DNA from: Enterococcus malodoratus ATCC 43197
Lineage (GTDB): Bacteria > Bacillota > Bacilli > Lactobacillales > Enterococcaceae
Direction: 5' to 3'
DNA: 64,000 nt
Assembly (NCBI RefSeq): GCF_000407185.1
Contig: NZ_KE136481.1
Location: 1,774,136-1,838,135 of the forward strand
In this document: positions 1 to 64,000 of the stretch, in pieces
Numbering within the stretch: position 1 is the first letter of the stretch
How the letters are laid out: every line of letters begins with the position of its first letter
Program-made: the position numbers and the translations under genes
The notes under the pieces: model-generated
The model's database searches: none
Seen by the model: the letters and a program-made list of their open reading frames with translations, nothing else
Told to the model about the DNA's origin: nothing

Positions 1-271
1 TTTTAACGTAGTCCGCGTGTCCTGGGCAGTCAACGTGAGCATAGTGACGGTTGTCAGTTTCATACTCAACGTGAGCAGTGTTAATAGTGATTCCGCGTTC
101 GCGTTCTTCTGGAGCACCATCAATTTGTGCGTAATCCATAGCAGTCGCGCCGCCTTTTTTAGCAAGTACAGTTGTAATTGCTGCTGTTAAAGTAGTTTTA
201 CCATGGTCAACGTGTCCGATAGTACCAATGTTAACATGGGGTTTTGAACGGTCAAATTTTTCTTTAGCCAT
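1..271 (-). CDS. tuf: Elongation factor Tu, N-terminal part (runs off the window)
   Basis: EF-Tu is the GTPase that delivers aminoacyl-tRNA to the ribosome. The first 90 codons are present on the minus strand, starting at the ATG at 271 ([16 protein letters not shown]). The P-loop GHVDHGKTT, the switch I end RGITI and the DxPGH motif (DCPGHADYV) are all visible. The gene is the last one of the rpsL-rpsG-fusA-tuf str operon, 161 bases after fusA, and continues beyond base 1. An AGGAGG-type ribosome binding site precedes the start. Identification is certain; only completeness is unknown. Confidence 0.97.
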
Positions 272-432
272 TTAAAATGTTCCTCCTAAATGAGTTTTGT
301 TTTTTATTCTGATAGGTCCGTACCGCAGAAGCGATACGAGCCCATATCATCAGTTAATTATTTTACATGAAATACTGTTAAAAATATAGGTCTTTTACTA
401 GAAACCTGCCAAAATCAATTGACTTTTAAGAA

Positions 433-2517
433 TTATTCAGCTTTGCCGCCGTTTTTCTTAATAATCTCTTCTTGAACAGATTTTGGTACATCTTCATAGT
501 GGTCAAAGACCATCATGAATGTTCCGCGTCCTTGAGTAGAAGAACGAAGCGTTGTTGCGTAACCGAACATTTCAGCTAACGGTACAATAGCGTTAACGAT
601 TTGTGCGTTACCATGAGCTTCCATACCTTCAACACGACCACGACGAGCAGTTACGTGACCCATAACATCACCTAAGTAATCTTCTGGAACAGTAATCGTA
701 ACCTTCATCATTGGTTCAAGAATCGCAGGGCTAGCTTTCTTCGCAGCAGCACGGAGCGCCATAGACGCAGCTACACGGAAGGCCGTTTCATTCGAATCGA
801 CATCATGGTATGAACCATCATAAAGTTTCGCTTTAATATCAACCAATGGATAACCAGCTAGTACACCGTTTGCCATTGAATCTTCTAATCCCTTTTCAAC
901 TGCTGGAATGTATTCACGAGGAACCACACCACCGACAATTGCATTTTCAAATTCAAAGCCGGCACCTTCTTCGTTTGGCGTAAATTCGATCCATACGTGA
1001 CCGTATTGACCTTTACCACCAGACTGACGTACAAACTTACCTTCTGCATTTGTCGCAGCACGGAATGTTTCACGATAAGATACTTGAGGCGCACCAACGT
1101 TTGCCTCTACTTTAAATTCACGACGCATACGGTCGACCAAAACGTCCAAGTGAAGTTCACCCATACCAGCGATAACAGTTTCGCCAGTTTCAACGTTTGT
1201 TTCAACGCGGAATGATGGATCTTCTTCAGCAAGTTTTTGTAATGCAATACCCATTTTATCTTGGTCAGCTTTTGATTTTGGTTCAACAGCAACTTCGATA
1301 ACTGGATCAGGGAATTCGATAGATTCTAAAATAACTGGTGCATCTTCAGCACAAAGTGTATCCCCAGTTGTTGTATCTTTCAATCCAACAGCGGCAGCGA
1401 TATCACCTGAGTAAACTGTATCGATTTCTTTACGAGTATTTGCATGCATTTGCAAGATACGACCAATACGTTCACGTTTGCCTTTAGATGCGTTCAAAAC
1501 GTATGAACCAGAGTTTAAAACACCTGAATAAACACGGAAGAATGTTAAACGACCTACGAATGGGTCAGTCATAACTTTAAACGCTAGTGATGAGAATGGA
1601 GCTGAATCATCAGCCGGACGTTCAGTTTCTTCGTCAGTTTTAGGGTTAAAACCTTTGATTGCAGGTACGTCAGTAGGTGCTGGAAGATAGTCAATGACTG
1701 CATCCAACATCAATTGAACCCCTTTATTTTTGAATGCTGATCCACATAAAACTGGATAGAAATCAACAGCTAGTGTAGCTTTACGGATACCCGCTTTTAA
1801 TTCTTCATCAGTGATTTCTTCACCTTCTAAGAATTTCATCATTAGGTCTTCATCAGTATCAGCAACTGCTTCAACTAATTTTTCACGCCATTCTTCAGCT
1901 AACTCTTGATAATCTGCAGGGATTTCAGTCTCTTGGATTTCAGTCCCTAAATCATTTGTGTAGATTTCAGCTTTCATTTTAACTAGGTCGATAATACCAG
2001 TGAAGTCATCTTCAGCACCAATTGGTAATTGGATTGGATGAGCATTCGCTTGTAAACGATCATGTAAAGTGCTCACTGAATAAAGGAAGTCCGCACCGAT
2101 TTTATCCATTTTGTTACAGAATACAATACGTGGTACAGCGTATTCTGTTGCTTGACGCCAAACAGTTTCTGTTTGTGGTTCTACACCTGATTGTGAGTCC
2201 AACACAGTTACCGCACCGTCAAGAACACGTAATGAACGTTGAACTTCAATTGTGAAGTCCACGTGTCCTGGGGTATCAATAATATTTACGCGGTGACCCT
2301 TCCATTGTGCAGTTGTTGCAGCAGAAGTGATCGTGATACCACGTTCTTGTTCTTGTTCCATCCAGTCCATTTGAGAAGCGCCTTCGTGGGTTTCACCAAT
2401 TTTATGGATTTTACCAGTGTAGTACAAGATACGCTCAGTTGCTGTAGTTTTACCTGCATCAACGTGGGCCATGATCCCGATATTACGAGTATTGTCTAGA
2501 GAAAATTCTCTTGCCAT
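433..2517 (-). CDS. fusA: Elongation factor G
   Basis: EF-G, 694 residues, is the cytosolic GTPase that drives translocation on the ribosome and, with RRF, ribosome recycling. Domain I holds the P-loop AHVDAGKTT near residue 17, [17 protein letters not shown] and NKMDK. Domains II to V follow at the usual full length. It is the third gene of the str operon, between rpsG and tuf. The start [12 protein letters not shown] has a GAGGAG site about 11 bases upstream, slightly far. An 80-base gap to rpsG contains a hairpin. No truncation or unusual feature is seen. Confidence 0.98.
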
Positions 2518-2563
2518 TTCTTTGTTTGCTCCTCTCTTAAATTGAAATTAGTATTGTTGAGTC

Positions 2564-2595
2564 GTTTTTCTGCCAACTTTCGTCGGCAGAAAAAA
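2564..2595 (-). other. Hairpin between rpsG and fusA
   Basis: A 10 to 11 base inverted repeat (TTTTTCTGCC / GGCAGAAAAA) forms a stem just after the rpsG stop codon. It lacks a terminal U-run in the minus direction, so it is more likely an mRNA stability or processing element, or a weak attenuator, inside the operon than a terminator. This reading is inference. Confidence 0.4.
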
Positions 2596-2597
2596 TC

Positions 2598-3068
2598 TTA
2601 CCAACGATAATGAGCAAATGCACGGTTGGCTTCCGCCATTTTGTGTGTATCTTCGCGTTTTTTAACAGAAGCACCAGTGTTATTAGCAGCATCCATAAGT
2701 TCTTTCGCTAAGCGTTCTTCCATTGTATGTTCGCCGCGTAAACGAGCGAAGTTAACAACCCAACGCAATCCCAATGTAGTACGACGTTCTGGACGTACTT
2801 CAACGGGTACTTGATAGTTAGAACCCCCAACCCGGCGAGCTTTAACTTCTAATACAGGCATAATATTCTCCATTGCTTGTTCGAAAACTTCCAATGGATC
2901 ATTTCCTGTTGATTCTTTAATTGTGCTAAAAGCATTGTATACGATATTTGAAGCAGTACCACGTTTGCCGTCAACCATTACACGGTTGATTAAACGAGTT
3001 ACTAACTTAGAGTTATACATAGGATCTGGCAAAACATCACGTTTTGCAATCATTCCTTTACGAGTCAT
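2598..3068 (-). CDS. rpsG: 30S ribosomal protein S7
   Basis: S7, 156 residues, is the primary 16S rRNA binder that nucleates assembly of the 30S head. It begins [16 protein letters not shown] and ends RAFAHYRW, as is typical for the family and at the standard length. It is the second gene of the str operon, 44 bases after rpsL, with an AAGGAGGAG ribosome binding site. In other bacteria S7 binds str mRNA to autoregulate; no specific site was identified here. Confidence 0.98.
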
Positions 3069-3112
3069 ACGTAACTCCTCCTTCCGAAAATATGTCTTAT
3101 CTATTCGTTTGA

Positions 3113-3526
3113 TTAAGCTTTAGGTTTTTTAGTACCGTATTTAGAACGGCTTTGTTTACGATCGTTTACACCGGCAGTGTCTAGTGCGCCACGAACGATA
3201 TGGTAACGTACCCCTGGTAAATCTTTTACACGTCCACCACGTAATAGAACAACACTATGTTCTTGTAGGTTATGGCCGATACCTGGAATATAAGCTGTTA
3301 CTTCAATCAAGTTTGACAAACGAACACGAGCATACTTACGTAACGCTGAGTTAGGTTTCTTAGGTGTCATAGTCCCCACACGTGTACAAACTCCACGTTT
3401 TTGTGGTGAGTTCACGTTTGTTTGAGCTTTTTTAAAGCTATTATATCCTTTGTTCAATGCTGGTGAATTTGATTTTTCCACCTTTGATTTACGAGGTTTA
3501 CGTACTAATTGGTTAATTGTAGGCAT
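3113..3526 (-). CDS. rpsL: 30S ribosomal protein S12
   Basis: S12, 137 residues, sits at the 30S decoding centre. The conserved [11 protein letters not shown] and [13 protein letters not shown] segments are present, with lysines at the two positions where substitutions commonly give streptomycin resistance, so the sequence looks like the sensitive wild type. The length fits the Gram-positive form with a short N-terminal insertion. It is the first gene of the str operon, with an AAGGAGG site 8 bases before the ATG and a strong promoter about 160 bases upstream. Confidence 0.98.
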
Positions 3527-3686
3527 TCCTTGTTTCCTCCTTCCTCGATTCGCTTTCTAGTACCACACATCCTGGTGGTTCTTTTTCGGCGATAAAAAAT
3601 AATGCATCCCTGCATTCTCTATCAAGCGTACCTTGACACAGTCAGCACGTCCCATTCGAGAGACCTGTTCACAAAGCACCTTTGAT

Positions 3687-3715
3687 AGCATACCACGGTT
3701 GGATTTTACTGTCAA
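3687..3715 (-). promoter_or_regulatory. Promoter of the str operon (rpsL)
   Basis: The minus strand reads TTGACA (3715-3710), a 17-base spacer and TATGCT (3692-3687), a near-consensus vegetative sigma promoter. Transcription should start near 3680, giving a leader of about 155 bases before rpsL. The rest of the gap up to rpiA (3716-3934) is AT-rich with no other confident signal; a TACAAT at 3898-3903 may be the rpiA -10 but lacks a good -35. Confidence 0.75.
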
Positions 3716-3934
3716 CAAACATTCTGGACTTTTTTCTTCTTTTATTCTCAAGTAGTTTTTTTACATAAAATATTTGGACTAAGAAAAATTCCATTCTATT
3801 CCAATTGGCTTTTTTCCTCATAAAGACAGTAAGTAAAACGCATTCACTTTTTTGGTCTTTTTTACTGAAAAGGCTATCTTTTTTCTTTTTTTGCGATTAC
3901 AATGGACGTAACTTAGCAGAAGGTGGGATTTTCA

Positions 3935-4615
3935 ATGAATTTGAAAGAGTTAGTTGGGATCGAAGCAGCGAAATATGTCAAAGACGGGATGATTGTCGGA
4001 TTAGGAACTGGATCTACGGCTTATTACTTAGTAAAAGAATTAGGGCGTCGAGTAAACGAAGAAGGCTTGAAGATTACTGGTGTAGTAACTTCATCTAAAA
4101 CAGAGGAGCAAGCAAAAGAATTAGGCATTCCTCTGAAAGCTATCGATGATGTGGAATCCGTCGATCTTACTATTGATGGTGCAGATGAAATCAGCGATGA
4201 CTTCCAAGGTATCAAAGGCGGCGGCGCAGCTCTGCTTTTCGAGAAAGTGGTAGCAACTTATTCAAAAGACTGCATGTGGATCGTAGACGAAAGCAAGATG
4301 GTCAATAAACTGGGTAAATTCCCTTTACCAGTTGAAGTCGTACCATTTGGTAGTCATAACGTTTTTCGTTTATTTGAATCGCGCGGCTATACTCCGACTT
4401 GGCGCATGAATGACGCCAATGAATATTTGTTAACAGATGGCGGGCATTACATTATTGATCTGCACCTAGATACGATTGAAGATCCTCATGCATTAGCTGA
4501 AGAATTGGACGCTTGTGTGGGTGTTGTTGAGCACGGATTATTCATTGATATGATATCGCGTGTAATCGTCGGCACGCCAGAAGGGCCAAAAATCCTCGAA
4601 GTACCTGGAAAATAA
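3935..4615 (+). CDS. rpiA: Ribose-5-phosphate isomerase A
   Basis: RpiA, 226 residues, interconverts ribose 5-phosphate and ribulose 5-phosphate in the pentose phosphate pathway. [18 protein letters not shown] and the [11 protein letters not shown] motif with the catalytic-region lysine are visible. The ATG at 3935 is chosen over an upstream in-frame GTG at 3923 because AAGGTGG (3920-3926) is 8 bases before it and overlaps the GTG. The gene stands divergent from rpsL and is followed 131 bases later by gpmA, which has its own promoter. Confidence 0.96.
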
Positions 4616-4671
4616 TTTTTATAAAAATCCCTTTAAAGCTCGTGATTTGATAAAAAACACACTCAATTTAA

Positions 4672-4700
4672 TGGAAATCATGGCAGAAACATTGTACAAT
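4672..4700 (+). promoter_or_regulatory. Probable gpmA promoter
   Basis: TGGAAA (4672-4677), a 17-base spacer and TACAAT (4695-4700) lie 46 bases before the gpmA start. The -10 is good and the -35 moderate. No clear terminator separates rpiA from gpmA, so read-through is also possible. Confidence 0.5.
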
Positions 4701-4746
4701 GAATCAGGAATTGAAAATTTCAGAAATTTCAAAAGGAGAGAATGAT

Positions 4747-5433
4747 ATGCCAAAATTAGTTTTTTCTCGTCACGGCTTAAGTGAATGGAACAAATTGAAC
4801 CAATTTACAGGCTGGGCAGACGTTGATTTGGCTCCAGAAGGTGTCGAAGAAGCAAAAGAAGGCGGACGTAAAATTAAAGAAGCAGGAATTGAATTCGATG
4901 TAGCTTACACATCTGTTTTAACTCGTGCGATCAAAACTTGTGACTTGATTTTAGAATACTCTGATCAACTTTGGGTACCAACGATTAAATCTTGGCGCTT
5001 AAACGAACGTCACTATGGTAAATTGCAAGGATTGAACAAAAAAGAAACCGCTGAAAAATACGGTGACGAACAAGTTCATATCTGGCGCCGTTCATACGAC
5101 GTATTACCTCCATTGATGGAAGCTACTGACGAAGGTTCAGCAGCACAAGAACGTCGTTATGCAATGTTAGACCCTCGCGATATTCCTGGCGGCGAAAACC
5201 TAAAAGTTACTTTGGAACGTGCACTGCCTTTCTGGCAAGATGAAATCGCTCCTGCTTTGAAAGATGACAAAACTGTTTTAGTTGCTGCGCATGGTAATTC
5301 ATTGCGTGCATTAGCTAAACATATCGAAGGCATTTCTGATGCAGATATCATGGACTTAGAAATCCCAACAGGTCAACCATTGGTTTATGAATTAAACGAT
5401 GACCTAACAGTAGCTAAAAAATACTATTTATAA
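4747..5433 (+). CDS. gpmA: 2,3-bisphosphoglycerate-dependent phosphoglycerate mutase
   Basis: This 228-residue cytosolic glycolytic enzyme interconverts 3- and 2-phosphoglycerate. The catalytic histidine lies in [10 protein letters not shown] near residue 8, with ERHYG and the second active-site histidine in [10 protein letters not shown]. The start at 4747 is preceded by AAAAGGAGA; the longer reading frame from 4699 runs through the promoter and is rejected. A strong hairpin terminator follows immediately. Full family length. Confidence 0.97.
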
Positions 5434-5440
5434 AATTCTC

Positions 5441-5467
5441 CCCGGCTCAATAATTGGGCCGGGTTTT
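5441..5467 (+). terminator. gpmA terminator
   Basis: CCCGGC and GCCGGG form a GC-rich stem around an 11-base loop, followed by TTTT. It lies 8 bases after the gpmA stop codon. Confidence 0.85.
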
Positions 5468-5473
5468 CTGTAT

Positions 5474-5517
5474 AAAAAAAGACATGAAAAGAAAAAATTC
5501 TTTTCATGTCTTTTTTT
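5474..5517. terminator. Bidirectional terminator between gpmA and tRNA-Leu
   Basis: A nearly perfect inverted repeat, GACATGAAAAGAA and TTCTTTTCATGTC, is flanked by A7 and T7. It can end transcription from either side and lies directly after the tRNA 3' end on the minus strand. Confidence 0.85.
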
Positions 5518-5518
5518 A

Positions 5519-5602
5519 TGCGGCCGAGAAGACTCGAACTTCCACGGTATTACTACCACTAGCGCCTGAAGCTAGCGCGTCTGCCAATTCCGCCACGACC
5601 GC
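5519..5602 (-). tRNA. tRNA-Leu, anticodon CAG
   Basis: On the minus strand the 84-base sequence begins GCGGTCG and ends CGGCCGCA, giving a full 7-base-pair acceptor stem with one G-U pair. A 5-base-pair anticodon stem CTAGC/GCTAG encloses the loop TTCAGGC, so the anticodon is CAG, reading the leucine codon CUG. A long variable arm and a GTTCGAGTC T-loop fit a class II leucine tRNA. CCA is not encoded. It stands alone, followed by a bidirectional terminator. Confidence 0.93.
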
Positions 5603-5650
5603 GATTATAAATCACTTCTTTATTTTAGCACAAAATAAAGATTTTAATAA

Positions 5651-5674
5651 AAAAAAACGCTGGGAAACCCAACG
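5651..5674 (-). terminator. udk terminator
   Basis: On the minus strand CGTTGGG-TTT-CCCAGCG followed by T9 lies immediately after the udk stop codon. Confidence 0.8.
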
Positions 5675-5676
5675 CT

Positions 5677-6303
5677 TTAATCATGATTCAAAAAACTTGC
5701 AACCTTTGTAGCAATCAAATCAATCGCTACATGATTTTCTCCGCCTTCTGGCACGATGATATCTGCATAACGTTTCGTTGGTTCAATAAATTGATGATAC
5801 ATCGGCTTCACTACGGTCAGATATTGATCAATCACTGAATCTAACGTTCGACCGCGTTCATTCATGTCACGCTTAATTCGACGAATGATTCGGGTATCGT
5901 CATCCGTATCCACGTAGATTTTTATATCCATCAAGTCTCGCAAGCGCTCGTCTTCCAAAATTAGAATACCTTCTACTATAATAACTTCCTTCGGTTCCTG
6001 TACATAAACTTGATCACTGCGTGTATGTGCTACGTAATCATAAATTGGTACTTCCACCGTTTGGTAACTCGTTAATCCTTTTAGATGCTCGATCAATAAA
6101 TCTGTGTCAAAGGCAAATGGATGGTCGTAATTTGTTTTTAATCGTTCATCAAAGCTGATACCGCTTTGGTCTTTATAATAAGAATCATGCTCCAACATCA
6201 TAATAGAATGATTTGGAAATCGATTGTAGATCGCACGACTGACACTCGTCTTCCCACTGCCTGAACCGCCTGTTACACCAATAATGATCGGCTTGTTTTT
6301 CAT
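5677..6303 (-). CDS. udk: Uridine kinase
   Basis: Uridine/cytidine kinase, 208 residues, phosphorylates uridine and cytidine to UMP and CMP in pyrimidine salvage. The Walker A motif [12 protein letters not shown] is at residues 9-20, and the lid region with [15 protein letters not shown] is present. The start has only a modest GAGG site 12 bases upstream. It is probably transcribed alone: a terminator follows and 71 bases separate it from the HAD gene upstream. Confidence 0.96.
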
Positions 6304-6374
6304 GCAAATAAAACCTCTTTCGTTTTTTCATTAGTCCTATTATAGCGAAACACCGTTAAATTGCTATTAAAAAC

Positions 6375-7061
6375 TCAAAATTCTTCTAAAATTTGATAGA
6401 GGTCGGTCAATTCTTTAATTTGAAATGTCGGTTTGATCTCATTTGGTTCTTGTTGTTGTGGATTCATCCAGATCGTATCAATGCCAGCCACTTGTCCGCC
6501 TTTGATATCTGAGGTTAAAGAATCACCAATGATCACCGTCTTTTCCTTATTCAAACGTGGAATCTCAGAAAAAACAATATCAAAAAATTCTTTCATCGGT
6601 TTATGAACACCCATTTCTTCAGAGATAAAGAATTTCTTGAAGTACGGTGCTAGACCCGATTTTTTCAACCGCTGATGCTGTGTTACGGAGACACCATTCG
6701 TCACGATGTAAAGGTCCTCTTTCTGACTTAGAGCTTCTACGACCTCTAGACTATTTGCGATCAATTGATACCCTTGATTCAAATACTGGCGATAACGTGC
6801 TTCGGTATTGGGTCCATCCACTTCTCGTTCATACTGTTCGAAAAATAAACGAAAGCGATTGTCTAGCAGCTCTTGGCGTGACAGCAAACCTGCTTCATGA
6901 TCGCGCCAAAAACCATGATTCATTTTTTTATAATTATTTTTTACTGATAATGAGGGTTCTACCCCCATATCTTGGAACAACCAGCTAAGCGCTTGTTCTT
7001 CCGCTGCTTTAAAATCTAGCAATGTATCATCAATATCAAATAAAATTGTCTCGTATCGCAT
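6375..7061 (-). CDS. HAD-family hydrolase, YjjG/YfnB type (probable 5'-nucleotidase)
   Basis: This 228-residue protein is a haloacid-dehalogenase phosphatase. Motif I is FDIDDTLLDF with the two catalytic aspartates, motif II the TNG, motif III the lysine of HKPMKEFFD and motif IV the acidic IIGDSLTSDIKGG. The helical cap between motifs I and II and the similarity to YjjG suggest pyrimidine nucleoside monophosphatase (house-cleaning) activity, which is inference. The ATG at 7061, 7 bases after GAAGG, is preferred over the TTG two codons earlier. It lies 11 bases after the pseudouridine synthase gene, so the two are probably co-transcribed. Confidence 0.88.
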   Translation of the reverse strand: MRYETILFDIDDTLLDFKAAEEQALSWLFQDMGVEPSLSVKNNYKKMNHGFWRDHEAGLLSRQELLDNRFRLFFEQYEREVDGPNTEARYRQYLNQGYQLIANSLEVVEALSQKEDLYIVTNGVSVTQHQRLKKSGLAPYFKKFFISEEMGVHKPMKEFFDIVFSEIPRLNKEKTVIIGDSLTSDIKGGQVAGIDTIWMNPQQQEPNEIKPTFQIKELTDLYQILEEF

Positions 7062-7072
7062 CTTCAAACCTT

Positions 7073-7789
7073 CTATCTAAAATATGATTTTAATTGTTGA
7101 AGCTCCTCTTGTGCCAGTGAACGATAGTCGCCTTGCGCCAAATCTTCCGGCAACTGTAGCGGTCCCATCGTAAGTCGCTTCAAACTTGTTACTTTTTTCC
7201 CACAAGCCAAAAACATTTTTTTGACTTGATGAAATTTTCCTTCTCGAATTGTCAGCAATACTTCCGAATGGCTCGGCTCAGAACTCAAAATTTCCAATTG
7301 TGCTGGCTGACAACGAATCCCTCCGTGAAAAACGATGCCTTCTTCAAATGCCGAGATATCTTCGTGTGTCACCATTTCATTGACCGTCGCACGATATGTT
7401 TTCGTTACCTTGGAGCCTGGTTGCAAAAGATCATACCCTAACTGGCCATTATCAGTCAAAAGTAATAACCCTGTTGTGTCACGATCCAAACGCCCGACCG
7501 GATACAAGTCGGCCGGACGTTCAGCTTTCGCGATCAATTCTATTACTGTTTGAAATTTCGAGTCGCTCTTCGCGGTTACAACACCTGCTGGTTTATTCAG
7601 TAAATAATAGACATGGTTCGTCTGCAGATTCTGACCATTAACCTGGATTTCATGCAGTTGGCTATCCACGTTGCGCTGCTGATTGAATTCAGCAACACCA
7701 TCAACAAAGACTTTCTTCATAAGAAACAAACGCTTCATTTCTTTGCGAGTTGTCGCTAAATTTTGTTCGATTACTTTGTCTAATCGCAT
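7073..7789 (-). CDS. Pseudouridine synthase, RsuA/RluB/E/F family
   Basis: This 238-residue enzyme isomerises uridine to pseudouridine in rRNA. An N-terminal S4 RNA-binding domain spans about residues 1-55; the catalytic domain carries the active aspartate in GRLDRDTTGLLLLTDNG. The length and domain pattern fit the 16S rRNA U516 enzyme RsuA, but family members differ in target. The ATG at 7789 with GAAGGAG 8 bases upstream is preferred; the longer frame to 7837 runs into the upstream terminator region. Confidence 0.9.
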   Translation of the reverse strand: MRLDKVIEQNLATTRKEMKRLFLMKKVFVDGVAEFNQQRNVDSQLHEIQVNGQNLQTNHVYYLLNKPAGVVTAKSDSKFQTVIELIAKAERPADLYPVGRLDRDTTGLLLLTDNGQLGYDLLQPGSKVTKTYRATVNEMVTHEDISAFEEGIVFHGGIRCQPAQLEILSSEPSHSEVLLTIREGKFHQVKKMFLACGKKVTSLKRLTMGPLQLPEDLAQGDYRSLAQEELQQLKSYFR

Positions 7790-7835
7790 TTTTGAAACTC
7801 CTTCAAATCTGACGGACTCATTATACCGAAATTTC

Positions 7836-7868
7836 AAAAAAAGACAAAACCACTTAGGTCTTGTCTTT
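7836..7868 (-). terminator. Terminator after the decayed small gene
   Basis: On the minus strand AAAGACAAGACC-TAAGT-GGTTTTGTCTTT is followed by further Ts. It lies 5 bases after the TAA at 7876-7874, which supports a transcript ending here before the RsuA-type gene. Confidence 0.75.
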
Positions 7869-7873
7869 ACATT

Positions 7874-8033
7874 TTATTCATTTTTGAGGGTAAACGTCAC
7901 ATCACCCAGATCTGTCATTGAGGTAAAGCTTTCGTCCTGACTAACCTTTAGTTGAAAAATTTTTTTCTTTCAAAATTCTCTTTGGTAACTTCTTAAACAA
8001 TCCCCCGTATGAAAGTCTTTTCTTAAACTTTTT
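7874..8033 (-). pseudogene. Decayed small gene (about 52 codons) with frameshift and lost start
   Basis: Two overlapping minus-strand frames join into one plausible small protein if one A is removed from the A7 run near 7962-7968. The first part is lysine-rich (KKFKKRLSYGGLFKKLPKRI), the second reads KVSQDESFTSMTDLGDVTFT and ends LKNE before TAA. The span from the first AAA codon to the stop is 160 bases, that is 53 codons plus one base. Upstream are AAAGGAG and a TTGCAA-17-TATTGA promoter, downstream a terminator, but no ATG, GTG or TTG stands at the right distance from the ribosome binding site. It may be a pseudogene, or a non-coding RNA of about 200 bases. No homology recognised. Confidence 0.35.
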
Positions 8034-8055
8034 GGCTTACTCCTTTTGTCTCTTT

Positions 8056-8084
8056 TCAATAAAGAAAAGGGATTATCCTTGCAA
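8056..8084 (-). promoter_or_regulatory. Minus-strand promoter facing the decayed gene
   Basis: TTGCAA (8084-8079), 17 bases, TATTGA (8061-8056) on the minus strand. Its -35 is the same palindromic TTGCAA hexamer used by the rplY promoter on the plus strand. Confidence 0.4.
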
Positions 8085-8107
8085 TTTCATGAGATACGTC
8101 CTAGAAT
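8079..8107 (+). promoter_or_regulatory. rplY promoter
   Basis: TTGCAA (8079-8084), a 17-base spacer and TAGAAT (8102-8107). The expected start near 8114 leaves an untranslated leader of about 235 bases before rplY, far longer than translation needs. Confidence 0.7.
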
Positions 8108-8113
8108 TTAATT

Positions 8114-8340
8114 ATACGAGTCAGAGATTCGTATGATTAAGTGAATCGACACTTCGGTGTCAAAGGTTTCTCATACACAGCGTTACGACCTGGTAGAGAA
8201 AGTTGAACTTAGACTTTTTTTGGACAGTTGTGTATTCGACTGTCTTTTTGCGTTTTCGCGAAGCCATTGTGCTGAGAATAACCCGTCACTTAAATAAAAT
8301 CTGTCTGAACAAACCACAGACAGTCACATTTTAAGGAGGA
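8114..8340 (+). promoter_or_regulatory. Structured 5' leader of rplY, candidate attenuator
   Basis: The leader contains a stem ATACGA/TCGTAT (8114-8134), a GACAC-TTCG-GTGTC tetraloop hairpin (8148-8161), a TTTCTC/GAGAAA helix, a complete intrinsic terminator (8222-8249) and a last hairpin CTGTCTG/CAGACAG (8301-8323) just before the AAGGAGG. The 5' arm of the terminator and that of the last hairpin share complementary GACAG/CTGTC segments, so alternative pairing is possible. L25 family proteins bind 5S rRNA and autoregulation of rplY is known in enterobacteria; feedback by L25/Ctc here is inference. Confidence 0.5.
8222..8249 (+). terminator. Terminator inside the rplY leader
   Basis: GGACAGT, a 10-base loop, ACTGTC and TTTTT. 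It lies about 100 bases before the rplY start, so transcription into rplY requires read-through or antitermination. Confidence 0.65.
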
Positions 8341-8348
8341 ATTTGGTT

Positions 8349-8966
8349 ATGGCAGTATCATTGAAAGTAGAAGAAAGAGCAACTCGTCCCCGTTCCGTTC
8401 GCAATCAATTGCGTCACGAAGGAAAAGTCCCTGCAGTCGTTAATGGTTACAAAGTAGAAAGCACACCTATCTCAATCGATGAACGTGACTTCTCAAAATT
8501 ATTGCGTGAAAATGGTGCAAACACTGTTTTTACAATTGAAATTGGCGGCAAAAAAGTAAATACTTTATTGCGCGGATCTCAAATGGATACTTTTACTCAT
8601 CGTTTAACTCACGTTGAATTATTATCAGTAAACTTATCAGAAGAAACAGAAGCAGAAACAGAAATCAACTTAGTTGGTGAATCTGCAGGCGTGAAAGCTG
8701 GCGGTGTATTAACTCAAACACTTTATACAGTAACTGTTTCCGCAACACCAGAAAAATTACCAGAAGGTATCGAAGTAGACATCTCTGGATTAGAAATTGG
8801 CGAATCGATCTCTATCGGCGACCTACCTAAAAACGCTGATTACACGATCGTAACGGATGCTGAAGAACAAATCGCAGCGATCCAAGAAGCTCAAGAACTT
8901 CCTGAAGAAGACGCTCCTGCTGAAGGCGCTGAACCAGAAGTCATCGGCGAATCAACGGAAGAATAG
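8349..8966 (+). CDS. rplY: 50S ribosomal protein L25 / general stress protein Ctc
   Basis: This 205-residue two-domain protein binds 5S rRNA; in Bacillus Ctc is stress-induced. The N-terminal L25 domain (about residues 1-95) includes RPRSVRNQLRHEGKVPAVV, and the C-terminal beta domain (about 95-185) includes LPEGIEVDISGLEIGESI; an acidic tail ends EVIGESTEE. The ATG at 8349 lies 8 bases after AAGGAGG; an in-frame TTG two codons earlier is rejected. It is monocistronic between its leader and a strong terminator. Confidence 0.95.
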   Translation: MAVSLKVEERATRPRSVRNQLRHEGKVPAVVNGYKVESTPISIDERDFSKLLRENGANTVFTIEIGGKKVNTLLRGSQMDTFTHRLTHVELLSVNLSEETEAETEINLVGESAGVKAGGVLTQTLYTVTVSATPEKLPEGIEVDISGLEIGESISIGDLPKNADYTIVTDAEEQIAAIQEAQELPEEDAPAEGAEPEVIGESTEE

Positions 8967-8977
8967 AAACTTAGCGG

Positions 8978-9012
8978 GGCATGCCGAAAGATATTTCGGC
9001 ATGCCTCTTTTT
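8978..9012 (+). terminator. rplY terminator
   Basis: GGCATGCCGAAA-GATA-TTTCGGCATGCC followed by TCTTTTT, a perfect 12-base-pair stem. Confidence 0.9.
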
Positions 9013-9177
9013 ATGGTATTAACTATCTCTTAACCTGATCAGCAATGTACGTTCTTTTACTTTTTCTTATATACCAAGCACAATGAGTGGTCTTTTTGGA
9101 AAAAAAGATTTACAATAAGTCACTACAAAGCTTACTTGTACTTTAAGTAAGTGATTCCAACTAAAGGAGGAAAATCT

Positions 9178-9501
9178 ATGTTTGAAACATTTGATTCGAA
9201 AAAAAGTCGTTATGCCTCTGTCGGTGTGGTGTCCAGCTTGCCGGGCGAGCTGATTGATAGTATCTGGTATATCATTGACTTAGACTTGAAGGGTTTGATC
9301 CCATTAGAAAATATCTTAAGTTTTGACTTAATCAACAATGATGGCCATGTCACGATGCACTTCTCTCAAGAAGGAAGCAGCGTTGAGATGGGAATTGATT
9401 TACCCTTTGGCTACTCTAATGAGTTTCCGCAAGAGGTCTATGCTTATGATGACGGCAGCCGTCAAACTATTTTGTTGCCGAATGAGATTCGCCAACGTTA
9501 G
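9178..9501 (+). CDS. DUF960-like protein of unknown function
   Basis: A 107-residue soluble acidic protein with no signal peptide or membrane segment. The pattern LPGELIDSIWYIIDLDL followed by a hydrophobic strand, NNDGHVTMHFSQE and a proline-containing end resembles the small Firmicutes family DUF960, whose function is unknown; this assignment is from memory of the family pattern. AAAGGAGG lies 7 bases before the ATG at 9178, which excludes the longer frame from 9151. The gene stands alone and is followed by a terminator. Confidence 0.7.
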   Translation: MFETFDSKKSRYASVGVVSSLPGELIDSIWYIIDLDLKGLIPLENILSFDLINNDGHVTMHFSQEGSSVEMGIDLPFGYSNEFPQEVYAYDDGSRQTILLPNEIRQR

Positions 9502-9506
9502 CTGAT

Positions 9507-9540
9507 AAGACAATCCTTTTTTGAGGGTTGTCTTTTTTTC
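9507..9540 (+). terminator. Terminator after the DUF960-like gene
   Basis: AAGACAATCC, a short T-rich loop, GGGTTGTCTT and a T-run. Confidence 0.85.
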
Positions 9541-9561
9541 TTAACATTTTAAGCGAGACTC

Positions 9562-9589
9562 TTGCTTTCAGAAAAATATGTGGTACTAT
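9562..9589 (+). promoter_or_regulatory. Probable MATE gene promoter
   Basis: TTGCTT (9562-9567), 16 bases, TACTAT (9584-9589), 35 bases before the start codon. Confidence 0.45.
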
Positions 9590-9623
9590 CAATCAGAAAA
9601 TTTTTTTAGAAAGCAGGAAAAAA

Positions 9624-10994
9624 ATGAAAGAGTTGACTCATGGAAATCCAGCAAAGCTGATTATTCTATTCGCTTTGCCTTTATTTGTAGGAAATGTTTT
9701 TCAGCAATTTTATAGCATGGTGGACATGGTCGTGGTTGGGCAGACTTTAGGAAAAGATGCGCTTGCCGCAGTTGGGGCCACCAGCAGTGTCAGTTTTTTG
9801 ATTATTGGTTTTGCGCAAGGATTGACAGCGGGTCTCTCGATCATTACAGCGCAGCGGTTTGGTGCTAAGGATGCTCAAGGGGTTCGAAAAAGTTTCGCCA
9901 CCTCTATTATGATCAGCCTCGGAGTAACTGTTGTTTTAACAACTTTGAGTTTGCTATTTTTGCGTCCTTTACTACTTTTGATGCAAACGCCGCCGGAACT
10001 TTTAAATCAAGCGCAAGAATTTATTTCAGTCATTCTAGCCGGAATTTTCGCCTCAATGAGCTTTAACCTTTTATCTAATATGGTTCGAGCCCTAGGTGAT
10101 AGTCGGACTCCTTTATTTTTCTTGGCATTTGCAGTCGTAATCAATGTTGTTTTAGATCTCGTTTTTATTATTTATTTTCATATGGGGGTTGCCGGAGCCG
10201 GATTCGCTACAGTCATTGCACAAGTATCAGCAAGCCTCATGTGTGTCTGGTTTATTCGCAGGAAAATCCCTCTGCTGCAAATCAGTCGAAAACATTTCAC
10301 TTTCGATAAACAAGATTTCCGAGCACATCTAAACGCAGCTTTACCAATGGGATTTCAGTCATCCATTATTGCGATTGGGGCGGTAATTTTACAATCTGCC
10401 CTGAATACTTTAGGAACCGATGTTGTTGCTGCTCAAACAACGGCTAACCGAATCGATCAATTTGCGATTTTGCCTATGATGTCTTTTGGTATTACCATGG
10501 CGACTTTCACGGCACAGAATTTAGGCGCGAAGGAATATGGACGAATTTTACGCGGCGTCAAACAATGTTTGATGATGAGTATTGCATTTAGTATTCTTGC
10601 CGGTGTGCTGGTAATAACTTGTGGTCACTTCTTCGTCGCTCTATTTGTAAGTCGGAGTGAAGTACAAGTATTTGAATTAGCGCAGACTTATTTCAATATC
10701 AACGGTTCCTTGTATTGGGTTTTGGCTATCTTATTTATTCTTCGATACACTTTACAAGGATTAGGACAAGCAAAAATCCCGACAATTGCCGGGATCATGG
10801 AATTAGTTATGCGTTCCTTCGCTGCTATTATCTTGACTCATGCCTTTGGTTTTGCGGGTGCTGCTTTTGCTTCTCCTTTGGCTTGGATTGGTTCAACAGC
10901 TGTCTTGTTGGCTTCCTACTTCAAAGCGATGAGACATTTGAAAAAATTGGATCATGAACAGCAAGTCCATCTGCAAATAAAGAGTGAGGCCTAG
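9624..10994 (+). CDS. MATE family multidrug/cation antiporter
   Basis: A 456-residue membrane protein with about 12 hydrophobic segments in two homologous halves, as in the MATE exporters that extrude cationic drugs or metabolites using Na+ or H+ gradients. It begins MKELTHGNPAKLIILFALPL, the usual start of the branch containing DinF-like proteins and Bacillus YeeO relatives. The ATG at 9624 has AGCAGGA upstream; the longer frame from 9528 includes the previous terminator. Substrate unknown. The stop codon lies within a bidirectional terminator shared with the converging gene. Confidence 0.88.
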   Translation: MKELTHGNPAKLIILFALPLFVGNVFQQFYSMVDMVVVGQTLGKDALAAVGATSSVSFLIIGFAQGLTAGLSIITAQRFGAKDAQGVRKSFATSIMISLGVTVVLTTLSLLFLRPLLLLMQTPPELLNQAQEFISVILAGIFASMSFNLLSNMVRALGDSRTPLFFLAFAVVINVVLDLVFIIYFHMGVAGAGFATVIAQVSASLMCVWFIRRKIPLLQISRKHFTFDKQDFRAHLNAALPMGFQSSIIAIGAVILQSALNTLGTDVVAAQTTANRIDQFAILPMMSFGITMATFTAQNLGAKEYGRILRGVKQCLMMSIAFSILAGVLVITCGHFFVALFVSRSEVQVFELAQTYFNINGSLYWVLAILFILRYTLQGLGQAKIPTIAGIMELVMRSFAAIILTHAFGFAGAAFASPLAWIGSTAVLLASYFKAMRHLKKLDHEQQVHLQIKSEA

Positions 10995-11007
10995 GCCTCA
11001 CTCTTTT
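10981..11007. terminator. Terminator shared by the MATE gene and the converging gene
   Basis: AGAGTGAGGCC-TA-GGCCTCACTCT with a T-run on the plus side. Both converging stop codons (TAG 10992-10994 and the minus-strand TGA 11000-10998) lie inside the hairpin. Confidence 0.8.
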
Positions 11008-11531
11008 GCTAGCTGATAGTAAACATTCAGCATATTTTGTGAAAATTCTGAAGTAAACTCTTTGGCTGTATCAATAATCTGGTTGCATCTAGAAAAATAG
11101 AGATGAAAATAAATTTGCGAATCATCCTCTAAAATTCGCGCCACTGCCGAAGCATAATTCGTAATCAACAAATCTTTGACTAATTCATCCGACTCTCCAA
11201 AAATACCCGCAAAATCCAATCCGCACTCTACAAAATAGAGTTCTACATCAATTAATGCTCGTTGATTTAAGCAGCTTTTTCGGAAGTGCCGCAATAACTC
11301 CTTGGCCTGATCCAAGGAATAATCAATCTTTCCTCGTGGGAAAAATGCCTGATCCAATTTTTGCTTGGTCGCTTTGGCCAAACGTAATCCGTAATCATCT
11401 CCCAAAAAGCGCGAATCGACAATTTGTTGAGAGATTTCAGAATGTTTGTATAGCTGACAGATCAATTCTCTTAACTGTTCGTCATCCGCTTCACGAAGTT
11501 TTTCTCTTAATCCCGATATTGTCATTTCCAT
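10998..11531 (-). CDS. Conserved protein of unknown function (DUF6155-like)
   Basis: A 177-residue, largely helical, soluble protein. The N-terminus (SGLREKLREADDEQLRELIC) has the leucine/glutamate pattern of DUF6155-type proteins; no catalytic motif is visible and no function is known. GAGGAGGG lies 7 bases before the ATG. It converges on the MATE gene and is transcribed alone. The family name is a tentative recognition. Confidence 0.7.
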   Translation of the reverse strand: MEMTISGLREKLREADDEQLRELICQLYKHSEISQQIVDSRFLGDDYGLRLAKATKQKLDQAFFPRGKIDYSLDQAKELLRHFRKSCLNQRALIDVELYFVECGLDFAGIFGESDELVKDLLITNYASAVARILEDDSQIYFHLYFSRCNQIIDTAKEFTSEFSQNMLNVYYQLAKE

Positions 11532-11582
11532 TTTGCAACCCTCCTCTTCACTATTTTCTAATCTTAATTTAACTTATTAGCA

Positions 11583-11628
11583 ATAAAAAGAAAAGAGCTT
11601 TTGACTTTTCTTTAAGCCAAAAGCTCTT
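11583..11628 (-). terminator. kup terminator
   Basis: On the minus strand AAGAGCTTTTG, a 14-base loop, CAAAAGCTCTT and TTCTTTTT, located downstream of the kup stop codon. Confidence 0.8.
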
Positions 11629-11704
11629 ATTAAGAATAAATTTTTTGGATGAGAGTGTTTGGATCAGTCTTTTCTTAGAGATTGAACTCCCTATTTCTAA
11701 GAAT

Positions 11705-13702
11705 CTATATTTTTCGTTCCTTAAGCCACGTTTTTCTTGTTTCACCAACGATCAACGGCACTGTTTCATAGGTTACTTCACTATACTCTATCCCAAACCA
11801 GCGTTCTGGAGTAACCGTATGGTGCTTAATTGCCAGTCGTGCCTGCATAACTTGACGATCCCATTTATCTAACTTCGTCGTCGTAGACAAGACTTCTTGG
11901 ATCATCACAAAGCGAAAATCACCAACTTGACGTCCCGGTGTCAAAGAATAATGCTGCGGTTGTTTTGGCAGCCTTCCTTGTTTCATCAAATCATGAATAA
12001 TTTGGCGCAAGTAAACATTGACGTCCTGCGCGACACGAAAACCTAAGAACAGCTTGACCTTAACGATGAAATCCGTTCCCATCATATCGATACTGTACTC
12101 TTCCGTGTACGGTTCATCCGTTACTTCAACATTTACAAACCAATAGACTTTTGCCCGTTTCAAGCGTTTATCTAAAATCGAGTAGATAAACTGTTGAGGA
12201 ATTTTATCACCATCCAAACGCGGAACTAAAAAGACCACGTTGGTTTGATAATAAGGAATTTTTTCATCACTATGCAATTCTTGTAATTGCGGGAGATAAT
12301 CCTTAAAATTCACATCTTGGCTGGCATTTTCTTGTACGCGATTGCTGCGATACCAAATATACATGACACTCAATATCAAGAGTGCCATTCCCACTGCTAC
12401 AAACCCACCGTGGAAAAATTTGGTAACACTCGAGAGGAAGAAAAATCCTTCTAACGTACCGAAAAAGAGCAGCATCAAACCAGCTAAAATCCGTGATGTT
12501 CCATTTTGCAGTAAATAATGATACAACAAGAAAGTTGTCATCAACATGGTTACTGTAATGGATAGGCCATAGGCTGCTTCCATATGACTCGATGTACGGA
12601 ACGTCAAGACGATTAACGAACAGGCCCCCCACAAAATCATATTGATCGCGGGAATGTACATCTGCCCAATGCTTTTCCCAGGATACATGATCCGCATTCT
12701 TGGCAATAATTTCAGTTTAATCGCTTCAGATACTAATGTGAACGAGCCAGAGATCAAAGCCTGGGAAGCGATAACCGCAGCGATCGTCGCAAAGACTACC
12801 CCGAAAATCATCCAGCCATCCGGTAAAATTTGGAAGAAAGGATTTAAATTTTCGATTCCTTCAATTGAAGCATTGCCCTTCGCATGTAAAATCCATGCCG
12901 CTTGTCCCGCATAGTTTAACATTAAACAAAGCAAAACATAGGGCCAGCTGAAACGAATATTCTTTTTACCTACATGTCCCAAGTCAGAATACAATGCCTC
13001 GGCACCCGTCGTTGCCAAGAAAATACTTCCCAAAATAAAGATACCCATTTTATTATCGGGGTTGAACAATAAATGGATTGCATAATAGGGATTCAAAGCC
13101 TTGATTACACTGAAGTCATACGGAATATTTAACAGCCCCATCAACCCCAAAAATGTAAACCATAAAAACATGATCGGTCCAAAGGCCTTCCCAACGAAGT
13201 CCGTCCCAAATCGCTGAATCAAAAATAAAAAGAGCAAAATCACTAACGTAATGATTACAATGACATTTTGATTATTCCCAAATTCTTGATAAAAATCAGG
13301 AATTCCCCGCAAACCTTCGATCGCTGTTGTTACTGTCACGGCTGGCGTCAACACACCATCTGCCAGTAATGCCGCCCCACCAATCATCGCCGGCACGATC
13401 AAATATTTACCGCCTTTGCGCACCAACGTATACAATGAGAAAATTCCTCCCTCACCATGATTATCGGCTCTTAAAGCGATCAATACATATTTAACGGTAG
13501 TTAACAGCATCACCGTCCAAAAAACTAACGAGACCGCACCCAGAACAAAATCTTGAGTTACAGTACTTAATCCGCCATTTTCTTCCAAAATAGCTTTCAT
13601 TACATATAATGGGCTTGTTCCAATATCGCCATAAACGACACCCATCGCAATCAACAGCCCTGCCGCTGAAAGCTTTTTGATATGTTCTTTCTTTTTTTCC
13701 AT
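11705..13702 (-). CDS. kup: Kup family potassium uptake protein
   Basis: A 665-residue membrane protein of the KUP/HAK/KT family, importing K+ probably with protons. [14 protein letters not shown] near the N-terminus, the [12 protein letters not shown] loop and [13 protein letters not shown] are family signatures. About 12 membrane segments (residues 15-455) are followed by a roughly 200-residue cytosolic tail, which in lactococcal Kup proteins is linked to c-di-AMP inhibition. The ATG at 13702 follows AGGAG by 8 bases. Its leader contains what reads as a yybP-ykoY (Mn2+) riboswitch and terminator, an unexpected pairing for a potassium transporter. Confidence 0.95.
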
Positions 13703-13807
13703 TTCGCACACTCCTGTTACAGCCAAATGCTGAATCGGTATTCATTTTTCTATATAAAAGTTTCAAGTTTGCTGCGCGAATCCGCTAAAGCAGGAAGTGA
13801 AACTCGC

Positions 13808-13849
13808 AAAAAAGACCTAAACAACAGCTTCCACTATTGTTTAGGTCTT
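13808..13849 (-). terminator. Expression-platform terminator of the kup riboswitch
   Basis: AAGACCTAAACAATAG pairs with CTGTTGTTTAGGTCTT around a short loop and is followed by TTTTT. Its 5' arm contains the CCTAAAC strand of the aptamer P1 helix, so aptamer formation and termination are mutually exclusive. That fits an ON switch, in which ligand binding permits transcription. Confidence 0.85.
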
Positions 13850-13934
13850 GCAAATTATCTCTTAGACCAGCGCTGAGCACTAGTTGTTGATCTAAAAGCA
13901 TAGAGTTTACTCTATGTCGCTACTCCCCTAAAAC
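13839..13934 (-). ncRNA. yybP-ykoY (Mn2+-sensing type) riboswitch upstream of kup
   Basis: On the minus strand P1 is GTTTTAGG/CCTAAAC. The 5' strand runs into the hallmark GGGGAGTAGC, followed by a perfect hairpin CATAGAGT-AA-ACTCTATG, the helix TTAGA/TCTAA enclosing the conserved ATCAACA loop, and the 3' motif GCAAGACC. These conserved loop segments are those of the yybP-ykoY class, which senses Mn2+ and normally precedes Mn2+ exporters. Here the next gene is kup, 105 bases after the terminator. Confidence 0.82.
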
Positions 13935-13942
13935 TTAACCGT

Positions 13943-13971
13943 ATTATCCAGTTTTCAAAGAGAATTGTCAA
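13943..13971 (-). promoter_or_regulatory. Promoter of the kup riboswitch transcript
   Basis: TTGACA (13971-13966), 17 bases, GATAAT (13948-13943). The predicted start near 13936 is just ahead of the P1 helix. Confidence 0.8.
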
Positions 13972-13992
13972 AGAATACCCTCAAAATAGAAA

Positions 13993-16122
13993 CTATTTTT
14001 CTTCTTTTTTGCTTTCTTCTTCTTTCAGCATAGCTTTACGAGAAGCGTTCACACGACCTTGACGATCGATTTCTGTAACCTTAACTAGGACTTCATCACC
14101 CATTTTTACAACGTCTTCAACTTTATTGACACGTTCGTTGGCAAGTTGTGAAATATGAACCAATGCGTCTTTGCCCTTGATCAAGTTTACAAAAGCACCA
14201 AATTTTTCAACACGAACGACTTTACCTAAGTAAACTTCGCCGACTTTGACTTCTTTGGTCAATTCTTCAATGATCTTGATGGCTTTCTTGATCATGTCTG
14301 CGTCAGATGAAGCGATGCTGACATTGCCGTCTTGATCGATATCGATCTTCACGCCAGTTTCATCAATGATTCCATTGATTGTGTCGCCGCCTTTACCGAT
14401 AACTGTCTTGATCTTATCTGGATCGATTTGGATCATTTCAATCTTCGGTGCGTATGGGCTTAATTCTTCACGTGGTGCAGCAATTGTATCTGTTAAGACT
14501 TCAAGGATTTCCATCCGGGCTTTTTTCGCTTGAACCAATGCTTCAGAAAGGATTTGTTCAGTGATCCCTTGGATCTTGATATCCATTTGAAGTGCAGTGA
14601 TCCCATCTTTTGTTCCAGCAACTTTAAAGTCCATGTCGCCAAGGTGATCTTCTAACCCTTGGATATCGGTTAAGATCGTGTAGTTTTCACCATCAGAAAC
14701 AAGTCCCATTGCGATCCCGGCAACTGGTGCTTTAATTGGTACCCCAGCATCCATCAAAGCCAATGTTCCAGCACAAATACTTGCTTGGGAAGAAGAACCA
14801 TTTGATTCCAACACTTCCGCTACTAGACGAATTGTGTAAGGGAAATCTTCTTCACTTGGGATAATTTGAGCTAAAGCACGTTCCCCTAATGCACCATGAC
14901 CGATTTCACGACGACCTGGTGAGCCCGCACGACCTGTTGAACCAACTGAGAATTGCGGGAAATTGTAATGATGGATGAATCGTTTGCTTTCAACTGATCC
15001 CAAACCATCAATAATTTGATGTTCGCCTAAAGGAGCCAATGTACAAGCAGACAATGCTTGCGTTTGTCCCCGAGTGAATAGACCAGAACCGTGAACCCGC
15101 GGCAATAGACCTGTTTCAGCAGCCAATGGACGAATTTCGTCTAATTGACGGCCATCAGGACGAATTTTGTCGATCGTGATCAACTCACGAACCACATCTT
15201 TTTCAAGATCTTCTGCAATTTGTTTTACTTCTTTAGTAATTTGAACTAAATCTTCTGTTTCAACATTTGCAAATTTTTCAGCGTAAACTTCTTTAACGGT
15301 TTCTTTAACCTTTTCGATTTCATCTTCGCGATCTAATTTATCCATCGTCATTACAGCTGTTTTCATTGTTGAATAATAGCTGTCGAAGATTTCTTTTTTC
15401 AATTCAGCGTCCACTTGTAATAAAGAAATTTCCATTTTTTCTTTACCGACTGCCGCAACGATTTCAGATTGGAAAGCGACCATTTCTTTGATTGCTTCGA
15501 AACCAAACAGCAATGCGCCTAGCATATCTTCTTCAGAAACTTCTTTTGCACCAGATTCTACCATGTTGATAGCTTGCTTAGTTCCGGCAACCGTTAAGTC
15601 GATATCTGATTCTGCATGTTGTTCCACAGTAGGATTCAACACGTATTCGCCATTCACACGACCTACGTCAACACCTGCGATAGGCCCGTCAAATGGAACA
15701 TCCGAGATAGCTAACGCTAATGAAGAACCAAACATCGCTGCCATCGCTGGTGAACAATCTTGTTCTACACTCATTACAACGTTTGTTACTTGAACTTCGT
15801 TACGGAAACCATCCGCAAACATTGGACGAATTGGACGGTCAATTAAACGTGCAGTTAATGTCGCATCTGTACTTGGACGACCTTCACGTTTGATAAAGCC
15901 GCCAGGGATTTTACCCACTGCATACATTTTTTCTTCGTAATTAATTGTTAATGGGAAAAAGTTCGTATCCTTCGCTTCTTTTGAGGCAACCGCCGCACTT
16001 AATACGACTGTATCGCCATAGCGAACTAAGACTGCGCCATTGGCTTGTTTGGCAAGCTGACCGATTTCAACTTGCAGAGGGCGTCCGCCCCAAGTGGTTT
16101 TGAAAACTTGTTTTTCTGACAT
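13993..16122 (-). CDS. pnp: Polyribonucleotide nucleotidyltransferase (PNPase)
   Basis: PNPase, 709 residues, degrades RNA 3' to 5' by phosphorolysis and acts in mRNA decay. It has two RNase PH-like domains (about residues 10-230 and 310-550, the second with [11 protein letters not shown] and [20 protein letters not shown]), a KH domain (about 555-615, VIGKGGDTI) and an S1 domain (about 620-690). The ATG at 16122 has AAAGGAG 5 bases upstream; the longer frame to 16224 runs through the leader hairpin. It lies downstream of rpsO, as in many bacteria. Confidence 0.97.
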
Positions 16123-16154
16123 AATTTCTCCTTTTCCCTTTGACCAGTGCGACG

Positions 16155-16208
16155 CTACTAAACAAATGAAAACAGCGAAATCATTCGCTTCTTGCATTTG
16201 GTTAGTAG
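16155..16208 (-). promoter_or_regulatory. Long hairpin in the pnp leader
   Basis: CTACTAA...TTAGTAG arms extend through CAAATG/CATTTG and GCGAA/TTCGC with a few internal mismatches, making a stem of about 22 pairs located 33 bases before the pnp start. In E. coli a leader stem cut by RNase III allows PNPase to repress its own mRNA. The same role here is inference from position and shape. A second hairpin ATCTGAGC-CAA-GCTCAGAT lies upstream near 16245-16263. Confidence 0.55.
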
Positions 16209-16294
16209 AGTGACAACACGCCAATCAAAGGTTTTTTTATTTTATCTGAGCTTGGCTCAGATGATTACTGAATTAAAATCATCAGGCTGATTCA

Positions 16295-16323
16295 TTTATA
16301 CTATATGAATTTTCTATCGTAAA
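16295..16323 (-). promoter_or_regulatory. Probable pnp promoter
   Basis: TTTACG (16323-16318), 17 bases, TATAAA (16300-16295) on the minus strand, between the rpsO terminator and the leader hairpins. Confidence 0.5.
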
Positions 16324-16350
16324 AATTCAAAACAAAAAGTATAACTAGCA

Positions 16351-16382
16351 AAAAAAGTGAGATTCCTAGGAACCTCACTTTT
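16351..16382 (-). terminator. rpsO terminator
   Basis: AAAGTGAGGTTCC-TA-GGAATCTCACTTT followed by more Ts on the minus strand, 14 bases after the rpsO stop. Confidence 0.88.
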
Positions 16383-16396
16383 AATAGTAGTACGAA

Positions 16397-16666
16397 TTAA
16401 CGACGTAGTCCTAGACGTTGGATTAATTCACGGTAACGTTGTACTTCGTTCTTACGTAAGTAAGCTAACAAGTTACGACGATGACCAACTTTTTTCATTA
16501 GACCGCGGTATGAATGGTGGTCTTTTTTGTGGACACGTGCATGCTCATTTAGTTGATTGATTTCTTCCGTTAATACAGCGATCTGTACTTCTGGAGAACC
16601 AGTATCTCCTTCATGGCGAGCAAAGTCATTGATGATTTCGTTTTTACGTTCTTTTGATAATGCCAT
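16397..16666 (-). CDS. rpsO: 30S ribosomal protein S15
   Basis: S15, 89 residues, binds the 16S rRNA three-way junction early in 30S assembly. The sequence [20 protein letters not shown] and the conserved DHHSYRGL and RRNLLAYL segments are diagnostic. The ATG at 16666 has GAGGTG upstream; the 118-residue longer frame is rejected because it covers the structured leader. A terminator separates rpsO from pnp. The leader folds into a three-way junction that may be the S15 autoregulatory site. Confidence 0.97.
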
Positions 16667-16702
16667 GGTTTTCACCTCTTCCTTTTTTCTTCCTATGACT
16701 GA

Positions 16703-16768
16703 GTAAAGCGTTGGTGAATCGCCTAACCAAGTGATAGGTGGTGCGCTATGCACACTCTAACACTTTAC
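16703..16768 (-). promoter_or_regulatory. Candidate S15 leader (three-way junction)
   Basis: On the minus strand GTAAAG and CTTTAC close a junction with two arms, GTGTGC-ATA-GCGCAC and CCTA-...-TAGG. S15 leaders in other Firmicutes mimic the three-way junction S15 binds in 16S rRNA. The fold is read by eye; its function is inferred. Confidence 0.55.
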
Positions 16769-16866
16769 TTTATTTGTTCTAAAAAATCAAGCTGTACAAC
16801 AATTTAAGCCAATCTTTTAGAATCATTACAATCTTTTTAAGGAACACTATTATTGAAGACAGTTTT

Positions 16867-16895
16867 TTTACCTTACTTACTTTTTGTGTTAAACT
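16867..16895 (+). promoter_or_regulatory. Probable def promoter
   Basis: TTTACC (16867-16872), 17 bases, TAAACT (16890-16895), 37 bases before the def start codon. Confidence 0.45.
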
Positions 16896-16932
16896 AACGT
16901 GATGAAATACAGTATTGAGAGGAGATTTTTTA

Positions 16933-17496
16933 ATGATCACTATGGATGATATAATTCGGGAAGGCCATCCGACATTACGGGCTGTTGCCAAAGAAGTCCC
17001 GATTCCTCCAACTGCTGAAGACGTGGAACTTGGAAAAGAAATGTTGCAATTTCTTAAAAATAGTCAAGACCCTGAAAAAGCAGAAGAATTACAGTTACGC
17101 GGCGGTGTCGGCTTGGCGGCTCCCCAATTAGATGTCTCAAAACGGATCATCGCGGTCCATGTTCCAAGCGTCGATCCAGAAAAACCGGAGAGCGGTATCA
17201 GCACCGTAATGTACAATCCTAAAGTCTTGAGCCACTCGGTCCAAGAAGCTTGTCTAGGCGAAGGTGAAGGCTGCCTTTCAGTTGATCGCGAAGTACCTGG
17301 TTACGTCGTTCGCGCTGCAAGAATTACCGTTTCTTATTTTGACGCAGAAGGCGAAAAGCATAAGATTCGTTTGAAAAATTATAACGCCATCGTAGTACAG
17401 CATGAGATCGACCACATTAACGGTATCATGTTCTATGATCATATTGACGAAAAGAATCCGTTGCAATTGAAAGACGGTGTCTTAGTCATTGAATAA
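16933..17496 (+). CDS. def: Peptide deformylase
   Basis: This 187-residue metalloenzyme removes the N-formyl group from new polypeptides. The three motifs are complete: [16 protein letters not shown] with the metal-binding cysteine and HEIDH with the two metal-binding histidines. The insert between motifs 1 and 2 and the length fit the Gram-positive type 2 enzyme. The ATG at 16933 has AGAGGAG 8 bases upstream. It converges on niaR and shares its terminator. Confidence 0.96.
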
Positions 17497-17499
17497 ACG

Positions 17500-17529
17500 A
17501 AAACACCATTCAGGCTGAATGGTGTTTTT
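17500..17529. terminator. Bidirectional def/niaR terminator
   Basis: AAACACCATTCAG and CTGAATGGTGTTT form a near-perfect stem with A and T runs on either side. It overlaps the last codons of niaR. Confidence 0.85.
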
Positions 17530-18040
17530 CTTCATATAAAATTCCTTTTTCCGAAAGCGCCGCTTTGATCTCTGTTAGATCCTCCAGTGTTTCGTAGGCA
17601 ATCGTGTGCAGATGAATCCCCGCAGTTAATTCGGACAAAAGTGTCACCTGCAATCTATCGGCCTCTTCAATGAAGTCCGAAACGTCTTGTTGTGATGCCA
17701 AATGCAATCCGCCGACTAATTCACCATATAAAGGATGTTCTACCACTACATCGATAACTTCACCGCCATGTTCAACGATTGTACGCAATTCATCTTCGGT
17801 CTGTTCGGGACTATGCTGTACCGCGAGCTTACTGATCAATTTTTCCGACTCGCGTTCCAATAAATAGCCGCGAGCAGTCGCAATAATATTTTCTCCTGCG
17901 GCTCTCAAAAGGGCCACATCCCCGACCACAATCTGACGGCTTACACTAAATTCTTTAGCAAAGCTCGTGGCACTGATGGGTTTTTCTGCTTGCTGCAACG
18001 CTTCTAAAATCTGTGCCTTGCGTCTGTCGCCATCAACCAT
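17510..18040 (-). CDS. niaR: NAD biosynthesis/niacin transcriptional repressor NiaR
   Basis: A 176-residue regulator with an N-terminal HTH_11 winged helix (about residues 5-60, ISATSFAKEFSVSRQIVVGDV) and a C-terminal 3H domain named for conserved histidines (VVEHPLYGELVGGLHL, TAGIHLHTI). NiaR (Bacillus YrxA) represses NAD synthesis or niacin transport genes when niacin is present. No target gene lies in this window. It starts 1 base after the stop of the acetyltransferase-chorismate mutase gene, so the two are coupled. Confidence 0.9.
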   Translation of the reverse strand: MVDGDRRKAQILEALQQAEKPISATSFAKEFSVSRQIVVGDVALLRAAGENIIATARGYLLERESEKLISKLAVQHSPEQTEDELRTIVEHGGEVIDVVVEHPLYGELVGGLHLASQQDVSDFIEEADRLQVTLLSELTAGIHLHTIAYETLEDLTEIKAALSEKGILYEEKHHSA

Positions 18041-18041
18041 A

Positions 18042-18875
18042 CTATTCTAACCGCCCTTCTTGATATTTTCTTGACTGTTTCATAATATCCTTAAATGTCT
18101 CAACAATCGTTTCACGATAATTCTCATCTTTCACTAAATCGGCAACGTTTGCCAAGACTGTCTCCTCACGAGAGGTATCCAAAACAGCTTTTTTCGTTTG
18201 CGCTTTATAAGCTGTGACTTCACTAACCGCCGACATTCGTTTTTCTAACAATGCAATTATTTCACGATCGATGTGATCGATTTTTTCCCGCGCTTGAGTC
18301 AGTGCATCTTTGTCCGATTCCTCTTCAATCGTTTTGATGATCTGAGCGGGATTTCCACCTACTACGACATTCGCTGGAAAAGATTTCGTCACCACTGCAC
18401 CAGCAGCAACGACCACATTATCACCTAGTGTTACACCGGGAATCACTACCGAAGACCCGCCAATCCAGACATTGTTGCCGATCGTGATCGGTTTGCCCAA
18501 CTCTTGTCCGCTGTTCCGCTTTCCTGGCTCTAATGGATGGCTTGCTGTATATAGTTGGACATTCGGCCCAAACAAACAATTATCTCCAATGGTAATTGGA
18601 CAAATGTCCAAAAAGACATTGTGGAAATTACAATAGAAATTTTCTCCTACAAAAATATTATAGCCATAATCAAAAGAGATCGTCGGCTCTACATATACCC
18701 GATTTTTAGTCCTGCCAAACGTTTGCTTTACAAGCTCTTCCCGTTTTTTCTTATCAGTCTCTTGGTTAATCCCGCGCAATTTAATACGAGCGTCTTTTCG
18801 ATCTGCCACTAATTCAGGGTCGCCGGAGAAATATAATTTTCCGGCGATCATTTTTTCCTTCTCCGTTAATTCCAC
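18042..18875 (-). CDS. Fusion of sugar O-acetyltransferase and chorismate mutase
   Basis: A 277-residue two-domain protein. Residues 1-185 are a maltose/galactoside O-acetyltransferase: N-terminal Mac domain, then a left-handed beta-helix with the catalytic histidine in YTASHPLE and hexapeptide repeats through GGNPAQIIK. Residues 195-275 are an AroQ-type chorismate mutase: the equivalents of E. coli Arg11 (AREKID), Arg28 (LEKRM), Lys39 (AYKAQ), Arg51-Glu52 (TSREE) and Gln88 (RKYQ) are all retained, so it should be active. The start is GTG with AGGAGG 7 bases upstream. The fusion is continuous in frame. It lies directly upstream of niaR. Confidence 0.88.
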   Translation of the reverse strand: MELTEKEKMIAGKLYFSGDPELVADRKDARIKLRGINQETDKKKREELVKQTFGRTKNRVYVEPTISFDYGYNIFVGENFYCNFHNVFLDICPITIGDNCLFGPNVQLYTASHPLEPGKRNSGQELGKPITIGNNVWIGGSSVVIPGVTLGDNVVVAAGAVVTKSFPANVVVGGNPAQIIKTIEEESDKDALTQAREKIDHIDREIIALLEKRMSAVSEVTAYKAQTKKAVLDTSREETVLANVADLVKDENYRETIVETFKDIMKQSRKYQEGRLE

Positions 18876-18987
18876 ACATTTTCCTCCTAATATCTATTAA
18901 AAACATTCATTCTTTTTTTGAGTTGCATCCTATTCAACAAACTAGAATAACCAATTTCCCACCTAACTCTGCCAGCCAACGAACAGT

Positions 18988-19686
18988 TTACACTTTTTCA
19001 AAGACCGTTGTTCCATTCGTTTGGACAAAACTATACTCCCCGGTTAGTTGGATCGGTGTTTGATTGATCACTAATACATTCGTGTCTCTGCTTTTTTCAT
19101 AAATTAAATCACAAAATGGGTGAACTTGGAAGCTTGTGCCCACGATCACTACAAGTTCCGCGTTTCTAACAGCCGCAATCGCCTGTTGAATCACAGCCTC
19201 TTCAAATCCCTCACCATACAAAACAATGTTTGGTCGGATTTGTCCCCCGCAATCTTCATGCTGATCACTTTGTAAATACTCCGACCAATCCACTGATTGA
19301 TGGCACTTGCGACAATAGCAATCATAAAGCGAGCCATGGAAATTCACTAAGTGCTGACTTCCAGCCGCCGCGTGCAGTCCATCAATATTTTGCGAAACTA
19401 CCCAGACATCTTTTGTTTTTTCCATCTGAGCCATTGCCTGATGAATAATATTTGGTCGAGCTTTCTCGTGATATAAGTGTTTGACAAATTGGTAAAATTT
19501 CTCTGGTTCGTGAATCAAGCATTCATTACTCAACAAATACTCGGGCGCTTCCAGCCCATGATAAACACCTTGTAACGAACGATAATCCGGCACTCCAGAA
19601 GGCGTCGAGACACCTGCTCCCGTCAAAAATGTGATTTTTTTACTTTGCTGAATCATTTTTACCGCTTGATCGATTGTGATTTCCAT
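18988..19686 (-). CDS. cobB: Sirtuin family NAD-dependent protein deacylase
   Basis: A 232-residue Sir2 enzyme that removes acyl groups from lysines with NAD+ as cosubstrate. TGAGVSTPSGVPDYRS, SQNIDGLH and the catalytic histidine in VNFHGS are visible. The zinc site has a normal CRKC pair, but the second pair is HEDC instead of CxxC, so one ligand may be histidine. The ATG at 19686 is preferred over an in-frame GTG three codons earlier. The gene is separate, 112 bases upstream of the acetyltransferase fusion gene. Substrate is unknown. Confidence 0.9.
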   Translation of the reverse strand: MEITIDQAVKMIQQSKKITFLTGAGVSTPSGVPDYRSLQGVYHGLEAPEYLLSNECLIHEPEKFYQFVKHLYHEKARPNIIHQAMAQMEKTKDVWVVSQNIDGLHAAAGSQHLVNFHGSLYDCYCRKCHQSVDWSEYLQSDQHEDCGGQIRPNIVLYGEGFEEAVIQQAIAAVRNAELVVIVGTSFQVHPFCDLIYEKSRDTNVLVINQTPIQLTGEYSFVQTNGTTVFEKV

Positions 19687-19731
19687 TTCTGTCACCTCAA
19701 GGATTAGTATAGTATAAATGCGCGGTAAAAT

Positions 19732-19772
19732 AAAAATAGTTCCCCAGTCAAACGACTTAGGGAACTATTTTT
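19732..19772 (-). terminator. Terminator of the PTS/transketolase operon
   Basis: AAAAATAGTTCCC, a 15-base loop, GGGAACTATTTTT on the minus strand, overlapping the stop of the last gene. Confidence 0.82.
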
Positions 19773-20721
19773 ATCTACTTTTTAACTGTTCTAAAATTTT
19801 TTCGGTGGTTAGGCCAAACGCCGTTTGTAGAAAATCAGGTGTCCCAACTTGACCGAAGCGTTCGTTGACACCGATTCGTGTCAACGGTATCGCCAATCCA
19901 TTATCCGCTAGAACCTCGGCTACAGCGCTGCCTAAACCGCCCGTAATCGAATGATTTTCAATCGTAATAACGGCTTTCTTTCCAATAAAACGTTCCAGCA
20001 GCAACTCTTTGTCCAGAGGTTTAATAGTAAACATATCGATCACATCCATTGAATTGCCTTCAGCCTCTAGCTTTTCCGCAACCTCTAATGCCTCGGAGAC
20101 AAGCTGTCCGGCAGCCACTATCAAGTAATCTTGCCCTTCACACAGCAGATTTCCTTTACCAATTTCAAAAGCTGAGCCCGGTGCATAAACATTTTTTACA
20201 CCCTTTCGATTACCGCGAACATAGTGTACCCCTTTTAATTTCGCAAATTCTTTGATAATCCAATCCATCTGTATCTCGTCTGCCGCATCACAGATTACTA
20301 CCTCTGGAATCGAACGCAGCAACGCGATATCTTCCCAAGTAGTATGCGTCCCGCCGTTATGCCCAGCCGCAAAACCGGGATCAGAACCAAAGATATTGAG
20401 GGTATTCTCCCCGTAAGCTCCGGAAAGATAAATCTGATCTAACACCCGCCGTGTCGCAAATGGACCAAAAGTATGAATGAAAGGTGTGTAACCAGTCAAG
20501 CTCAGGCCAGCGGCTACACCAACCATGTTCGCTTCCGCAATCCCTACATTGATAAAACGGTCTGGTGTATTTTCCGCAATATCTGTCCATTTACTTGCAC
20601 CGCCAAGATCTGCATCTAGAGCGACAACTTTTGGATCATTTGCCATCACATCTTTCAGTGCATCAACCACGGTCGCTCGTAATTCTTTTCCGATTTCATG
20701 ATTATCTGCCAAGGTAAACAT
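19771..20721 (-). CDS. Transketolase, C-terminal subunit
   Basis: A 316-residue protein covering the pyrimidine-binding and C-terminal domains of a split transketolase, which transfers two-carbon ketol units with thiamine pyrophosphate. Motifs include VALDADLGGASK, FINVGIAEANMVGVAAGL with the TPP-activating glutamate, and a C-terminal domain with TIENHSITGGLG. The ATG at 20721 lies 1 base after the stop of the N-terminal subunit gene. It needs that partner, which carries an in-frame stop here, so its function is probably lost unless another copy supplies the N half. Last gene of the operon. Confidence 0.92.
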   Translation of the reverse strand: MFTLADNHEIGKELRATVVDALKDVMANDPKVVALDADLGGASKWTDIAENTPDRFINVGIAEANMVGVAAGLSLTGYTPFIHTFGPFATRRVLDQIYLSGAYGENTLNIFGSDPGFAAGHNGGTHTTWEDIALLRSIPEVVICDAADEIQMDWIIKEFAKLKGVHYVRGNRKGVKNVYAPGSAFEIGKGNLLCEGQDYLIVAAGQLVSEALEVAEKLEAEGNSMDVIDMFTIKPLDKELLLERFIGKKAVITIENHSITGGLGSAVAEVLADNGLAIPLTRIGVNERFGQVGTPDFLQTAFGLTTEKILEQLKSR

Positions 20722-20722
20722 G

Positions 20723-21565
20723 TTACGCACGCCCCTTTCTTAGTTCCTCTAGGGCTTGGTTTGTAGCGATTTGAACAGCTTCACTAGCAAACTTCACTGA
20801 ATGATTGGCGTCCATCTCCTCAAAGAATTTTACACCCTGTCCTTTGATGGTATCTAAAACAATGCAAACAGCCTGATCTTCAATTTTTTTGCAATCTTCG
20901 ATGGCTTGATCGATGGCGATAAGATCGTCACCCTTAACTTTATGTGTGACAAACCCGAAAGCCCGCATTTTCTCTTCAATATCAAAAGGATTTAAAATAT
21001 CTTGTGTCGTTCCATCTAATTGTTTTTTATTTTCGTCAATAATCACGATACAGCGGTTCAACTTAAAGTGGGCGAGATACTGAAAAGCTTCCCAGCACTG
21101 TCCTTCATTCAATTCCCCATCGCCGACGATCAAATAAACGTAATTCTCACTGCCCTGCATGTTCAAACCGGTTGCGATACCGGCTGCCAACGATGTTCCT
21201 TGTCCTAAAGAACCCGTGGTGGCGTCAACACCCGGCGTTTTTATGCGATCCGGATGTGAAGGCAAGTTTGTGCCGCCTTCATTCAAAGTCCACAACCATT
21301 CTTCATCAAAGAAGCCTACCGCTGACAATGCGCTGTATAACGCGGGGCCTGCATGCCCTTTTGATAATACTAAGCGATCTCGCTTTTACCATTGCGGATT
21401 CTTTGGATCATAAATCATTTGTTTGCCATACAGCACCGCCAGCAAATCCGCGATAGAAAGCGAGCCGCCAATATGTCCCGAACCAACTTTGCGAATTGCT
21501 TCAATACTGTTGATACGAATTTTTGCCGCTAGATTTTCTAACTCTGCTATTAACTCTCTATCCAT
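20723..21565 (-). pseudogene. Transketolase, N-terminal subunit, interrupted by an in-frame TAA
   Basis: The frame from the ATG at 21565 (GAGGAG upstream) begins MDRELIAELENLAAKIR and runs to KNPQW, then reads TAA at 21388-21386, then continues in the same frame with KRDRLVLSKGHAGPALY to its natural stop at 20723. The full length, 281 codons including both stops, fits the family (TPP-binding GDGELNEGQCWEAF is intact). Homologues have a sense codon after the tryptophan in the NPxWxxRDR motif, so one base change created the stop. The remaining frame of 201 codons from 21328 lacks the substrate-binding N-terminus. Confidence 0.88.
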
Positions 21566-21580
21566 TTTGTTTTTCTCCTC

Positions 21581-22945
21581 TTATTCTGAGACAGCCTTTG
21601 ATTTTTTGTTTTTTCCTAATACGGTCAAGCCAACCAGTACTGCTAACACAGCAACGATCCCTGAAATAACTGCGATCTGTCCGCCAGCATTCGCTAAGTT
21701 TCCTAAGAAGATGCCGACAACCCCATAGTCAGTATCCGAGAAGGTCGATCCTTGGAACCCTAAATCACCCATGACAGGCATTAAAAGAATCGGCATAAAG
21801 CTGATAATTACCCCATGAACAAAGGAACCAACCACCGCACCGCGTAATCCACCAGTCGCATTTCCATAAACTCCGGCGGTTGCGCCGCAGAAGAAATGAG
21901 GGACCACGCCAGGGATGATAACTGTCGTACCCGTAAGCACCATAATCACCAGACTTACAATCCCGCCGACAAAGCTTGTAAGGAAACCAATCAATACCGC
22001 ATTCGGCGCATATGGAAACACGATTGGGCAGTCCAAGGCAGGAACTGAATTCGGGACCAGCTTCTCTGAAATCCCTTTGAAGGCTGGGACGATTTCCGCC
22101 AAGATCAAACGAACCCCAGCTAGGATAACGAATACTCCGGCCGCAAATGATCCAGCCTGCTGCAAGGAGTAAATAATATAGTTTGTTCCGTCACTCAAAT
22201 TGGTTGAAACATAAGAATTCCCTGCAAATAGAGCAACGACTACATAAACGATCGCCATCGTAATCGTGATACTTACAGTTGAGTCACGTAAAAATGACAA
22301 GCCTTTCGGGAAATTAATATCTTCGGTCGATTTTTCTTTATTACCAACATATTTTCCGATCAGCCCACTCAAGGCATAACCAAAGTTCCCCGTATGACCC
22401 AAAGCGACGGTATCATTTTTAGTAATCTGCTTCGTAAAGGGCTGAGCAACTGCCGGGAAGATCGTATTGGCGATTCCTAATGCCAATCCGCCGAAAAGGA
22501 CCAAAGGAACGGATCCCATTTTTGTTACGCTCAAAATTACACCGATCATACAAGACATATACAACGTTGCGTGTCCTGTTAAATAGATATATTTAAAGCG
22601 TGTGAAGCGAGCGATCAAAATATTAAAAGCCATTCCGACTAACATAATAAGTGCTGTATAGGTACCATATTTCGTTAACGCTAGTGCAACGATCGCTTCG
22701 TTATTCGGTACGACACCTTGCATATTGAAGGCTGCTTGGAACATCTCGCCAAAGGGTGCCAATGCCCCTTCGACTACACCAGCCCCAGCGGTCACAACTA
22801 AGAAACCGACAAACGTTTTAATTCCGCCCTTAACGATTGACGCGGTATCCTTCTTCTGCAAAAGATTTCCTAAAATAGCAATCAGTGCTACTAATAGTGC
22901 TGGTGTACTTGCGATATCGATTAATATGTCTAAAATCCCATTCAT
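21581..22945 (-). CDS. PTS system IIC component, ascorbate (UlaA/SgaT) family
   Basis: A 454-residue permease with about 11 membrane segments of the ascorbate-type EIIC family, which imports and phosphorylates its sugar together with EIIB and EIIA. GHTGNFGYALSGLIGKYVG and GVVPHFFCGATAGVYGNATG are typical segments. It lies between the EIIB gene and the transketolase pair. Family members transport L-ascorbate, but neighbouring ascorbate-degrading enzymes are missing, so the sugar may differ; the transketolase genes suggest a product entering the pentose phosphate pathway. AGGAGG precedes the start. Confidence 0.9.
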   Translation of the reverse strand: MNGILDILIDIASTPALLVALIAILGNLLQKKDTASIVKGGIKTFVGFLVVTAGAGVVEGALAPFGEMFQAAFNMQGVVPNNEAIVALALTKYGTYTALIMLVGMAFNILIARFTRFKYIYLTGHATLYMSCMIGVILSVTKMGSVPLVLFGGLALGIANTIFPAVAQPFTKQITKNDTVALGHTGNFGYALSGLIGKYVGNKEKSTEDINFPKGLSFLRDSTVSITITMAIVYVVVALFAGNSYVSTNLSDGTNYIIYSLQQAGSFAAGVFVILAGVRLILAEIVPAFKGISEKLVPNSVPALDCPIVFPYAPNAVLIGFLTSFVGGIVSLVIMVLTGTTVIIPGVVPHFFCGATAGVYGNATGGLRGAVVGSFVHGVIISFMPILLMPVMGDLGFQGSTFSDTDYGVVGIFLGNLANAGGQIAVISGIVAVLAVLVGLTVLGKNKKSKAVSE

Positions 22946-23035
22946 TTGTATTCCTCCTGTTTCCTTTTAAAGTACTCATTTTCAAAAAAGAAAATTGACT
23001 GCTCGTCACATCACCTGTAGTATCATTCCGTTTAA

Positions 23036-23320
23036 TTAGAGCAAGCCTTTTTCTTCGCAAACGGCCTGTACCTTGGTTTTTAATTCATCCAGATCAATGA
23101 TGCTGTCTAACACGACAACTTCTCCTAAATGCTGCGCACTGTCTGCTAGATCGGTCCCTACAAAAAAGACATCTGCAAGGTCTGGCGTCGCGCTTCCCAT
23201 ATCGTAATGAGCAACTTCGACATCAGTGACACCCAACTCTTGTAAAACGCTATTGATGTTCATTTCTACCATAAAACTTGATCCTAATCCTGATCCGCAC
23301 ACTGCTGCAAATTTCATCAT
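23036..23320 (-). CDS. PTS system IIB component, ascorbate/lactose type
   Basis: A 94-residue cytosolic phosphocarrier. The active-site cysteine is in the N-terminal P-loop VCGSGLGSSFMVEMN, followed by a Rossmann-like fold. It receives phosphate from an EIIA and passes it to the sugar at the EIIC. Its ATG overlaps the stop of the regulator gene (ATGA), so the two are translationally coupled; a second ATG directly follows and could also be used. Confidence 0.93.
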   Translation of the reverse strand: MMKFAAVCGSGLGSSFMVEMNINSVLQELGVTDVEVAHYDMGSATPDLADVFFVGTDLADSAQHLGEVVVLDSIIDLDELKTKVQAVCEEKGLL

Positions 23321-25347
23321 TTATTCTCTCCTCTAGTTAAAATAGTTGTGATTTCTTCTTTAGTTGTTGCCGCTAATAGATCATCCAAATTTTCTTTATT
23401 GGATAATAATTTTGTCAGGCTGGATAGCGCTCGTAAATGCGCCTCGTTATCAACCGCAGCTAAGCAAACGAATAATTGAACCGCATGCTTTTCATCATCC
23501 AGTAATAAGACTGGGTTTTCTACTTTTAATAGCGACATTCCTAATGCCTTTACCCCATCTTCTGGCCGGGCATGCGGCAAAGCGATGCCTTTACCGATAT
23601 GGATAAAAGGCCCATATTGTTTTACTTTTTCGATCATAGCATCTGCATATCGATCTTCGATTTTTCGGCTGGCCACTAGTGGCTTGGCAGCCGTACGAAT
23701 CGCCGTTTCCCAATCAGCGACCTCATCGCAGATTTGGATCATTTCCGGGGTAATAAGTTCTGTTAGCATTGGACGATTGTCCTCCTTCTGCTCAATTAGT
23801 CGATTCATTTTCTTGTTCAACACTTTATATAGTTTTTCCTTGGTTACTCCACTTTTCAACTCGATATGAGGGCTCAATGCTTTGAGAATTTCTTCGGCAC
23901 TGGGCATGGAAAAACCGGGGACAAGCAATTCTTCCTGGACTTGATTGATCAATTGATTTTTTTCTAATTGCGACATCAACGGTTTGACGAGATAGACTCG
24001 TTTTTTACTCTCCAAAGGGATAGTCGAAAAAACAACATCGTAATTTTCTTCCGAAACATTTTGCAATTGATCCACGGAACTGGCTTCTTGAAAACGAATC
24101 GTCGAGAACATTTTTTTCAGTTCAGTCTGTAAAATCAACGATGAGCTGATTCCGCTGGGACAGACGATCAACGCTCGTACATCTTTATCTGCGGCTTCCG
24201 CCTTTTGATTCGTGATCGCTCCGCCAAAGAGGATCGAAAAGAAGCCGACTTCTTCGATAGGAATCTTCCGCCCGACAACTTTTTCCAATGGATACAGTGC
24301 TTCTTTAGTGAAATCGAAAATTTCCGGATAATCCATTTGAATATTTTCGATCAAAACATTCGGCAGGTAAAAGCCAAAACGAATTCGAAAATAGGCCGGG
24401 ACAAGATGATAAAACAAGTTCATCAGCAATTCGCGAAAATTGGAGAATTGAATCGCGGAGTAATTTTCCATTCGATGAATGATTTCAGCGGAACAGCTCA
24501 GCAGAAAATCTAATTGCAGATCCCGAATCTCGCCTTGCACGATCGTCATCAATGCGATCGTCATGTAACCCACTTCATACGGATTCCTTTCATTGAAAAC
24601 CTCTTGAAGGAACAGCTCGCTGGCCTGGTAGGCTGTCAGTGATTCCAAAACGGTCATTTCAGACAAATTTTTCAACTGGGTTTCTTTGATCCGCTTGTAA
24701 GATAAACCAATCAATAAGCTGACCTCATCGATTCGGCTCGGTACGATTGTTAGTCCCAAGACACTGGTTTGTTCTTGGATGCCATCACGAACCCGCGCGT
24801 ATAAAGTCAGATCATAGTGATTCAACCAATTAAACAAACTAAACTTTCCAGTCGTGTCTTGTAAAAGCTGTGCGACAAAATTTTGAGCAACGCGCCGAAT
24901 CTCCAACTCCGCTCCATTCAGGAAAAAGCCTTGCTTTCTGGAATAAACCAGTTCAATCTGTTGCGTAGCCAGATAGCTGCGCAGTTTTTTCACGTCGGCG
25001 ATCGCTGTCCCTTTTGAGATTTCCAAAAAATCTTGAAAATGAAACAGTGACAATTCTTCGAAAGTGGAATAGCTCAACAAGTAAATCAACGCTTGCCGCT
25101 GCTCCTCGGAGTAAACAAAGTAATCTCGTGTTTCATTTACGAGCTTTCGCGTCCATTGTTCAGTCGCTATCGGTGCGATGAACACGCGCTGCTCTTCTGT
25201 GCCAGCAATTGTCTCAACGGTCAAATCTAACTCTGCTAATTGAGTCGCGAGCTCATTGGCAGACAAACCCGTTTGTTGAATTGCTTCTTTTAATGTTACG
25301 TAACAATTAAAATTGTTGGATAGGAGATAGCTCATCTTGTAATTCAC
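23317..25347 (-). CDS. BglG/MtlR-type transcriptional regulator with PRDs and fused EIIB/EIIA domains
   Basis: A 676-residue PTS-controlled activator. N-terminal helix-turn-helix regions (about 1-150), two PRDs (about 180-285 and 290-395) with regulatory histidines, an EIIB-like domain near 405-480 with LIVCPSGISSS, and a C-terminal EIIA domain (about 525-670) with the phosphorylatable histidine in GIALPHARPEDGV. Such proteins sense sugar through PTS phosphorylation and activate their operon. The EIIA domain may also serve the EIIB/EIIC, because no separate EIIA gene is present. The start is GTG close after GGTGAGGAG. First gene of the operon. Confidence 0.88.
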   Translation of the reverse strand: MNYKMSYLLSNNFNCYVTLKEAIQQTGLSANELATQLAELDLTVETIAGTEEQRVFIAPIATEQWTRKLVNETRDYFVYSEEQRQALIYLLSYSTFEELSLFHFQDFLEISKGTAIADVKKLRSYLATQQIELVYSRKQGFFLNGAELEIRRVAQNFVAQLLQDTTGKFSLFNWLNHYDLTLYARVRDGIQEQTSVLGLTIVPSRIDEVSLLIGLSYKRIKETQLKNLSEMTVLESLTAYQASELFLQEVFNERNPYEVGYMTIALMTIVQGEIRDLQLDFLLSCSAEIIHRMENYSAIQFSNFRELLMNLFYHLVPAYFRIRFGFYLPNVLIENIQMDYPEIFDFTKEALYPLEKVVGRKIPIEEVGFFSILFGGAITNQKAEAADKDVRALIVCPSGISSSLILQTELKKMFSTIRFQEASSVDQLQNVSEENYDVVFSTIPLESKKRVYLVKPLMSQLEKNQLINQVQEELLVPGFSMPSAEEILKALSPHIELKSGVTKEKLYKVLNKKMNRLIEQKEDNRPMLTELITPEMIQICDEVADWETAIRTAAKPLVASRKIEDRYADAMIEKVKQYGPFIHIGKGIALPHARPEDGVKALGMSLLKVENPVLLLDDEKHAVQLFVCLAAVDNEAHLRALSSLTKLLSNKENLDDLLAATTKEEITTILTRGENK

Positions 25348-25651
25348 TTTCTCCTCACCTCCTGACTAAAGTATAGGGTGTAACCGTTTTATTATCGATC
25401 ATTCTTCAGTACAATTTACGTTTGAAAAATTCTTTTGATTGTACCGAAGCACTTTTTTGTTTATTTATGTAATACTTAATCGTATCATTGAGCCTTCAAT
25501 TTTTCAGTTGAATTCTTTTAGTCAAAATGAAAAGAAAGTGGTTTTTCTCAAAGAAAGAGCTTTTTTTTCATTTTTTTGTCTTTTTGAACAATCAAATCTA
25601 TGCAGATTAAAAATTTCACCCATTATTTTTGTTCGTTCCAAATGATTTCCA

Positions 25652-25680
25652 TTGACTTTTTCATTTGTAGGCTTTAGACT
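25652..25680 (+). promoter_or_regulatory. Promoter of the lysine-riboswitch transcript
   Basis: TTGACT (25652-25657), 17 bases, TAGACT (25675-25680). The stretch between the regulator start (25348) and this promoter is AT-rich; apart from a possible regulator -10 (TATACT on the minus strand, 25375-25370) I see nothing in it. Confidence 0.7.
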
Positions 25681-25683
25681 GTG

Positions 25684-25887
25684 AAACATAATAACTGAAT
25701 ACGAGATGCCTCAAATCAATGAGGTAGAGGTCGCGAACCTTATTAACCCTATGGAGTGCAGAGACACGATGAAATAGGTCTAGGAAGTTTCGCCGAAATG
25801 TACAGAATTCTCTTTATTTTGTATGTTGGGACGCAAGCAAATAACTTGCGGACTGTCTTAGCAGTGATGCTAAGTTGCGCTATGTTT
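25684..25887 (+). ncRNA. Lysine riboswitch (L box)
   Basis: P1 pairs AAACATA (25684-25690) with TATGTTT (25881-25887). Inside are the L-box hallmarks GAGGTAGAGGTCGCGA, GCCGAAATG, a hairpin CGCAAG/CTTGCG, the GGACTGTC motif and a TTAGCA/TGCTAA hairpin, in the order expected of the class. A terminator follows before the transporter gene, so lysine should switch the transporter off. The control points to lysine as substrate. Confidence 0.85.
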
Positions 25888-25919
25888 TTGTGAGAGGGAA
25901 CACCATCTTCTTATTATCT

Positions 25920-25955
25920 GCAAGCGGCCTTATACACAAATCGGCGGCTTTTTTT
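25920..25955 (+). terminator. Expression-platform terminator of the lysine riboswitch
   Basis: AAGCGGCC and GGCGGCTT with one internal mismatch form a stem followed by T7, 62 bases before the transporter start. Confidence 0.7.
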
Positions 25956-26016
25956 GTTGCAGATTTTTCAAAAACACCCCTTACCCAATCTCGTCATTTC
26001 AAGAAAGGGAGAAATT

Positions 26017-27615
26017 ATGAATAGAAGAAGATTTTCAGTTATCGCACTCATCGCATTATTTATTTCATTTTTAGGAGCCCCGTTAATCACGCGGGCAGAC
26101 GAAAAAACACCGGAGGGAGAACTGCGGGTCGGCATGGAAGCAGGCTACGCCCCTTTCAACTGGACCCAAAAAGATGACCGTAACGGCGCCGTTCGAATTC
26201 AAGGCGACAAAGCATATGCTGGTGGTTACGATGTTCAGATGGCGAAAAAAATCGCTGATAAAATGAACCGTAAATTAGTGGTTGTCAAAACCGAATGGGA
26301 CGGCTTATTGCCCGCTCTTCAATCTGGCAAAATCGATGCCATTATTGCGGGGATGTCCCCAACAGCCGAACGTCGCAAAGAAGTCGATTTCTCTGATCCG
26401 TATTATGAATCACAACTTGTTATCGTTACTCGTAAGGATACAAAATATGCAAAAGCTACTTCGATTAAAGATTTTGCTGGCGCGAAGATTACCGCGCAAT
26501 TGAGTACTTTCCATTATGATGTTATCCCTCAGATCCCTGACGTAAATAAACAGGAAGCCATGGATAATTTTCCGGCAATGCGAGTTGCTTTGGAATCCGG
26601 TACAATCGATGGTTACGTCAGCGAACGACCTGAAGGGGTAACAGCTGAAAGTGTTAACTCTGATCTGAAAATGGTCGAATTTGATAAAGCAAATGGGTTT
26701 CAAACTAACCCTGAAGATGTTCAAGTCTCAGTTGGGATGCGCAAAGGCGATTCTGATATGGCCCAAGTCAATCAAACTTTAGCAGGCATCTCACAAGATG
26801 AACGCGTCAAAATCATGGACAAAGCGATCAAGGATCAACCGGCGACAGATGAGACACAAAGCGCTTCTGGTAAAAAAGAAAATGTCTTTGTTCGTATCTT
26901 GAAACAAAACGGTTCGATGTTCCTACGCGGGACTGGTGTGACCTTGCTGCTTGCAATTGTCGGCACGACTGTCGGTACCTTGATTGGTTTACTAGTCGGT
27001 GTTTTCCGCACCTTGCCTGAATCAGACAATAGTGCTAAACGCGGGCTGCAAAAAGTTTTCGGTTGGTTGCTGAATATCTACATTGAAGTTTTCCGCGGCA
27101 CACCGATGATCGTTCAATCTGCCGTAATTTATTACGGTATCGCAATGGCCTTCGGAATCGATTTGAACCGAACCGCAGCTGCCTTGTTCATCGTTTCTAT
27201 TAATACCGGTGCTTATATGTCCGAAATCGTCCGCGGCGGGATTTTCGCTGTCGACCAAGGACAGTTTGAAGCCGCTCATGCGATTGGGATGACACATGGA
27301 CAAACGATGCGCAAAGTAGTCCTGCCGCAAGTTTTGCGTAACATCTTGCCGGCCACCGGGAATGAATTAGTCATCAATATTAAAGATACTTCCGTATTGA
27401 GTATCATCTCTGTTTCTGAATTGTTCTTCCAAGGGAAATCAGCAGCCGGAACGAACTACATGTTCTTCCAGACGTACTTCATTATTTGTGTCATTTACTT
27501 CGTCTTGACCTTTACCGCGACACGTATCTTGCGAGTCGTTGAGAAGAAAATGGACGGTCCTTCTGCCTATGTTCGTTTAGACGATGTAGAAGTAGCGGTT
27601 GGAGAAGACAAATAG
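26017..27615 (+). CDS. Amino-acid ABC transporter, fused substrate-binding and permease protein (probably lysine)
   Basis: A 532-residue fusion. A signal peptide (MNRRRFSVIALIALFISFLG, cut near TRADE) leads an extracellular binding domain (about 35-285, GELRVGMEAGYAPFNW, YDVQMAKKIADKM), followed by a polar amino-acid permease domain (about 310-515) with the EAA loop EAAHAIGMTHGQTMRKVVLPQ. It imports a polar amino acid with the ATPase encoded next. The lysine riboswitch makes lysine the likely substrate; the binding domain alone does not decide between basic amino acids and glutamine. The ATG at 26017 has GGGAG 5 bases upstream. Confidence 0.9.
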   Translation: MNRRRFSVIALIALFISFLGAPLITRADEKTPEGELRVGMEAGYAPFNWTQKDDRNGAVRIQGDKAYAGGYDVQMAKKIADKMNRKLVVVKTEWDGLLPALQSGKIDAIIAGMSPTAERRKEVDFSDPYYESQLVIVTRKDTKYAKATSIKDFAGAKITAQLSTFHYDVIPQIPDVNKQEAMDNFPAMRVALESGTIDGYVSERPEGVTAESVNSDLKMVEFDKANGFQTNPEDVQVSVGMRKGDSDMAQVNQTLAGISQDERVKIMDKAIKDQPATDETQSASGKKENVFVRILKQNGSMFLRGTGVTLLLAIVGTTVGTLIGLLVGVFRTLPESDNSAKRGLQKVFGWLLNIYIEVFRGTPMIVQSAVIYYGIAMAFGIDLNRTAAALFIVSINTGAYMSEIVRGGIFAVDQGQFEAAHAIGMTHGQTMRKVVLPQVLRNILPATGNELVINIKDTSVLSIISVSELFFQGKSAAGTNYMFFQTYFIICVIYFVLTFTATRILRVVEKKMDGPSAYVRLDDVEVAVGEDK

Positions 27616-27653
27616 TCAGTTAGCAGTATTCGAATGAAATAGGGAGGATTATT

Positions 27654-28397
27654 ATGAACAGTATCATTGAAATTGAACGTTTGAAAAAAAGTTTCGGCGA
27701 CAATCTCGTCTTAAAAGATATCAGTATGAACGTCAACAAAGGAGAAGTTGTAACCATCATCGGTGCATCTGGCTCGGGGAAATCAACTTTTCTGCGCTGC
27801 ATCAATTTATTAGAGACTCCAACAGATGGAAAAATCATGTATCAAGGAGAGAATGTTTTAGCTCCAGGTTATAATTTGCCAAAATACCGCACCCACTTAG
27901 GAATGGTGTTTCAATCCTTCAACTTATTTAATAATATGAACGTCTTGCAAAACTGTATGAGCGGACAAGTGACCGTCCTAGGTCGTAAAGAAGAAGAAGC
28001 GAAAAAAATCGCGATTGAAAATTTGGAAAAGGTCGGCATGGATCGTTTTATCGATGCGAAACCAGCACAGCTTTCCGGTGGACAAAAACAACGGGTAGCA
28101 ATCGCTCGCGCATTGTCGATGGACCCGGAAGTCATGTTGTTCGATGAACCGACCTCTGCTCTCGATCCTGAAATGGTCGGAGACGTACTGCGGATCATGA
28201 AAAAATTAGCCGAGAGCGGTTTGACGATGGTCATCGTAACTCACGAAATGGCCTTCGCCAAAGAAGTCTCCGATCGCGTGATCTTCATGGATCAGGGCGT
28301 CATTGCTGAAGAAGGATCACCCGAAGATATTTTTGGAAATCCAAAAGAAGCTCGAACCAAAGAATTTCTACACCGAGTACTGCATCCAGAACCTTAA
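27654..28397 (+). CDS. Amino-acid ABC transporter ATPase (GlnQ family)
   Basis: A 247-residue nucleotide-binding subunit that powers the preceding fused importer. Walker [11 protein letters not shown]-loop VFQSFNLF, signature LSGGQKQR, Walker [13 protein letters not shown] and the H-loop IVTHEM are complete. It is 38 bases downstream with its own AGGGAGG site, so the two genes form an operon under the lysine riboswitch, ended by a strong terminator. Confidence 0.95.
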
Positions 28398-28421
28398 AAC
28401 AGAACTTGAAAAACAAAAAAT

Positions 28422-28459
28422 CGCGGCAGAAGATTTCAGCTTCTGCCGCGGTTTTTTTT
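28422..28459. terminator. Terminator of the amino-acid ABC operon
   Basis: CGCGGCAGAAG-ATTTCAG-CTTCTGCCGCG followed by T8. It overlaps the end of the converging TMEM175 gene. Confidence 0.9.
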
Positions 28460-29041
28460 GCCAATTATTTTTTGATAGTATTGATCCGCTTTGCGATAGG
28501 AAACGACCCAGATTCCAGAAACTAAGAACCGGCCTAAAATTCCAATCGGTGGAAAAATAAATACACCGGCCAGAACGACCAGATTGATCACCATTGATAA
28601 TCTGCTTCGTTGATCCCGATCTAAAACTTTTACTACATGGCTGTCTGGGTCATTCGCTTTGCTTAATTGCTTCGATAAAATACCATATGAAAAACTCCAC
28701 ATTGTATAAATCAGTACATAAGAAAATTCAGGCCAAAACTGGTTAGGATTCCGCCCCACCCAACTCGTTACAGCGGGACATAGAGTTAGCCAAAATAACC
28801 AAAAAATATTTGCCCAAATCACACGATAATTTATTTTTTCTGCCATCTGCATCATTCGATGGTGGTTTACCCAAATCACCGCGACAAAAATGAAACTAAC
28901 GATATACGCGAAGAGCGTATTCGTTATACTTAATAATGAAGCCAGTGTTGGCGCGTCTGGTATCTGAATATCCAATATGAGAACTGTTAAAACGATCGCA
29001 ACAACACCATCGGTAAATGCCTCTAAACGTGACTTTGTCAT
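28436..29041 (-). CDS. TMEM175 family potassium channel (DUF1211)
   Basis: A 201-residue protein with about six membrane segments. The N-terminal RLEAFTDGVVAIVLTVLIL carries the RxxxFSD-like motif of TMEM175, whose bacterial members form K+-selective leak channels. A second conserved segment is VNHHRMM. AAGGTGAG precedes the ATG. It is monocistronic and converges on the ABC operon, sharing its terminator. Physiological role in bacteria is unclear. Confidence 0.88.
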   Translation of the reverse strand: MTKSRLEAFTDGVVAIVLTVLILDIQIPDAPTLASLLSITNTLFAYIVSFIFVAVIWVNHHRMMQMAEKINYRVIWANIFWLFWLTLCPAVTSWVGRNPNQFWPEFSYVLIYTMWSFSYGILSKQLSKANDPDSHVVKVLDRDQRSRLSMVINLVVLAGVFIFPPIGILGRFLVSGIWVVSYRKADQYYQKIIGKKNRGRS

Positions 29042-29119
29042 TTTCTCACCTTCTTTCTTAGAATAGCATGATAATTGCTTTTCCCTATATAATTTTACTC
29101 ACTTTTTATTGGTTAATAA

Positions 29120-29148
29120 CTGACAGTTTTATGTAAATAAAGTACAAT
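29120..29148 (+). promoter_or_regulatory. Promoter of the Mga-family gene
   Basis: CTGACA (29120-29125), 17 bases, TACAAT (29143-29148), about 63 bases before the start codon. Confidence 0.6.
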
Positions 29149-29211
29149 ATAGAAGAAATATACTTAAAAAAATTCAGATTAATGACCTAATTTAATAAAG
29201 GAGGAATACAG

Positions 29212-30714
29212 ATGTTATATGAGGAACTTATGTTTGACGCGTCACTCCTCTTACGTTTTAATATTTTTAAATATTTAAACCAATCGACTAAACAAGTTCT
29301 AGCAATCAACCAATTGTCAGAAGATTTAGATTTAAACTACCAACAAAGTGTCATTGAACTAAATGAAATAGATCAAGAATTGGCAGAAATTCGACCGAAT
29401 CACGAAACACTCATGATGCGTGCCGGCAAGGTGAATCTGGAAAATCTTAACGCTACTGTTGATGAGTATCGTTACCACTTATTGCAGCAGGCGGTACCTT
29501 TCCAATTCATGTTATACTTCTTAAATGAAGAAAATCCAACTATTGAGCATTTTTGTGAAAAATATTTTGTGAGTCGTTCCACCGTTTCACGTAAAATCGA
29601 TAAATTGAAGAGACATTTAAAACGCTTCAATATCCGCTTTACATATACCGAAGCTGGGATGTCTGGGGATGAACGCTTGATCCGATTGGCACTATTTGAT
29701 CTTTTATGGCTGGGAACTCGCGGAATCGAATGCCCTTTGGATGTTGATCAGCATCAATTGAATCAACTTATTGACACGTACAAAGACTATTTCCCTTTGT
29801 CACGGACCTACTTTGGTTCACAAGAGATCAAATTATTTACCTGTATCAATTTAATTCGTGTTAATAACAAAAAGTTTGTCAAATACGATCCGCGTTATAA
29901 TTTCTTGATGAAGGACAATCCGTATTACGATTTTACTTCGTTACGCGAATTAGTGGATGTCCCAATGACAACACGTCAATTAAAAGGTGAATCAAGCTTT
30001 ATCTATTTCTTAGCTCACTATTCACCGTTCTATACCATTCGTGACGATCAAAGTATGAAACAAACAATTCATGACTTTGATGCTCGACCAAACCCAGTCA
30101 ACGATTTTGTCACAGAGTTCAGAAATTTCGCGAAAAAAGCGTTGTTCCCTGATCGCCCGGATATAATGGATGATCCATTAGTCGTTGCCAATATGTTAAA
30201 CATTACCTTTGGCTACTTTATTTTCCGTCAGCCATTTCCAAGCATCATCGAATTGGTGATGGATCCAAATGAAAAACAAACACGCGGCGAATATATTTTA
30301 TTCCAAAACATTCAAAACTTTATGCAAATGGCTAAAGACAATCCGTCATACAGCTTCGTCGGCTCTGTCCACCCAATGATCACACGGGCGTTCAAACGGT
30401 TGCTGCTGCCTTACTTCAACCAGTTCCCATATGCGCATAATTTGAAGGTCGGAATCGCGTTGGAACACAACGCTATCTTTGTCCGTGACTTGTATCGTTT
30501 CTTGGAAGATCTGCGCTTCATTGACGCGGAACCTTACGACATCTCATTGAAGGATGATTATGACTTGATCATCAGTTCTTCTTCATTGTTGAAAAAAGAG
30601 AAACCAAATATTCCTTTGTATCAATTGGACTTTCCATACACGAAAAACGAACTTGTTCCACTGTACTTGGAATTACGTAATATTTACGACAAGAAAAATC
30701 GTGTTTATGAATAA
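29212..30714 (+). CDS. Mga/MafR family global transcriptional regulator
   Basis: A 500-residue DNA-binding regulator. An N-terminal HTH-Mga region is followed by a second winged helix (about 95-150, TIEHFCEKYFVSRSTVSRKI), PRD-like central domains (about 170-390) and a C-terminal EIIB-like fold (about 400-495). This is the architecture of Streptococcus Mga, Bacillus AtxA and Enterococcus MafR, which control virulence or sugar genes in a PTS-sensitive way. AAAGGAGG lies 7 bases before the ATG. It stands alone, followed by a terminator and the small-RNA array. Confidence 0.85.
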   Translation: MLYEELMFDASLLLRFNIFKYLNQSTKQVLAINQLSEDLDLNYQQSVIELNEIDQELAEIRPNHETLMMRAGKVNLENLNATVDEYRYHLLQQAVPFQFMLYFLNEENPTIEHFCEKYFVSRSTVSRKIDKLKRHLKRFNIRFTYTEAGMSGDERLIRLALFDLLWLGTRGIECPLDVDQHQLNQLIDTYKDYFPLSRTYFGSQEIKLFTCINLIRVNNKKFVKYDPRYNFLMKDNPYYDFTSLRELVDVPMTTRQLKGESSFIYFLAHYSPFYTIRDDQSMKQTIHDFDARPNPVNDFVTEFRNFAKKALFPDRPDIMDDPLVVANMLNITFGYFIFRQPFPSIIELVMDPNEKQTRGEYILFQNIQNFMQMAKDNPSYSFVGSVHPMITRAFKRLLLPYFNQFPYAHNLKVGIALEHNAIFVRDLYRFLEDLRFIDAEPYDISLKDDYDLIISSSSLLKKEKPNIPLYQLDFPYTKNELVPLYLELRNIYDKKNRVYE

Positions 30715-30718
30715 AACG

Positions 30719-30750
30719 ATGACCGAAGCGCAATGCTTCGGTCATTTTTT
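30719..30750 (+). terminator. Terminator of the Mga-family gene
   Basis: ATGACCGAAGC-GCAAT-GCTTCGGTCAT followed by T6. Confidence 0.9.
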
Positions 30751-30978
30751 ATTTTTGAACGGTTCCTTATAGAAATCGACAAAGAAAACCCATTTTTAGT
30801 TTTCGAGTATCATATTTGACCTATCTAATAAAGAACGGATGTAATTTTTCAGTTTCTTTCGAACGAAATTAAATATTCTTTTCGTAAATATATGTTAGTG
30901 AGATTTATTTTTTTTAAATTAATGGTTTCTCTAACCTTTCATCACATTTTATTCATAACTCGTTGCTATTATACATAC

Positions 30979-31057
30979 ATACCAACAAACAACCCTAACA
31001 CTTTTTCATTTTTTAACTCCTTTGCTCATCGGCTACCCACCGGTGAGCTCTTTTTTT
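30979..31057 (+). ncRNA. Small RNA copy 1
   Basis: An extended -10 TGCTATTAT (30965-30972 region) predicts a start near 30979. The transcript has an unpaired A/C-rich 5' part (ACCAACAAACAACCCTAACA), a U-rich part, the segment TTAACTCCTTTG, and an intrinsic terminator GCTCATCGG-CTACCCA-CCGGTGAGC followed by T7. No open reading frame is present. Compared with copies 2 and 3 the terminator stem has a G-U pair in place of A-U, so the stem is conserved despite change. Start site is a prediction. Confidence 0.7.
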
Positions 31058-31177
31058 ATAGAAAATAAAAATAATATATTTGTCCAAATAATTAAATCCC
31101 AATTTCTTTACAAATATTTTAATGTTCGAACAATCATCGTTCACACTTTTTTCACAACTACTTGCTATTATATATAT

Positions 31178-31257
31178 ATACCAACAAACAACCCTAACAC
31201 TTTTTCATTTTTTAACTCCTTTGCTCATCGGCCACCCACCGATGAGCTCCTTTTTTT
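31178..31257 (+). ncRNA. Small RNA copy 2
   Basis: Same design as copy 1: extended -10 TGCTATTAT at 31163-31171, identical core, terminator GCTCATCGG-CCACCCA-CCGATGAGC then CC and T7. A perfect palindrome TGTTCGAACA lies at 31123-31132. CAUUUUUUAACUCCUUUG in the RNA is the exact complement of a Shine-Dalgarno (CAAAGGAG), spacer and AUG. Confidence 0.72.
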
Positions 31258-31373
31258 ATAAATAAAATAATTTATATCTCAACTTAATTTAGTTTCAGTT
31301 TCTTTATAGAATTTTTAATTTTCGAACAATCTTCATTCACACTTTTTTCACAACTACTTGCTATTATATAAGC

Positions 31374-31452
31374 ATACCAACAAACAACCCTAACACTTTT
31401 TCATTTTTTAACTCCTTTGCTCATCGGCCACCCACCGATGAGCTCTTTTTTT
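31374..31452 (+). ncRNA. Small RNA copy 3
   Basis: Extended -10 TGCTATTAT at 31359-31367, identical core and terminator GCTCATCGG-CCACCCA-CCGATGAGC followed by TC and T7. TTCGAACA lies at 31321-31328, at the same distance from the promoter as in copy 2. Confidence 0.72.
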
Positions 31453-31509
31453 GGAAAAATTTATCTGTTCGAACTTCGGCATAGCAGATACTGCAATCCT
31501 CTTAGCTAT

Positions 31510-31547
31510 AAAAAGGAACGCACCGATTTTCCGATGCGTTCCTTTTT
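31510..31547. terminator. Terminator of the ABC exporter operon
   Basis: AAAAAGGAACGCACCGA and TCGGTGCGTTCC-like arms (one wobble) with A and T runs on both sides, directly after the ATPase stop codon on the minus strand. Confidence 0.82.
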
Positions 31548-31559
31548 CTCATCTATCAA

Positions 31560-32279
31560 TTAGACTTCCAGCATTTTTTCTGCGATTTGGACCTCAGAAC
31601 CAATGACATTTACTAAACGGTCATAGATTTGTCCATCCTTTAAGAAGATGACCTCTTTGGCGGCCTGGGCCACTTTGCTGTCATGGGTAATCATTACGAT
31701 GGTAATTCCCAGCTCTTGATTGATCCGCTGGAAAATTTTAATCACTTCCGCACCTGCGTTGCTATCTAAATTCCCAGTTGGTTCATCGGCTAAAATAATC
31801 TCTGGCGCATTTATCAATGCACGGCAAATCGCGGCACGTTGCTTTTCACCTACAGATAATTCATGAGGCAGCTTGTCCAAAAGATGTTCAATCCGCAGCA
31901 CTTGAAAAAATGGCTTCATCTTTTCCTCAGCCTCGACGGGATCCTGCTTGTCTAAAATTGCCGGCAAAAGAATATTCTCCCCCACGGTAATACTCTCCAT
32001 CAAATTAAAATCCTGAAAAACAAATCCGATTTTTCGTCTTCGAATATCCGAGATTTCATCTGGAAAAAGCTCGTAGGTCAGTTTATCTTCGAAAAAAATC
32101 TCTCCCGCAGTTGGCGGATGCATCAGTCCCAGAATCTTCAGCAACGTCGTTTTGCCGCAACCAGAGCGCCCCATGATACAAGTGAAATCTCCTGGAGCAA
32201 TCGCAATATCAATTCCTTTTAAGACTTCTTGCTGCGCATATTTTTTTGTAATTGCCGTGGCTTTGATGACTGGCTCCAT
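31560..32279 (-). CDS. ABC exporter ATPase, LolD/MacB type
   Basis: A 239-residue ATPase. Walker A GRSGCGKTT, Q-loop VFQDFNLME, signature LSVGEKQR (a variant of LSGGQ), Walker B IILADEPTGNLD and the H-loop MITHDS are present. The family works with FtsX-like permeases to export peptides or lipids, or to sense and resist antimicrobial peptides. It follows the permease gene by 4 bases, so the two form one transporter. No regulator or sensor kinase is adjacent, so substrate is unknown. Confidence 0.9.
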   Translation of the reverse strand: MEPVIKATAITKKYAQQEVLKGIDIAIAPGDFTCIMGRSGCGKTTLLKILGLMHPPTAGEIFFEDKLTYELFPDEISDIRRRKIGFVFQDFNLMESITVGENILLPAILDKQDPVEAEEKMKPFFQVLRIEHLLDKLPHELSVGEKQRAAICRALINAPEIILADEPTGNLDSNAGAEVIKIFQRINQELGITIVMITHDSKVAQAAKEVIFLKDGQIYDRLVNVIGSEVQIAEKMLEV

Positions 32280-32283
32280 TTGT

Positions 32284-34710
32284 TTACCTCCATTTTTCGA
32301 TTCTACGATATATCAAGCTGGCAATGATTCCCCAACCTAATAAGTACACACTGTAATCCAACAAGAAGACGCGTCCAAATTGCAGCCATTCCTGTATTGA
32401 GAAAAAGCGCAGCGCACCCATGATTCCAATAAACCCGCAGCTTAGTATCAAACCTGCGACGATTGGCAAAACGGTAAAGAATCCGACTTGTTGTTTCAGC
32501 ACACCGCGCTGTTCTTTTTGCCGCATGCCTAATTGATCCAGTAGTTTTCGGCGTGCAATCAAACTGGTCTGTTCGCTCTCAAACTTCGCTACTAATAAGC
32601 CGACACTCATAAAAATACAGATAATTAAGGTGAATATTAGCAGCAGGACCTGCAGATGATTTTCGGTGATGACATTATTTTTACGCTGCGTCTTTTCATA
32701 CACTGGTTCAATCGTCGAATCCCATCGTTTATCCGCCGCATATTTTTGCTTCAAAAAATTCAGTGAAGGGACGATTTTTTTATCGCTGTTTATCAAAAAC
32801 AATTGATTGGGATGTTCTTTTTTCGTCTGCTCCGCAAATTCCTGATCCGTAAAGACCAAAATATTTTCTTGCAGCCCCCGCTGAAACATCCCGGTCAATA
32901 TCAAGCGTTCTTGACTCTTAATATGACGCATTGGATAGATCATATCGACATTCGCCGTATTGTAGCTCTCTAATGGTGTCCCGATTCTTAATCGCGGTCG
33001 TGAACTTTGCGGGTCCCAATCGATCGGTTGTCCCCGGATACTGATTGCCTGTTGATAGACCACATGCCATTGTCCCTTTTTCAAATTCAGTGGATGAGGC
33101 TCTAGTTTATTCGCCTGGCGTAATTGTTGATACGTCGTTTCAGAAATCCCGATATGCTGTCCTTGAATAAACATGACTGGTCGAGCGGTTCCGTAAACTT
33201 CCCATTCAGGATCACCATCGACTGACGTTACAGGGACGAATGGGTATTTTTTCCACGAAGCCTTTTCCTTATTCAAAATCGTTTCAGTTTGAGAAACTTC
33301 TGGCTGCTTCACTTTCGCAACGACTCCATAAGGAAATTGATCATCGACTGAAGTCAGTTGAAAAGTCACGAATCGCGGTAAAAAGAAGCCCACTACTAAA
33401 ACCTGCAAAAGTGTTGCTAATAACAATACGTTAATACTTTTATGGAAACGATAGAATAAGTCATTGCGAGAAAGTAAGATGCCAAGCTTTCCCCGGTTGC
33501 GCTTCACATAAAGACCACCGCCTCCTAAAAACAAGCCCCACAAAGCAGCGACTAATACCCCAACTACTAATAATGTCTCCGCTGATTTCCGGCGATAGAA
33601 CCACCAAAAAGTGATTGCTAGTGCAAGTCCCCCTACTAATAAGAAGATGGGCGTCCAACGCTGTCTTGGCCGATCCGCCTTGGCTTGCTTCCGCGGCTGG
33701 AATTGGATCAAACGCAAGATTTTTTCTTGATGAAAGGCCATCGCAAGAATGACCAGCCCTGCGTACAACAACAATGCCCAACTAAAACTGGATGGTTCTC
33801 TGACGATTATTAGACCCGCTAGTCCTCCAAGCAGAATCCCCGCTAACGCGCAAAAACTAAATTCCTCCAACAACATCGTTAGAAACGTATTTTTTCGAAT
33901 ACCTAATTGAATAAACAGCTCCATATGTTTCGCTTTAAAATCGACATATAGACCATCCATAAATGATAGAAATAATAATAGCAGTAGCAAAAGAACGCCA
34001 CCTGATTCGATAAAAATCCGCAAAAGTCCGGTCTTGTCAAAAATCGCATCCTGCGTATGCGTCCCGCTAAACGTATGATAGGTAAAAATCAGAATACTTA
34101 AAACGAAGAATGCCAGTGCATTAGCAAAAATCAATAAAAAATAATTTTTCCGATAGAAACGAAAGTTTTTACGAATCACCTGGTGAAACGCAGGTGGGTA
34201 TTTCCCTGGAAAGGCCAGCCGTCTTTTCCGATCTTCATTATAAGTTTTTTCAATTTTTTGCGACTCCGCATATTTTCGATCACGCTCAATTTTGTCTTCC
34301 AAATATCGATTCAACAGAAATTCCAGAGCACCTATGATAAGAATTAAAACCAACCACATACTGCTGGAATAAAACTGAATAAAAATAAAGTAAAAAAACA
34401 TCGTGAAGTACAGCCATGCTGACTTAGCCGATTGCAGAAAACTCACCTGTCGATGCCGGGTTATCAGCAGTGCATCGAGCACATAGATCAGTACTAACAA
34501 CAGAAATATTCCCGTTCCGACTAAAACACCGATCCCAGAAGAAAATTCTGTACGCCAAAAATGCAGGAAATCTCCACTGATCAGGCTGCGAACCCAGACT
34601 TCAATCAAACTGAAGCGTCGATTTTCCCCACCAACTATTTTTAAAAATAAAGCAATTAATAAAATTCCATAGCCGGCTACCATGGAAATTCGATCCATTC
34701 GTTTCTGCAT
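32284..34710 (-). CDS. ABC exporter permease with FtsX-like domains
   Basis: An 808-residue membrane protein. Hydrophobic segments cluster at about 10-130, 185-320, 350-445 and 685-800; a large hydrophilic region at about 450-670 is probably extracellular. The pattern suggests an FtsX/MacB-like permease enlarged by an extra N-terminal membrane block. GGGGAGGG precedes the ATG. It is the upstream gene of a two-gene operon with the ATPase. I do not recognise a specific named family; bacteriocin or antimicrobial peptide export is possible. Confidence 0.75.
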   Translation of the reverse strand: MQKRMDRISMVAGYGILLIALFLKIVGGENRRFSLIEVWVRSLISGDFLHFWRTEFSSGIGVLVGTGIFLLLVLIYVLDALLITRHRQVSFLQSAKSAWLYFTMFFYFIFIQFYSSSMWLVLILIIGALEFLLNRYLEDKIERDRKYAESQKIEKTYNEDRKRRLAFPGKYPPAFHQVIRKNFRFYRKNYFLLIFANALAFFVLSILIFTYHTFSGTHTQDAIFDKTGLLRIFIESGGVLLLLLLLFLSFMDGLYVDFKAKHMELFIQLGIRKNTFLTMLLEEFSFCALAGILLGGLAGLIIVREPSSFSWALLLYAGLVILAMAFHQEKILRLIQFQPRKQAKADRPRQRWTPIFLLVGGLALAITFWWFYRRKSAETLLVVGVLVAALWGLFLGGGGLYVKRNRGKLGILLSRNDLFYRFHKSINVLLLATLLQVLVVGFFLPRFVTFQLTSVDDQFPYGVVAKVKQPEVSQTETILNKEKASWKKYPFVPVTSVDGDPEWEVYGTARPVMFIQGQHIGISETTYQQLRQANKLEPHPLNLKKGQWHVVYQQAISIRGQPIDWDPQSSRPRLRIGTPLESYNTANVDMIYPMRHIKSQERLILTGMFQRGLQENILVFTDQEFAEQTKKEHPNQLFLINSDKKIVPSLNFLKQKYAADKRWDSTIEPVYEKTQRKNNVITENHLQVLLLIFTLIICIFMSVGLLVAKFESEQTSLIARRKLLDQLGMRQKEQRGVLKQQVGFFTVLPIVAGLILSCGFIGIMGALRFFSIQEWLQFGRVFLLDYSVYLLGWGIIASLIYRRIEKWR

Positions 34711-34850
34711 GACGCCCTCCCCATTACTATCTTCTAATTAGTATCATATCAGAAGCTGTCCCGCGTGAAAGCGTTTGTTCAAAATTCTTTGATAAGCTAA
34801 AATATCTTCCAAAATGATTGGTCATCCATCCGAAAATTATTTATAGATGA

Positions 34851-34884
34851 AAAAAAACTAGGCACTCTCAGCGAGTACCTAGTT
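34851..34884 (-). terminator. prs terminator
   Basis: AACTAGGTACTC-GCTGA-GAGTGCCTAGTT followed by T7 on the minus strand. Confidence 0.85.
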
Positions 34885-34895
34885 GTATAGATAGT

Positions 34896-35867
34896 TTATT
34901 TTTTATGCGTTTCGAACAATGGGCTGACTGGTTTATTTTCGTGGATACGTTTGATCGCATCACCCATTAATTCACCAACACTGATTTCGTCGATCTTATC
35001 GATTTTACGTTCATCAGATAAGTAGATTGAATCTGTTACGACTAAATGTTCAATCGCTGAATCTTGGATCCGTTGCATCGCTGGACCTGATAATACAGGA
35101 TGAGTACATGAAGCATAAACTTTTTCTGCACCAGCTTCTTTTAATGCATTCGCAGCTAAAGTGATCGTACCCGCTGTGTCGATCATATCATCGATAATGA
35201 CACACGTTTTTCCATCAACTTTTCCGATGATGTTCATTACTTCGGCAACATTCGCTTTTGGACGACGTTTGTCGATGATCGCGATTGGTGCTTTCAAGAA
35301 CTCGGCTAATTTACGGGCGCGTGTTACACCACCATGGTCAGGTGAGACAACTACAACGTCGTCGCCGCAGATTTCTTTTTCTAGGAAGTAATCAGCAATT
35401 AATGGTGCACCCATTAAATGATCCACAGGGATATCAAAGAATCCTTGGATTTGAGAAGCATGTAGATCTAAAGTCAATAGACGTGTTGCGCCAGCTTTTT
35501 CGATCATGTTAGCAACAAGTTTAGCAGTAATTGGTTCCCGTGCACGTGCTTTACGGTCTTGACGAGCATAACCATAATAAGGCATTACGACGTTGATTGT
35601 TTTTGCACTCGCACGTTTCAAGGCATCGATCATAATCAACAATTCCATCAGATTATCATTTACCGGACTACTTGTAGACTGAACGACATAGACATGACAG
35701 CCACGAATACTTTCTTCAATGTTTACTTGAATTTCACCATCACTAAATTGGGTCACTGAACTTTTTCCTAGTTCAACACCGACTTCTTCAGCGATTTTTT
35801 CAGCTAGGGGACGATTTGAATTCAAAGCAAAAATTTTCAATCTTGGATCAAAATAATGTTTCGACAT
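34896..35867 (-). CDS. prs: Ribose-phosphate pyrophosphokinase
   Basis: PRPP synthetase, 323 residues, makes phosphoribosyl pyrophosphate from ribose 5-phosphate and ATP for nucleotide, histidine and NAD synthesis. The ATP loop region [29 protein letters not shown] and the PRPP motif [12 protein letters not shown] are present. The ATG at 35867 with GGAGG upstream is preferred over the longer frame to 35894. It follows glmU, as in Bacillus, and its product is the effector of PurR encoded two genes upstream. Confidence 0.96.
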
Positions 35868-35964
35868 GGGGACCTCCACTTTCTTTTTAAACATACGTTA
35901 CCGATTATATACCATTTCAAATAAAATACTAGTCATTTCCTTTTAAGAAATCAAGAGATTTTCC

Positions 35965-37332
35965 TTAAAATGGCAAACGATTCGCATAACCTGTTTTGTT
36001 CACTTGACGCGCACGAGCAATCGCCATATCACCTTCCGCGATATCATCTGTGATCGTCGAACCAGCTGCTGTTACCGTATTGTCAGCGATATTAACAGGG
36101 GCAATGATATTTGTACCCGACCCGATGAAGACATGATCACCAACATTCGTATGGTGCTTGTTCTTGCCGTCATAATTGACAAAGACAACGCCGCAGCCGA
36201 CGTTGATGTCTTTTCCAAGTGTCGCATCGCCAACATACGTTAAATGACCAACCTTGGTGTTTTCACCAATCGTTGCTTTTTTGACCTCTACATAATTTCC
36301 GATATGCGCATTTTCACCGATATCCGCTTGCGGACGCAAGTGTGCATTCGGACCAACATCCGCATTTTTGCGCACGATACATTGCTCTAAGACAGACGCT
36401 TTGATTTCTACCTTGTCCTCAACAATGCTGTCAACGATTTTTGAGTGCGCTCCGATAATACAATCAGAACCGATCACAGTCTTGCCTTGGATCTGCACGC
36501 CAGGTTCAATGATCGTGTCTGAACCGATCTCAATACCTGCGTCAATATACGTCGTTGCTGGGTCAATAAAGGTAACGCCGTTAACCATATGCTGTTTGTT
36601 GATACGGTGACGCATGATTTCATTGGCATGAGCCAAAGCGATCCGATCATTCACACCCAATGATTCTTCAAAATCATCCGTTTGGTATGCGGCAACTGTT
36701 TGTCCGTCATTTTTCAAAATCTCAACGATGTCGGTCAAATAATACTCACCCTGAGCATTGTTCGTACCGATTTTTTCTAATGCCGCAAATAATTGTTCAT
36801 TATCGAAGCAATAGGTTCCTGTATTAATCTCTTGCGTCCGGGCTTCTTCCAGCGTCGCATCTTTTTGCTCCACGATTTTTTCAACAATGCCTACGTGGTC
36901 ACGTAAAATACGGCCATAGCCTGTTGGATCGTCAGCATGAGCAGTCAGAATCGTCGCACTCGCTTTTTTCCCTTGATGGTAATCGAATAAATTGTTCAAC
37001 GTTTGGGTCGTAAGTAACGGTGTATCCCCACTAATGACAAGTGTTGTTCCCTTTTTTCCCTTTAAAAAATCCGCTGCCTGCATAACCGCGTGGCCAGTTC
37101 CCAATTGTTCGGCCTGCAAGACATATTGGCTGCGATCGCCTAATTGCTCCTTAACCATTTCTGCGCCATGTCCCACAATCGTTACGATATCCGCTGGCTG
37201 CGTTTCAACCACGCGTTCGATAATGTGCTCCACCATCGGCTTTCCCGCCACTGGATGCAGAACTTTGTATAATTTTGATTTCATGCGAGTTCCCTTACCC
37301 GCTGCTAAAATAATCGCATAACGATTTTCCAA
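35965..37332 (-). CDS. glmU: Bifunctional UDP-GlcNAc pyrophosphorylase / GlcN-1-P acetyltransferase
   Basis: GlmU, 455 residues, makes UDP-N-acetylglucosamine for peptidoglycan and teichoic acids. The N-terminal pyrophosphorylase (about 1-230) has [20 protein letters not shown]; the C-terminal left-handed beta-helix (about 250-450) has the acetyltransferase active-site region [17 protein letters not shown]. The start is TTG, with GAGGAG 9 bases upstream. One copy of the intergenic repeat family lies about 30 bases before it. Confidence 0.96.
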
Positions 37333-37360
37333 AAGAAGTCACTCCTCATTCATATTAATG

Positions 37361-37416
37361 AAATAATTTTTTTAAAAAATTATCTTTGATTTTCATTCCG
37401 TATATCATTCTACTAA
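37361..37416 (-). repeat. Intergenic repeat copy A (before glmU)
   Basis: The minus strand reads AGTAGAATGATATACGGAAT, then GAAAATC and an A/T hairpin (GATAATTTTTT/AAAAAATTATTTC). It matches copies B, C, D, F and G. Between here and purR (37417-37594) lie a hairpin ACGCTCTCC/GGAGAGCGT (37549-37572) without a good minus-strand T-run and a second hairpin GATATCC/GGATAT; neither is a clear terminator. Confidence 0.6.
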
Positions 37417-37594
37417 TGTATTCAATTTTAAAAAAAATGAAACTAATACTCAACGTGTATATCCTTCAATAGTGAGGATATCGTTTTTTTAATTTCTGCC
37501 ACTATACTATTTTACTAGCCTGACGCAAAAAATACTAGCTCGTTAGACGCTCTCCAAAAAAGGAGAGCGTTTTAACAGTCTAGCATTTTGTTTT

Positions 37595-38413
37595 CTATTT
37601 ATCGAAGCAATTACCTGGTACGACCGAGATGGTTTTCGTACTAGTATCTACGTCTTGAACAAATAGTAATGAATTGTAATCATCGATCGCGCGTTCACCT
37701 TTGAACTTAGATTCCGCAAAGACAGTGATTCCGACAAGTTCAGCCTCGAACTCCTCGATCAAGCTCTTCATGCCGTTGACGGTTCCGCCGCCTTTCATGA
37801 AGTCATCCACGATCAAAACTCTCGAACCACGCTTCAAGCTGCGTTTTGACAGCTCCATTTTTTCGATGCGTTCAGAAGAACCGGAAACATAATTCACGCT
37901 GACTGTAGAGCCCTCCGTGATTTTTGAATCCCGGCGAACGATAACGAACGGCGCATTCAAATAATAAGAAACTGCTTGAGCAATCGGCACGCCTTTCGTT
38001 GCGACCGTCATGACTGCATCTACTTTTTTATCCAAATACTGAGCCGCAATAATCCGACCCACTCTACGTAATAAGTCAGGCTGTCCCAACATATCAGATA
38101 AGTATACATACCCACCTGGCAATAAACGATCTTCTTCCGACAAACGTTCAGCCAAAGATCCGATATATTCTTGCGCCTCTTCATCCGTAATGCTCGGTGT
38201 AAAAACAACTCCTCCGGCAGCACCTGGTATTGTTTCTAAGAACCCTGTTCCTCGTTCTTTGAAGGTCTTTTTAACAATTGCTAAATCTTCACTGATCGAA
38301 GATTTTGCCGAACCGTATCGAGCCGCAAAAAAAGTCAATGGGATCAGATCATGTGGATGATCCAACAAGTATTGTGTCATGTCGATTAATCGTTCACTTC
38401 GACGCACTTTCAC
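37595..38413 (-). CDS. purR: Purine operon repressor PurR (Gram-positive type)
   Basis: PurR, 272 residues, represses purine genes in Bacillus and activates them in lactococci; PRPP is the effector. A winged helix (about 1-72) with the typical MKVRRSERLIDMTQYLL start is followed by a phosphoribosyltransferase-like domain with VLIVDDFMKGGGTVNGM. The GTG at 38413, 8 bases after AGGAG, matches the known N-terminus; the GTG at 38422 overlaps the binding site. The gene has its own promoter and PurBoxes, so it is probably autoregulated. glmU and prs follow. Confidence 0.95.
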   Translation of the reverse strand: MKVRRSERLIDMTQYLLDHPHDLIPLTFFAARYGSAKSSISEDLAIVKKTFKERGTGFLETIPGAAGGVVFTPSITDEEAQEYIGSLAERLSEEDRLLPGGYVYLSDMLGQPDLLRRVGRIIAAQYLDKKVDAVMTVATKGVPIAQAVSYYLNAPFVIVRRDSKITEGSTVSVNYVSGSSERIEKMELSKRSLKRGSRVLIVDDFMKGGGTVNGMKSLIEEFEAELVGITVFAESKFKGERAIDDYNSLLFVQDVDTSTKTISVVPGNCFDK

Positions 38414-38436
38414 GTAATTCACTCCTATTTCAATTT

Positions 38437-38596
38437 AATGTATTTTTTCCTCGCTGAAAAAAATTTGATGTCAAATCCGTAGAGCTTCCGATAATGGACC
38501 AAAGCCCAACATAAAACTGGCCGCCTAGTTCATTTTAGTCAAACTGTTTTTCTCCGAGAAAAATAATTCTGATTCTCAACGCGTATCATCCCGCTG
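38437..38596 (-). repeat. Intergenic repeat copies E (38437-38490) and D (38541-38596) before purR
   Basis: Copy D on the minus strand reads CAGCGGGATGATACGCGTTG, then AGAATCAGAATTATTTTTC and GGAGAAAAACAG. Copy E is more diverged: TCTACGGATTTGACATC followed by a TTTTTTTC-AGCGA-GGAAAAAA hairpin, and shares AAAATACATT with copy H. Both lie in the purR leader. Confidence 0.5.
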
Positions 38597-38646
38597 TTTC
38601 AGAAAGAAAAAGCGCATGATAAGCCTATTCTGATTTATCGTTTCCC

Positions 38647-38675
38647 ATTATAAGGGTTTAGCCAATAAAATTCGA
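38647..38675 (-). promoter_or_regulatory. purR promoter
   Basis: TCGAAT (38675-38670), 17 bases, TATAAT (38652-38647) on the minus strand. The -35 lies inside the second PurBox. The leader to purR is about 230 bases and carries repeat copies D and E. Confidence 0.6.
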
Positions 38676-38711
38676 GCATTTTCTCGTTTTAAAGTCGAAA
38701 AGTTCGGAATT
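38668..38711. promoter_or_regulatory. PurBox pair upstream of purR
   Basis: Box 1 on the minus strand (38711-38699) reads AATTCCGAACTTT, a full match to the Bacillus PurBox AWWWCCGAACWWT. Box 2 in the opposite orientation (38668-38680) reads AAATTCGAGCATT with two mismatches. They are inverted and 18 bases apart, close to the 16-17 known in Bacillus. Confidence 0.65.
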
Positions 38712-38726
38712 TATTAATTATTCCAC

Positions 38727-38757
38727 AAAAAAAGAGGAAAAGCTTTCGCTTTCCTCT
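38727..38757 (-). terminator. adc operon terminator
   Basis: AGAGGAAA-GCGAAAGCT-TTTCCTCT followed by T6 on the minus strand, at the end of the permease gene. Confidence 0.85.
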
Positions 38758-39586
38758 ATTTTTGCAACTGTTTTCGCTGAACCAAGAACCGCAATTGACG
38801 AATGCCGTTGATTACTAGGAACAATAAAATGAATCCTAGAGTAATCGTGGCTCCTGGCGGCGTGTCTAAATAATAGGATCCTGTTAATCCGCCGATCATC
38901 CCGACAAATCCAACAAGGACACTGATCAAGATGACCAAGTTAAAGCTTTTTCCTACACGCATGCCGATTGCAGCCGGCAATACCATAATCGCTGAAATCA
39001 ACAAAGCCCCCGCGATCGGGATCATTATTGCAATCGCTACACCTGTAACGATATTAAAGATCATTGACATCATACGGACAGGCAGATTATCTACCGCCGC
39101 AATATCTTCATCAAAGGTCAGCACATACATCGGACGTTTAAATAGCAAGAATAAGATACCGACTAGTACAAAGAGAACGCCTAGGAAGACAACCTGCTGC
39201 CACGTAATCGTCACGATCGAACCAAATAAATAGGATTGGATACTGACCGCTGAGCTTCCTGGTGCCAAACTCATTAATACCAAAGCAATTGCTAAACCTG
39301 CCGCCATTAAGATCGCGATCGATATTTCTGAATAGGAGCTGTACATGTTTTGCAGGTATTCCATGATGATCGCAGCAATGACCACTACTAGCAGTGTCGT
39401 GGCTGTGGGATTTAAGTTTAAGAAGAATCCTAACGCTACACCGGCCAGCGAAACATGAGACAAGGTGTCCGCCATCAAAGACTGCCGACGAATGACTAGA
39501 AAAACACCCAGCATCGGCGCAATTCCGGCAATAAAGATCGCAGCTAGGAAGGCCCGTCTCATGAACTCATATGAAAGCAACGCCAT
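38756..39586 (-). CDS. adcB: Zinc ABC transporter permease
   Basis: A 276-residue membrane protein with about eight to nine membrane segments of the ABC-3 family, which imports Zn2+ or Mn2+. The segment [21 protein letters not shown] and the [11 protein letters not shown] end are typical. It overlaps the ATPase gene by 28 bases and is the third gene of the operon adcA-adcC-adcB. Zinc rather than manganese is inferred from the histidine-rich binding protein. Confidence 0.92.
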
Positions 39587-40239
39587 TTTGAATTCTCCTT
39601 TCGCACCAATCGAATATGGCGATCAATGTATTTTTGCGTATCCTCGTGATCGTGTGTAATCATTAAAATACTTTTTCCATGGGCATGAGCACTATGTCGT
39701 AACAACTCATAAAAATCGTTGCGGGATTTTTCGTCCATCCCGGTTGTTGGTTCATCTAGAATCAACAGATCCGGATCCTTAGCAAATAAACGAGCCAAGC
39801 TGATCCGTTGTTTTTGTCCACCGGATAATTCGCCCACTTTTTTATGGCGCATATTCCACATATCTACTGATTCCAACGCTTTTTTCACATGTTCATGATC
39901 ACGTTCGGATAGTTTTTTGAACCATTTTCCTTGCGGATAACGACCAGATTCCACCAATTCCAAGACTGTGCTGGGAAATCCCGCGTTAAATGACGAGACC
40001 TGTTGCGGAATATAGCCAATGCTCAATTTTTGACCCTGAGCATTTTTTTTCGCGATCGTCACTTTTCCGCTGCTGGGTTTTAATAACCCTAATGTCGCTT
40101 TGATCAATGTCGATTTTGCGGCACCATTTTCTCCTGTCAAAATGACAAACTCGCCTGGATCCACATGATAAGACACATTCTCCAAGACTGGTTCATTGTC
40201 ATAATAGAACGAGAGATCTTCCACTTCGATATACGACAT
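39559..40239 (-). CDS. adcC: Zinc ABC transporter ATPase
   Basis: A 226-residue ATPase energising zinc import. The Walker A motif is GENGAAKST, with alanine where glycine is usual, as is common in this family. Q-loop IPQQ, signature LSGGQKQR, Walker [13 protein letters not shown] and H-loop MITHDHED follow. It is 20 bases after adcA and overlaps the permease gene, so the three are one operon. Confidence 0.93.
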
Positions 40240-40259
40240 TTTTTCTCACCTTTTTCCTA

Positions 40260-41225
40260 TTACTGAATACTTTCCTTCAACGCGCTCAAATTTTCACGCA
40301 TAACAGAAAGATAGCTTTCACCATCTTTGATTTGTTTATCCGTCAAACTTTCTAACGGATTTAAGACTTTTAATTTCACACCGGTTTCTTTAGACAAGGT
40401 TTCGGCGACTTTCGATGAGGCATTTTCTTCAAAGTAGATAACTTTGACTTGATTGTCATCAACATAGTGCTTCAATTCGCTTAAACGGCTTGGTGACGGC
40501 TCTTGATCGGGGGAAATTCCGGCAATCGCTTCTTGGGTCAAACCGTATTGTTTGGCTAAATAACCAAAGGCCGCATGCTGTGTGACAAATGTTTTGTTCT
40601 TCGCATCTTTGAATGTCGTTTGGTATTCTTGATCCACCGCTTTTAATTCGTCGATATAACTTGCTGCATTTTTTTCAAAGGCCGCTTTGTCCTCTGGGTA
40701 TTTTTTACTCAACTGATCGCGAATCGTTTCCACTTCTTTGATCGCTAAGACTGGATCTAACCACACATGAGGGTCCAAATCATGATCGTGTCCATGTTCT
40801 TCATGCTCATCTGAGTCATGATCATGCGCTTCTTCGTGATCATGTTCCGCACCTTCCATCAATTTAATATCTTTAGAGGCTTGAATAACTTCGGTTTTCT
40901 TCGTATTGATCGTATCCGTCAGATTATCCGTCCATGTTTCCAGTTCCGGACTATTGTAGACAAACACATCAGAATCTGAAATTTTCGCTAAATCCTTGGC
41001 CGAGGGCTCAAAATCGTGAGGCTCAGTTCCCGCTGGAATCAACAATTCCACGTTTCCTTTGTTACCTACCACTTGTTTGGTAAATTCATACATCGGATAA
41101 AAAGTCGTCATCACATGGATTTTATCCTCAGATGTCGTTTCTTTTTTCTCTTGGCCCCCGCAGGCAGTCAGCACGACTGATAATAGCACAGCTCCTAATA
41201 AAAGTAGTCCTTTTTGCATCTTCAT
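40260..41225 (-). CDS. adcA: Zinc-binding lipoprotein AdcA
   Basis: A 321-residue substrate-binding lipoprotein: signal peptide and lipobox LTACGG with the lipidated cysteine at residue 22, then a cluster A-1 fold with metal-binding histidines in GTEPHDFEPS, DPHVWLDP and VTQHAAFGY. A histidine/aspartate-rich loop (about 128-152, HDHEEAHDHDSDEHEEHGHD) marks zinc specificity. The C-terminal ZinT domain of longer AdcA proteins is absent. First gene of the operon, behind a promoter with Zur-like palindromes. Confidence 0.93.
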   Translation of the reverse strand: MKMQKGLLLLGAVLLSVVLTACGGQEKKETTSEDKIHVMTTFYPMYEFTKQVVGNKGNVELLIPAGTEPHDFEPSAKDLAKISDSDVFVYNSPELETWTDNLTDTINTKKTEVIQASKDIKLMEGAEHDHEEAHDHDSDEHEEHGHDHDLDPHVWLDPVLAIKEVETIRDQLSKKYPEDKAAFEKNAASYIDELKAVDQEYQTTFKDAKNKTFVTQHAAFGYLAKQYGLTQEAIAGISPDQEPSPSRLSELKHYVDDNQVKVIYFEENASSKVAETLSKETGVKLKVLNPLESLTDKQIKDGESYLSVMRENLSALKESIQ

Positions 41226-41264
41226 CTATCTAAACACCTTCTCTTCTCTTTTAAGACATGAATT

Positions 41265-41293
41265 AATTTAACAAATGTTTTTCTATCCGTCAA
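41265..41293 (-). promoter_or_regulatory. adcACB promoter
   Basis: TTGACG (41293-41288), 17 bases, TAAATT (41270-41265) on the minus strand, 40 bases before adcA. Confidence 0.6.
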
Positions 41294-41300
41294 CTCAAAG

Positions 41301-41313
41301 CGTAAAATTTACG
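41301..41313. promoter_or_regulatory. Zur-like operator upstream of adcA
   Basis: CGTAAA-A-TTTACG is a perfect 13-base palindrome 7 bases upstream of the adcA -35 and resembles the Firmicutes Zur box (CGTAATnATTACG). A TTAACnnGTTAA AdcR box is not seen. Confidence 0.5.
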
Positions 41314-41406
41314 ATTTACAATAGAATAATACCCATAAACCGTAAAACAAATGACGTTACGCTCATATGAAAAACGAAACCTGTATCCGGTTCATTACTG
41401 TTTTCA

Positions 41407-41421
41407 CGTTATTTAATTACG
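41407..41421. promoter_or_regulatory. Second possible Zur-like site
   Basis: On the minus strand CGTAATTAAATAACG resembles the Zur consensus with a slightly longer centre. It lies about 115 bases upstream of the adcA -35, nearer ispE. Weak on its own. Confidence 0.3.
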
Positions 41422-41466
41422 ATCTCTACTTAAAATGAATGAGAATTTCACCTCATATACGAGCTC

Positions 41467-41493
41467 AAAAAAAATAGACCCTCATTGGATCTA
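41467..41493 (-). terminator. ispE terminator
   Basis: TAGATCC-AATGA-GGGTCTA followed by T8 on the minus strand; it includes the ispE stop codon region. Confidence 0.8.
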
Positions 41494-42342
41494 CTTTAAC
41501 GTACGTACAAGATAGACTTCATCGCAAAAACCTTTTAGCGCGTTAAAGACATGCTTTGCTCGTGAATACTTACGACACAGTGCATAAACGGTAGGTCCGC
41601 TGCCGCTCATCATTGCCGCATCCGCACCATATTTCATCATTCGGTCTTTCAACTGCTGAATAACCGGATGCTTTTTAATCGTGACAACTTCCATTGAATT
41701 CCCCAAGTTTTCAGTCATCTTTTGATAATCATTCTCTTCGATCGCCGAAACAAGGGACGCAATATCCGGATGATACAAATCCTCCATCACAATTTTGGCA
41801 AAAATCGTGCGTGTCGAAACACTCATACGCGGTTTGACGACAACGACCCAACATTGGGGCATCGGTGCGATCGGTGTCACCTTTTCGCCAAAACCTTCTA
41901 CTAGAGAAGTCTGTCCATAAACACAATAGGGAACATCTGAGCCGACTTCTGCTCCTAGTTCAGCTACTTCCTCGATCGATAATCCCAAATTCCATAAACG
42001 ATTGACTGCTCGCAAGGCCGCAGCCGAGTCTGTCGATCCGCCGCCTAAGCCAGCCGCTACTGGAATTTCTTTATGAATTTTGACCCGCAGGCCTTTTTTT
42101 ATATCAAAGCGCTCTTTTACTAAGTCCAATGCTTCGTAAACATGGTTCTTTTTATCCGTGGGTAAAAAAGCCTTGTTGGTTTCAATGATAATGCGATCTT
42201 CAGGAATCTCTTCCAGATACAAACGATCTGCTAGATCGATGCTTGCCATGACCATCGCCAATTCATGTAAGCCATCTGGTCGTTTGCCTAAAATATCGAG
42301 GCCCAAGTTGATTTTCGCTGGGGCTTTCTCCATAATTTCCAT
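41491..42342 (-). CDS. ispE: 4-diphosphocytidyl-2-C-methyl-D-erythritol kinase
   Basis: A 283-residue GHMP kinase. In the MEP isoprenoid pathway it phosphorylates CDP-methylerythritol. APAKINLGLDILGKRPDG, the glycine-rich PVAAGLGGGSTDSAAALR and the C-terminal MSGSGPTVYAL are typical. Enterococci use the mevalonate pathway, and IspE-like proteins persist in several Gram-positive bacteria without the rest of the MEP route, so the true substrate may differ; no other MEP gene is in this window. In Bacillus ispE lies next to purR; here adcACB sits between them. Confidence 0.85.
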   Translation of the reverse strand: MEIMEKAPAKINLGLDILGKRPDGLHELAMVMASIDLADRLYLEEIPEDRIIIETNKAFLPTDKKNHVYEALDLVKERFDIKKGLRVKIHKEIPVAAGLGGGSTDSAAALRAVNRLWNLGLSIEEVAELGAEVGSDVPYCVYGQTSLVEGFGEKVTPIAPMPQCWVVVVKPRMSVSTRTIFAKIVMEDLYHPDIASLVSAIEENDYQKMTENLGNSMEVVTIKKHPVIQQLKDRMMKYGADAAMMSGSGPTVYALCRKYSRAKHVFNALKGFCDEVYLVRTLK

Positions 42343-42463
42343 TTTCTCACCCGTTCAAATTTTTCACTAGACGATTCTATCACAGCCCATAGTAAATGTA
42401 TAGATAATTCATTCTAGCATAGGCGCCTCAAATTAGTTGAATATTTCTACCGGAGGCTTTACC

Positions 42464-42574
42464 ATTAAAGAAAGAGAAAGTCACGAAGTCAAAGATTGGT
42501 TGTTGGATGCACCTGTCGTGCATAATTTCGACTTTTTATTTGTCCGCTTTAGACAATGGAAGGTCAAATTATGA
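42464..42574 (+). CDS. Possible 36-residue ORF with an ATT start, upstream of hsp20
   Basis: GGAGG followed 7 bases later by ATT opens a frame reading IKERESHEVKDWLLDAPVVH and ending WKVKL, 20 bases before the hsp20 start. The frame is open upstream only to a TTG at 42437 without a binding site. It could be a real small gene with a rare start, the remnant of a larger gene, or chance. No homology recognised. Confidence 0.25.
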   Translation: MKERESHEVKDWLLDAPVVHNFDFLFVRFRQWKVKL

Positions 42575-42594
42575 AGAATTAGGAGGAATGCTGT

Positions 42595-42999
42595 ATGAGT
42601 CTATTACCAAAAAACGAGTGGTTGGATGGGGAAGATTTAGTTGGACGCCTGATGAATACATTTTGGGATGATCGAAAAATGAGTGTCGATATCCGGGATT
42701 TAGAGGATCATTATGAAATAAAGGCGGACCTGCCAGGATTTGAAAAACCGGAAATTTCTGTTCGCTACAACAATGATATCCTTTCGATCGATGCTGAACA
42801 TACCAGCGAAAATGAAGTCAAAGATGATGGGCATTTTGTTCGCAGAGAGCGTTCCAACAGTGCCTATCACCGTCAATTTGTTGTAAAAAGTATCGACGAG
42901 GAAAAAATCACTGCCGCCTTTGAAAATGGTGTCCTTACTTTGAAATTGCCAAAAGCTGATTATGAAGAAAAGAAAGGGAAAGCAATTACGATTGATTAA
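42595..42999 (+). CDS. Small heat shock protein (Hsp20/alpha-crystallin)
   Basis: A 134-residue holdase chaperone that binds unfolding proteins. The alpha-crystallin domain spans about residues 25-125, with YEIKADLPGFEKPEISV, the loop to HFVRRERS and the closing FENGVLTLKLPK motif. AGGAGG lies 7 bases before the ATG. Only partial CtsR half-sites (GGTCAAA, AGTCAAA) are seen upstream, so heat regulation is unclear. An IS30-family element begins 15 bases after the stop and has removed or displaced its terminator. Confidence 0.93.
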   Translation: MSLLPKNEWLDGEDLVGRLMNTFWDDRKMSVDIRDLEDHYEIKADLPGFEKPEISVRYNNDILSIDAEHTSENEVKDDGHFVRRERSNSAYHRQFVVKSIDEEKITAAFENGVLTLKLPKADYEEKKGKAITID

Positions 43000-43014
43000 C
43001 CTTTGAATATCTTA

Positions 43015-44066
43015 ATTGTCAAATTAAGTTAGACAAATCATCAATACTTACGTAACTCAAAAATACTTCCAAAGGTGTTCGATAATCCAGTGATTTTCTA
43101 GGAATATTATTTCGTTTAGATGTGACAGATTGAATAAAAGATTCATCTACTGAATTGAAATCCATAGATTTCAATAAACCATCTCTACGTAACAATCCGT
43201 TAGAATTCTCGTTTAGGCCTCTTTGAGACGGCGTTCCTGGATCAGCGAAATAAATGGCAATATCATTGGCATTACTGATTTGTTTCCAATTTGAAAATTC
43301 CTTTCCACAATCAAAAGTGATGGATTTGAATAGATTTTTCGGTACAGATTCAAACCAATGATTTAATTTTTTTTCAATATCAATCGCTTGTCTACCACAC
43401 GGTTTCAATGTGATGATAACTTTTGATAATCGTTCAACTAAGGTAATTACAGCACTTTTATGTTTCAGACCTACGATAGTGTCACCTTCAAGGTGACCAA
43501 ACTCATTTGAGAATTGGCTATAATCTTTTTCACGTTCATGAATAGAGCGGCGGAAAGCTTGTTTTCCACGCCTTTCTTGATGTCCATTCGGTTTACGCTT
43601 GCCTTTCATCGGTAAGTCAGAAGGATTAAATAGCCCCTTTTTGAACATACGATAAATGGTACGAGCAGAACAACGAATAGGAAACGCTGCACGACCAACA
43701 ATCACATCGGGTGTCCATCCTTGAACAACCTTTCTTTGAATATATTCTGATTGTTCCTCGGGTAAAACAAGCGGGCGTCTACCACAGTTTGATTTGTTTT
43801 TCTTATACTGTTGATAGTATTCTAAGGCTGATTTTCCTTGCTTGAAGAATAGGTATACTTTATGGATCGTTTGTCTTGAACGATTCAAGCAATGCGCAGT
43901 TTTCGCAACAGATTGATTTATTTTGAAATAAGACTCTATCATTACAAGTTCATCCGTTGTAAGATGGGTATAGGTCATTTGTACTCACTCCTTATAATTC
44001 TTTGGTCAGAACTATTTTGAGTGTAGCACAAATGGCTTTTTTAGTTGTCTAGCTTAATTTTACAAT
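43015..44066. mobile_element. IS30-family insertion sequence, about 1052 bp
   Basis: Imperfect terminal inverted repeats, ATTGTCAAATTAAGTTAGAC.. at 43015-43036 and its counterpart ATTGTAAAATTAAGCTAGAC.. read inward from 44066-44045, match at 20 of 22 positions and enclose one intact transposase gene. No target-site duplication could be confirmed at these borders, so the exact ends may be off by a few bases. It sits between the converging hsp20 and mprF genes and breaks neither. Confidence 0.85.
43019..43978 (-). CDS. IS30-family transposase
   Basis: A 319-residue transposase. The N-terminal helix-turn-helix region (about 1-60, TDELVMIESYFKINQSVAKTA) binds the ends; the catalytic core has the aspartate in GHLEGDTIVG, the aspartate in ITFDCGKEF and the glutamate in GLNENSNGLLRRDG, the DDE triad in IS30 spacing. 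The frame is intact, so the element may be active. It resembles the enterococcal IS6770/IS1062 group; the subgroup is not decided. Confidence 0.92.
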   Translation of the reverse strand: MTYTHLTTDELVMIESYFKINQSVAKTAHCLNRSRQTIHKVYLFFKQGKSALEYYQQYKKNKSNCGRRPLVLPEEQSEYIQRKVVQGWTPDVIVGRAAFPIRCSARTIYRMFKKGLFNPSDLPMKGKRKPNGHQERRGKQAFRRSIHEREKDYSQFSNEFGHLEGDTIVGLKHKSAVITLVERLSKVIITLKPCGRQAIDIEKKLNHWFESVPKNLFKSITFDCGKEFSNWKQISNANDIAIYFADPGTPSQRGLNENSNGLLRRDGLLKSMDFNSVDESFIQSVTSKRNNIPRKSLDYRTPLEVFLSYVSIDDLSNLI

Positions 44067-44076
44067 CGGCGATAAT

Positions 44077-44108
44077 AAAAAATACGAGCCGCTTGGGCTC
44101 GTATTTTT
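44077..44108. terminator. mprF terminator
   Basis: AAAATACGAGCC-GCTT-GGGCTCGTATTTTT, a perfect stem with A and T runs on both sides, between the insertion sequence and mprF. Confidence 0.88.
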
Positions 44109-46669
44109 TATACTTCGATCATTTCTTCCGAGATGGTCGCTCCTTTATTCTTTCCACGACCGATCAGCAGTAATAATTGCAACGCTGAGAACAAGAAACT
44201 GCTGTCTTTCATATAGGCAAAGTATCTTGGCCGCCATTGATCAACATAAACGGTTTTTTCTTCAGCAACTTGTTGAAACTCATAAATTGAATGACCGTAT
44301 TTATAGATCAAATTCATGATCCGCTCTCCTAAGAAAGCAAAAGAAGTCTCGCCAACTTTTGCCAGTGGCGCCATCCCTTGATAGACTTCCACATAGCCTT
44401 GTTCCTTCAATTCATCCATCAAATGCAGCTTCAGAAAAGTTGGCAGCTCATTAGGAACATCATTGCGAAAACGCAAAAGATCAAAAGAAGCTCTTTCCCG
44501 ATTGACCGGCTGCTCGGTAATAAAACCGACGATCCGGTTTTGCGGGTCGCGAGCAATCCCTAAATTGCTGGTTTCAATATATGCTCGATCAAATTGGCCA
44601 ACTGAGAAACATTTCTCTTTTTCCCCATTTAACCATTCATCCGAGATTTCTTCCAGCTCTTCAAAAACTTCTTCCGGCAGCTTTTCAAAATAGATAAATT
44701 GATAGCCTTCGTTGGTCAATCGCTTAAATTCGAAACGATCAGAGAAAACATCGTGCTTATGCCGCGTGAAATCTGTCACGCCAGTTTCACCGATCTTGTC
44801 AAAATGAAAACCAACATCGTGTAACAGCAGCACATAGTCTTCCGATATTTTATAAAACGCCAGCTGATAGCCAAGCTGATCCGCATGCTCCATAAACGCC
44901 AAAGTCGCCGCCTGCCATTTTTCAGGATTTCCTACAGGATCACCCAAAACAAAACATTTATTAGCACGCGTTTGGAATCCGAAAACAATTTGATCATTGC
45001 CGTTTTCCTGATAATAAAAATACTGGTAACCCGATACGCGCAGATAATGACTGGCCGGCGTACCGCCATAGCGGTTAATCAAATAGTTGAACCGTTTTTC
45101 ATCCCAAGCAACGCCCAATTTTGTTTCACTCTGTGTCAGATACTGATACAAAATCGCCAGACATAAAATCGAGAGAATCAAGCCAACTAGTCCAGAAAAC
45201 CAAATCTCTTCAGATGGAAAAGCAAAATATTTCGTTGATAATCGTTCGGTACTCCAAATCTGACCACTATGATAGCCTGCTACCGCATAGAAAATGAACA
45301 ATAGCCCAAACAAAATTCCATCGAAAGTCAAGGCGCCCCAAGAATAAACAAAGCGTTCGCGATAAAATTCTTTCCGTGACATCCAGACAAACAATAAAAT
45401 CACCAAGTAAACGACAATCAAGCGAATGGATGCTGTCCGCGCCACTGTATTGACGATCCCAAAGATCAACAATAAAATCGTCGGCCAAAAAGCCCGTTTG
45501 ACCTTTTGCGAGATGCCGCGAGCAAAGCCCAGCAGCAAAAAGCCGATCAATAGATTCAACGTCTGATCTAAGAAATCAAAAGAAAACGGCAGCAGCACCT
45601 GAAACAGGCGGCTGATATTAGATAAGTTCGTCAGCGTAGATAATAGAATCATCATAATTCCGGCAAAATAAACGGCACTGACCATAAACACGTGAGCAAC
45701 CTTTTGTGAAAGCAACCGCGGTAAATTATCAAAGTAGCGATTCATTTTGACACTGGTATTGGTCAAAAAGATCACGATACCAGTCAGAAATGGAACCAAA
45801 TAATAAAAGATCCGATAAAACAAGATCCAGACTACTGCGGTGCTTTGATTCAACCCAAGATGGCCTAACCCTAAAATCATCATGACATCAAATGTACCCG
45901 CGCCTCCCGGTACCATCGTCAGCATCCCTAAACCAGTCGCGATCACAAACATCGGATATACTTCACCGATATTCAATTTCACGCCCATCAAATAGCCGAC
46001 TACTAAAAAGACCGTTAAAGCACCTAACCACTGCCCCATTGAGGCCAAATATAATTCAAAAATTTGTTTCAGTCGAAACTCTTTAAAAATCGTGCGGCGC
46101 CGGCTATAGACAAAGCCGAAAAGAATCGGCGCAAAAGCTCCGCCAGCCAATAACCAGATTCGATATCGGACAAATGGATTTTGTGTACGGAAGAAAAATA
46201 AATCCAAAGCCGTGATCAATGCCATAATCGAAAGACCCGCCAACATGAATAGAGCGATCTTAGAAATCACAGCCAATACTTTTTTCTTTTCCATTCCTTT
46301 GCCGTAAAAACTTGATCGCAGACTTACACCGACAACTCCGCCAAAGCCGGCCAAGTTATTGATCGTGTTAGTGGTCCAAGCAGAGACCAGCCATTCTTTG
46401 CGATTCATCCGTGGGCGTCCGCCTTCTTCCAGCGTTGTAATCGCCACATGATCATATAAAAGCATGGGTAGAACGCCGCATAGACCGATTCCCAACATAC
46501 TTAATAATGCAATTTGGTCTTGTTGTTTGATCGTTTGCCAAACCGTTTGCCAGCTCATACCATGGGCGATATTTTTCACTTGATTCGCGACGAAAAATAA
46601 AACGACCCCGAAGAAGATAATTTTGAGCAAAGTGGCGTACCGTTTGAACCAGCGACTGATAGTCGTCAT
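44108..46669 (-). CDS. mprF: Phosphatidylglycerol lysyltransferase MprF
   Basis: An 853-residue membrane protein that adds lysine from Lys-tRNA to phosphatidylglycerol and flips the product, lowering surface charge and giving resistance to cationic peptides and daptomycin. The N-terminal half (about 1-510) has about 14 membrane segments with GGVVGVSLRSSFYG and PGGAGTFDVMMI; the cytosolic C-terminal half (about 520-830) is the GNAT-like synthase with HYLRVSGYQYFYY. GGGAG precedes the ATG. It is transcribed alone. Confidence 0.94.
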   Translation of the reverse strand: MTTISRWFKRYATLLKIIFFGVVLFFVANQVKNIAHGMSWQTVWQTIKQQDQIALLSMLGIGLCGVLPMLLYDHVAITTLEEGGRPRMNRKEWLVSAWTTNTINNLAGFGGVVGVSLRSSFYGKGMEKKKVLAVISKIALFMLAGLSIMALITALDLFFFRTQNPFVRYRIWLLAGGAFAPILFGFVYSRRRTIFKEFRLKQIFELYLASMGQWLGALTVFLVVGYLMGVKLNIGEVYPMFVIATGLGMLTMVPGGAGTFDVMMILGLGHLGLNQSTAVVWILFYRIFYYLVPFLTGIVIFLTNTSVKMNRYFDNLPRLLSQKVAHVFMVSAVYFAGIMMILLSTLTNLSNISRLFQVLLPFSFDFLDQTLNLLIGFLLLGFARGISQKVKRAFWPTILLLIFGIVNTVARTASIRLIVVYLVILLFVWMSRKEFYRERFVYSWGALTFDGILFGLLFIFYAVAGYHSGQIWSTERLSTKYFAFPSEEIWFSGLVGLILSILCLAILYQYLTQSETKLGVAWDEKRFNYLINRYGGTPASHYLRVSGYQYFYYQENGNDQIVFGFQTRANKCFVLGDPVGNPEKWQAATLAFMEHADQLGYQLAFYKISEDYVLLLHDVGFHFDKIGETGVTDFTRHKHDVFSDRFEFKRLTNEGYQFIYFEKLPEEVFEELEEISDEWLNGEKEKCFSVGQFDRAYIETSNLGIARDPQNRIVGFITEQPVNRERASFDLLRFRNDVPNELPTFLKLHLMDELKEQGYVEVYQGMAPLAKVGETSFAFLGERIMNLIYKYGHSIYEFQQVAEEKTVYVDQWRPRYFAYMKDSSFLFSALQLLLLIGRGKNKGATISEEMIEV

Positions 46670-46824
46670 CCTACTACTCCCATTCTTTCTTTTCTTGTAC
46701 TCTATTTTAAATGAATTCTTGTTTTGAAGCTATCCTTTTAAATTTAGGATTCCCTTAAAAATTGATTTGTTATTCTTTACAGTGATTGCTTGAATATCTA
46801 CGTACTCGAAAATGAACAAAAAGA

Positions 46825-46848
46825 AAAAGCCTCAAATTGAGGCTTTTT
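46825..46848 (-). terminator. rny terminator
   Basis: AAAAGCCTCAA-TTGAGGCTTTT followed by TCTTTTT on the minus strand, just after the rny stop. Confidence 0.85.
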
Positions 46849-46849
46849 A

Positions 46850-48406
46850 CTATTTTGCATAATCAGTCGCACGTGTTTCACGAATAACGACTACTTTGAT
46901 GTGTCCTGGGTAATCCAGCTCATCTTCGATTCTGCGACGAATATCGCGAACTAAACGAGTGGCATCTAAATCAGAAATTTCTTCTGGTTTGACCATGACA
47001 CGTACTTCACGTCCTGCTTGAACAGCAAAGCTTGAATCAACTCCGTCAAAACTATTCGAAATATTTTCTAAGTTTTCTAAACGACGGATATAGTTTTCTA
47101 ATGATTCGCTTCGTGCACCTGGTCTAGCAGCTGAAACTGCATCGGCAGCGGCTACTAAAACAGAGATAACTGAAGTTGCTTCTGTATCTCCATGGTGAGA
47201 AGCAATTGCGTTGATAACAACTGAATTTTCACGATACTTGGCAGCAAGTTCTGCGCCGATTTCCACATGCGATCCTTCGATCTCATGGTCTAACGCCTTA
47301 CCGATATCATGAAGCAATCCAGCTCGTTGCGCTAATTGAACATCTTCACCTAATTCTGCGGCTAAGACACCAGTCAATTTAGCAACTTCCACTGAGTGAT
47401 TCAACACATTTTGACCATAACTGGTTCGGAAATGTAAACGACCTAAAATCTTGATCAAATCTGGATGTAAGGTATGAGCGCCAACTTCAAAGGCTGCTTG
47501 TTCACCATATTCGCGAATGCGTTCATCCATTTCCTTGCGAGATTTTTCAACCATTTCTTCGATCCGTGCCGGATGAATCCGACCGTCTTGAATCAATTTC
47601 TCTAACGTCATACGGGCAATTTCCCGTCTGATTGGATCAAAACCGGATAGAACGACTGCTTCTGGCGTGTCATCGATAATTAAATCAATTCCCGTCAAGG
47701 TCTCAAGCGTCCGAATATTCCGGCCTTCTCGTCCAATGATGCGACCTTTCATCTCATCATTTGGCAACGTTACTACCGAAACAGTCGTTTCAGAAACAGC
47801 ATCGGCGCCACAACGTTGAATCGCCATCGCTAGAAGATTTTTCGCTTTGCGATCCGCTTCTTCTTTGGCACGTTGTTCAGATTCCTTGACCATCACTGTT
47901 AACTCATGGTTCAATTCCTCTTCAGTCGTCTTCATGATTATTTCTTTCGCTTCATCTCTTGTTAAAGAAGCAACTTGTTCCAATTTTGTTTGTTGTTCAT
48001 TGATTAGTTGTTCTACATCTTTTTCTCGCTCGTCAATTAATTGCTGTCTAGCACTGATTTTTGTTTCTTTTTCTTCCAGTGAGTGCTCACGCTTCTCGAG
48101 AGAGTCGTCTTTACGATCTAAAGTCTGTTCTCTTTGAAGCAAGCGATTTTCTTGCGATTTTAGTTCTTGTCTGCTTTCTTTCAACTCACTTTCAACTTGT
48201 GCGCGATACTGCTGGTTTTCTTCCTTGGCTTCCAACAAAGCTTCTTTCTTCAAGGTCTCCGCTTCTTTATTTGCATGCGTAATGATCCCTCTAGCTGTGT
48301 TTTGTGCCCCATCAATTTCTTTTTCATGGCGTGATTTTGCCACCACGAAACCCAAACCAAGACCGACAATTAAACCGATGATAGCGAGGAGAATAGGAAC
48401 TAACAT
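46850..48406 (-). CDS. rny: Ribonuclease Y
   Basis: RNase Y, 518 residues, is a membrane-anchored endoribonuclease that starts mRNA decay. It has an N-terminal membrane helix (about 2-22), a long coiled coil (about 30-190), a KH domain (about 205-265, [15 protein letters not shown]) and an HD domain (about 330-430) with the metal-binding LLHDIGKA. The ATG at 48406 has GGAGG 8 bases upstream; the GTG three codons earlier overlaps that site and is rejected. It follows recA but has its own promoter. Confidence 0.96.
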
Positions 48407-48511
48407 TAAATCCACCTCCGTACTATCTTATTTACTTATCTGTAGTTTTTTGATAAACGAATGTCAAATTATCAATATGCCTACTTGCATATGTGTTTGT
48501 CACACAACTTT

Positions 48512-48540
48512 ATTCTAATGTTTGTATGATAGCGTGTCAA
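48512..48540 (-). promoter_or_regulatory. rny promoter
   Basis: TTGACA (48540-48535), 17 bases, TAGAAT (48517-48512) on the minus strand; near consensus, with a leader of about 100 bases. Confidence 0.78.
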
Positions 48541-48601
48541 CTTTATTTCCCTTTTGTCGGGCTAAGCAGTAAAGCGCTTTGCTTTGTTTTAAAAAGTCAC
48601 G

Positions 48602-48647
48602 AAAAAAAACACTAATGACTAAGCAAATGCGCGCTGTCATTAGTGTT
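48602..48647 (-). terminator. recA terminator
   Basis: AACACTAATGAC, a 16-base loop, GTCATTAGTGTT and T7 on the minus strand. Confidence 0.85.
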
Positions 48648-48657
48648 GATTTGTTTT

Positions 48658-49707
48658 TTATTCATCTAAAGGCAATTCTTCTTGACCGGCTTCCTCAGCT
48701 TCAATCGCTTCGCCTTCTTCACCGATACCATAAGCTGCACGCACACGTGTGGCAACTTCTGCCATCATTTCTGGATGATCAGCAAGGTATTTCTTCGCAT
48801 TCTCACGACCTTGACCAATACGATCTTCTTTATAGCCATACCACGCACCGCTCTTATCAACGATGTCTTTTTCAACAGCCATATCCAGCAATTCGCCTTC
48901 TTGCGAAATTCCGAATCCGTACATGATATCAACTTCAGCCACTTTAAATGGCGGTGCTACCTTGTTTTTTACGACTTTGATCTTCGTACGGTTACCGACG
49001 ATATCTGTTCCGTTTTTCAATTGTTCTGCACGACGCACTTCTAAACGAACAGTCGCGTAGAATTTCAGTGCACGTCCCCCTGGTGTTACTTCAGGATTTC
49101 CGAACATAACGCCGACTTTTTCCCGAATTTGGTTGATAAAGACTGCGATTGTCTTCGTTTTATTGATCGAACCAGATAATTTACGCAACGCTTGAGACAT
49201 CAAACGAGCTTGTAAACCAACGTGAGCGTCACCCATTTCGCCATCGATTTCGGCACGCGGTACTAACGCCGCCACTGAGTCGATAACGATAATATCAACA
49301 GCACCACTAGAAACTAAAGCATCAGCGATCTCTAATCCCTGTTCACCAGTATCTGGTTGTGAAAGTAACAGCTCATCAATGTTTACACCTAAGCGCTGTG
49401 CGTATTGAGGATCTAACGCGTGCTCGGCATCGATAAAGGCTGCCGTGCCGCCATGTTTTTGCACTTCTGCGATTGCATGCAATGCCACCGTCGTTTTACC
49501 AGAACTTTCTGGACCGTAGACTTCAATAATTCGCCCACGAGGGTAGCCGCCTACACCTAGCGCCACATCCAATGCCAAAGAACCACTTGGGATCGTTGAA
49601 ATTTGTTGATCGACCTTTTCCCCTAATTTCATGATCGAACCTTTTCCGTAGTTCTTTTCAATCTTCTTCATTGCAGCATCTAAAGCTGCCTTACGATCAT
49701 TAGCCAA
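48658..49707 (-). CDS. recA: Recombinase RecA
   Basis: RecA, 349 residues, forms filaments on single-stranded DNA, drives strand exchange and activates LexA cleavage in the SOS response. Walker [34 protein letters not shown] and the [11 protein letters not shown] loop are complete. The start is TTG with AGGAGG 8 bases upstream. It has its own promoter with a LexA-like box just after cinA, and a strong terminator. Confidence 0.98.
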
Positions 49708-49773
49708 TAGCTGATCCTCCTATTTCGTATAATAAATATGCTTCCACATCATTACTGCTTTTTCAATATCCCT

Positions 49774-49802
49774 AGTTTATCGGTTTGAAATCAAAAAAGC
49801 AA
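49774..49802 (-). promoter_or_regulatory. recA promoter
   Basis: TTGCTT (49802-49797), 17 bases, TAAACT (49779-49774) on the minus strand, about 70 bases before the recA start. Confidence 0.55.
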
Positions 49803-49810
49803 GCAAAAAA

Positions 49811-49824
49811 CGAACAAACATTCG
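49811..49824. promoter_or_regulatory. LexA/DinR-like box at recA
   Basis: CGAATGTTTGTTCG on the minus strand fits the Gram-positive SOS box GAACnnnnGTTC with one mismatch. It lies 8 bases upstream of the recA -35 and just after the cinA stop codon. Confidence 0.65.
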
Positions 49825-49829
49825 CATTT

Positions 49830-51077
49830 TTAATTTTTGTTTAGAATTGCCCGCCGAACCATATCCAAGCCCTTCATTACAGAACTATGACGAACATACG
49901 AACGATCGCGAGAGAAATGATTTTCACTTACGAGTGTCTCGCCATCTTTTTGCGCCAATGCAATATAAACAGTCCCTTTAGGTTTTCCTTCCAACTCATC
50001 TGGACCAGCTACTCCCGTGAAGGATACGGCAAAATCAGTATCCGCTAAACGCAATGCTGCTTCTGCCATTTCTTTTGCACACTCTTCACTGACCACACCG
50101 ACGTGTTCTAATAACGCTGGATCAATCCCTAGAAAGCTTGCCTTCGTTGTTTCGGAATAAGTTACGAAACCTCCCGGAAAGACCTCTGAAACGCCTGGAA
50201 TCGTGCCTAACGTTGCTTGAAATTCTCCAGCCGTCAAACTTTCCGCTGCAGTGATACTCAAACCTCTGTCTTTCAATAAATCTACTACGACCTCGACCAA
50301 GCTATTCTCTTCTCCATAACCATAGAAGAACTCGCCGACTTTTGCCAATATCTCCGCTTCTGTTTGATCCAATAGAGCATTGGCAGAAATTTCATCTTCG
50401 GTCTTCGCAGTGATCCGCAATGTTACTTCGTTTGGTTTAGCATATGGCGCGATTGTCGGATTCGATTGATGTTCGATCATTTCCGCTAGATCTGTCACTA
50501 ATTTTGATTCTCCGATACCGAAGAAACGCAAGACGCGAGAAGTAAGTTTTTCCGTTGTTGGAAATTCCTTTTCCAGCAACGGACGAGCCTGTTCCAAGAA
50601 CATCGGCTTTAATTCACTCGGTGGCCCTGGTAATAGAATATAATTGTTCTTCTCGCCTTTATATAAACAGCCAATCGCCAACCCTGTACGATTCGGCAAC
50701 GGGATTCCATCCTTCAGTGTCTCGATTTGTCTTAAATTGTTTGGCGTCATGACGCTTTGACGCTGTGCGAAGAAGGCATTCAATGCTTCTAATCCTGCTT
50801 GATTTTGTACCAGCGGGACACCTACGTGATCAGCCAAAACATTTTTCGTTAAGTCATCATCGGTAGGCCCTAAGCCGCCGCCTAAGATAATCAGGTCGCT
50901 GCGAGTATCCGCTAATTGAAGCAGTTCTTCCAAGCGTTGCGGATTATCTCCTACAACCGTATGAAAATATACTTCGATCCCCATATCTGCTAATTTTTCT
51001 GATAAAAACGTCGCGTTCGTATTCACGACTTGTCCTAATAAAAGTTCTGTGCCCACGGCAATAATTTCTGCTCTCAT
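49830..51077 (-). CDS. cinA: CinA family protein (competence/damage-inducible; NMN amidase and ADP-ribose pyrophosphatase type)
   Basis: A 415-residue two-domain protein. The N-terminal MoaB-like COG1058 domain (about 1-170, [27 protein letters not shown]) and the C-terminal CinA domain (about 255-410, [30 protein letters not shown]) are both present. Characterised members recycle nicotinamide mononucleotide and hydrolyse ADP-ribose. In streptococci cinA is co-transcribed with recA. AGAGGA precedes the ATG. It follows pgsA after a terminator. Confidence 0.93.
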
Positions 51078-51125
51078 TTGTTCCTCTTCTTTCTAAGATA
51101 CGCCATTTTTCCTCAACTATAACAG

Positions 51126-51173
51126 AAAAAACGATCAGAACGATAGATTTCCTACCGCGCTGATCGTTTTTTT
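51126..51173 (-). terminator. pgsA terminator
   Basis: AAAAAACGATCAG and CTGATCGTTTTTT enclose a 21-base loop; the stem has T-runs in both directions. Confidence 0.8.
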
Positions 51174-51753
51174 ACATTGAACCCTTAAAGATAGCTGTGT
51201 TTTTAGCAAAGTAATCGTACCCTGAATAGATTGTAAAGAATAGACAGACGTACAACATAATTTGATCCATTGGAATACCGATAAAATTGAATGGCACATT
51301 GTTTAAGTACAACAGTACAATCCCAACCATTTGAGTTGCGGTTTTGATTTTCCCTGGCATGGCTGCCGCCATAACGCCGCCGCCTTGTTCCACGATCAAC
51401 AGACGCAAGCCGGTCACCGCTAGCTCTCGACATACAATGATGGCAATTACCCAAGAAGGAGCTTTACCTTGCTCGACTAAAACAATGAATGCTGTCATCA
51501 CAAGCATTTTGTCTGCTAATGGATCAGCAAATTTTCCGAAATTGGTAACTAAGCCGCGAGCACGGGCGATTTTCCCGTCTAAATGATCGGTGTAGCTGGC
51601 GATTGCAAAAATGATTGCCCCGACTAGCTGAGTGACGGCTAAGCTAGTATTTCCAACCTGTAGTGTTCCCCAATCCCATGGGACTAAAACGACGATCATA
51701 AACAAGGGAATCATAAAGATTCGAATGACGGTCAATTTATTTGGTAAATTCAT
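51172..51753 (-). CDS. pgsA: CDP-diacylglycerol--glycerol-3-phosphate 3-phosphatidyltransferase
   Basis: A 193-residue membrane enzyme making phosphatidylglycerol phosphate, the committed step of anionic phospholipid synthesis and the source of the MprF substrate. The CDP-alcohol phosphotransferase motif is seen as DHLDGKIARARGLVTNFGKFADPLADK. Four to six membrane segments. AGGAGG precedes the ATG. It follows rodZ by 33 bases and probably shares its transcript. Confidence 0.96.
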   Translation of the reverse strand: MNLPNKLTVIRIFMIPLFMIVVLVPWDWGTLQVGNTSLAVTQLVGAIIFAIASYTDHLDGKIARARGLVTNFGKFADPLADKMLVMTAFIVLVEQGKAPSWVIAIIVCRELAVTGLRLLIVEQGGGVMAAAMPGKIKTATQMVGIVLLYLNNVPFNFIGIPMDQIMLYVCLFFTIYSGYDYFAKNTAIFKGSM

Positions 51754-51786
51754 TAGTGTTTCCTCCTAATTCTATTAAGCCTGACA

Positions 51787-52653
51787 TTATGACGCGTAAG
51801 CGATGTTCAGTGTCACATTCTTTTGCAGCAATGAATCACCGGGTTGAAAATCGAGTGCTTGATCATTCACTTTGACTTCTGCATATTTTGCCATGCCAAC
51901 CGTAATAATCGCTTGGGCCGCATCTGCCGGAAGTTCTGTAGTCTGTGATTCTCCTGGCTGCAATGTGTACTGATAAGTCAAAGCGCCGTTGATCTGCACC
52001 CCTACCCATACACGCTCTTTACCGGTAAAGGTAATTTTCAATGGTTTCTCCGCATGTTCGATCTTCATCGTTGCCGCGTTCGTTGTATTGTTTTCCATCG
52101 CAAAAGCCATCTTTGGTTTTTCTGGTTTCTTCGATGATTCTGTCGTTGGTTTAGGTTGTGATGTTGAAACCTTTTCTGCCGCCGATGATGACACATCTGA
52201 ACGCTCGACTTGAACGGAACTATTTTCTGGAATAATTGCGGTTTCTTGATGGTCCAACCAAGTCATATATCCTACTACCGAGATAATGGCTAGTGCCACC
52301 AGCCCTAAAATAATCATCGGTAATGTCGCTCTGAAACGAGCCCGTGTAGGATTTTCAGCATGTTTGTTTTTTCTCAGTTCATCCACGGTCTCCAGTTCTG
52401 GATAATTCGGCAATGGTCGATCCTTGCCATCCAGCACATCGATCAGATGATTGCCGTCAAGTTTCACTTCATCAGCATATTGACGAATAAACGTCCGCAA
52501 ATAATAATCACTAGGCAATTCTTGAAAATCGTTTTCTTCAATCGCCAGCAAATACCGCTTTTGGATCTTCGTGCGCTGCTGCAGCTCATCTAAACTGATT
52601 TTTTTATCGATACGGGCTTTACGTAACGTTTCTCCAATATTAATACTAGCCAC
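51787..52653 (-). CDS. rodZ: RodZ-like helix-turn-helix membrane protein (YmfM)
   Basis: A 288-residue cell-shape protein: cytosolic Xre-type HTH (about 5-75, NIGETLRKARIDKKISLDEL), a membrane helix (about 111-133), a serine/threonine/proline-rich linker and an extracellular beta domain (about 200-285). RodZ links MreB to the cell wall machinery in rods; in cocci its partner is unclear. The GTG at 52653 with TAGGAG upstream is chosen because homologues begin at this region; the longer frame to 52758 runs through a repeat copy. Between ymfI and pgsA, as in Bacillus. Confidence 0.88.
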   Translation of the reverse strand: MASINIGETLRKARIDKKISLDELQQRTKIQKRYLLAIEENDFQELPSDYYLRTFIRQYADEVKLDGNHLIDVLDGKDRPLPNYPELETVDELRKNKHAENPTRARFRATLPMIILGLVALAIISVVGYMTWLDHQETAIIPENSSVQVERSDVSSSAAEKVSTSQPKPTTESSKKPEKPKMAFAMENNTTNAATMKIEHAEKPLKITFTGKERVWVGVQINGALTYQYTLQPGESQTTELPADAAQAIITVGMAKYAEVKVNDQALDFQPGDSLLQKNVTLNIAYAS

Positions 52654-52666
52654 TTGATTCTCTACT

Positions 52667-52835
52667 CCTATTTCATAATAATGGAATAATTTTTTTGAAG
52701 AAAAATTATCTCCGATTTTCAACACGTATATCATTCCACTAATTGCACTAAAGTACAAAGTGGAACTGACATCCTATTTCATAATAATGGAATAATTTTT
52801 TTGAAGAAAAATTATTTCCGATGCACAACACGTAT
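52667..52835 (-). repeat. Intergenic repeat copies B (52667-52740) and C (52773-52835) before rodZ
   Basis: Two direct copies start 106 bases apart and agree at about 59 of 63 positions. Each contains the perfect hairpin ATAATTTTT-TTGAAG-AAAAATTAT. On the minus strand copy B reads AGTGGAATGATATACGTGTT before the hairpin; copy C has a shortened box, GTGGGATACGTGTT. Confidence 0.7.
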
Positions 52836-52878
52836 CCCACTTTTTTGATTCTGCTAAAAATATGTAATGGGACTTAAA

Positions 52879-53604
52879 CTATTCCATCCAACCACCGGCG
52901 ACAGGCAAAACAATGCCGGTCGTGTAGCTGGCTTCTTTTGAAAATAAATACTGGCAGGCAGCCGCGATTTCCTTTGGGTCAGCCAAGCGTCCTAAAGGGA
53001 TGTCTGCCTTTAAATCTGACAATTCTTGCGAGTCCCAATTGTCATTCATTTTCGTCTGTACAGCACCTGGAGCTACGACATTCACCGTAATTCCTAAAGT
53101 AGCGACCTCTTTTGCATAAGCTTTCGCAAAAGCTTCCTGCGCGCCTTTTACAGCACTATAAACGGTCTCCATGCTGCTGCCGCGATGACCATAAACTGAG
53201 CCGATAAAAACGACCCGTCCATTTCCATTTTTAGCTAGTTTTTCCTGCAACCCCTGCAATAAGAGCAACGGTGTTTTCAAATGGACCTGCCATAGAGCAT
53301 CCATTTGATCTGCTTTTGTTTCTGGCAATAACTCATAAAATGTAAAGCCTGAGGCAAAAACAACGCCATCTACTTGGAACAATTGGGCTAGAAATTTAGG
53401 GATCTCCGCTTCCCTCAACATGTCTAAGGATACCATAAAAAAATCTTGCTGAGGATAACGTTTCTGTAAGTCTGAAACGAAATTTAAGACTTTTTCTTTT
53501 TGCTGATTGTAGTGACAGTAGAGGGACCAGCCTTGCCCCGCTAATTTTTCGCAAACAGCTTGACCAATATCGCCACTGGCCCCCATTACTACCGCATAAG
53601 GCAT
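52879..53604 (-). CDS. ymfI: SDR family oxidoreductase YmfI
   Basis: A 241-residue short-chain dehydrogenase. The Rossmann motif VVMGASGDIGQAV, the catalytic serine in IGSVYGHRGS and the YSAVK pair (VYSAVKGAQ) are present; SDRs of this kind resemble 3-oxoacyl-ACP reductase. The natural substrate is unknown. AAGGAGG lies 6 bases before the ATG. It stands 44 bases after ymfH in the conserved ymfF-ymfH-ymfI-rodZ-pgsA order. Confidence 0.92.
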   Translation of the reverse strand: MPYAVVMGASGDIGQAVCEKLAGQGWSLYCHYNQQKEKVLNFVSDLQKRYPQQDFFMVSLDMLREAEIPKFLAQLFQVDGVVFASGFTFYELLPETKADQMDALWQVHLKTPLLLLQGLQEKLAKNGNGRVVFIGSVYGHRGSSMETVYSAVKGAQEAFAKAYAKEVATLGITVNVVAPGAVQTKMNDNWDSQELSDLKADIPLGRLADPKEIAAACQYLFSKEASYTTGIVLPVAGGWME

Positions 53605-53648
53605 ATTATGCCTCCTTTATTAATGATTGTTGACGCTCTTCAGCAGAT

Positions 53649-54959
53649 TTAACTTGGAAAAGCGGAGCTGGTCTCCTTTTCCATGTAAAAACGTGTGAAT
53701 GCATCTTCGTTGATAAATAGTTCGCCTGCTGCCAAAACATCCGCCAGTTCGATTTCTTGGATAATTTCCGGCATATCAAACAACGTCCATTCCCCGAACA
53801 ATGACTGCGTAAACTGATTGGCAACATATTCTAACGAGTTCAGTGATTGGAAATACTTGCCTAACATTTTCTTCTTCAGTAAAGTCAGATTTTTTTCATT
53901 GATCTCTGGGTCAGTCGCAAAGTGCAACAATATCTCAGTTAAACGATCGGCTAATTTCTGTGGTTCTTCGCTATCGCCGCCGAAATCTGCAAAATAGAAA
54001 CTGCGGTCTAATGAGAATTCATACCCAAAACTGTCATCTAGCAACCCTTCATTGTACATCCGTAAATAGTTCTGTGAAGTTGATCCCACTAGCATTTGGA
54101 ATAATAGATCCATCGACACTTTAAAGATCAAGCGTTCCTTGTCATCAGCCGGCAGCTCTGCCAAGCCTTTGACCCCTACGATTGCTTTCGGCATCGTTAT
54201 CGGCATTTTTTCTTCACTAAGTTTGATGATCTCGTCCGTCGTTTCTTGTGGGAAACGGCGTTGAATTGGTTCTGGCGCTTCAAACGTTTTTTCAGCTTGA
54301 TTTTTACGAATGAAGTCCATCAAGGCCTCTGCATCTAAATTCCCTACTACGAATAATGTCATGTTGCTAGGATGATAGAAGGTGTTGTAGCAAGTGTACA
54401 AGTCTTCTGCCGTAATCTCTGCGATCGAATCAATCGTCCCCGCAATATCAATATGCAAAGGATGTTTTGGATACATATTCTTCAAGATAGCAAAAAACTG
54501 CTGCCAGCTTGGATCATCTTGATACATTTGGATTTCTTGACCAATGATTCCCTGCTCTTTTTGTACGGACTCTTCAGTGAAATACGGCGCTTGGACGAAA
54601 TCCAGCAACGTCGCCAAATTCAATTCCAAGTGATCCGTGGTAGAGAATAGATAGCTCGTACGGGTAAAGCTGGTAAATGCATTTGCGGATGCTCCTTGTT
54701 CGCCAAATTTTTGGAAAACATCCCCGTCTTCTTTTTCAAACATTTTATGTTCTAAAAAGTGGGCGATACCATCTGGTACTTTCACGTATTCTTTTCCGCC
54801 GCGCGGAATAAATTCATTATCAATCGAACCATAGTTAGTGCTAAACAAACCATACGTTTTATGATATCCAGCTTTCGGCAGCAAATAGACTGTCAACCCA
54901 TTCGGTAAAATTTCTTTATATAAAGTTTCATTGATTTTTTGATACGCTACTTTATCCAT
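53649..54959 (-). CDS. ymfH: M16 family metallopeptidase YmfH
   Basis: A 436-residue peptidase of the insulinase/processing peptidase family. The inverted zinc motif HxxEH is present (GIAHFLEHKMFEK), so this is the catalytic member of the pair. The ATG at 54959 has GGAGG 8 bases upstream; the 441-residue reading starts too early. It overlaps the end of ymfF by 8 bases. Substrate not known; in Enterococcus related gene pairs are linked to peptide processing (from memory, not checked). Confidence 0.93.
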   Translation of the reverse strand: MDKVAYQKINETLYKEILPNGLTVYLLPKAGYHKTYGLFSTNYGSIDNEFIPRGGKEYVKVPDGIAHFLEHKMFEKEDGDVFQKFGEQGASANAFTSFTRTSYLFSTTDHLELNLATLLDFVQAPYFTEESVQKEQGIIGQEIQMYQDDPSWQQFFAILKNMYPKHPLHIDIAGTIDSIAEITAEDLYTCYNTFYHPSNMTLFVVGNLDAEALMDFIRKNQAEKTFEAPEPIQRRFPQETTDEIIKLSEEKMPITMPKAIVGVKGLAELPADDKERLIFKVSMDLLFQMLVGSTSQNYLRMYNEGLLDDSFGYEFSLDRSFYFADFGGDSEEPQKLADRLTEILLHFATDPEINEKNLTLLKKKMLGKYFQSLNSLEYVANQFTQSLFGEWTLFDMPEIIQEIELADVLAAGELFINEDAFTRFYMEKETSSAFPS

Positions 54960-56214
54960 TCTGCTGTCCTCCATCTAGAAAGAAGATCGCTTGCAGACGA
55001 ATTTTTTTTGCGACTTTTTGGACATCTTTCGTTGTCACTGCCTCCAAGCGTCTCAACCATTCTTCGTCTGTTAGTTTACTTTTCGGCAACCATTGTGCCA
55101 AGTAAGTAGTCTCGATCGTATTTTGCATGCTGTCTAAGCCCAGCAAATAGTGATTTTTCAGCATTGCCTTGGTTTGTTGAAAAGCCAGCTCGGTAAAATT
55201 GCCGGCTTGCAGTTCAAGTAATTGTTCATTGATTAGGTGTAGAACCTTCTCACGATTGTTGCTGTTGATTCCCGTTTGCACCTGTAAATAGCCTCGGAAA
55301 GTATCAAAGGAACTAGAAGCATAATAGGCTAGACTCGCTTTTTCCCGCACGTTCATGAATAGCTTCGAATGCGGAAAACCGCCAAATAACCCATTAAAAA
55401 CCAACAATGCAAACCGATCGACATCTTCATAGTAAACATCCGTCGCGTATGCAAGATTTAATTTTCCTTGTGTGACCGCTTCTTGAACTTGCTGCTCACG
55501 AATGACATTGTCATTTGTTTGATAGTAATAGATTGCAGGAACACTTTCTTCTCGATCCGCAAATGGCAGTTGTTTGAATACTTCAGCCATCTCAGCTTCG
55601 TCCACATCACCAATCACGAACAGATCTACTTGATCTTGAGTGATCATTTCTTGATAATATGCTGCCAAAGCTTCACTGGTTTCATCAGCCAGATCGTCGA
55701 CCGTACCGAAACTTGGTAATTTTTGAGCTTCGTCCGTAAAATAAGTCTCTTTGATTTTTAAAGAAGCCATCGTTTGTTTGTCTTCGTGCAATGTCTCGAT
55801 ATAACTTTGCAGATTTTCTTTTTCCAGCTGGAAAGTTTGTTCATCAAATTTTCCATCATGGATATTGGGATAAAATAGAACTTCCTGCAAGAAATCCATA
55901 ACAGCCGGAAAAAGCTGTGGATCATTCACATATTTTCCATTCACGACTCCTAAACCAACATCCAGCCAATGCAGGTTTCCTTTCCGGCCAACATTGAGAC
56001 CAAAGCTAGCGCCATAAAGTTCAGCCAATTGCCCGCTTAATTTGGTTTGGTCAGGATAACGCAATGAATTCGTCTCCAACATATTTGCTAAAAGCGCTCG
56101 CTTAGTCATAATTTCTTTGGTTAAACGGGTAGTAAAGCGCCCGTAGATTTGAATCGTTTTATATTTTTTGGTCGCAATCACGTGCAAACGCACGCCCTTT
56201 TTAAGTTCAATCAT
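54952..56214 (-). CDS. ymfF: M16 family peptidase-like protein YmfF (no zinc motif)
   Basis: A 420-residue M16-fold protein that pairs with YmfH. At the place of the HxxEH motif it reads ALLANMLETNS, so it is probably non-catalytic and acts as the partner subunit. The ATG at 56214 has AAGGAG 7 bases upstream; the longer frame to 56352 starts in non-coding sequence. First gene of the ymfFHI group; repeat copy H lies just upstream. Confidence 0.92.
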   Translation of the reverse strand: MIELKKGVRLHVIATKKYKTIQIYGRFTTRLTKEIMTKRALLANMLETNSLRYPDQTKLSGQLAELYGASFGLNVGRKGNLHWLDVGLGVVNGKYVNDPQLFPAVMDFLQEVLFYPNIHDGKFDEQTFQLEKENLQSYIETLHEDKQTMASLKIKETYFTDEAQKLPSFGTVDDLADETSEALAAYYQEMITQDQVDLFVIGDVDEAEMAEVFKQLPFADREESVPAIYYYQTNDNVIREQQVQEAVTQGKLNLAYATDVYYEDVDRFALLVFNGLFGGFPHSKLFMNVREKASLAYYASSSFDTFRGYLQVQTGINSNNREKVLHLINEQLLELQAGNFTELAFQQTKAMLKNHYLLGLDSMQNTIETTYLAQWLPKSKLTDEEWLRRLEAVTTKDVQKVAKKIRLQAIFFLDGGQQNG

Positions 56215-56235
56215 CACAAAGCTCCTTATTCTAAC

Positions 56236-56296
56236 TAATGTATTTATTTTTTTCCGCAGAAAAAATAAGGCTGACACTCTGCCGCATACCATAATG
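56236..56296 (-). repeat. Intergenic repeat copy H (before ymfF)
   Basis: The minus strand reads ATGGTATGCGGCAGAGTGTC, then a TTATTTTTTC-TGCG-GAAAAAAATAA hairpin. It is a diverged member related to copies D and E, 22 bases before ymfF. Confidence 0.45.
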
Positions 56297-56491
56297 GTGA
56301 TGCTAAAAATCAATTGGCACATTAGCAGCTTAAATACTTCTAACGCAACCATTTAGACAATTTCCGATTTATTTCCTGCTAAAGCAGAAAATAGACCTGG
56401 CAGCTGGCAATATCTGTCAATCATTAAGGACAATTATAGCACAGGCACGGTCTAAGAACTGGAATCAGCACTGGCTGACAGGCTCATTTAT

Positions 56492-56519
56492 TTCAATTTT
56501 TTTCTTCTTTCGCTATACT
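56492..56519 (+). promoter_or_regulatory. mscL promoter
   Basis: TTCAAT (56492-56497), 16 bases, TATACT (56514-56519), 33 bases before the start codon. Confidence 0.6.
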
Positions 56520-56551
56520 AAAATTAAGAACAAGGAGAGAGGAGTGACATA

Positions 56552-56992
56552 ATGTTTAAAGAGTTTAAAGAGTTTCTAATGCGAGGCAATGTCATCGATC
56601 TTGCCGTTGGTGTTGTTATTGGTACTGCCTTTACTGCAATCGTTACGAATGTCGTTAACGGATTGATTACACCACTAGTTGGATTAATCGTTTCATTATT
56701 TACTAAAGGAAAAGATTTGAACGAGGCCATGTCGGTCTTAGACTGGACACCAGTTAAGGGTGTGACATTTGCCTTTGGCGATGTTGTCAGCGCACTGATT
56801 ACCTTCGTAATTACTGGTTTTGTTTTATTCTTGATCGTTAAAGCAGCGAACAAAGCAAAGGATACTGCTACCAAAGAAGAAGCTGTCGTACCCGAAGTCA
56901 AAGTACCCACAGCCGAAGATTATTTGGCCGATATTCGCGATCTTTTAGTTGAACAAAATAAAGCTGCGCAAGACAATGGCGAAGAAAAATAA
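56552..56992 (+). CDS. mscL: Large-conductance mechanosensitive channel
   Basis: MscL, 146 residues, is a pentameric channel that opens under membrane tension to release solutes during osmotic downshock. The N-terminal amphipathic start MFKEFKEFLMRGNVIDLAVG, TM1 (about 16-45), TM2 (about 75-100) and a cytosolic helix ending in a charged tail are all present. GAGGAG precedes the ATG. Monocistronic; its terminator also serves veg. Confidence 0.97.
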   Translation: MFKEFKEFLMRGNVIDLAVGVVIGTAFTAIVTNVVNGLITPLVGLIVSLFTKGKDLNEAMSVLDWTPVKGVTFAFGDVVSALITFVITGFVLFLIVKAANKAKDTATKEEAVVPEVKVPTAEDYLADIRDLLVEQNKAAQDNGEEK

Positions 56993-57022
56993 AAACCATG
57001 GAGCATCCGCTCCATGGTTTTT
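56993..57022. terminator. Bidirectional mscL/veg terminator
   Basis: AAACCATGGAGC-ATCC-GCTCCATGGTTT with A and T runs on both sides, between the converging genes. Confidence 0.9.
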
Positions 57023-57266
57023 AAATTGCTTCTGTTAGAAATTCGATTTCTACTGTGCGAGTCAATACATCGGAATAGCTGTATGAAACACGTTCGAAAG
57101 AATTTTCTTCTGGATCCAAATCAACCACAAATACTGAAGGGTAAGTCTCAGTCAAGATCCCTTTACGTTGTGTCTGACGCTTGCGTCCCGTCTGAGCTAC
57201 AAGCATTATCGGAGCTCCAATACGATCTTCCAAGTTTTTCTTGATAGTCGCTAAAGTTGTTGGCAT
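57021..57266 (-). CDS. veg: Veg protein
   Basis: Veg, 81 residues, is a small conserved Firmicutes protein; in Bacillus it stimulates biofilm formation by countering SinR. The sequence PTTLATIKKNLEDRIG, the basic GRKRQTQRKG and VFVVDLD are characteristic. The ATG at 57266 follows GAGGTG; the ORF extension by three codons begins at the GTG of that site. It has a strong promoter of its own. SinR is not expected in Enterococcus, so its role here is open. Confidence 0.93.
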   Translation of the reverse strand: MPTTLATIKKNLEDRIGAPIMLVAQTGRKRQTQRKGILTETYPSVFVVDLDPEENSFERVSYSYSDVLTRTVEIEFLTEAI

Positions 57267-57285
57267 ACAGTTCACCTCAACTTAT

Positions 57286-57313
57286 ATTATAGCACAAATA
57301 TAAAACTTTTCAA
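57286..57313 (-). promoter_or_regulatory. veg promoter
   Basis: TTGAAA (57313-57308), 16 bases, TATAAT (57291-57286), 20 bases before the start codon. In Bacillus veg is also known for a very strong promoter. Confidence 0.75.
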
Positions 57314-57379
57314 TGTTATCATAAGATAAATAAATTTGCAAATTTCTATCCGATAAATGTGAAGTTTTTCCTTTAAAAA

Positions 57380-57937
57380 TCATGATTTCAAACTATATAT
57401 TTTTTTCTTAATTTTATTTTTTGCACGGTTCAGTGCGTTATGAATCGCCTTCTCTGTTTCGTTTAACCGATTGGCGATCGTTACTAGCTCCTCGCCCTTT
57501 AAGTAATAATACAACGTTCGATTTTCTAAGGTCGAGAGTGGAATTTCACCCGCCAGCAGCAGCTCGCTGATGTAAATATTCTCCTCCGTGAACTCATGAT
57601 ATTGAAAATGCTCACTGAAGGCCTCTGCCCCCACCTTTTCAATCGATACAGCTTGCTGTTGAGCCAAACGCTTCTTTGCTTGCTGGCGGCGTAAAAGGGA
57701 ACGAATGCGATTTTCAAAAATCATTTTATAGTATAGACCGAACGTCGTCCCACGACCTCGGCGATAACTATGCAACGCATCATTCAGCGCGATCCGCCCT
57801 TCCTGCAGCCAATCATCATACTCAAAATCACGAATCAAGTAGCGAGCCTGCATACTGTAAATAATCGGCAAGTATTGCATAAACAGTTTCTCAAAAGCAT
57901 CATCATCAATTTCTTCCAAACGCATTAAATCTTCCAT
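57380..57937 (-). CDS. sigH: Sigma-70 family factor, SigH-like
   Basis: A 185-residue RNA polymerase sigma factor with region 2 (about 20-85, EYDDWLQEGRIALNDALHSY) and a region 4 helix-turn-helix near the C-terminus (TIANRLNETEKAIHNALNRA); region 3 is short. Its place after rlmB and yacP is that of sigH in Firmicutes, where SigH controls sporulation or competence; in streptococci the counterpart is ComX. No anti-sigma factor is adjacent and its regulon is unknown. The ATG at 57937 has AGAGGGG upstream. Confidence 0.83.
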   Translation of the reverse strand: MEDLMRLEEIDDDAFEKLFMQYLPIIYSMQARYLIRDFEYDDWLQEGRIALNDALHSYRRGRGTTFGLYYKMIFENRIRSLLRRQQAKKRLAQQQAVSIEKVGAEAFSEHFQYHEFTEENIYISELLLAGEIPLSTLENRTLYYYLKGEELVTIANRLNETEKAIHNALNRAKNKIKKKIYSLKS

Positions 57938-58007
57938 TTTATACACCCCTCTCAACAATTAAAAGCATACACTTTCTGAGTGGAGTTGAGGCGTGTCGAC
58001 AGTCGAT

Positions 58008-58535
58008 TTATTTTTTTCGGCTCAATTCGTCCAATTTATGTGACAATTTTTGCAATTGTTCATTATTCCATGGAGAATTTCGGCGAAAATTTTTAAAATG
58101 CGTATCTTCTGTATCCCCAGTAATTAAATCTTCCGTTTGTTGGAGGGTTTTATATAGTTCCCGTGCAGATGTTCGCAAAGCACCTTGAGAAAAAATCGTC
58201 CATTGTTCAGCTAAATCACTCGTGGCTACTGTCACCTGAGTCAGGCGATCATTCAGTTCACCCGCGATCCGCTCAATATAGCTGTCAGCAGTTTCATCTT
58301 CTTTCGTGAAAACCACTGTCAATTGATATTTTTTATAGCTTTGCGTGATCCCCGGAACGAATTGAGCATCAAACACAACGATTGTTTCCAGCCCTTGATA
58401 CTTCGCAAAATTAGAAAGTCGAAACAGTAACGCCTCGCGGGCTTCTTCCAAACGATCTTGGTTTTTTAACGCCGTTAATTCGGGCCATGCGCCGATCATA
58501 TTGTAACCGTCAACGATCAACAATTGTTTTTTCAT
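58008..58535 (-). CDS. yacP: NYN domain endoribonuclease YacP/Rae1
   Basis: A 175-residue PIN-like (NYN) domain protein: LIVDGYNMIGAWPEL at the N-terminus carries an active-site aspartate, with further acidic residues in VVFDAQF and ATSDLAEQW. In Bacillus, Rae1 (YacP) cuts mRNA in the ribosomal A site. Its ATG overlaps the rlmB stop, so the two are translationally coupled. Confidence 0.92.
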   Translation of the reverse strand: MKKQLLIVDGYNMIGAWPELTALKNQDRLEEAREALLFRLSNFAKYQGLETIVVFDAQFVPGITQSYKKYQLTVVFTKEDETADSYIERIAGELNDRLTQVTVATSDLAEQWTIFSQGALRTSARELYKTLQQTEDLITGDTEDTHFKNFRRNSPWNNEQLQKLSHKLDELSRKK

Positions 58536-59368
58536 TACGGTTCACTTCGCTTTCGGAAGACTTCATACATCAATAGACCGGCGGCAACTCCGGCATTCAG
58601 GCTTTGAACATGTCCGGTCATAGGAATCGTCAACATTTCATCAACTTCCTTTTTCAAGCCGGCACTCATGCCCTTGCCTTCATTTCCGATAATCAAAGCA
58701 ATCGGACCGGAAACCTTCCATTGACGATAATCGGTTCCTTCCATATCCGTTCCGAAAATCCAATAGCCAGCATCCTTTAATTGCTTGATGCTTTGGGCTA
58801 AATTCGTTACCCGTGCAATCGGTACATATTCTACCGCGCCGGTCGAAGCCTTCGTCACAACAGGTGTGATCCCCACTGAACGGTGTTTCGGAATAATCAC
58901 TCCTGTCACACCGCTAGCGTCCGCTGTTCGTAAGATCGAACCAAAATTATGTGGATCTTCCAAGCTGTCTAAAATCAGCAAGAAAGGTGCTTCTTCTGAA
59001 GATGTCTTTGTCAGTAAATCATCTAATGTCAGATATTCATAAGGAGTGATTCCTAAAACAATCCCTTGATGGACACCGCCATCACTTAATGTATCTAATT
59101 TTTGTTTAGGTACCCATTTCACTGGAACTGCTTGTTCCTTTGCTAAACTCTTCAACTGATCGATTTTATCGCCATGAGCATCTTCTTGTATGAATAATTT
59201 ATTTCCTCGTCCCGCCTGCAGCGCCTCAACGCTGGCATGATGACCGAAGACAAAATTATTTTCTTCTACCTCAGCTATTTCTTCTTGTTCTTTTCGGCGA
59301 TCCTTCGGTCGATCATTTTTTCGCTGATTGCGTCGATCGTTTCCTCGCCATTGTTTTTTATCCTTCAT
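58535..59368 (-). CDS. rlmB: 23S rRNA (guanosine-2'-O)-methyltransferase RlmB
   Basis: A 277-residue SPOUT methyltransferase that methylates G2251 in the 23S P-loop in E. coli. A basic N-terminal extension (about 1-30) and substrate-binding domain (about 35-110) lead the knotted catalytic domain with LDSLEDPHNFGSILRTADA, IGNEGKGMS and SLNAGVAAGLLMYE. The homologue in tylosin producers gives macrolide resistance, but position and sequence here indicate the housekeeping enzyme. It overlaps mrnC by 11 bases. Confidence 0.94.
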   Translation of the reverse strand: MKDKKQWRGNDRRNQRKNDRPKDRRKEQEEIAEVEENNFVFGHHASVEALQAGRGNKLFIQEDAHGDKIDQLKSLAKEQAVPVKWVPKQKLDTLSDGGVHQGIVLGITPYEYLTLDDLLTKTSSEEAPFLLILDSLEDPHNFGSILRTADASGVTGVIIPKHRSVGITPVVTKASTGAVEYVPIARVTNLAQSIKQLKDAGYWIFGTDMEGTDYRQWKVSGPIALIIGNEGKGMSAGLKKEVDEMLTIPMTGHVQSLNAGVAAGLLMYEVFRKRSEP

Positions 59369-59756
59369 TTGCTTCGCCCGCTTTCTCTAAACACCATCCG
59401 ATTAATTCTTCCAATCGCTCTTTTTGTTCCAATAAATGCAAATACCCCATTAATGCTTCAAATCCAGTAGACATACGATACGTCATGATACTGGTATTTT
59501 TTGCGGAGGTATAACTTTTGGCATTCCGTCCTCGCCGATAGATTCCCTGCTCTTCTTCCGTCAGCATACCATCATCTAACATCTTTTGGATCAATGTTGC
59601 TTGAGCTTTAGCCGATACATAGTGGGTTGCCATGTGATGTAGTTTATTCGGGCGGGTTTGCCCCTTGCGAACGAGATAGTCCCGCACGTAAGTTTCATAG
59701 ATCGCATCGCCGACATAGGCCAATGCTAACGCGTTTAATTGTTTATAATCTGTCAT
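59358..59756 (-). CDS. mrnC: Mini-ribonuclease 3
   Basis: MrnC, 132 residues, is the dsRNA-binding-domain-less RNase III that matures 23S rRNA. The RNase III signature ALAYVGDAIYETYVRDYLV carries catalytic acidic residues, and YTSAKN with the following helix is also conserved. The ATG at 59756 overlaps the cysS stop (TAATG); the five-codon longer reading is rejected. Sits in the conserved cysS-mrnC-rlmB order. Confidence 0.95.
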   Translation of the reverse strand: MTDYKQLNALALAYVGDAIYETYVRDYLVRKGQTRPNKLHHMATHYVSAKAQATLIQKMLDDGMLTEEEQGIYRRGRNAKSYTSAKNTSIMTYRMSTGFEALMGYLHLLEQKERLEELIGWCLEKAGEANEG

Positions 59757-61165
59757 TATGCTCGTCTCCAACGGACGCCTTGCGGGGTGTCTTCCAAAAT
59801 AATTCCTTGTTCCTTTAATTGGTCACGAATCTCGTCACTGCGAGCAAAGTTTTTATGTTTGCGGGCTTGGTTGCGCTCTTCGATCAATTGATCAATCTCT
59901 TCATCCAATAGACCAGCCGTTTGAAACTCAATGCCAAAAACGGTCATCGTCTCCGTAAATATTTTCAATGCCGCAGACAAGATTGCTGCCGAAACTTTTT
60001 CTTGTTCATTATAGTTGTTCATCCATTTAGCCAATTCATAAACGACCGTGATGCCGTTCGCCGCATTGAAATCATCATCCATCTCTTCGATAAAACGAGC
60101 CTCCAACGCCTGCAGCTCAACCAGTTTTTCCTGATCATCAGCTAATTCGGCTTCAGCTGTCGCTTGACGGAAGGTCGCATTTTCAAAAGCGGTCCGTAAT
60201 TTTTGCAGATTTGCTTGAGCATCTTTCATGGTCGCTTCGCTGTAACGGATCGGACGGCGATATTGTGTCGTCGCCATGAAGAAACGCAAGATTTGCGGAT
60301 CAATTTCCTTAACTAAATCATGGACCGTTACGAAATTCCCCAACGATTTACTCATTTTCGTATCGTCTTCACCAATCGTCACGTAGCCGTTATGCATCCA
60401 ATAGTTAGCAAAATGCTTGCCTGTCTTAGCTTCACTTTGAGCGATCTCGTTTTCGTGATGCGGAAACTCCAAGTCTTGTCCGCCGCCATGAATATCGATT
60501 GTATCCCCTAGATGCTTCGTCGCCATTACCGAGCATTCGATATGCCAGCCTGGACGACCTGCGCCCCAAGGAGATTCCCATGAAATTTCATCTGGCTTCG
60601 CGCTTTTCCATAAAGCAAAGTCTAACGGATCTTCTTTGATTGCCTGTTCCGCACCGGTCCGTTGACTCGCACCAATTTCTAATTCATCGATTGATTGGTC
60701 ACTTAGCTCACCGTAGTGCTCGAATTTACGCGTACGGTAATACACATCGCCTTGCGCTTCGTACGCGTAGCCTTTTTCAATTAGAACGTCGATAAATGCT
60801 AATATATCTGGAATATGATTGATTACACGTGGATGCAGCGTCGCGGGCTTCACATTCAGCGCAGCTGTATCCTCCTCAAAAGCCTCAATAAAACGATCCG
60901 CAACTTCTGGAGCGGTGATTGATAACTCCTTCGCCGCCTTGATTATTTTGTCATCTACATCGGTAAAATTCGATACATAATTCACTTCATAACCGCGGTA
61001 TTCAAAGTATCGGCGGATTACGTCAAAGGCAATCGAACTCCGAGCATTTCCAATATGGATATAGTTATAAACAGTTGGTCCGCAGACATACATTCGAACT
61101 TTATTCTCTTCAATTGGTTTAAAAAGCTCTTTCTCTCGTGTCAATGTATTGTGTATTCTAATCAT
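59756..61165 (-). CDS. cysS: Cysteinyl-tRNA synthetase
   Basis: CysRS, 469 residues, charges tRNA-Cys. The class I HIGH motif appears as YIHIGNARS, the KMSKS motif as [10 protein letters not shown], and the zinc-binding cysteine and histidines lie in GPTVYNY.., HIECSVM and HHENEIAQ. The C-terminal anticodon-binding helices are present. It overlaps cysE by 8 bases and is in the operon behind the Cys T-box, so it is probably induced by uncharged tRNA-Cys. Confidence 0.97.
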
Positions 61166-61691
61166 GTTGAACCTTCTCCCCTTTTATTCTTACTACCTTA
61201 GCCGGTACTCCTACAGCGGTTGTATCAGCAGGTATATCTTTTAAGACTACGGCGCCAGCGCCGATCTTAACTCTTTCACCAATCTCAATTGGGCCCAATA
61301 TTTGAGCATTAGCCGAAACAAATGCTCCCTGACGCACCGTTGGATGCCGTTTACCAGTATCTTTTCCGGTTCCGCCTAAGGTTACCCCGTGGAATAATAC
61401 AACATCGCGCTCAACTTCTGCGGTCTCACCAATCACTACACCCATTCCGTGATCGATAAAAACGCCGGGGGCGATTTTTGCCCCTGGATGAATCTCGATG
61501 CCTGTCAAAAAGCGCCAAAATTGCGAGTGAATCCGCGCCAATAAAAACCAGCGATGTCGATAAAGAAAATGTGAAAACTTATGAAAAAACAATGCATGAA
61601 TTCCTGGATATGTAAGTACGACTTCTACGTTTGACCTGACTGCCGGATCATTTCGTTTCGCTGCTGTGATTGCATCTTGCCACCATCCCAT
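61158..61691 (-). CDS. cysE: Serine O-acetyltransferase
   Basis: CysE, 177 residues, makes O-acetylserine, the cysteine precursor. A helical N-terminal domain and a left-handed beta-helix (about 65-165) with [15 protein letters not shown] and [18 protein letters not shown] (catalytic histidine) are present. It is the short form common in Firmicutes. AAAGGAG precedes the ATG at a distance of about 9 bases. It is the first coding gene after the Cys T-box, 580 bases downstream of the T-box terminator. Confidence 0.95.
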
Positions 61692-61788
61692 TTACACCAA
61701 CTCCTTTTTCGTTTAAATGTAACTATTTTCCATTCCATTTGCCAACCAACATTTTACTTCTATCCATTATTTGATTCTTGTGTCATAT

Positions 61789-62271
61789 GAAACTGCGAAA
61801 AACGAAACTCGCAGCTATCTCGTATTAAAGAATGAACTTTTTCCAAATACAAAAAAGTTCGTTTGATTCTCAAATCGCATATCATCCAACTAAACTTCTT
61901 AAACAAAAGATTCCTCTAGCTTAGTTTTCAATGCTTATATTAGATAAGCTGCTAAAGTTGGAGTGACCGCTAACTCACAAGTACTGTACGAATTTTACTA
62001 ACGTAAAAATTCGTAAGGTTTTCGTCACGCATACGATTTTGCTAAACATTTTTATTGCTAAATAAGCAAGCTTTTGTTGTATAAACTGTTCAACAGTATA
62101 AAACTGCAAAAATCGCAGCTATCTCGTTTTAAGGAATTCATTTTTCTTAAAACACGAAAAATGAGTCCTATTTTCACTACGCATATCATCCAACTAAACT
62201 TCTTAATCTATAATTTGCTTCAAACCAATACTTTAATGCTTTATTAAAACTACTGCTAAAGTTGGAGTGAC
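61789..62271 (-). repeat. Intergenic repeat copies F (61789-61967) and G (62100-62271) before cysE
   Basis: Two imperfect direct copies of about 175 bases. Shared segments include AACTGC..GCAGCTATCTCGT, CGCATATCATCCAACTAAAC plus TTCTTAA, and CTGCTAAAGTTGGAGTGAC. On the minus strand both contain GTTGGATGATATGCG followed by an A/T stem, the motif of the dispersed family. Copy G begins directly at the end of the T-box terminator. The rest of this 580-base gap (61692-61788 and 61968-62099) shows no gene; an inverted repeat ACGAATTTTTACGTTAG-like stem lies near 61986-62014. Confidence 0.7.
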
Positions 62272-62310
62272 AAAAAAAGCGTCTTTTGAGTTTCCTCAAA
62301 AGACGCTTTT
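62272..62310 (-). terminator. T-box terminator
   Basis: AAAAGCGTCTTTTGAG-GAAA-CTCAAAAGACGC followed by T7 on the minus strand, a perfect stem forming when tRNA-Cys is charged. Confidence 0.9.
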
Positions 62311-62484
62311 ACGTGGTCCCACTTTTGTTTGCAGTTATGCCTTGAAACAGGTAACGTCTGTGAACCGTTCTTGGCTACGTATCGCCAAGACCACTCTGAG
62401 ATGCATTTCGCAAGTGTTGATCTGACTGCTTTCACCACCCGCAATCTCTCTGAATAACCATCACTTACTACTTCTTCTCTTCTT
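62311..62484 (-). ncRNA. T-box leader, cysteine specific
   Basis: On the minus strand the leader has the AAGTGATGG start, the AGAGAG and GGGTGGTG Stem I elements, a specifier-loop segment GAAA-TGC-ATCTC with the cysteine codon TGC (62405-62403), and the T-box AAAAGTGGGACCACG (62326-62312) followed by the terminator. Uncharged tRNA-Cys should pair with specifier and T-box and permit read-through. It follows gltX by about 5 bases, so promoter and gltX read-through both remain possible. Controls cysE-cysS. Confidence 0.88.
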
Positions 62485-62489
62485 TGTGT

Positions 62490-63947
62490 TTACATTACTT
62501 GATTTAAATGTGCTAAGGCTTTTTCTTTGCCTAATATTTCGACTGTTTCTGGTAATTCTGGTCCATGCACCATGCCGCTGACCGCTACACGAATCGGCAT
62601 CCAAAGGTTTTTCCCTTTTACACCGGTTTCTTTTTGAACGGCTTTGATCGCTGCTAATACACTCGCTGCATCGACAGTATCCATCGCTTCAAGTTGGGCT
62701 TTAAAAGCATTTAACACGGTTGAAACATCTTCACCTGCTAAAACTTCTTTGGCCGCATCGTCTAGCTCAAGCTGATCTTGGAAAAATAGATTAGAAATTT
62801 CCGTAATCTCTGCCGCATAACTCATTTGCGGTTGGTACAAGCTGACTACGCGTTTGACCCATTCCTTATGCTCCGGAGCTGGATTTTCTTCGACTTTACC
62901 AGCCTTGATTAAATAAGGCAAGCATAATTCAGTTAATTTATCTAAATCCATTGCTTTGATGTAATGGTTATTGACCCATTCCAATTTCTTCTGATCGAAG
63001 GCTGCTGGAGATTTACTCAAACGTTTAGTATCGAAAATTTTGATTAGTTCATCCTGCGGGAAGATTTCGTCTTCGCCAACTGGTGACCAGCCAAGCAGTG
63101 CTACAAAGTTGAACATTGCTTCTGGCAGATAGCCTAATTCACGATATTGTTCAATGAATTGCAGAATGCTTTCATCGCGTTTGCTTAATTTTTTCCCTGT
63201 CTCACTATTGATGATCAAGGTCATATGGCCAAATGTTGGACGCGGCCAATCAAATGCGTCATAGATCATCAATTGTTTCGGTGTGTTTGCGATATGATCA
63301 TCCCCGCGCAACACGTGCGTGATCTTCATCAAATGATCATCCACTGCTACTGCGAAGTTATAGGTAGGCATTCCATCGCGTTTTTGGATGATAAAGTCGC
63401 CGCCCACATTATCTGATTCAAAACTGATTTCACCTTTGACCATATCATCAAAAGCAAAACTGGTATTGCGAGGAACACGGAAACGAATCACGGGTTCTAA
63501 TCCAGCCGCTTCTTTTTCCGCTTGTTCTTCTGGAGTTAAGTTGGCACATTTGCCTGCGTAGTGAGGCATTTCACCGCGGGCACGCTGCTCTTCCCGTTCA
63601 GCTTCCAACTCTTCAGAGGTACAGTAGCATTTATACGCTAAATTGCTCATCAATAATTGGTCAATCAGCGGTTGATAAACTTCACGACGTTCAGATTGAC
63701 GGTAAGGTCCGTATTCGCCAGGATTTTCTGGTGATTCGTCCCAATCGATTCCTAGCCACGCTAAATTCTCTAACTGGCTTTTTTCGCCGCCTTCAATATT
63801 TCTCTTTAAATCAGTATCCTCGATCCGAATGATAAACTCCCCGTCATTGTGACGAGCAAAAAGATAATTGAACAACGCTGTTCGGGCATTTCCGATGTGT
63901 AAGTGTCCAGTAGGACTTGGTGCGTAGCGCACACGAATTTTCGACAT
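62490..63947 (-). CDS. gltX: Glutamyl-tRNA synthetase
   Basis: GluRS, 485 residues, charges tRNA-Glu and, in bacteria lacking GlnRS, also tRNA-Gln. The HIGH motif is in [11 protein letters not shown], the KMSKS counterpart is KKLSKRDES, and cysteines in [15 protein letters not shown] lie in the acceptor-binding domain. AGAGGA precedes the ATG by about 8 bases. gltX-cysE-cysS is a conserved Firmicutes order; no terminator separates gltX from the T-box leader other than the T-box terminator itself. Confidence 0.97.
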
Positions 63948-64000
63948 ATATTAGTTCCTCTTTCCCGCTTATTTAGTAAATAAAATCATTTACTACTCAA

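Follow-up and report, generated by a model that had tools for sequence, protein, structure and literature searches.

Three tandem repeats in the 64,000-nucleotide stretch of Enterococcus malodoratus ATCC 43197 DNA analysed here (the window) are, as judged from their sequence, real and conserved RNA genes, a conclusion that follows from compensatory changes in eight of the nine base pairs of their terminator stems. On the reading that we favour, at a probability of roughly two in three, they would encode a multicopy small RNA (sRNA) under two-component control that blocks translation starts, mainly those of exported proteins beginning with Met-Lys-Lys, under envelope or secretion stress. Two features, absent from the first-pass annotation of this DNA and newly recognised here, are a direct repeat in the promoters and a stretch of the RNA complementary to a translation start site.

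The three units lie in tandem at 30941-31452, with predicted transcripts of 79-80 nt and matching promoters and terminators; three direct repeats span 30856-31446, with start-to-start distances of 199 and 196 nt. They are the same from ATACCAAC through GCTCATCGGC, and TTGCTATTAT, with the extended -10 that the first-pass annotation had pointed out, is present in every one of them. Downstream of GCTCATCGGC, the units differ in one loop base, in one stem position and in the bases between the stem and the T run. The stem difference is a change from U-A to U-G in copy 1, which preserves the stem as the annotation had observed. Each unit has its own intrinsic terminator with a 9-bp stem and a T7 run, and the five terminator-like sites found in 30700-31600, three of them those of the sRNAs, compare with 0.3 in shuffled sequence. 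The locus is made up as follows.

29212..30714, plus strand: gene for a regulator with an Mga-type helix-turn-helix (HTH; PF05043, E 3e-16), upstream of the sRNAs
30941..30957, plus strand: promoter direct repeat of copy 1 (ATCACA-N5-TTCATA; one mismatch to TTCAYA-N5-TTCAYA)
30964..30972, plus strand: extended -10 of copy 1 (TGCTATTAT)
30979..31057, plus strand: predicted sRNA copy 1 (start placed by its spacing from the -10, end by the T run)
31001..31023, plus strand: in copy 1, stretch complementary to a translation start, CUUUUUCAUUUUUUAACUCCUUU (anti-AAAAAG, anti-AUG, linker, anti-SD), unpaired in the fold
31024..31048, plus strand: terminator stem-loop of copy 1
31140..31156, plus strand: promoter direct repeat of copy 2 (TTCACA-N5-TTCACA)
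31163..31171, plus strand: extended -10 of copy 2
31178..31257, plus strand: predicted sRNA copy 2
31200-31222, plus strand: the same complement stretch in copy 2
31223-31247, plus strand: terminator stem-loop of copy 2
31336..31352, plus strand: promoter direct repeat of copy 3 (TTCACA-N5-TTCACA)
31359..31367, plus strand: extended -10 of copy 3
31374..31452, plus strand: predicted sRNA copy 3
31396-31418, plus strand: the same complement stretch in copy 3
31419-31443, plus strand: terminator stem-loop of copy 3

This layout agrees with the first-pass description of three tandem small-RNA genes with their own terminators and an identical core devoid of any open reading frame (ORF), situated after an Mga-family regulator. 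The core contains no ATG, GTG or TTG up to CTCC. ORFs that cross the units exist, for example 31022-31261 (TTG) and 30892-31068 (ATG); we nevertheless take the units to be non-coding, because the core lacks a start codon and the terminator varies by compensation. The match of the upstream Mga-HTH protein to NCBIfam AcpB/EbpR/MafR is below the cut-off. Convergent with the sRNAs, a gene on the minus strand (32284-34710) that adjoins an ABC ATPase gene encodes an 808-aa protein without a Pfam match. Further away in the window, 15948-16261 matches rliD, a Listeria sRNA family (RF01494, 58.9 bits).

In the predicted fold, the first 45 nt are unpaired and the terminator hairpin is the only structure, at -14.9 to -15.5 kcal/mol, which none of 200 shuffles equalled. 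For covariation we used 27 copies, namely the three of the window and 24 others, taken from 73 stem classes, in which a script had found a 9-bp stem and a 7-nt loop. All 243 stem cells are paired, a figure biased by the selection of 24 of the 27 copies for a 9-bp stem, and eight of the nine pairs have changed on both sides. Cells changed on both sides number 55 against 18 in shuffles (as high in 0 of 500), and the stem covariation of 0.700 stands against 0.360 when shuffled and at most 0.195 when slid. Two measures set the stem apart less clearly: 18 of 500 shuffles had as many doubly changed pairs, and 168 of 500 as many further pair types. By eye, in a 74-copy view (a 77-row alignment minus three rows), UACCAACAAACAACCCUAACACUUUUUCAUUUUUUAACUCC is nearly invariant while the terminator stem varies freely. 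The arm itself varies in an insert ahead of the second AACAC and in the linker from CAU to CUCC. In five distant loci (L215, L222, L224, L226 and L230), a small inverted repeat is inserted in the 5' arm with the flanking parts kept, again by eye.

Upstream of each unit, the order of elements is TTCAYA-N5-TTCAYA, nine bases, TATTAT with TG upstream, and the predicted transcript start. The direct repeat, with a period of 11 nt, occupies the position of the -35 box and is exact in copies 2 and 3; these two exact matches in the window compare with 0.07 expected. A scan for the sigma-70 consensus listed none of the three sRNA promoters. Upstream of 114 copies located by their core alone (two near locus ends left out, duplicate stretches collapsed), TTCAYA-N5-TTCAYA-N9-TANNNT is found with at most two mismatches in 94 cases and at most three in 111, against 3 of 114 shuffled upstream regions within three mismatches. 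This core-only test is the fair one, since a count of 154 of 156 obtained with the sRNA profile is biased by the promoter columns that the profile had taken in.

The same element, with TATNNT as its -10, occurs at six places in the host genome at zero or one mismatch, three of them the sRNAs, and at 22 places in a search at two mismatches, against 14 in a backward control. The fourth place is the promoter of an OmpR/PhoB-type response-regulator gene (C3:319624-320295). The fifth (C3:1017476, L189) lies 53 nt before a gene for a 218-aa permease-like membrane protein, which comes after an LtaS-like gene, and the sixth (C1:675962) is within an ORF. Across 16 genomes of other genera, the strict element occurs at 24 places, against 5 in the backward control, and by eye these precede sRNAs (8), a permease-like gene (9; L210, L216-L219, L221, L223, L225 and L229), HtrA-type proteases (2), a PcsB-like hydrolase (1), polA (2) and others (2). 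The HtrA-type proteases, from two other genera, combine Trypsin_2 with PDZ. An LtaS-like gene is directly upstream in seven of the eight permease loci examined by eye, the one tested belonging to the sulfatase family, and Pfam gave no model for the tested permease-like protein or its small partner. These promoter searches show the element to be common to the permease gene and the sRNAs in the host genome and in several genera. At polA, the element lies about 210 nt upstream in two genomes of one genus (L227 and L228, in G076 and G083), with polA confirmed by Pfam in L227.

The other owners of the element, namely the permease-like gene beside a probable LtaS, htrA, a pcsB-like gene and the response-regulator gene, suggest a link to stress of the cell envelope or of secretion, and our best guess from these sequences is that an OmpR-family regulator of envelope or secretion stress would read the repeat. 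The response regulator at C3:319624, whose gene is followed by a kinase gene and has a divergent ABC transporter gene with a 2-mismatch version of the element, is a candidate. A repeat of this type is present at all 19 host-genus loci of this regulator, 54-66 nt before the start codon where measured. When 250 nt upstream of 30 of the 43 regulator genes of the host genome were checked on the sense strand (two of the 30 read from an internal start), this gene alone matched at zero mismatches, and none of the rest came below two mismatches to the repeat. However, at E 1e-60 this regulator turned up in only 51 of the 105 family genomes. It may thus belong to the regulated genes and not direct the regulon, or else some other factor would have to read the repeat elsewhere. 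None of the 24 strict places in the 16 other genomes was seen to lie before a response-regulator gene.

Other candidate regulators were considered. The host genome has two genes that, named by eye, we take to be CiaR-like (L290) and CovR/LisR-like (L277); the former has no NCBIfam equivalog, with no curated name found in PDB or NCBIfam, and the repeat is absent within 250 nt upstream of the latter (best 4 mismatches). WalR boxes would not account for the promoter repeat, as the WalR consensus does not permit the G of TGTGAA. For PhoP (phosphate) boxes, the exact repeat was located at five host-genome places, none of which was recognised as a pst gene. CroR is not favoured either, its reported motif TTTATTAA differing from the repeat (PMC9426447).

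The 3' half of the arm is complementary to a translation start in its entirety, its reverse complement CAAAGGAGTTAAAAAATGAAAAAGTG reading AAAGGAG-uuaaaaa-AUG-AAA-AAG. Among 187 unique copies, the linker from CAU to CUCC is 4, 5, 6, 7 and 8 nt long in 6, 17, 80, 81 and 3 copies, respectively, hence 6 or 7 nt in 161 of them, with 4 of 191 copies outside the rule. The median distance from Shine-Dalgarno (SD) to start has been reported as 6-7 nt (PMC7724050). Apart from the sRNAs, 20 places in the 20 genus genomes come within three mismatches of the 23-nt complement, against 8 in the backward control. At each of the 17 that were read, the expected codon (16 ATG, 1 TTG) opens an ORF of 72 aa or more, a result partly built in, as a pattern with an SD and an ATG tends toward gene starts anyway; in two of the remaining three, the matching stretch lacks a start codon. 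Of 16 of the genes read, 9 encode, by eye, exported or anchored proteins (lipoproteins, signal-peptide proteins); cytosolic enzymes, a PTS protein and a regulator are among the rest.

In the host genome itself there is only one near-perfect complement, the start of a gene for a TauE-family permease (PF01925; L051). Four of 30 weaker matches were read: by eye, L005 and L008 start lipoproteins, L007 has no ORF by the rule used, and in L006 no ORF starts at the expected codon. That the single near-perfect complement is a gene start would also suit a narrower scheme, in which a few specific mRNAs (such as those of the TauE-like permease or the L005 lipoprotein) are targeted and the likeness to a start site is the by-product of an old target. 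We think this quite unlikely, given that near-complements across the genus lie at the starts of many different genes.

Pairing with start sites was also assessed by predicted duplex energies, which ignore mRNA structure. Starts were taken from the window and the loci of a core-pattern scan by a simple ORF and SD rule rather than a gene caller, and for 400 sampled of these 457, pairing with the core averages -12.29 kcal/mol, against -9.95 ± 0.75 kcal/mol for shuffled cores. The core outpairs all 30 full shuffles and also all 30 in which the nine 3' bases were left in place. The 75 exported-type starts pair better by 2.15 kcal/mol than 150 sampled from the 382 others, an advantage reached by none of 40 shuffles of either sort. 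Starts of the Met-Lys-Lys (MKK) type make up 24 of the 75 exported-type starts and 21 of the 382 others; they account for at least part of the exported-gene pairing preference and may account for the whole of it. Nine lipoprotein genes picked by rule did not pair significantly differently from the rest (p 0.23).

Taken together in the reading that we favour, each unit would yield an sRNA of about 79 nt in which a 5' arm of some 45 nt, free of structure, precedes a terminator hairpin. Its transcription would be driven by an OmpR/PhoB-type response regulator bound at TTCAYA-N5-TTCAYA, which would replace the -35 box. In the 3' half of the arm, CUUUUUCAU would pair with AUG-AAA-AAG and ACUCCUUU with AAAGGAG at their natural spacing, covering the SD and the start codon together and thereby blocking 30S binding. 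The main targets would be mRNAs of proteins that begin with Met-Lys-Lys and are often exported, and when the envelope is overloaded, several copies could jointly reduce the flow of exported proteins. A more far-reaching version, which we offer tentatively and consider somewhat doubtful, is that the RNA serves as a general-purpose antisense start site: the arm would be fitted to the enterococcal start consensus and not to a single gene, linkers of 4 to 8 nt would make the SD spacing of an mRNA decide which copies act on it, and a response regulator common with htrA and the permease beside LtaS would throttle translation of the exported-protein class. If true, this would be the sRNA counterpart of a secretion-stress brake.

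The 5' part of the arm, ACCAACAAACAACCC, is conserved as strongly as the remainder, and the start-site model assigns no role to this A/C-rich half. Together with the near invariance of the whole arm, which goes beyond the needs of an mRNA-pairing seed, and with the apparent lack of Hfq, CsrA and ProQ in enterococci (PMC7724050), this could speak for a sponge, in which the copies titrate an RNA-binding protein or the ACUCCUUU stretch, which resembles the 16S tail, binds the ribosome or another partner. We regard a sponge as unlikely, since in order and spacing the 3' half agrees with a start site and its fit to exported-type starts exceeds all 40 shuffles.

The sRNA is found throughout the host's family. 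A blastn search with copy 2 gave matches in all 20 genomes of the genus, at 1 to 10 per genome (E 0.01; some weak matches are mRNA starts rather than sRNA copies), and in 104 of 105 genomes and all 17 genera of the family, the single miss being a genome that is 76% complete. The host genome has three strong copies in tandem, and in other genomes copies are partly scattered; the family is thus both tandem and dispersed, and the term multicopy used in the first-pass annotation, which had proposed the blastn survey, holds. In an order-level sample, 107 of 395 genomes match: 74 of the host family, 26 of a second family and 7 scattered genomes with single weak matches (E 6e-6 to 1e-3), which we take as chance or gene starts. 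The second family (f8) may be the Vagococcus family, as Vagococcus fluvialis plasmids carry a copy. The core pattern, searched over 84,980 species, gave 97 stretches, the best 80 of which belong to Enterococcus, Tetragenococcus (some Candidatus) and one 'Lactobacillales bacterium' bin. A copy also stands in two phage records (L206 and L207; OR846601 and PQ520085), which are marked unverified. The stretch looks like E. faecalis chromosome, and housekeeping genes stand beside the copy by eye; we take these copies as host DNA and do not count them as phage carriage.

A copy is present on three V. fluvialis plasmid records. On small plasmids of this species (L208, L209), an sRNA-like copy sits beside HTH-regulator and replication genes and is possibly a plasmid-borne mimic of the host RNA. 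These records would fit a repeat that belongs to a mobile or coding element, which the first-pass annotation had named as an outcome that would overturn its proposal. We do not favour this explanation and give it hardly any weight: the core has no start codon, the stem changes are compensatory, and the host genus retains the site after the Mga-type gene, while in loci of three other genera (L043, L038, L037) Mga-HTH relatives of 44-47% protein identity adjoin sRNA copies. On the sequences examined, the outcome named by the annotation is thus not borne out, although the plasmid copies weigh on its side.

A search of Rfam with Infernal, also proposed at the outset, gave no match to the window copies at the gathering score. 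The closest family is Ref84 (RF02846), which aligns to them over all 87 model positions at 32.9, 31.8 and 29.1 bits, below the gathering score of 52 bits (cmscan). The first-pass annotation's "apparently undescribed" was thus overstated: no Rfam family matches at gathering, but Ref84 is a sequence relative. Ref84 and the window copies come from the same bacterial family and both have UACCAAC, ACAACC, ACUCCUUU and a short terminator. The Ref84 consensus, however, has an extra hairpin, UUACUC..GAGUAA, between the anti-AUG and anti-SD parts, the columns of which are mostly deleted in all three window copies, where the arm is unpaired.

Full-length alignment and shared motifs might suggest that the window copies are ordinary extra Ref84 members with no separate identity, which we judge improbable in view of the gap of 29-33 bits versus 52, the hairpin, and the existence of a Ref84 gene proper elsewhere in the host genome (C3:544717, 52.1 bits), which lacks the promoter repeat by eye. 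Ref84 occurs in 84 of the 105 family genomes, above the cut-off in 70 and with one match in 60 of the 84; none of the 15 best-scoring Ref84 promoters is within three mismatches of the repeat, and none of 17 loci with window-type copies reaches the Ref84 gathering score. We therefore read the window copies, on sequence grounds, as a probable paralogous multicopy branch, related to but distinct from Ref84.

Two conserved pairs of E. faecalis and E. faecium sRNAs of unknown function, sRNA_109/093 and sRNA_112/005, have been reported (Michaux et al. 2020, PMC7724050). The first is similar to Ref84; the second has a conserved first 50 nt, with predicted targets of the lipoprotein and ABC-transporter types. 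As a guess, from comparison by description only, sRNA_112/005 may belong to the window-type branch; the available text of that study does not call this pair multicopy, whereas the window copies are. Titles and abstract openings of the open-licence literature yielded no multicopy enterococcal sRNA family with this promoter. RsaOG matched only weakly (16.7 bits) and was set aside, as was Ern0160 of E. faecium, which differs in length and place (PMC12870237).

In their near-identical copies and unpaired C/U-rich anti-SD stretch, the window copies show the features of multicopy anti-SD sRNAs. The csRNAs are multicopy and have a direct repeat upstream, the CiaR repeat TTTAAG-N5-TTTAAG, which is not what stands upstream of the window copies, where the repeat is TTCAYA-N5-TTCAYA. 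LhrC, for which Rfam presumably contains a model, is missing from the six matches that Rfam gave for the window at E up to 10; the csRNAs are absent from these matches as well, the presence of a csRNA model in Rfam being uncertain. In streptococci, the csRNAs are controlled by the response regulator of CiaRH, with htrA in the same regulon (PMC12826053). LhrC1-5, Rli22 and Rli33-1 of Listeria monocytogenes are multicopy like the window sRNAs; LhrC1-5 and Rli22 are positively regulated by LisRK, a system responsive to envelope stress, and CU-rich single strands of the LhrC family bind mRNAs, among them lapB and, at the Shine-Dalgarno, lmo0484 (PMC4132741, PMC5880928). Unlike LhrC, the arm of the window sRNAs would cover both the SD and the AUG. 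Control of htrA and multicopy sRNAs by one system is known from CiaRH in pneumococci, with a parallel in LisRK of Listeria (PMC12826053, PMC4132741).

A comparable link runs to CssR of Bacillus subtilis, the box of which, TTTTCACA, serves htrA and htrB (PMC6749698). This box is found in copies 2 and 3, and htrA-type genes of two other genera have the sRNA promoter element upstream, but the available text of that source links no sRNA of this kind to CssR, and any CssR orthologue here is putative. By analogy, then, the mode of the window sRNAs resembles that of LhrC and the csRNAs, and the likeness drawn by the first-pass annotation proves to be one of kind; it supports neither membership in either family nor homology.

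To our knowledge, few trans-acting sRNAs of enterococci have an understood job. A multicopy sRNA that is family-wide would give these bacteria a counterpart of LhrC and the csRNAs, against whose mode the full mimicry of a start site with a variable linker is an unusual feature. The findings also suggest that Ref84 in Rfam is only one branch of a larger set. With an arm that can be read and a promoter of the two-component type, the regulator, the stress and the choice of targets by linker length would all be directly testable.
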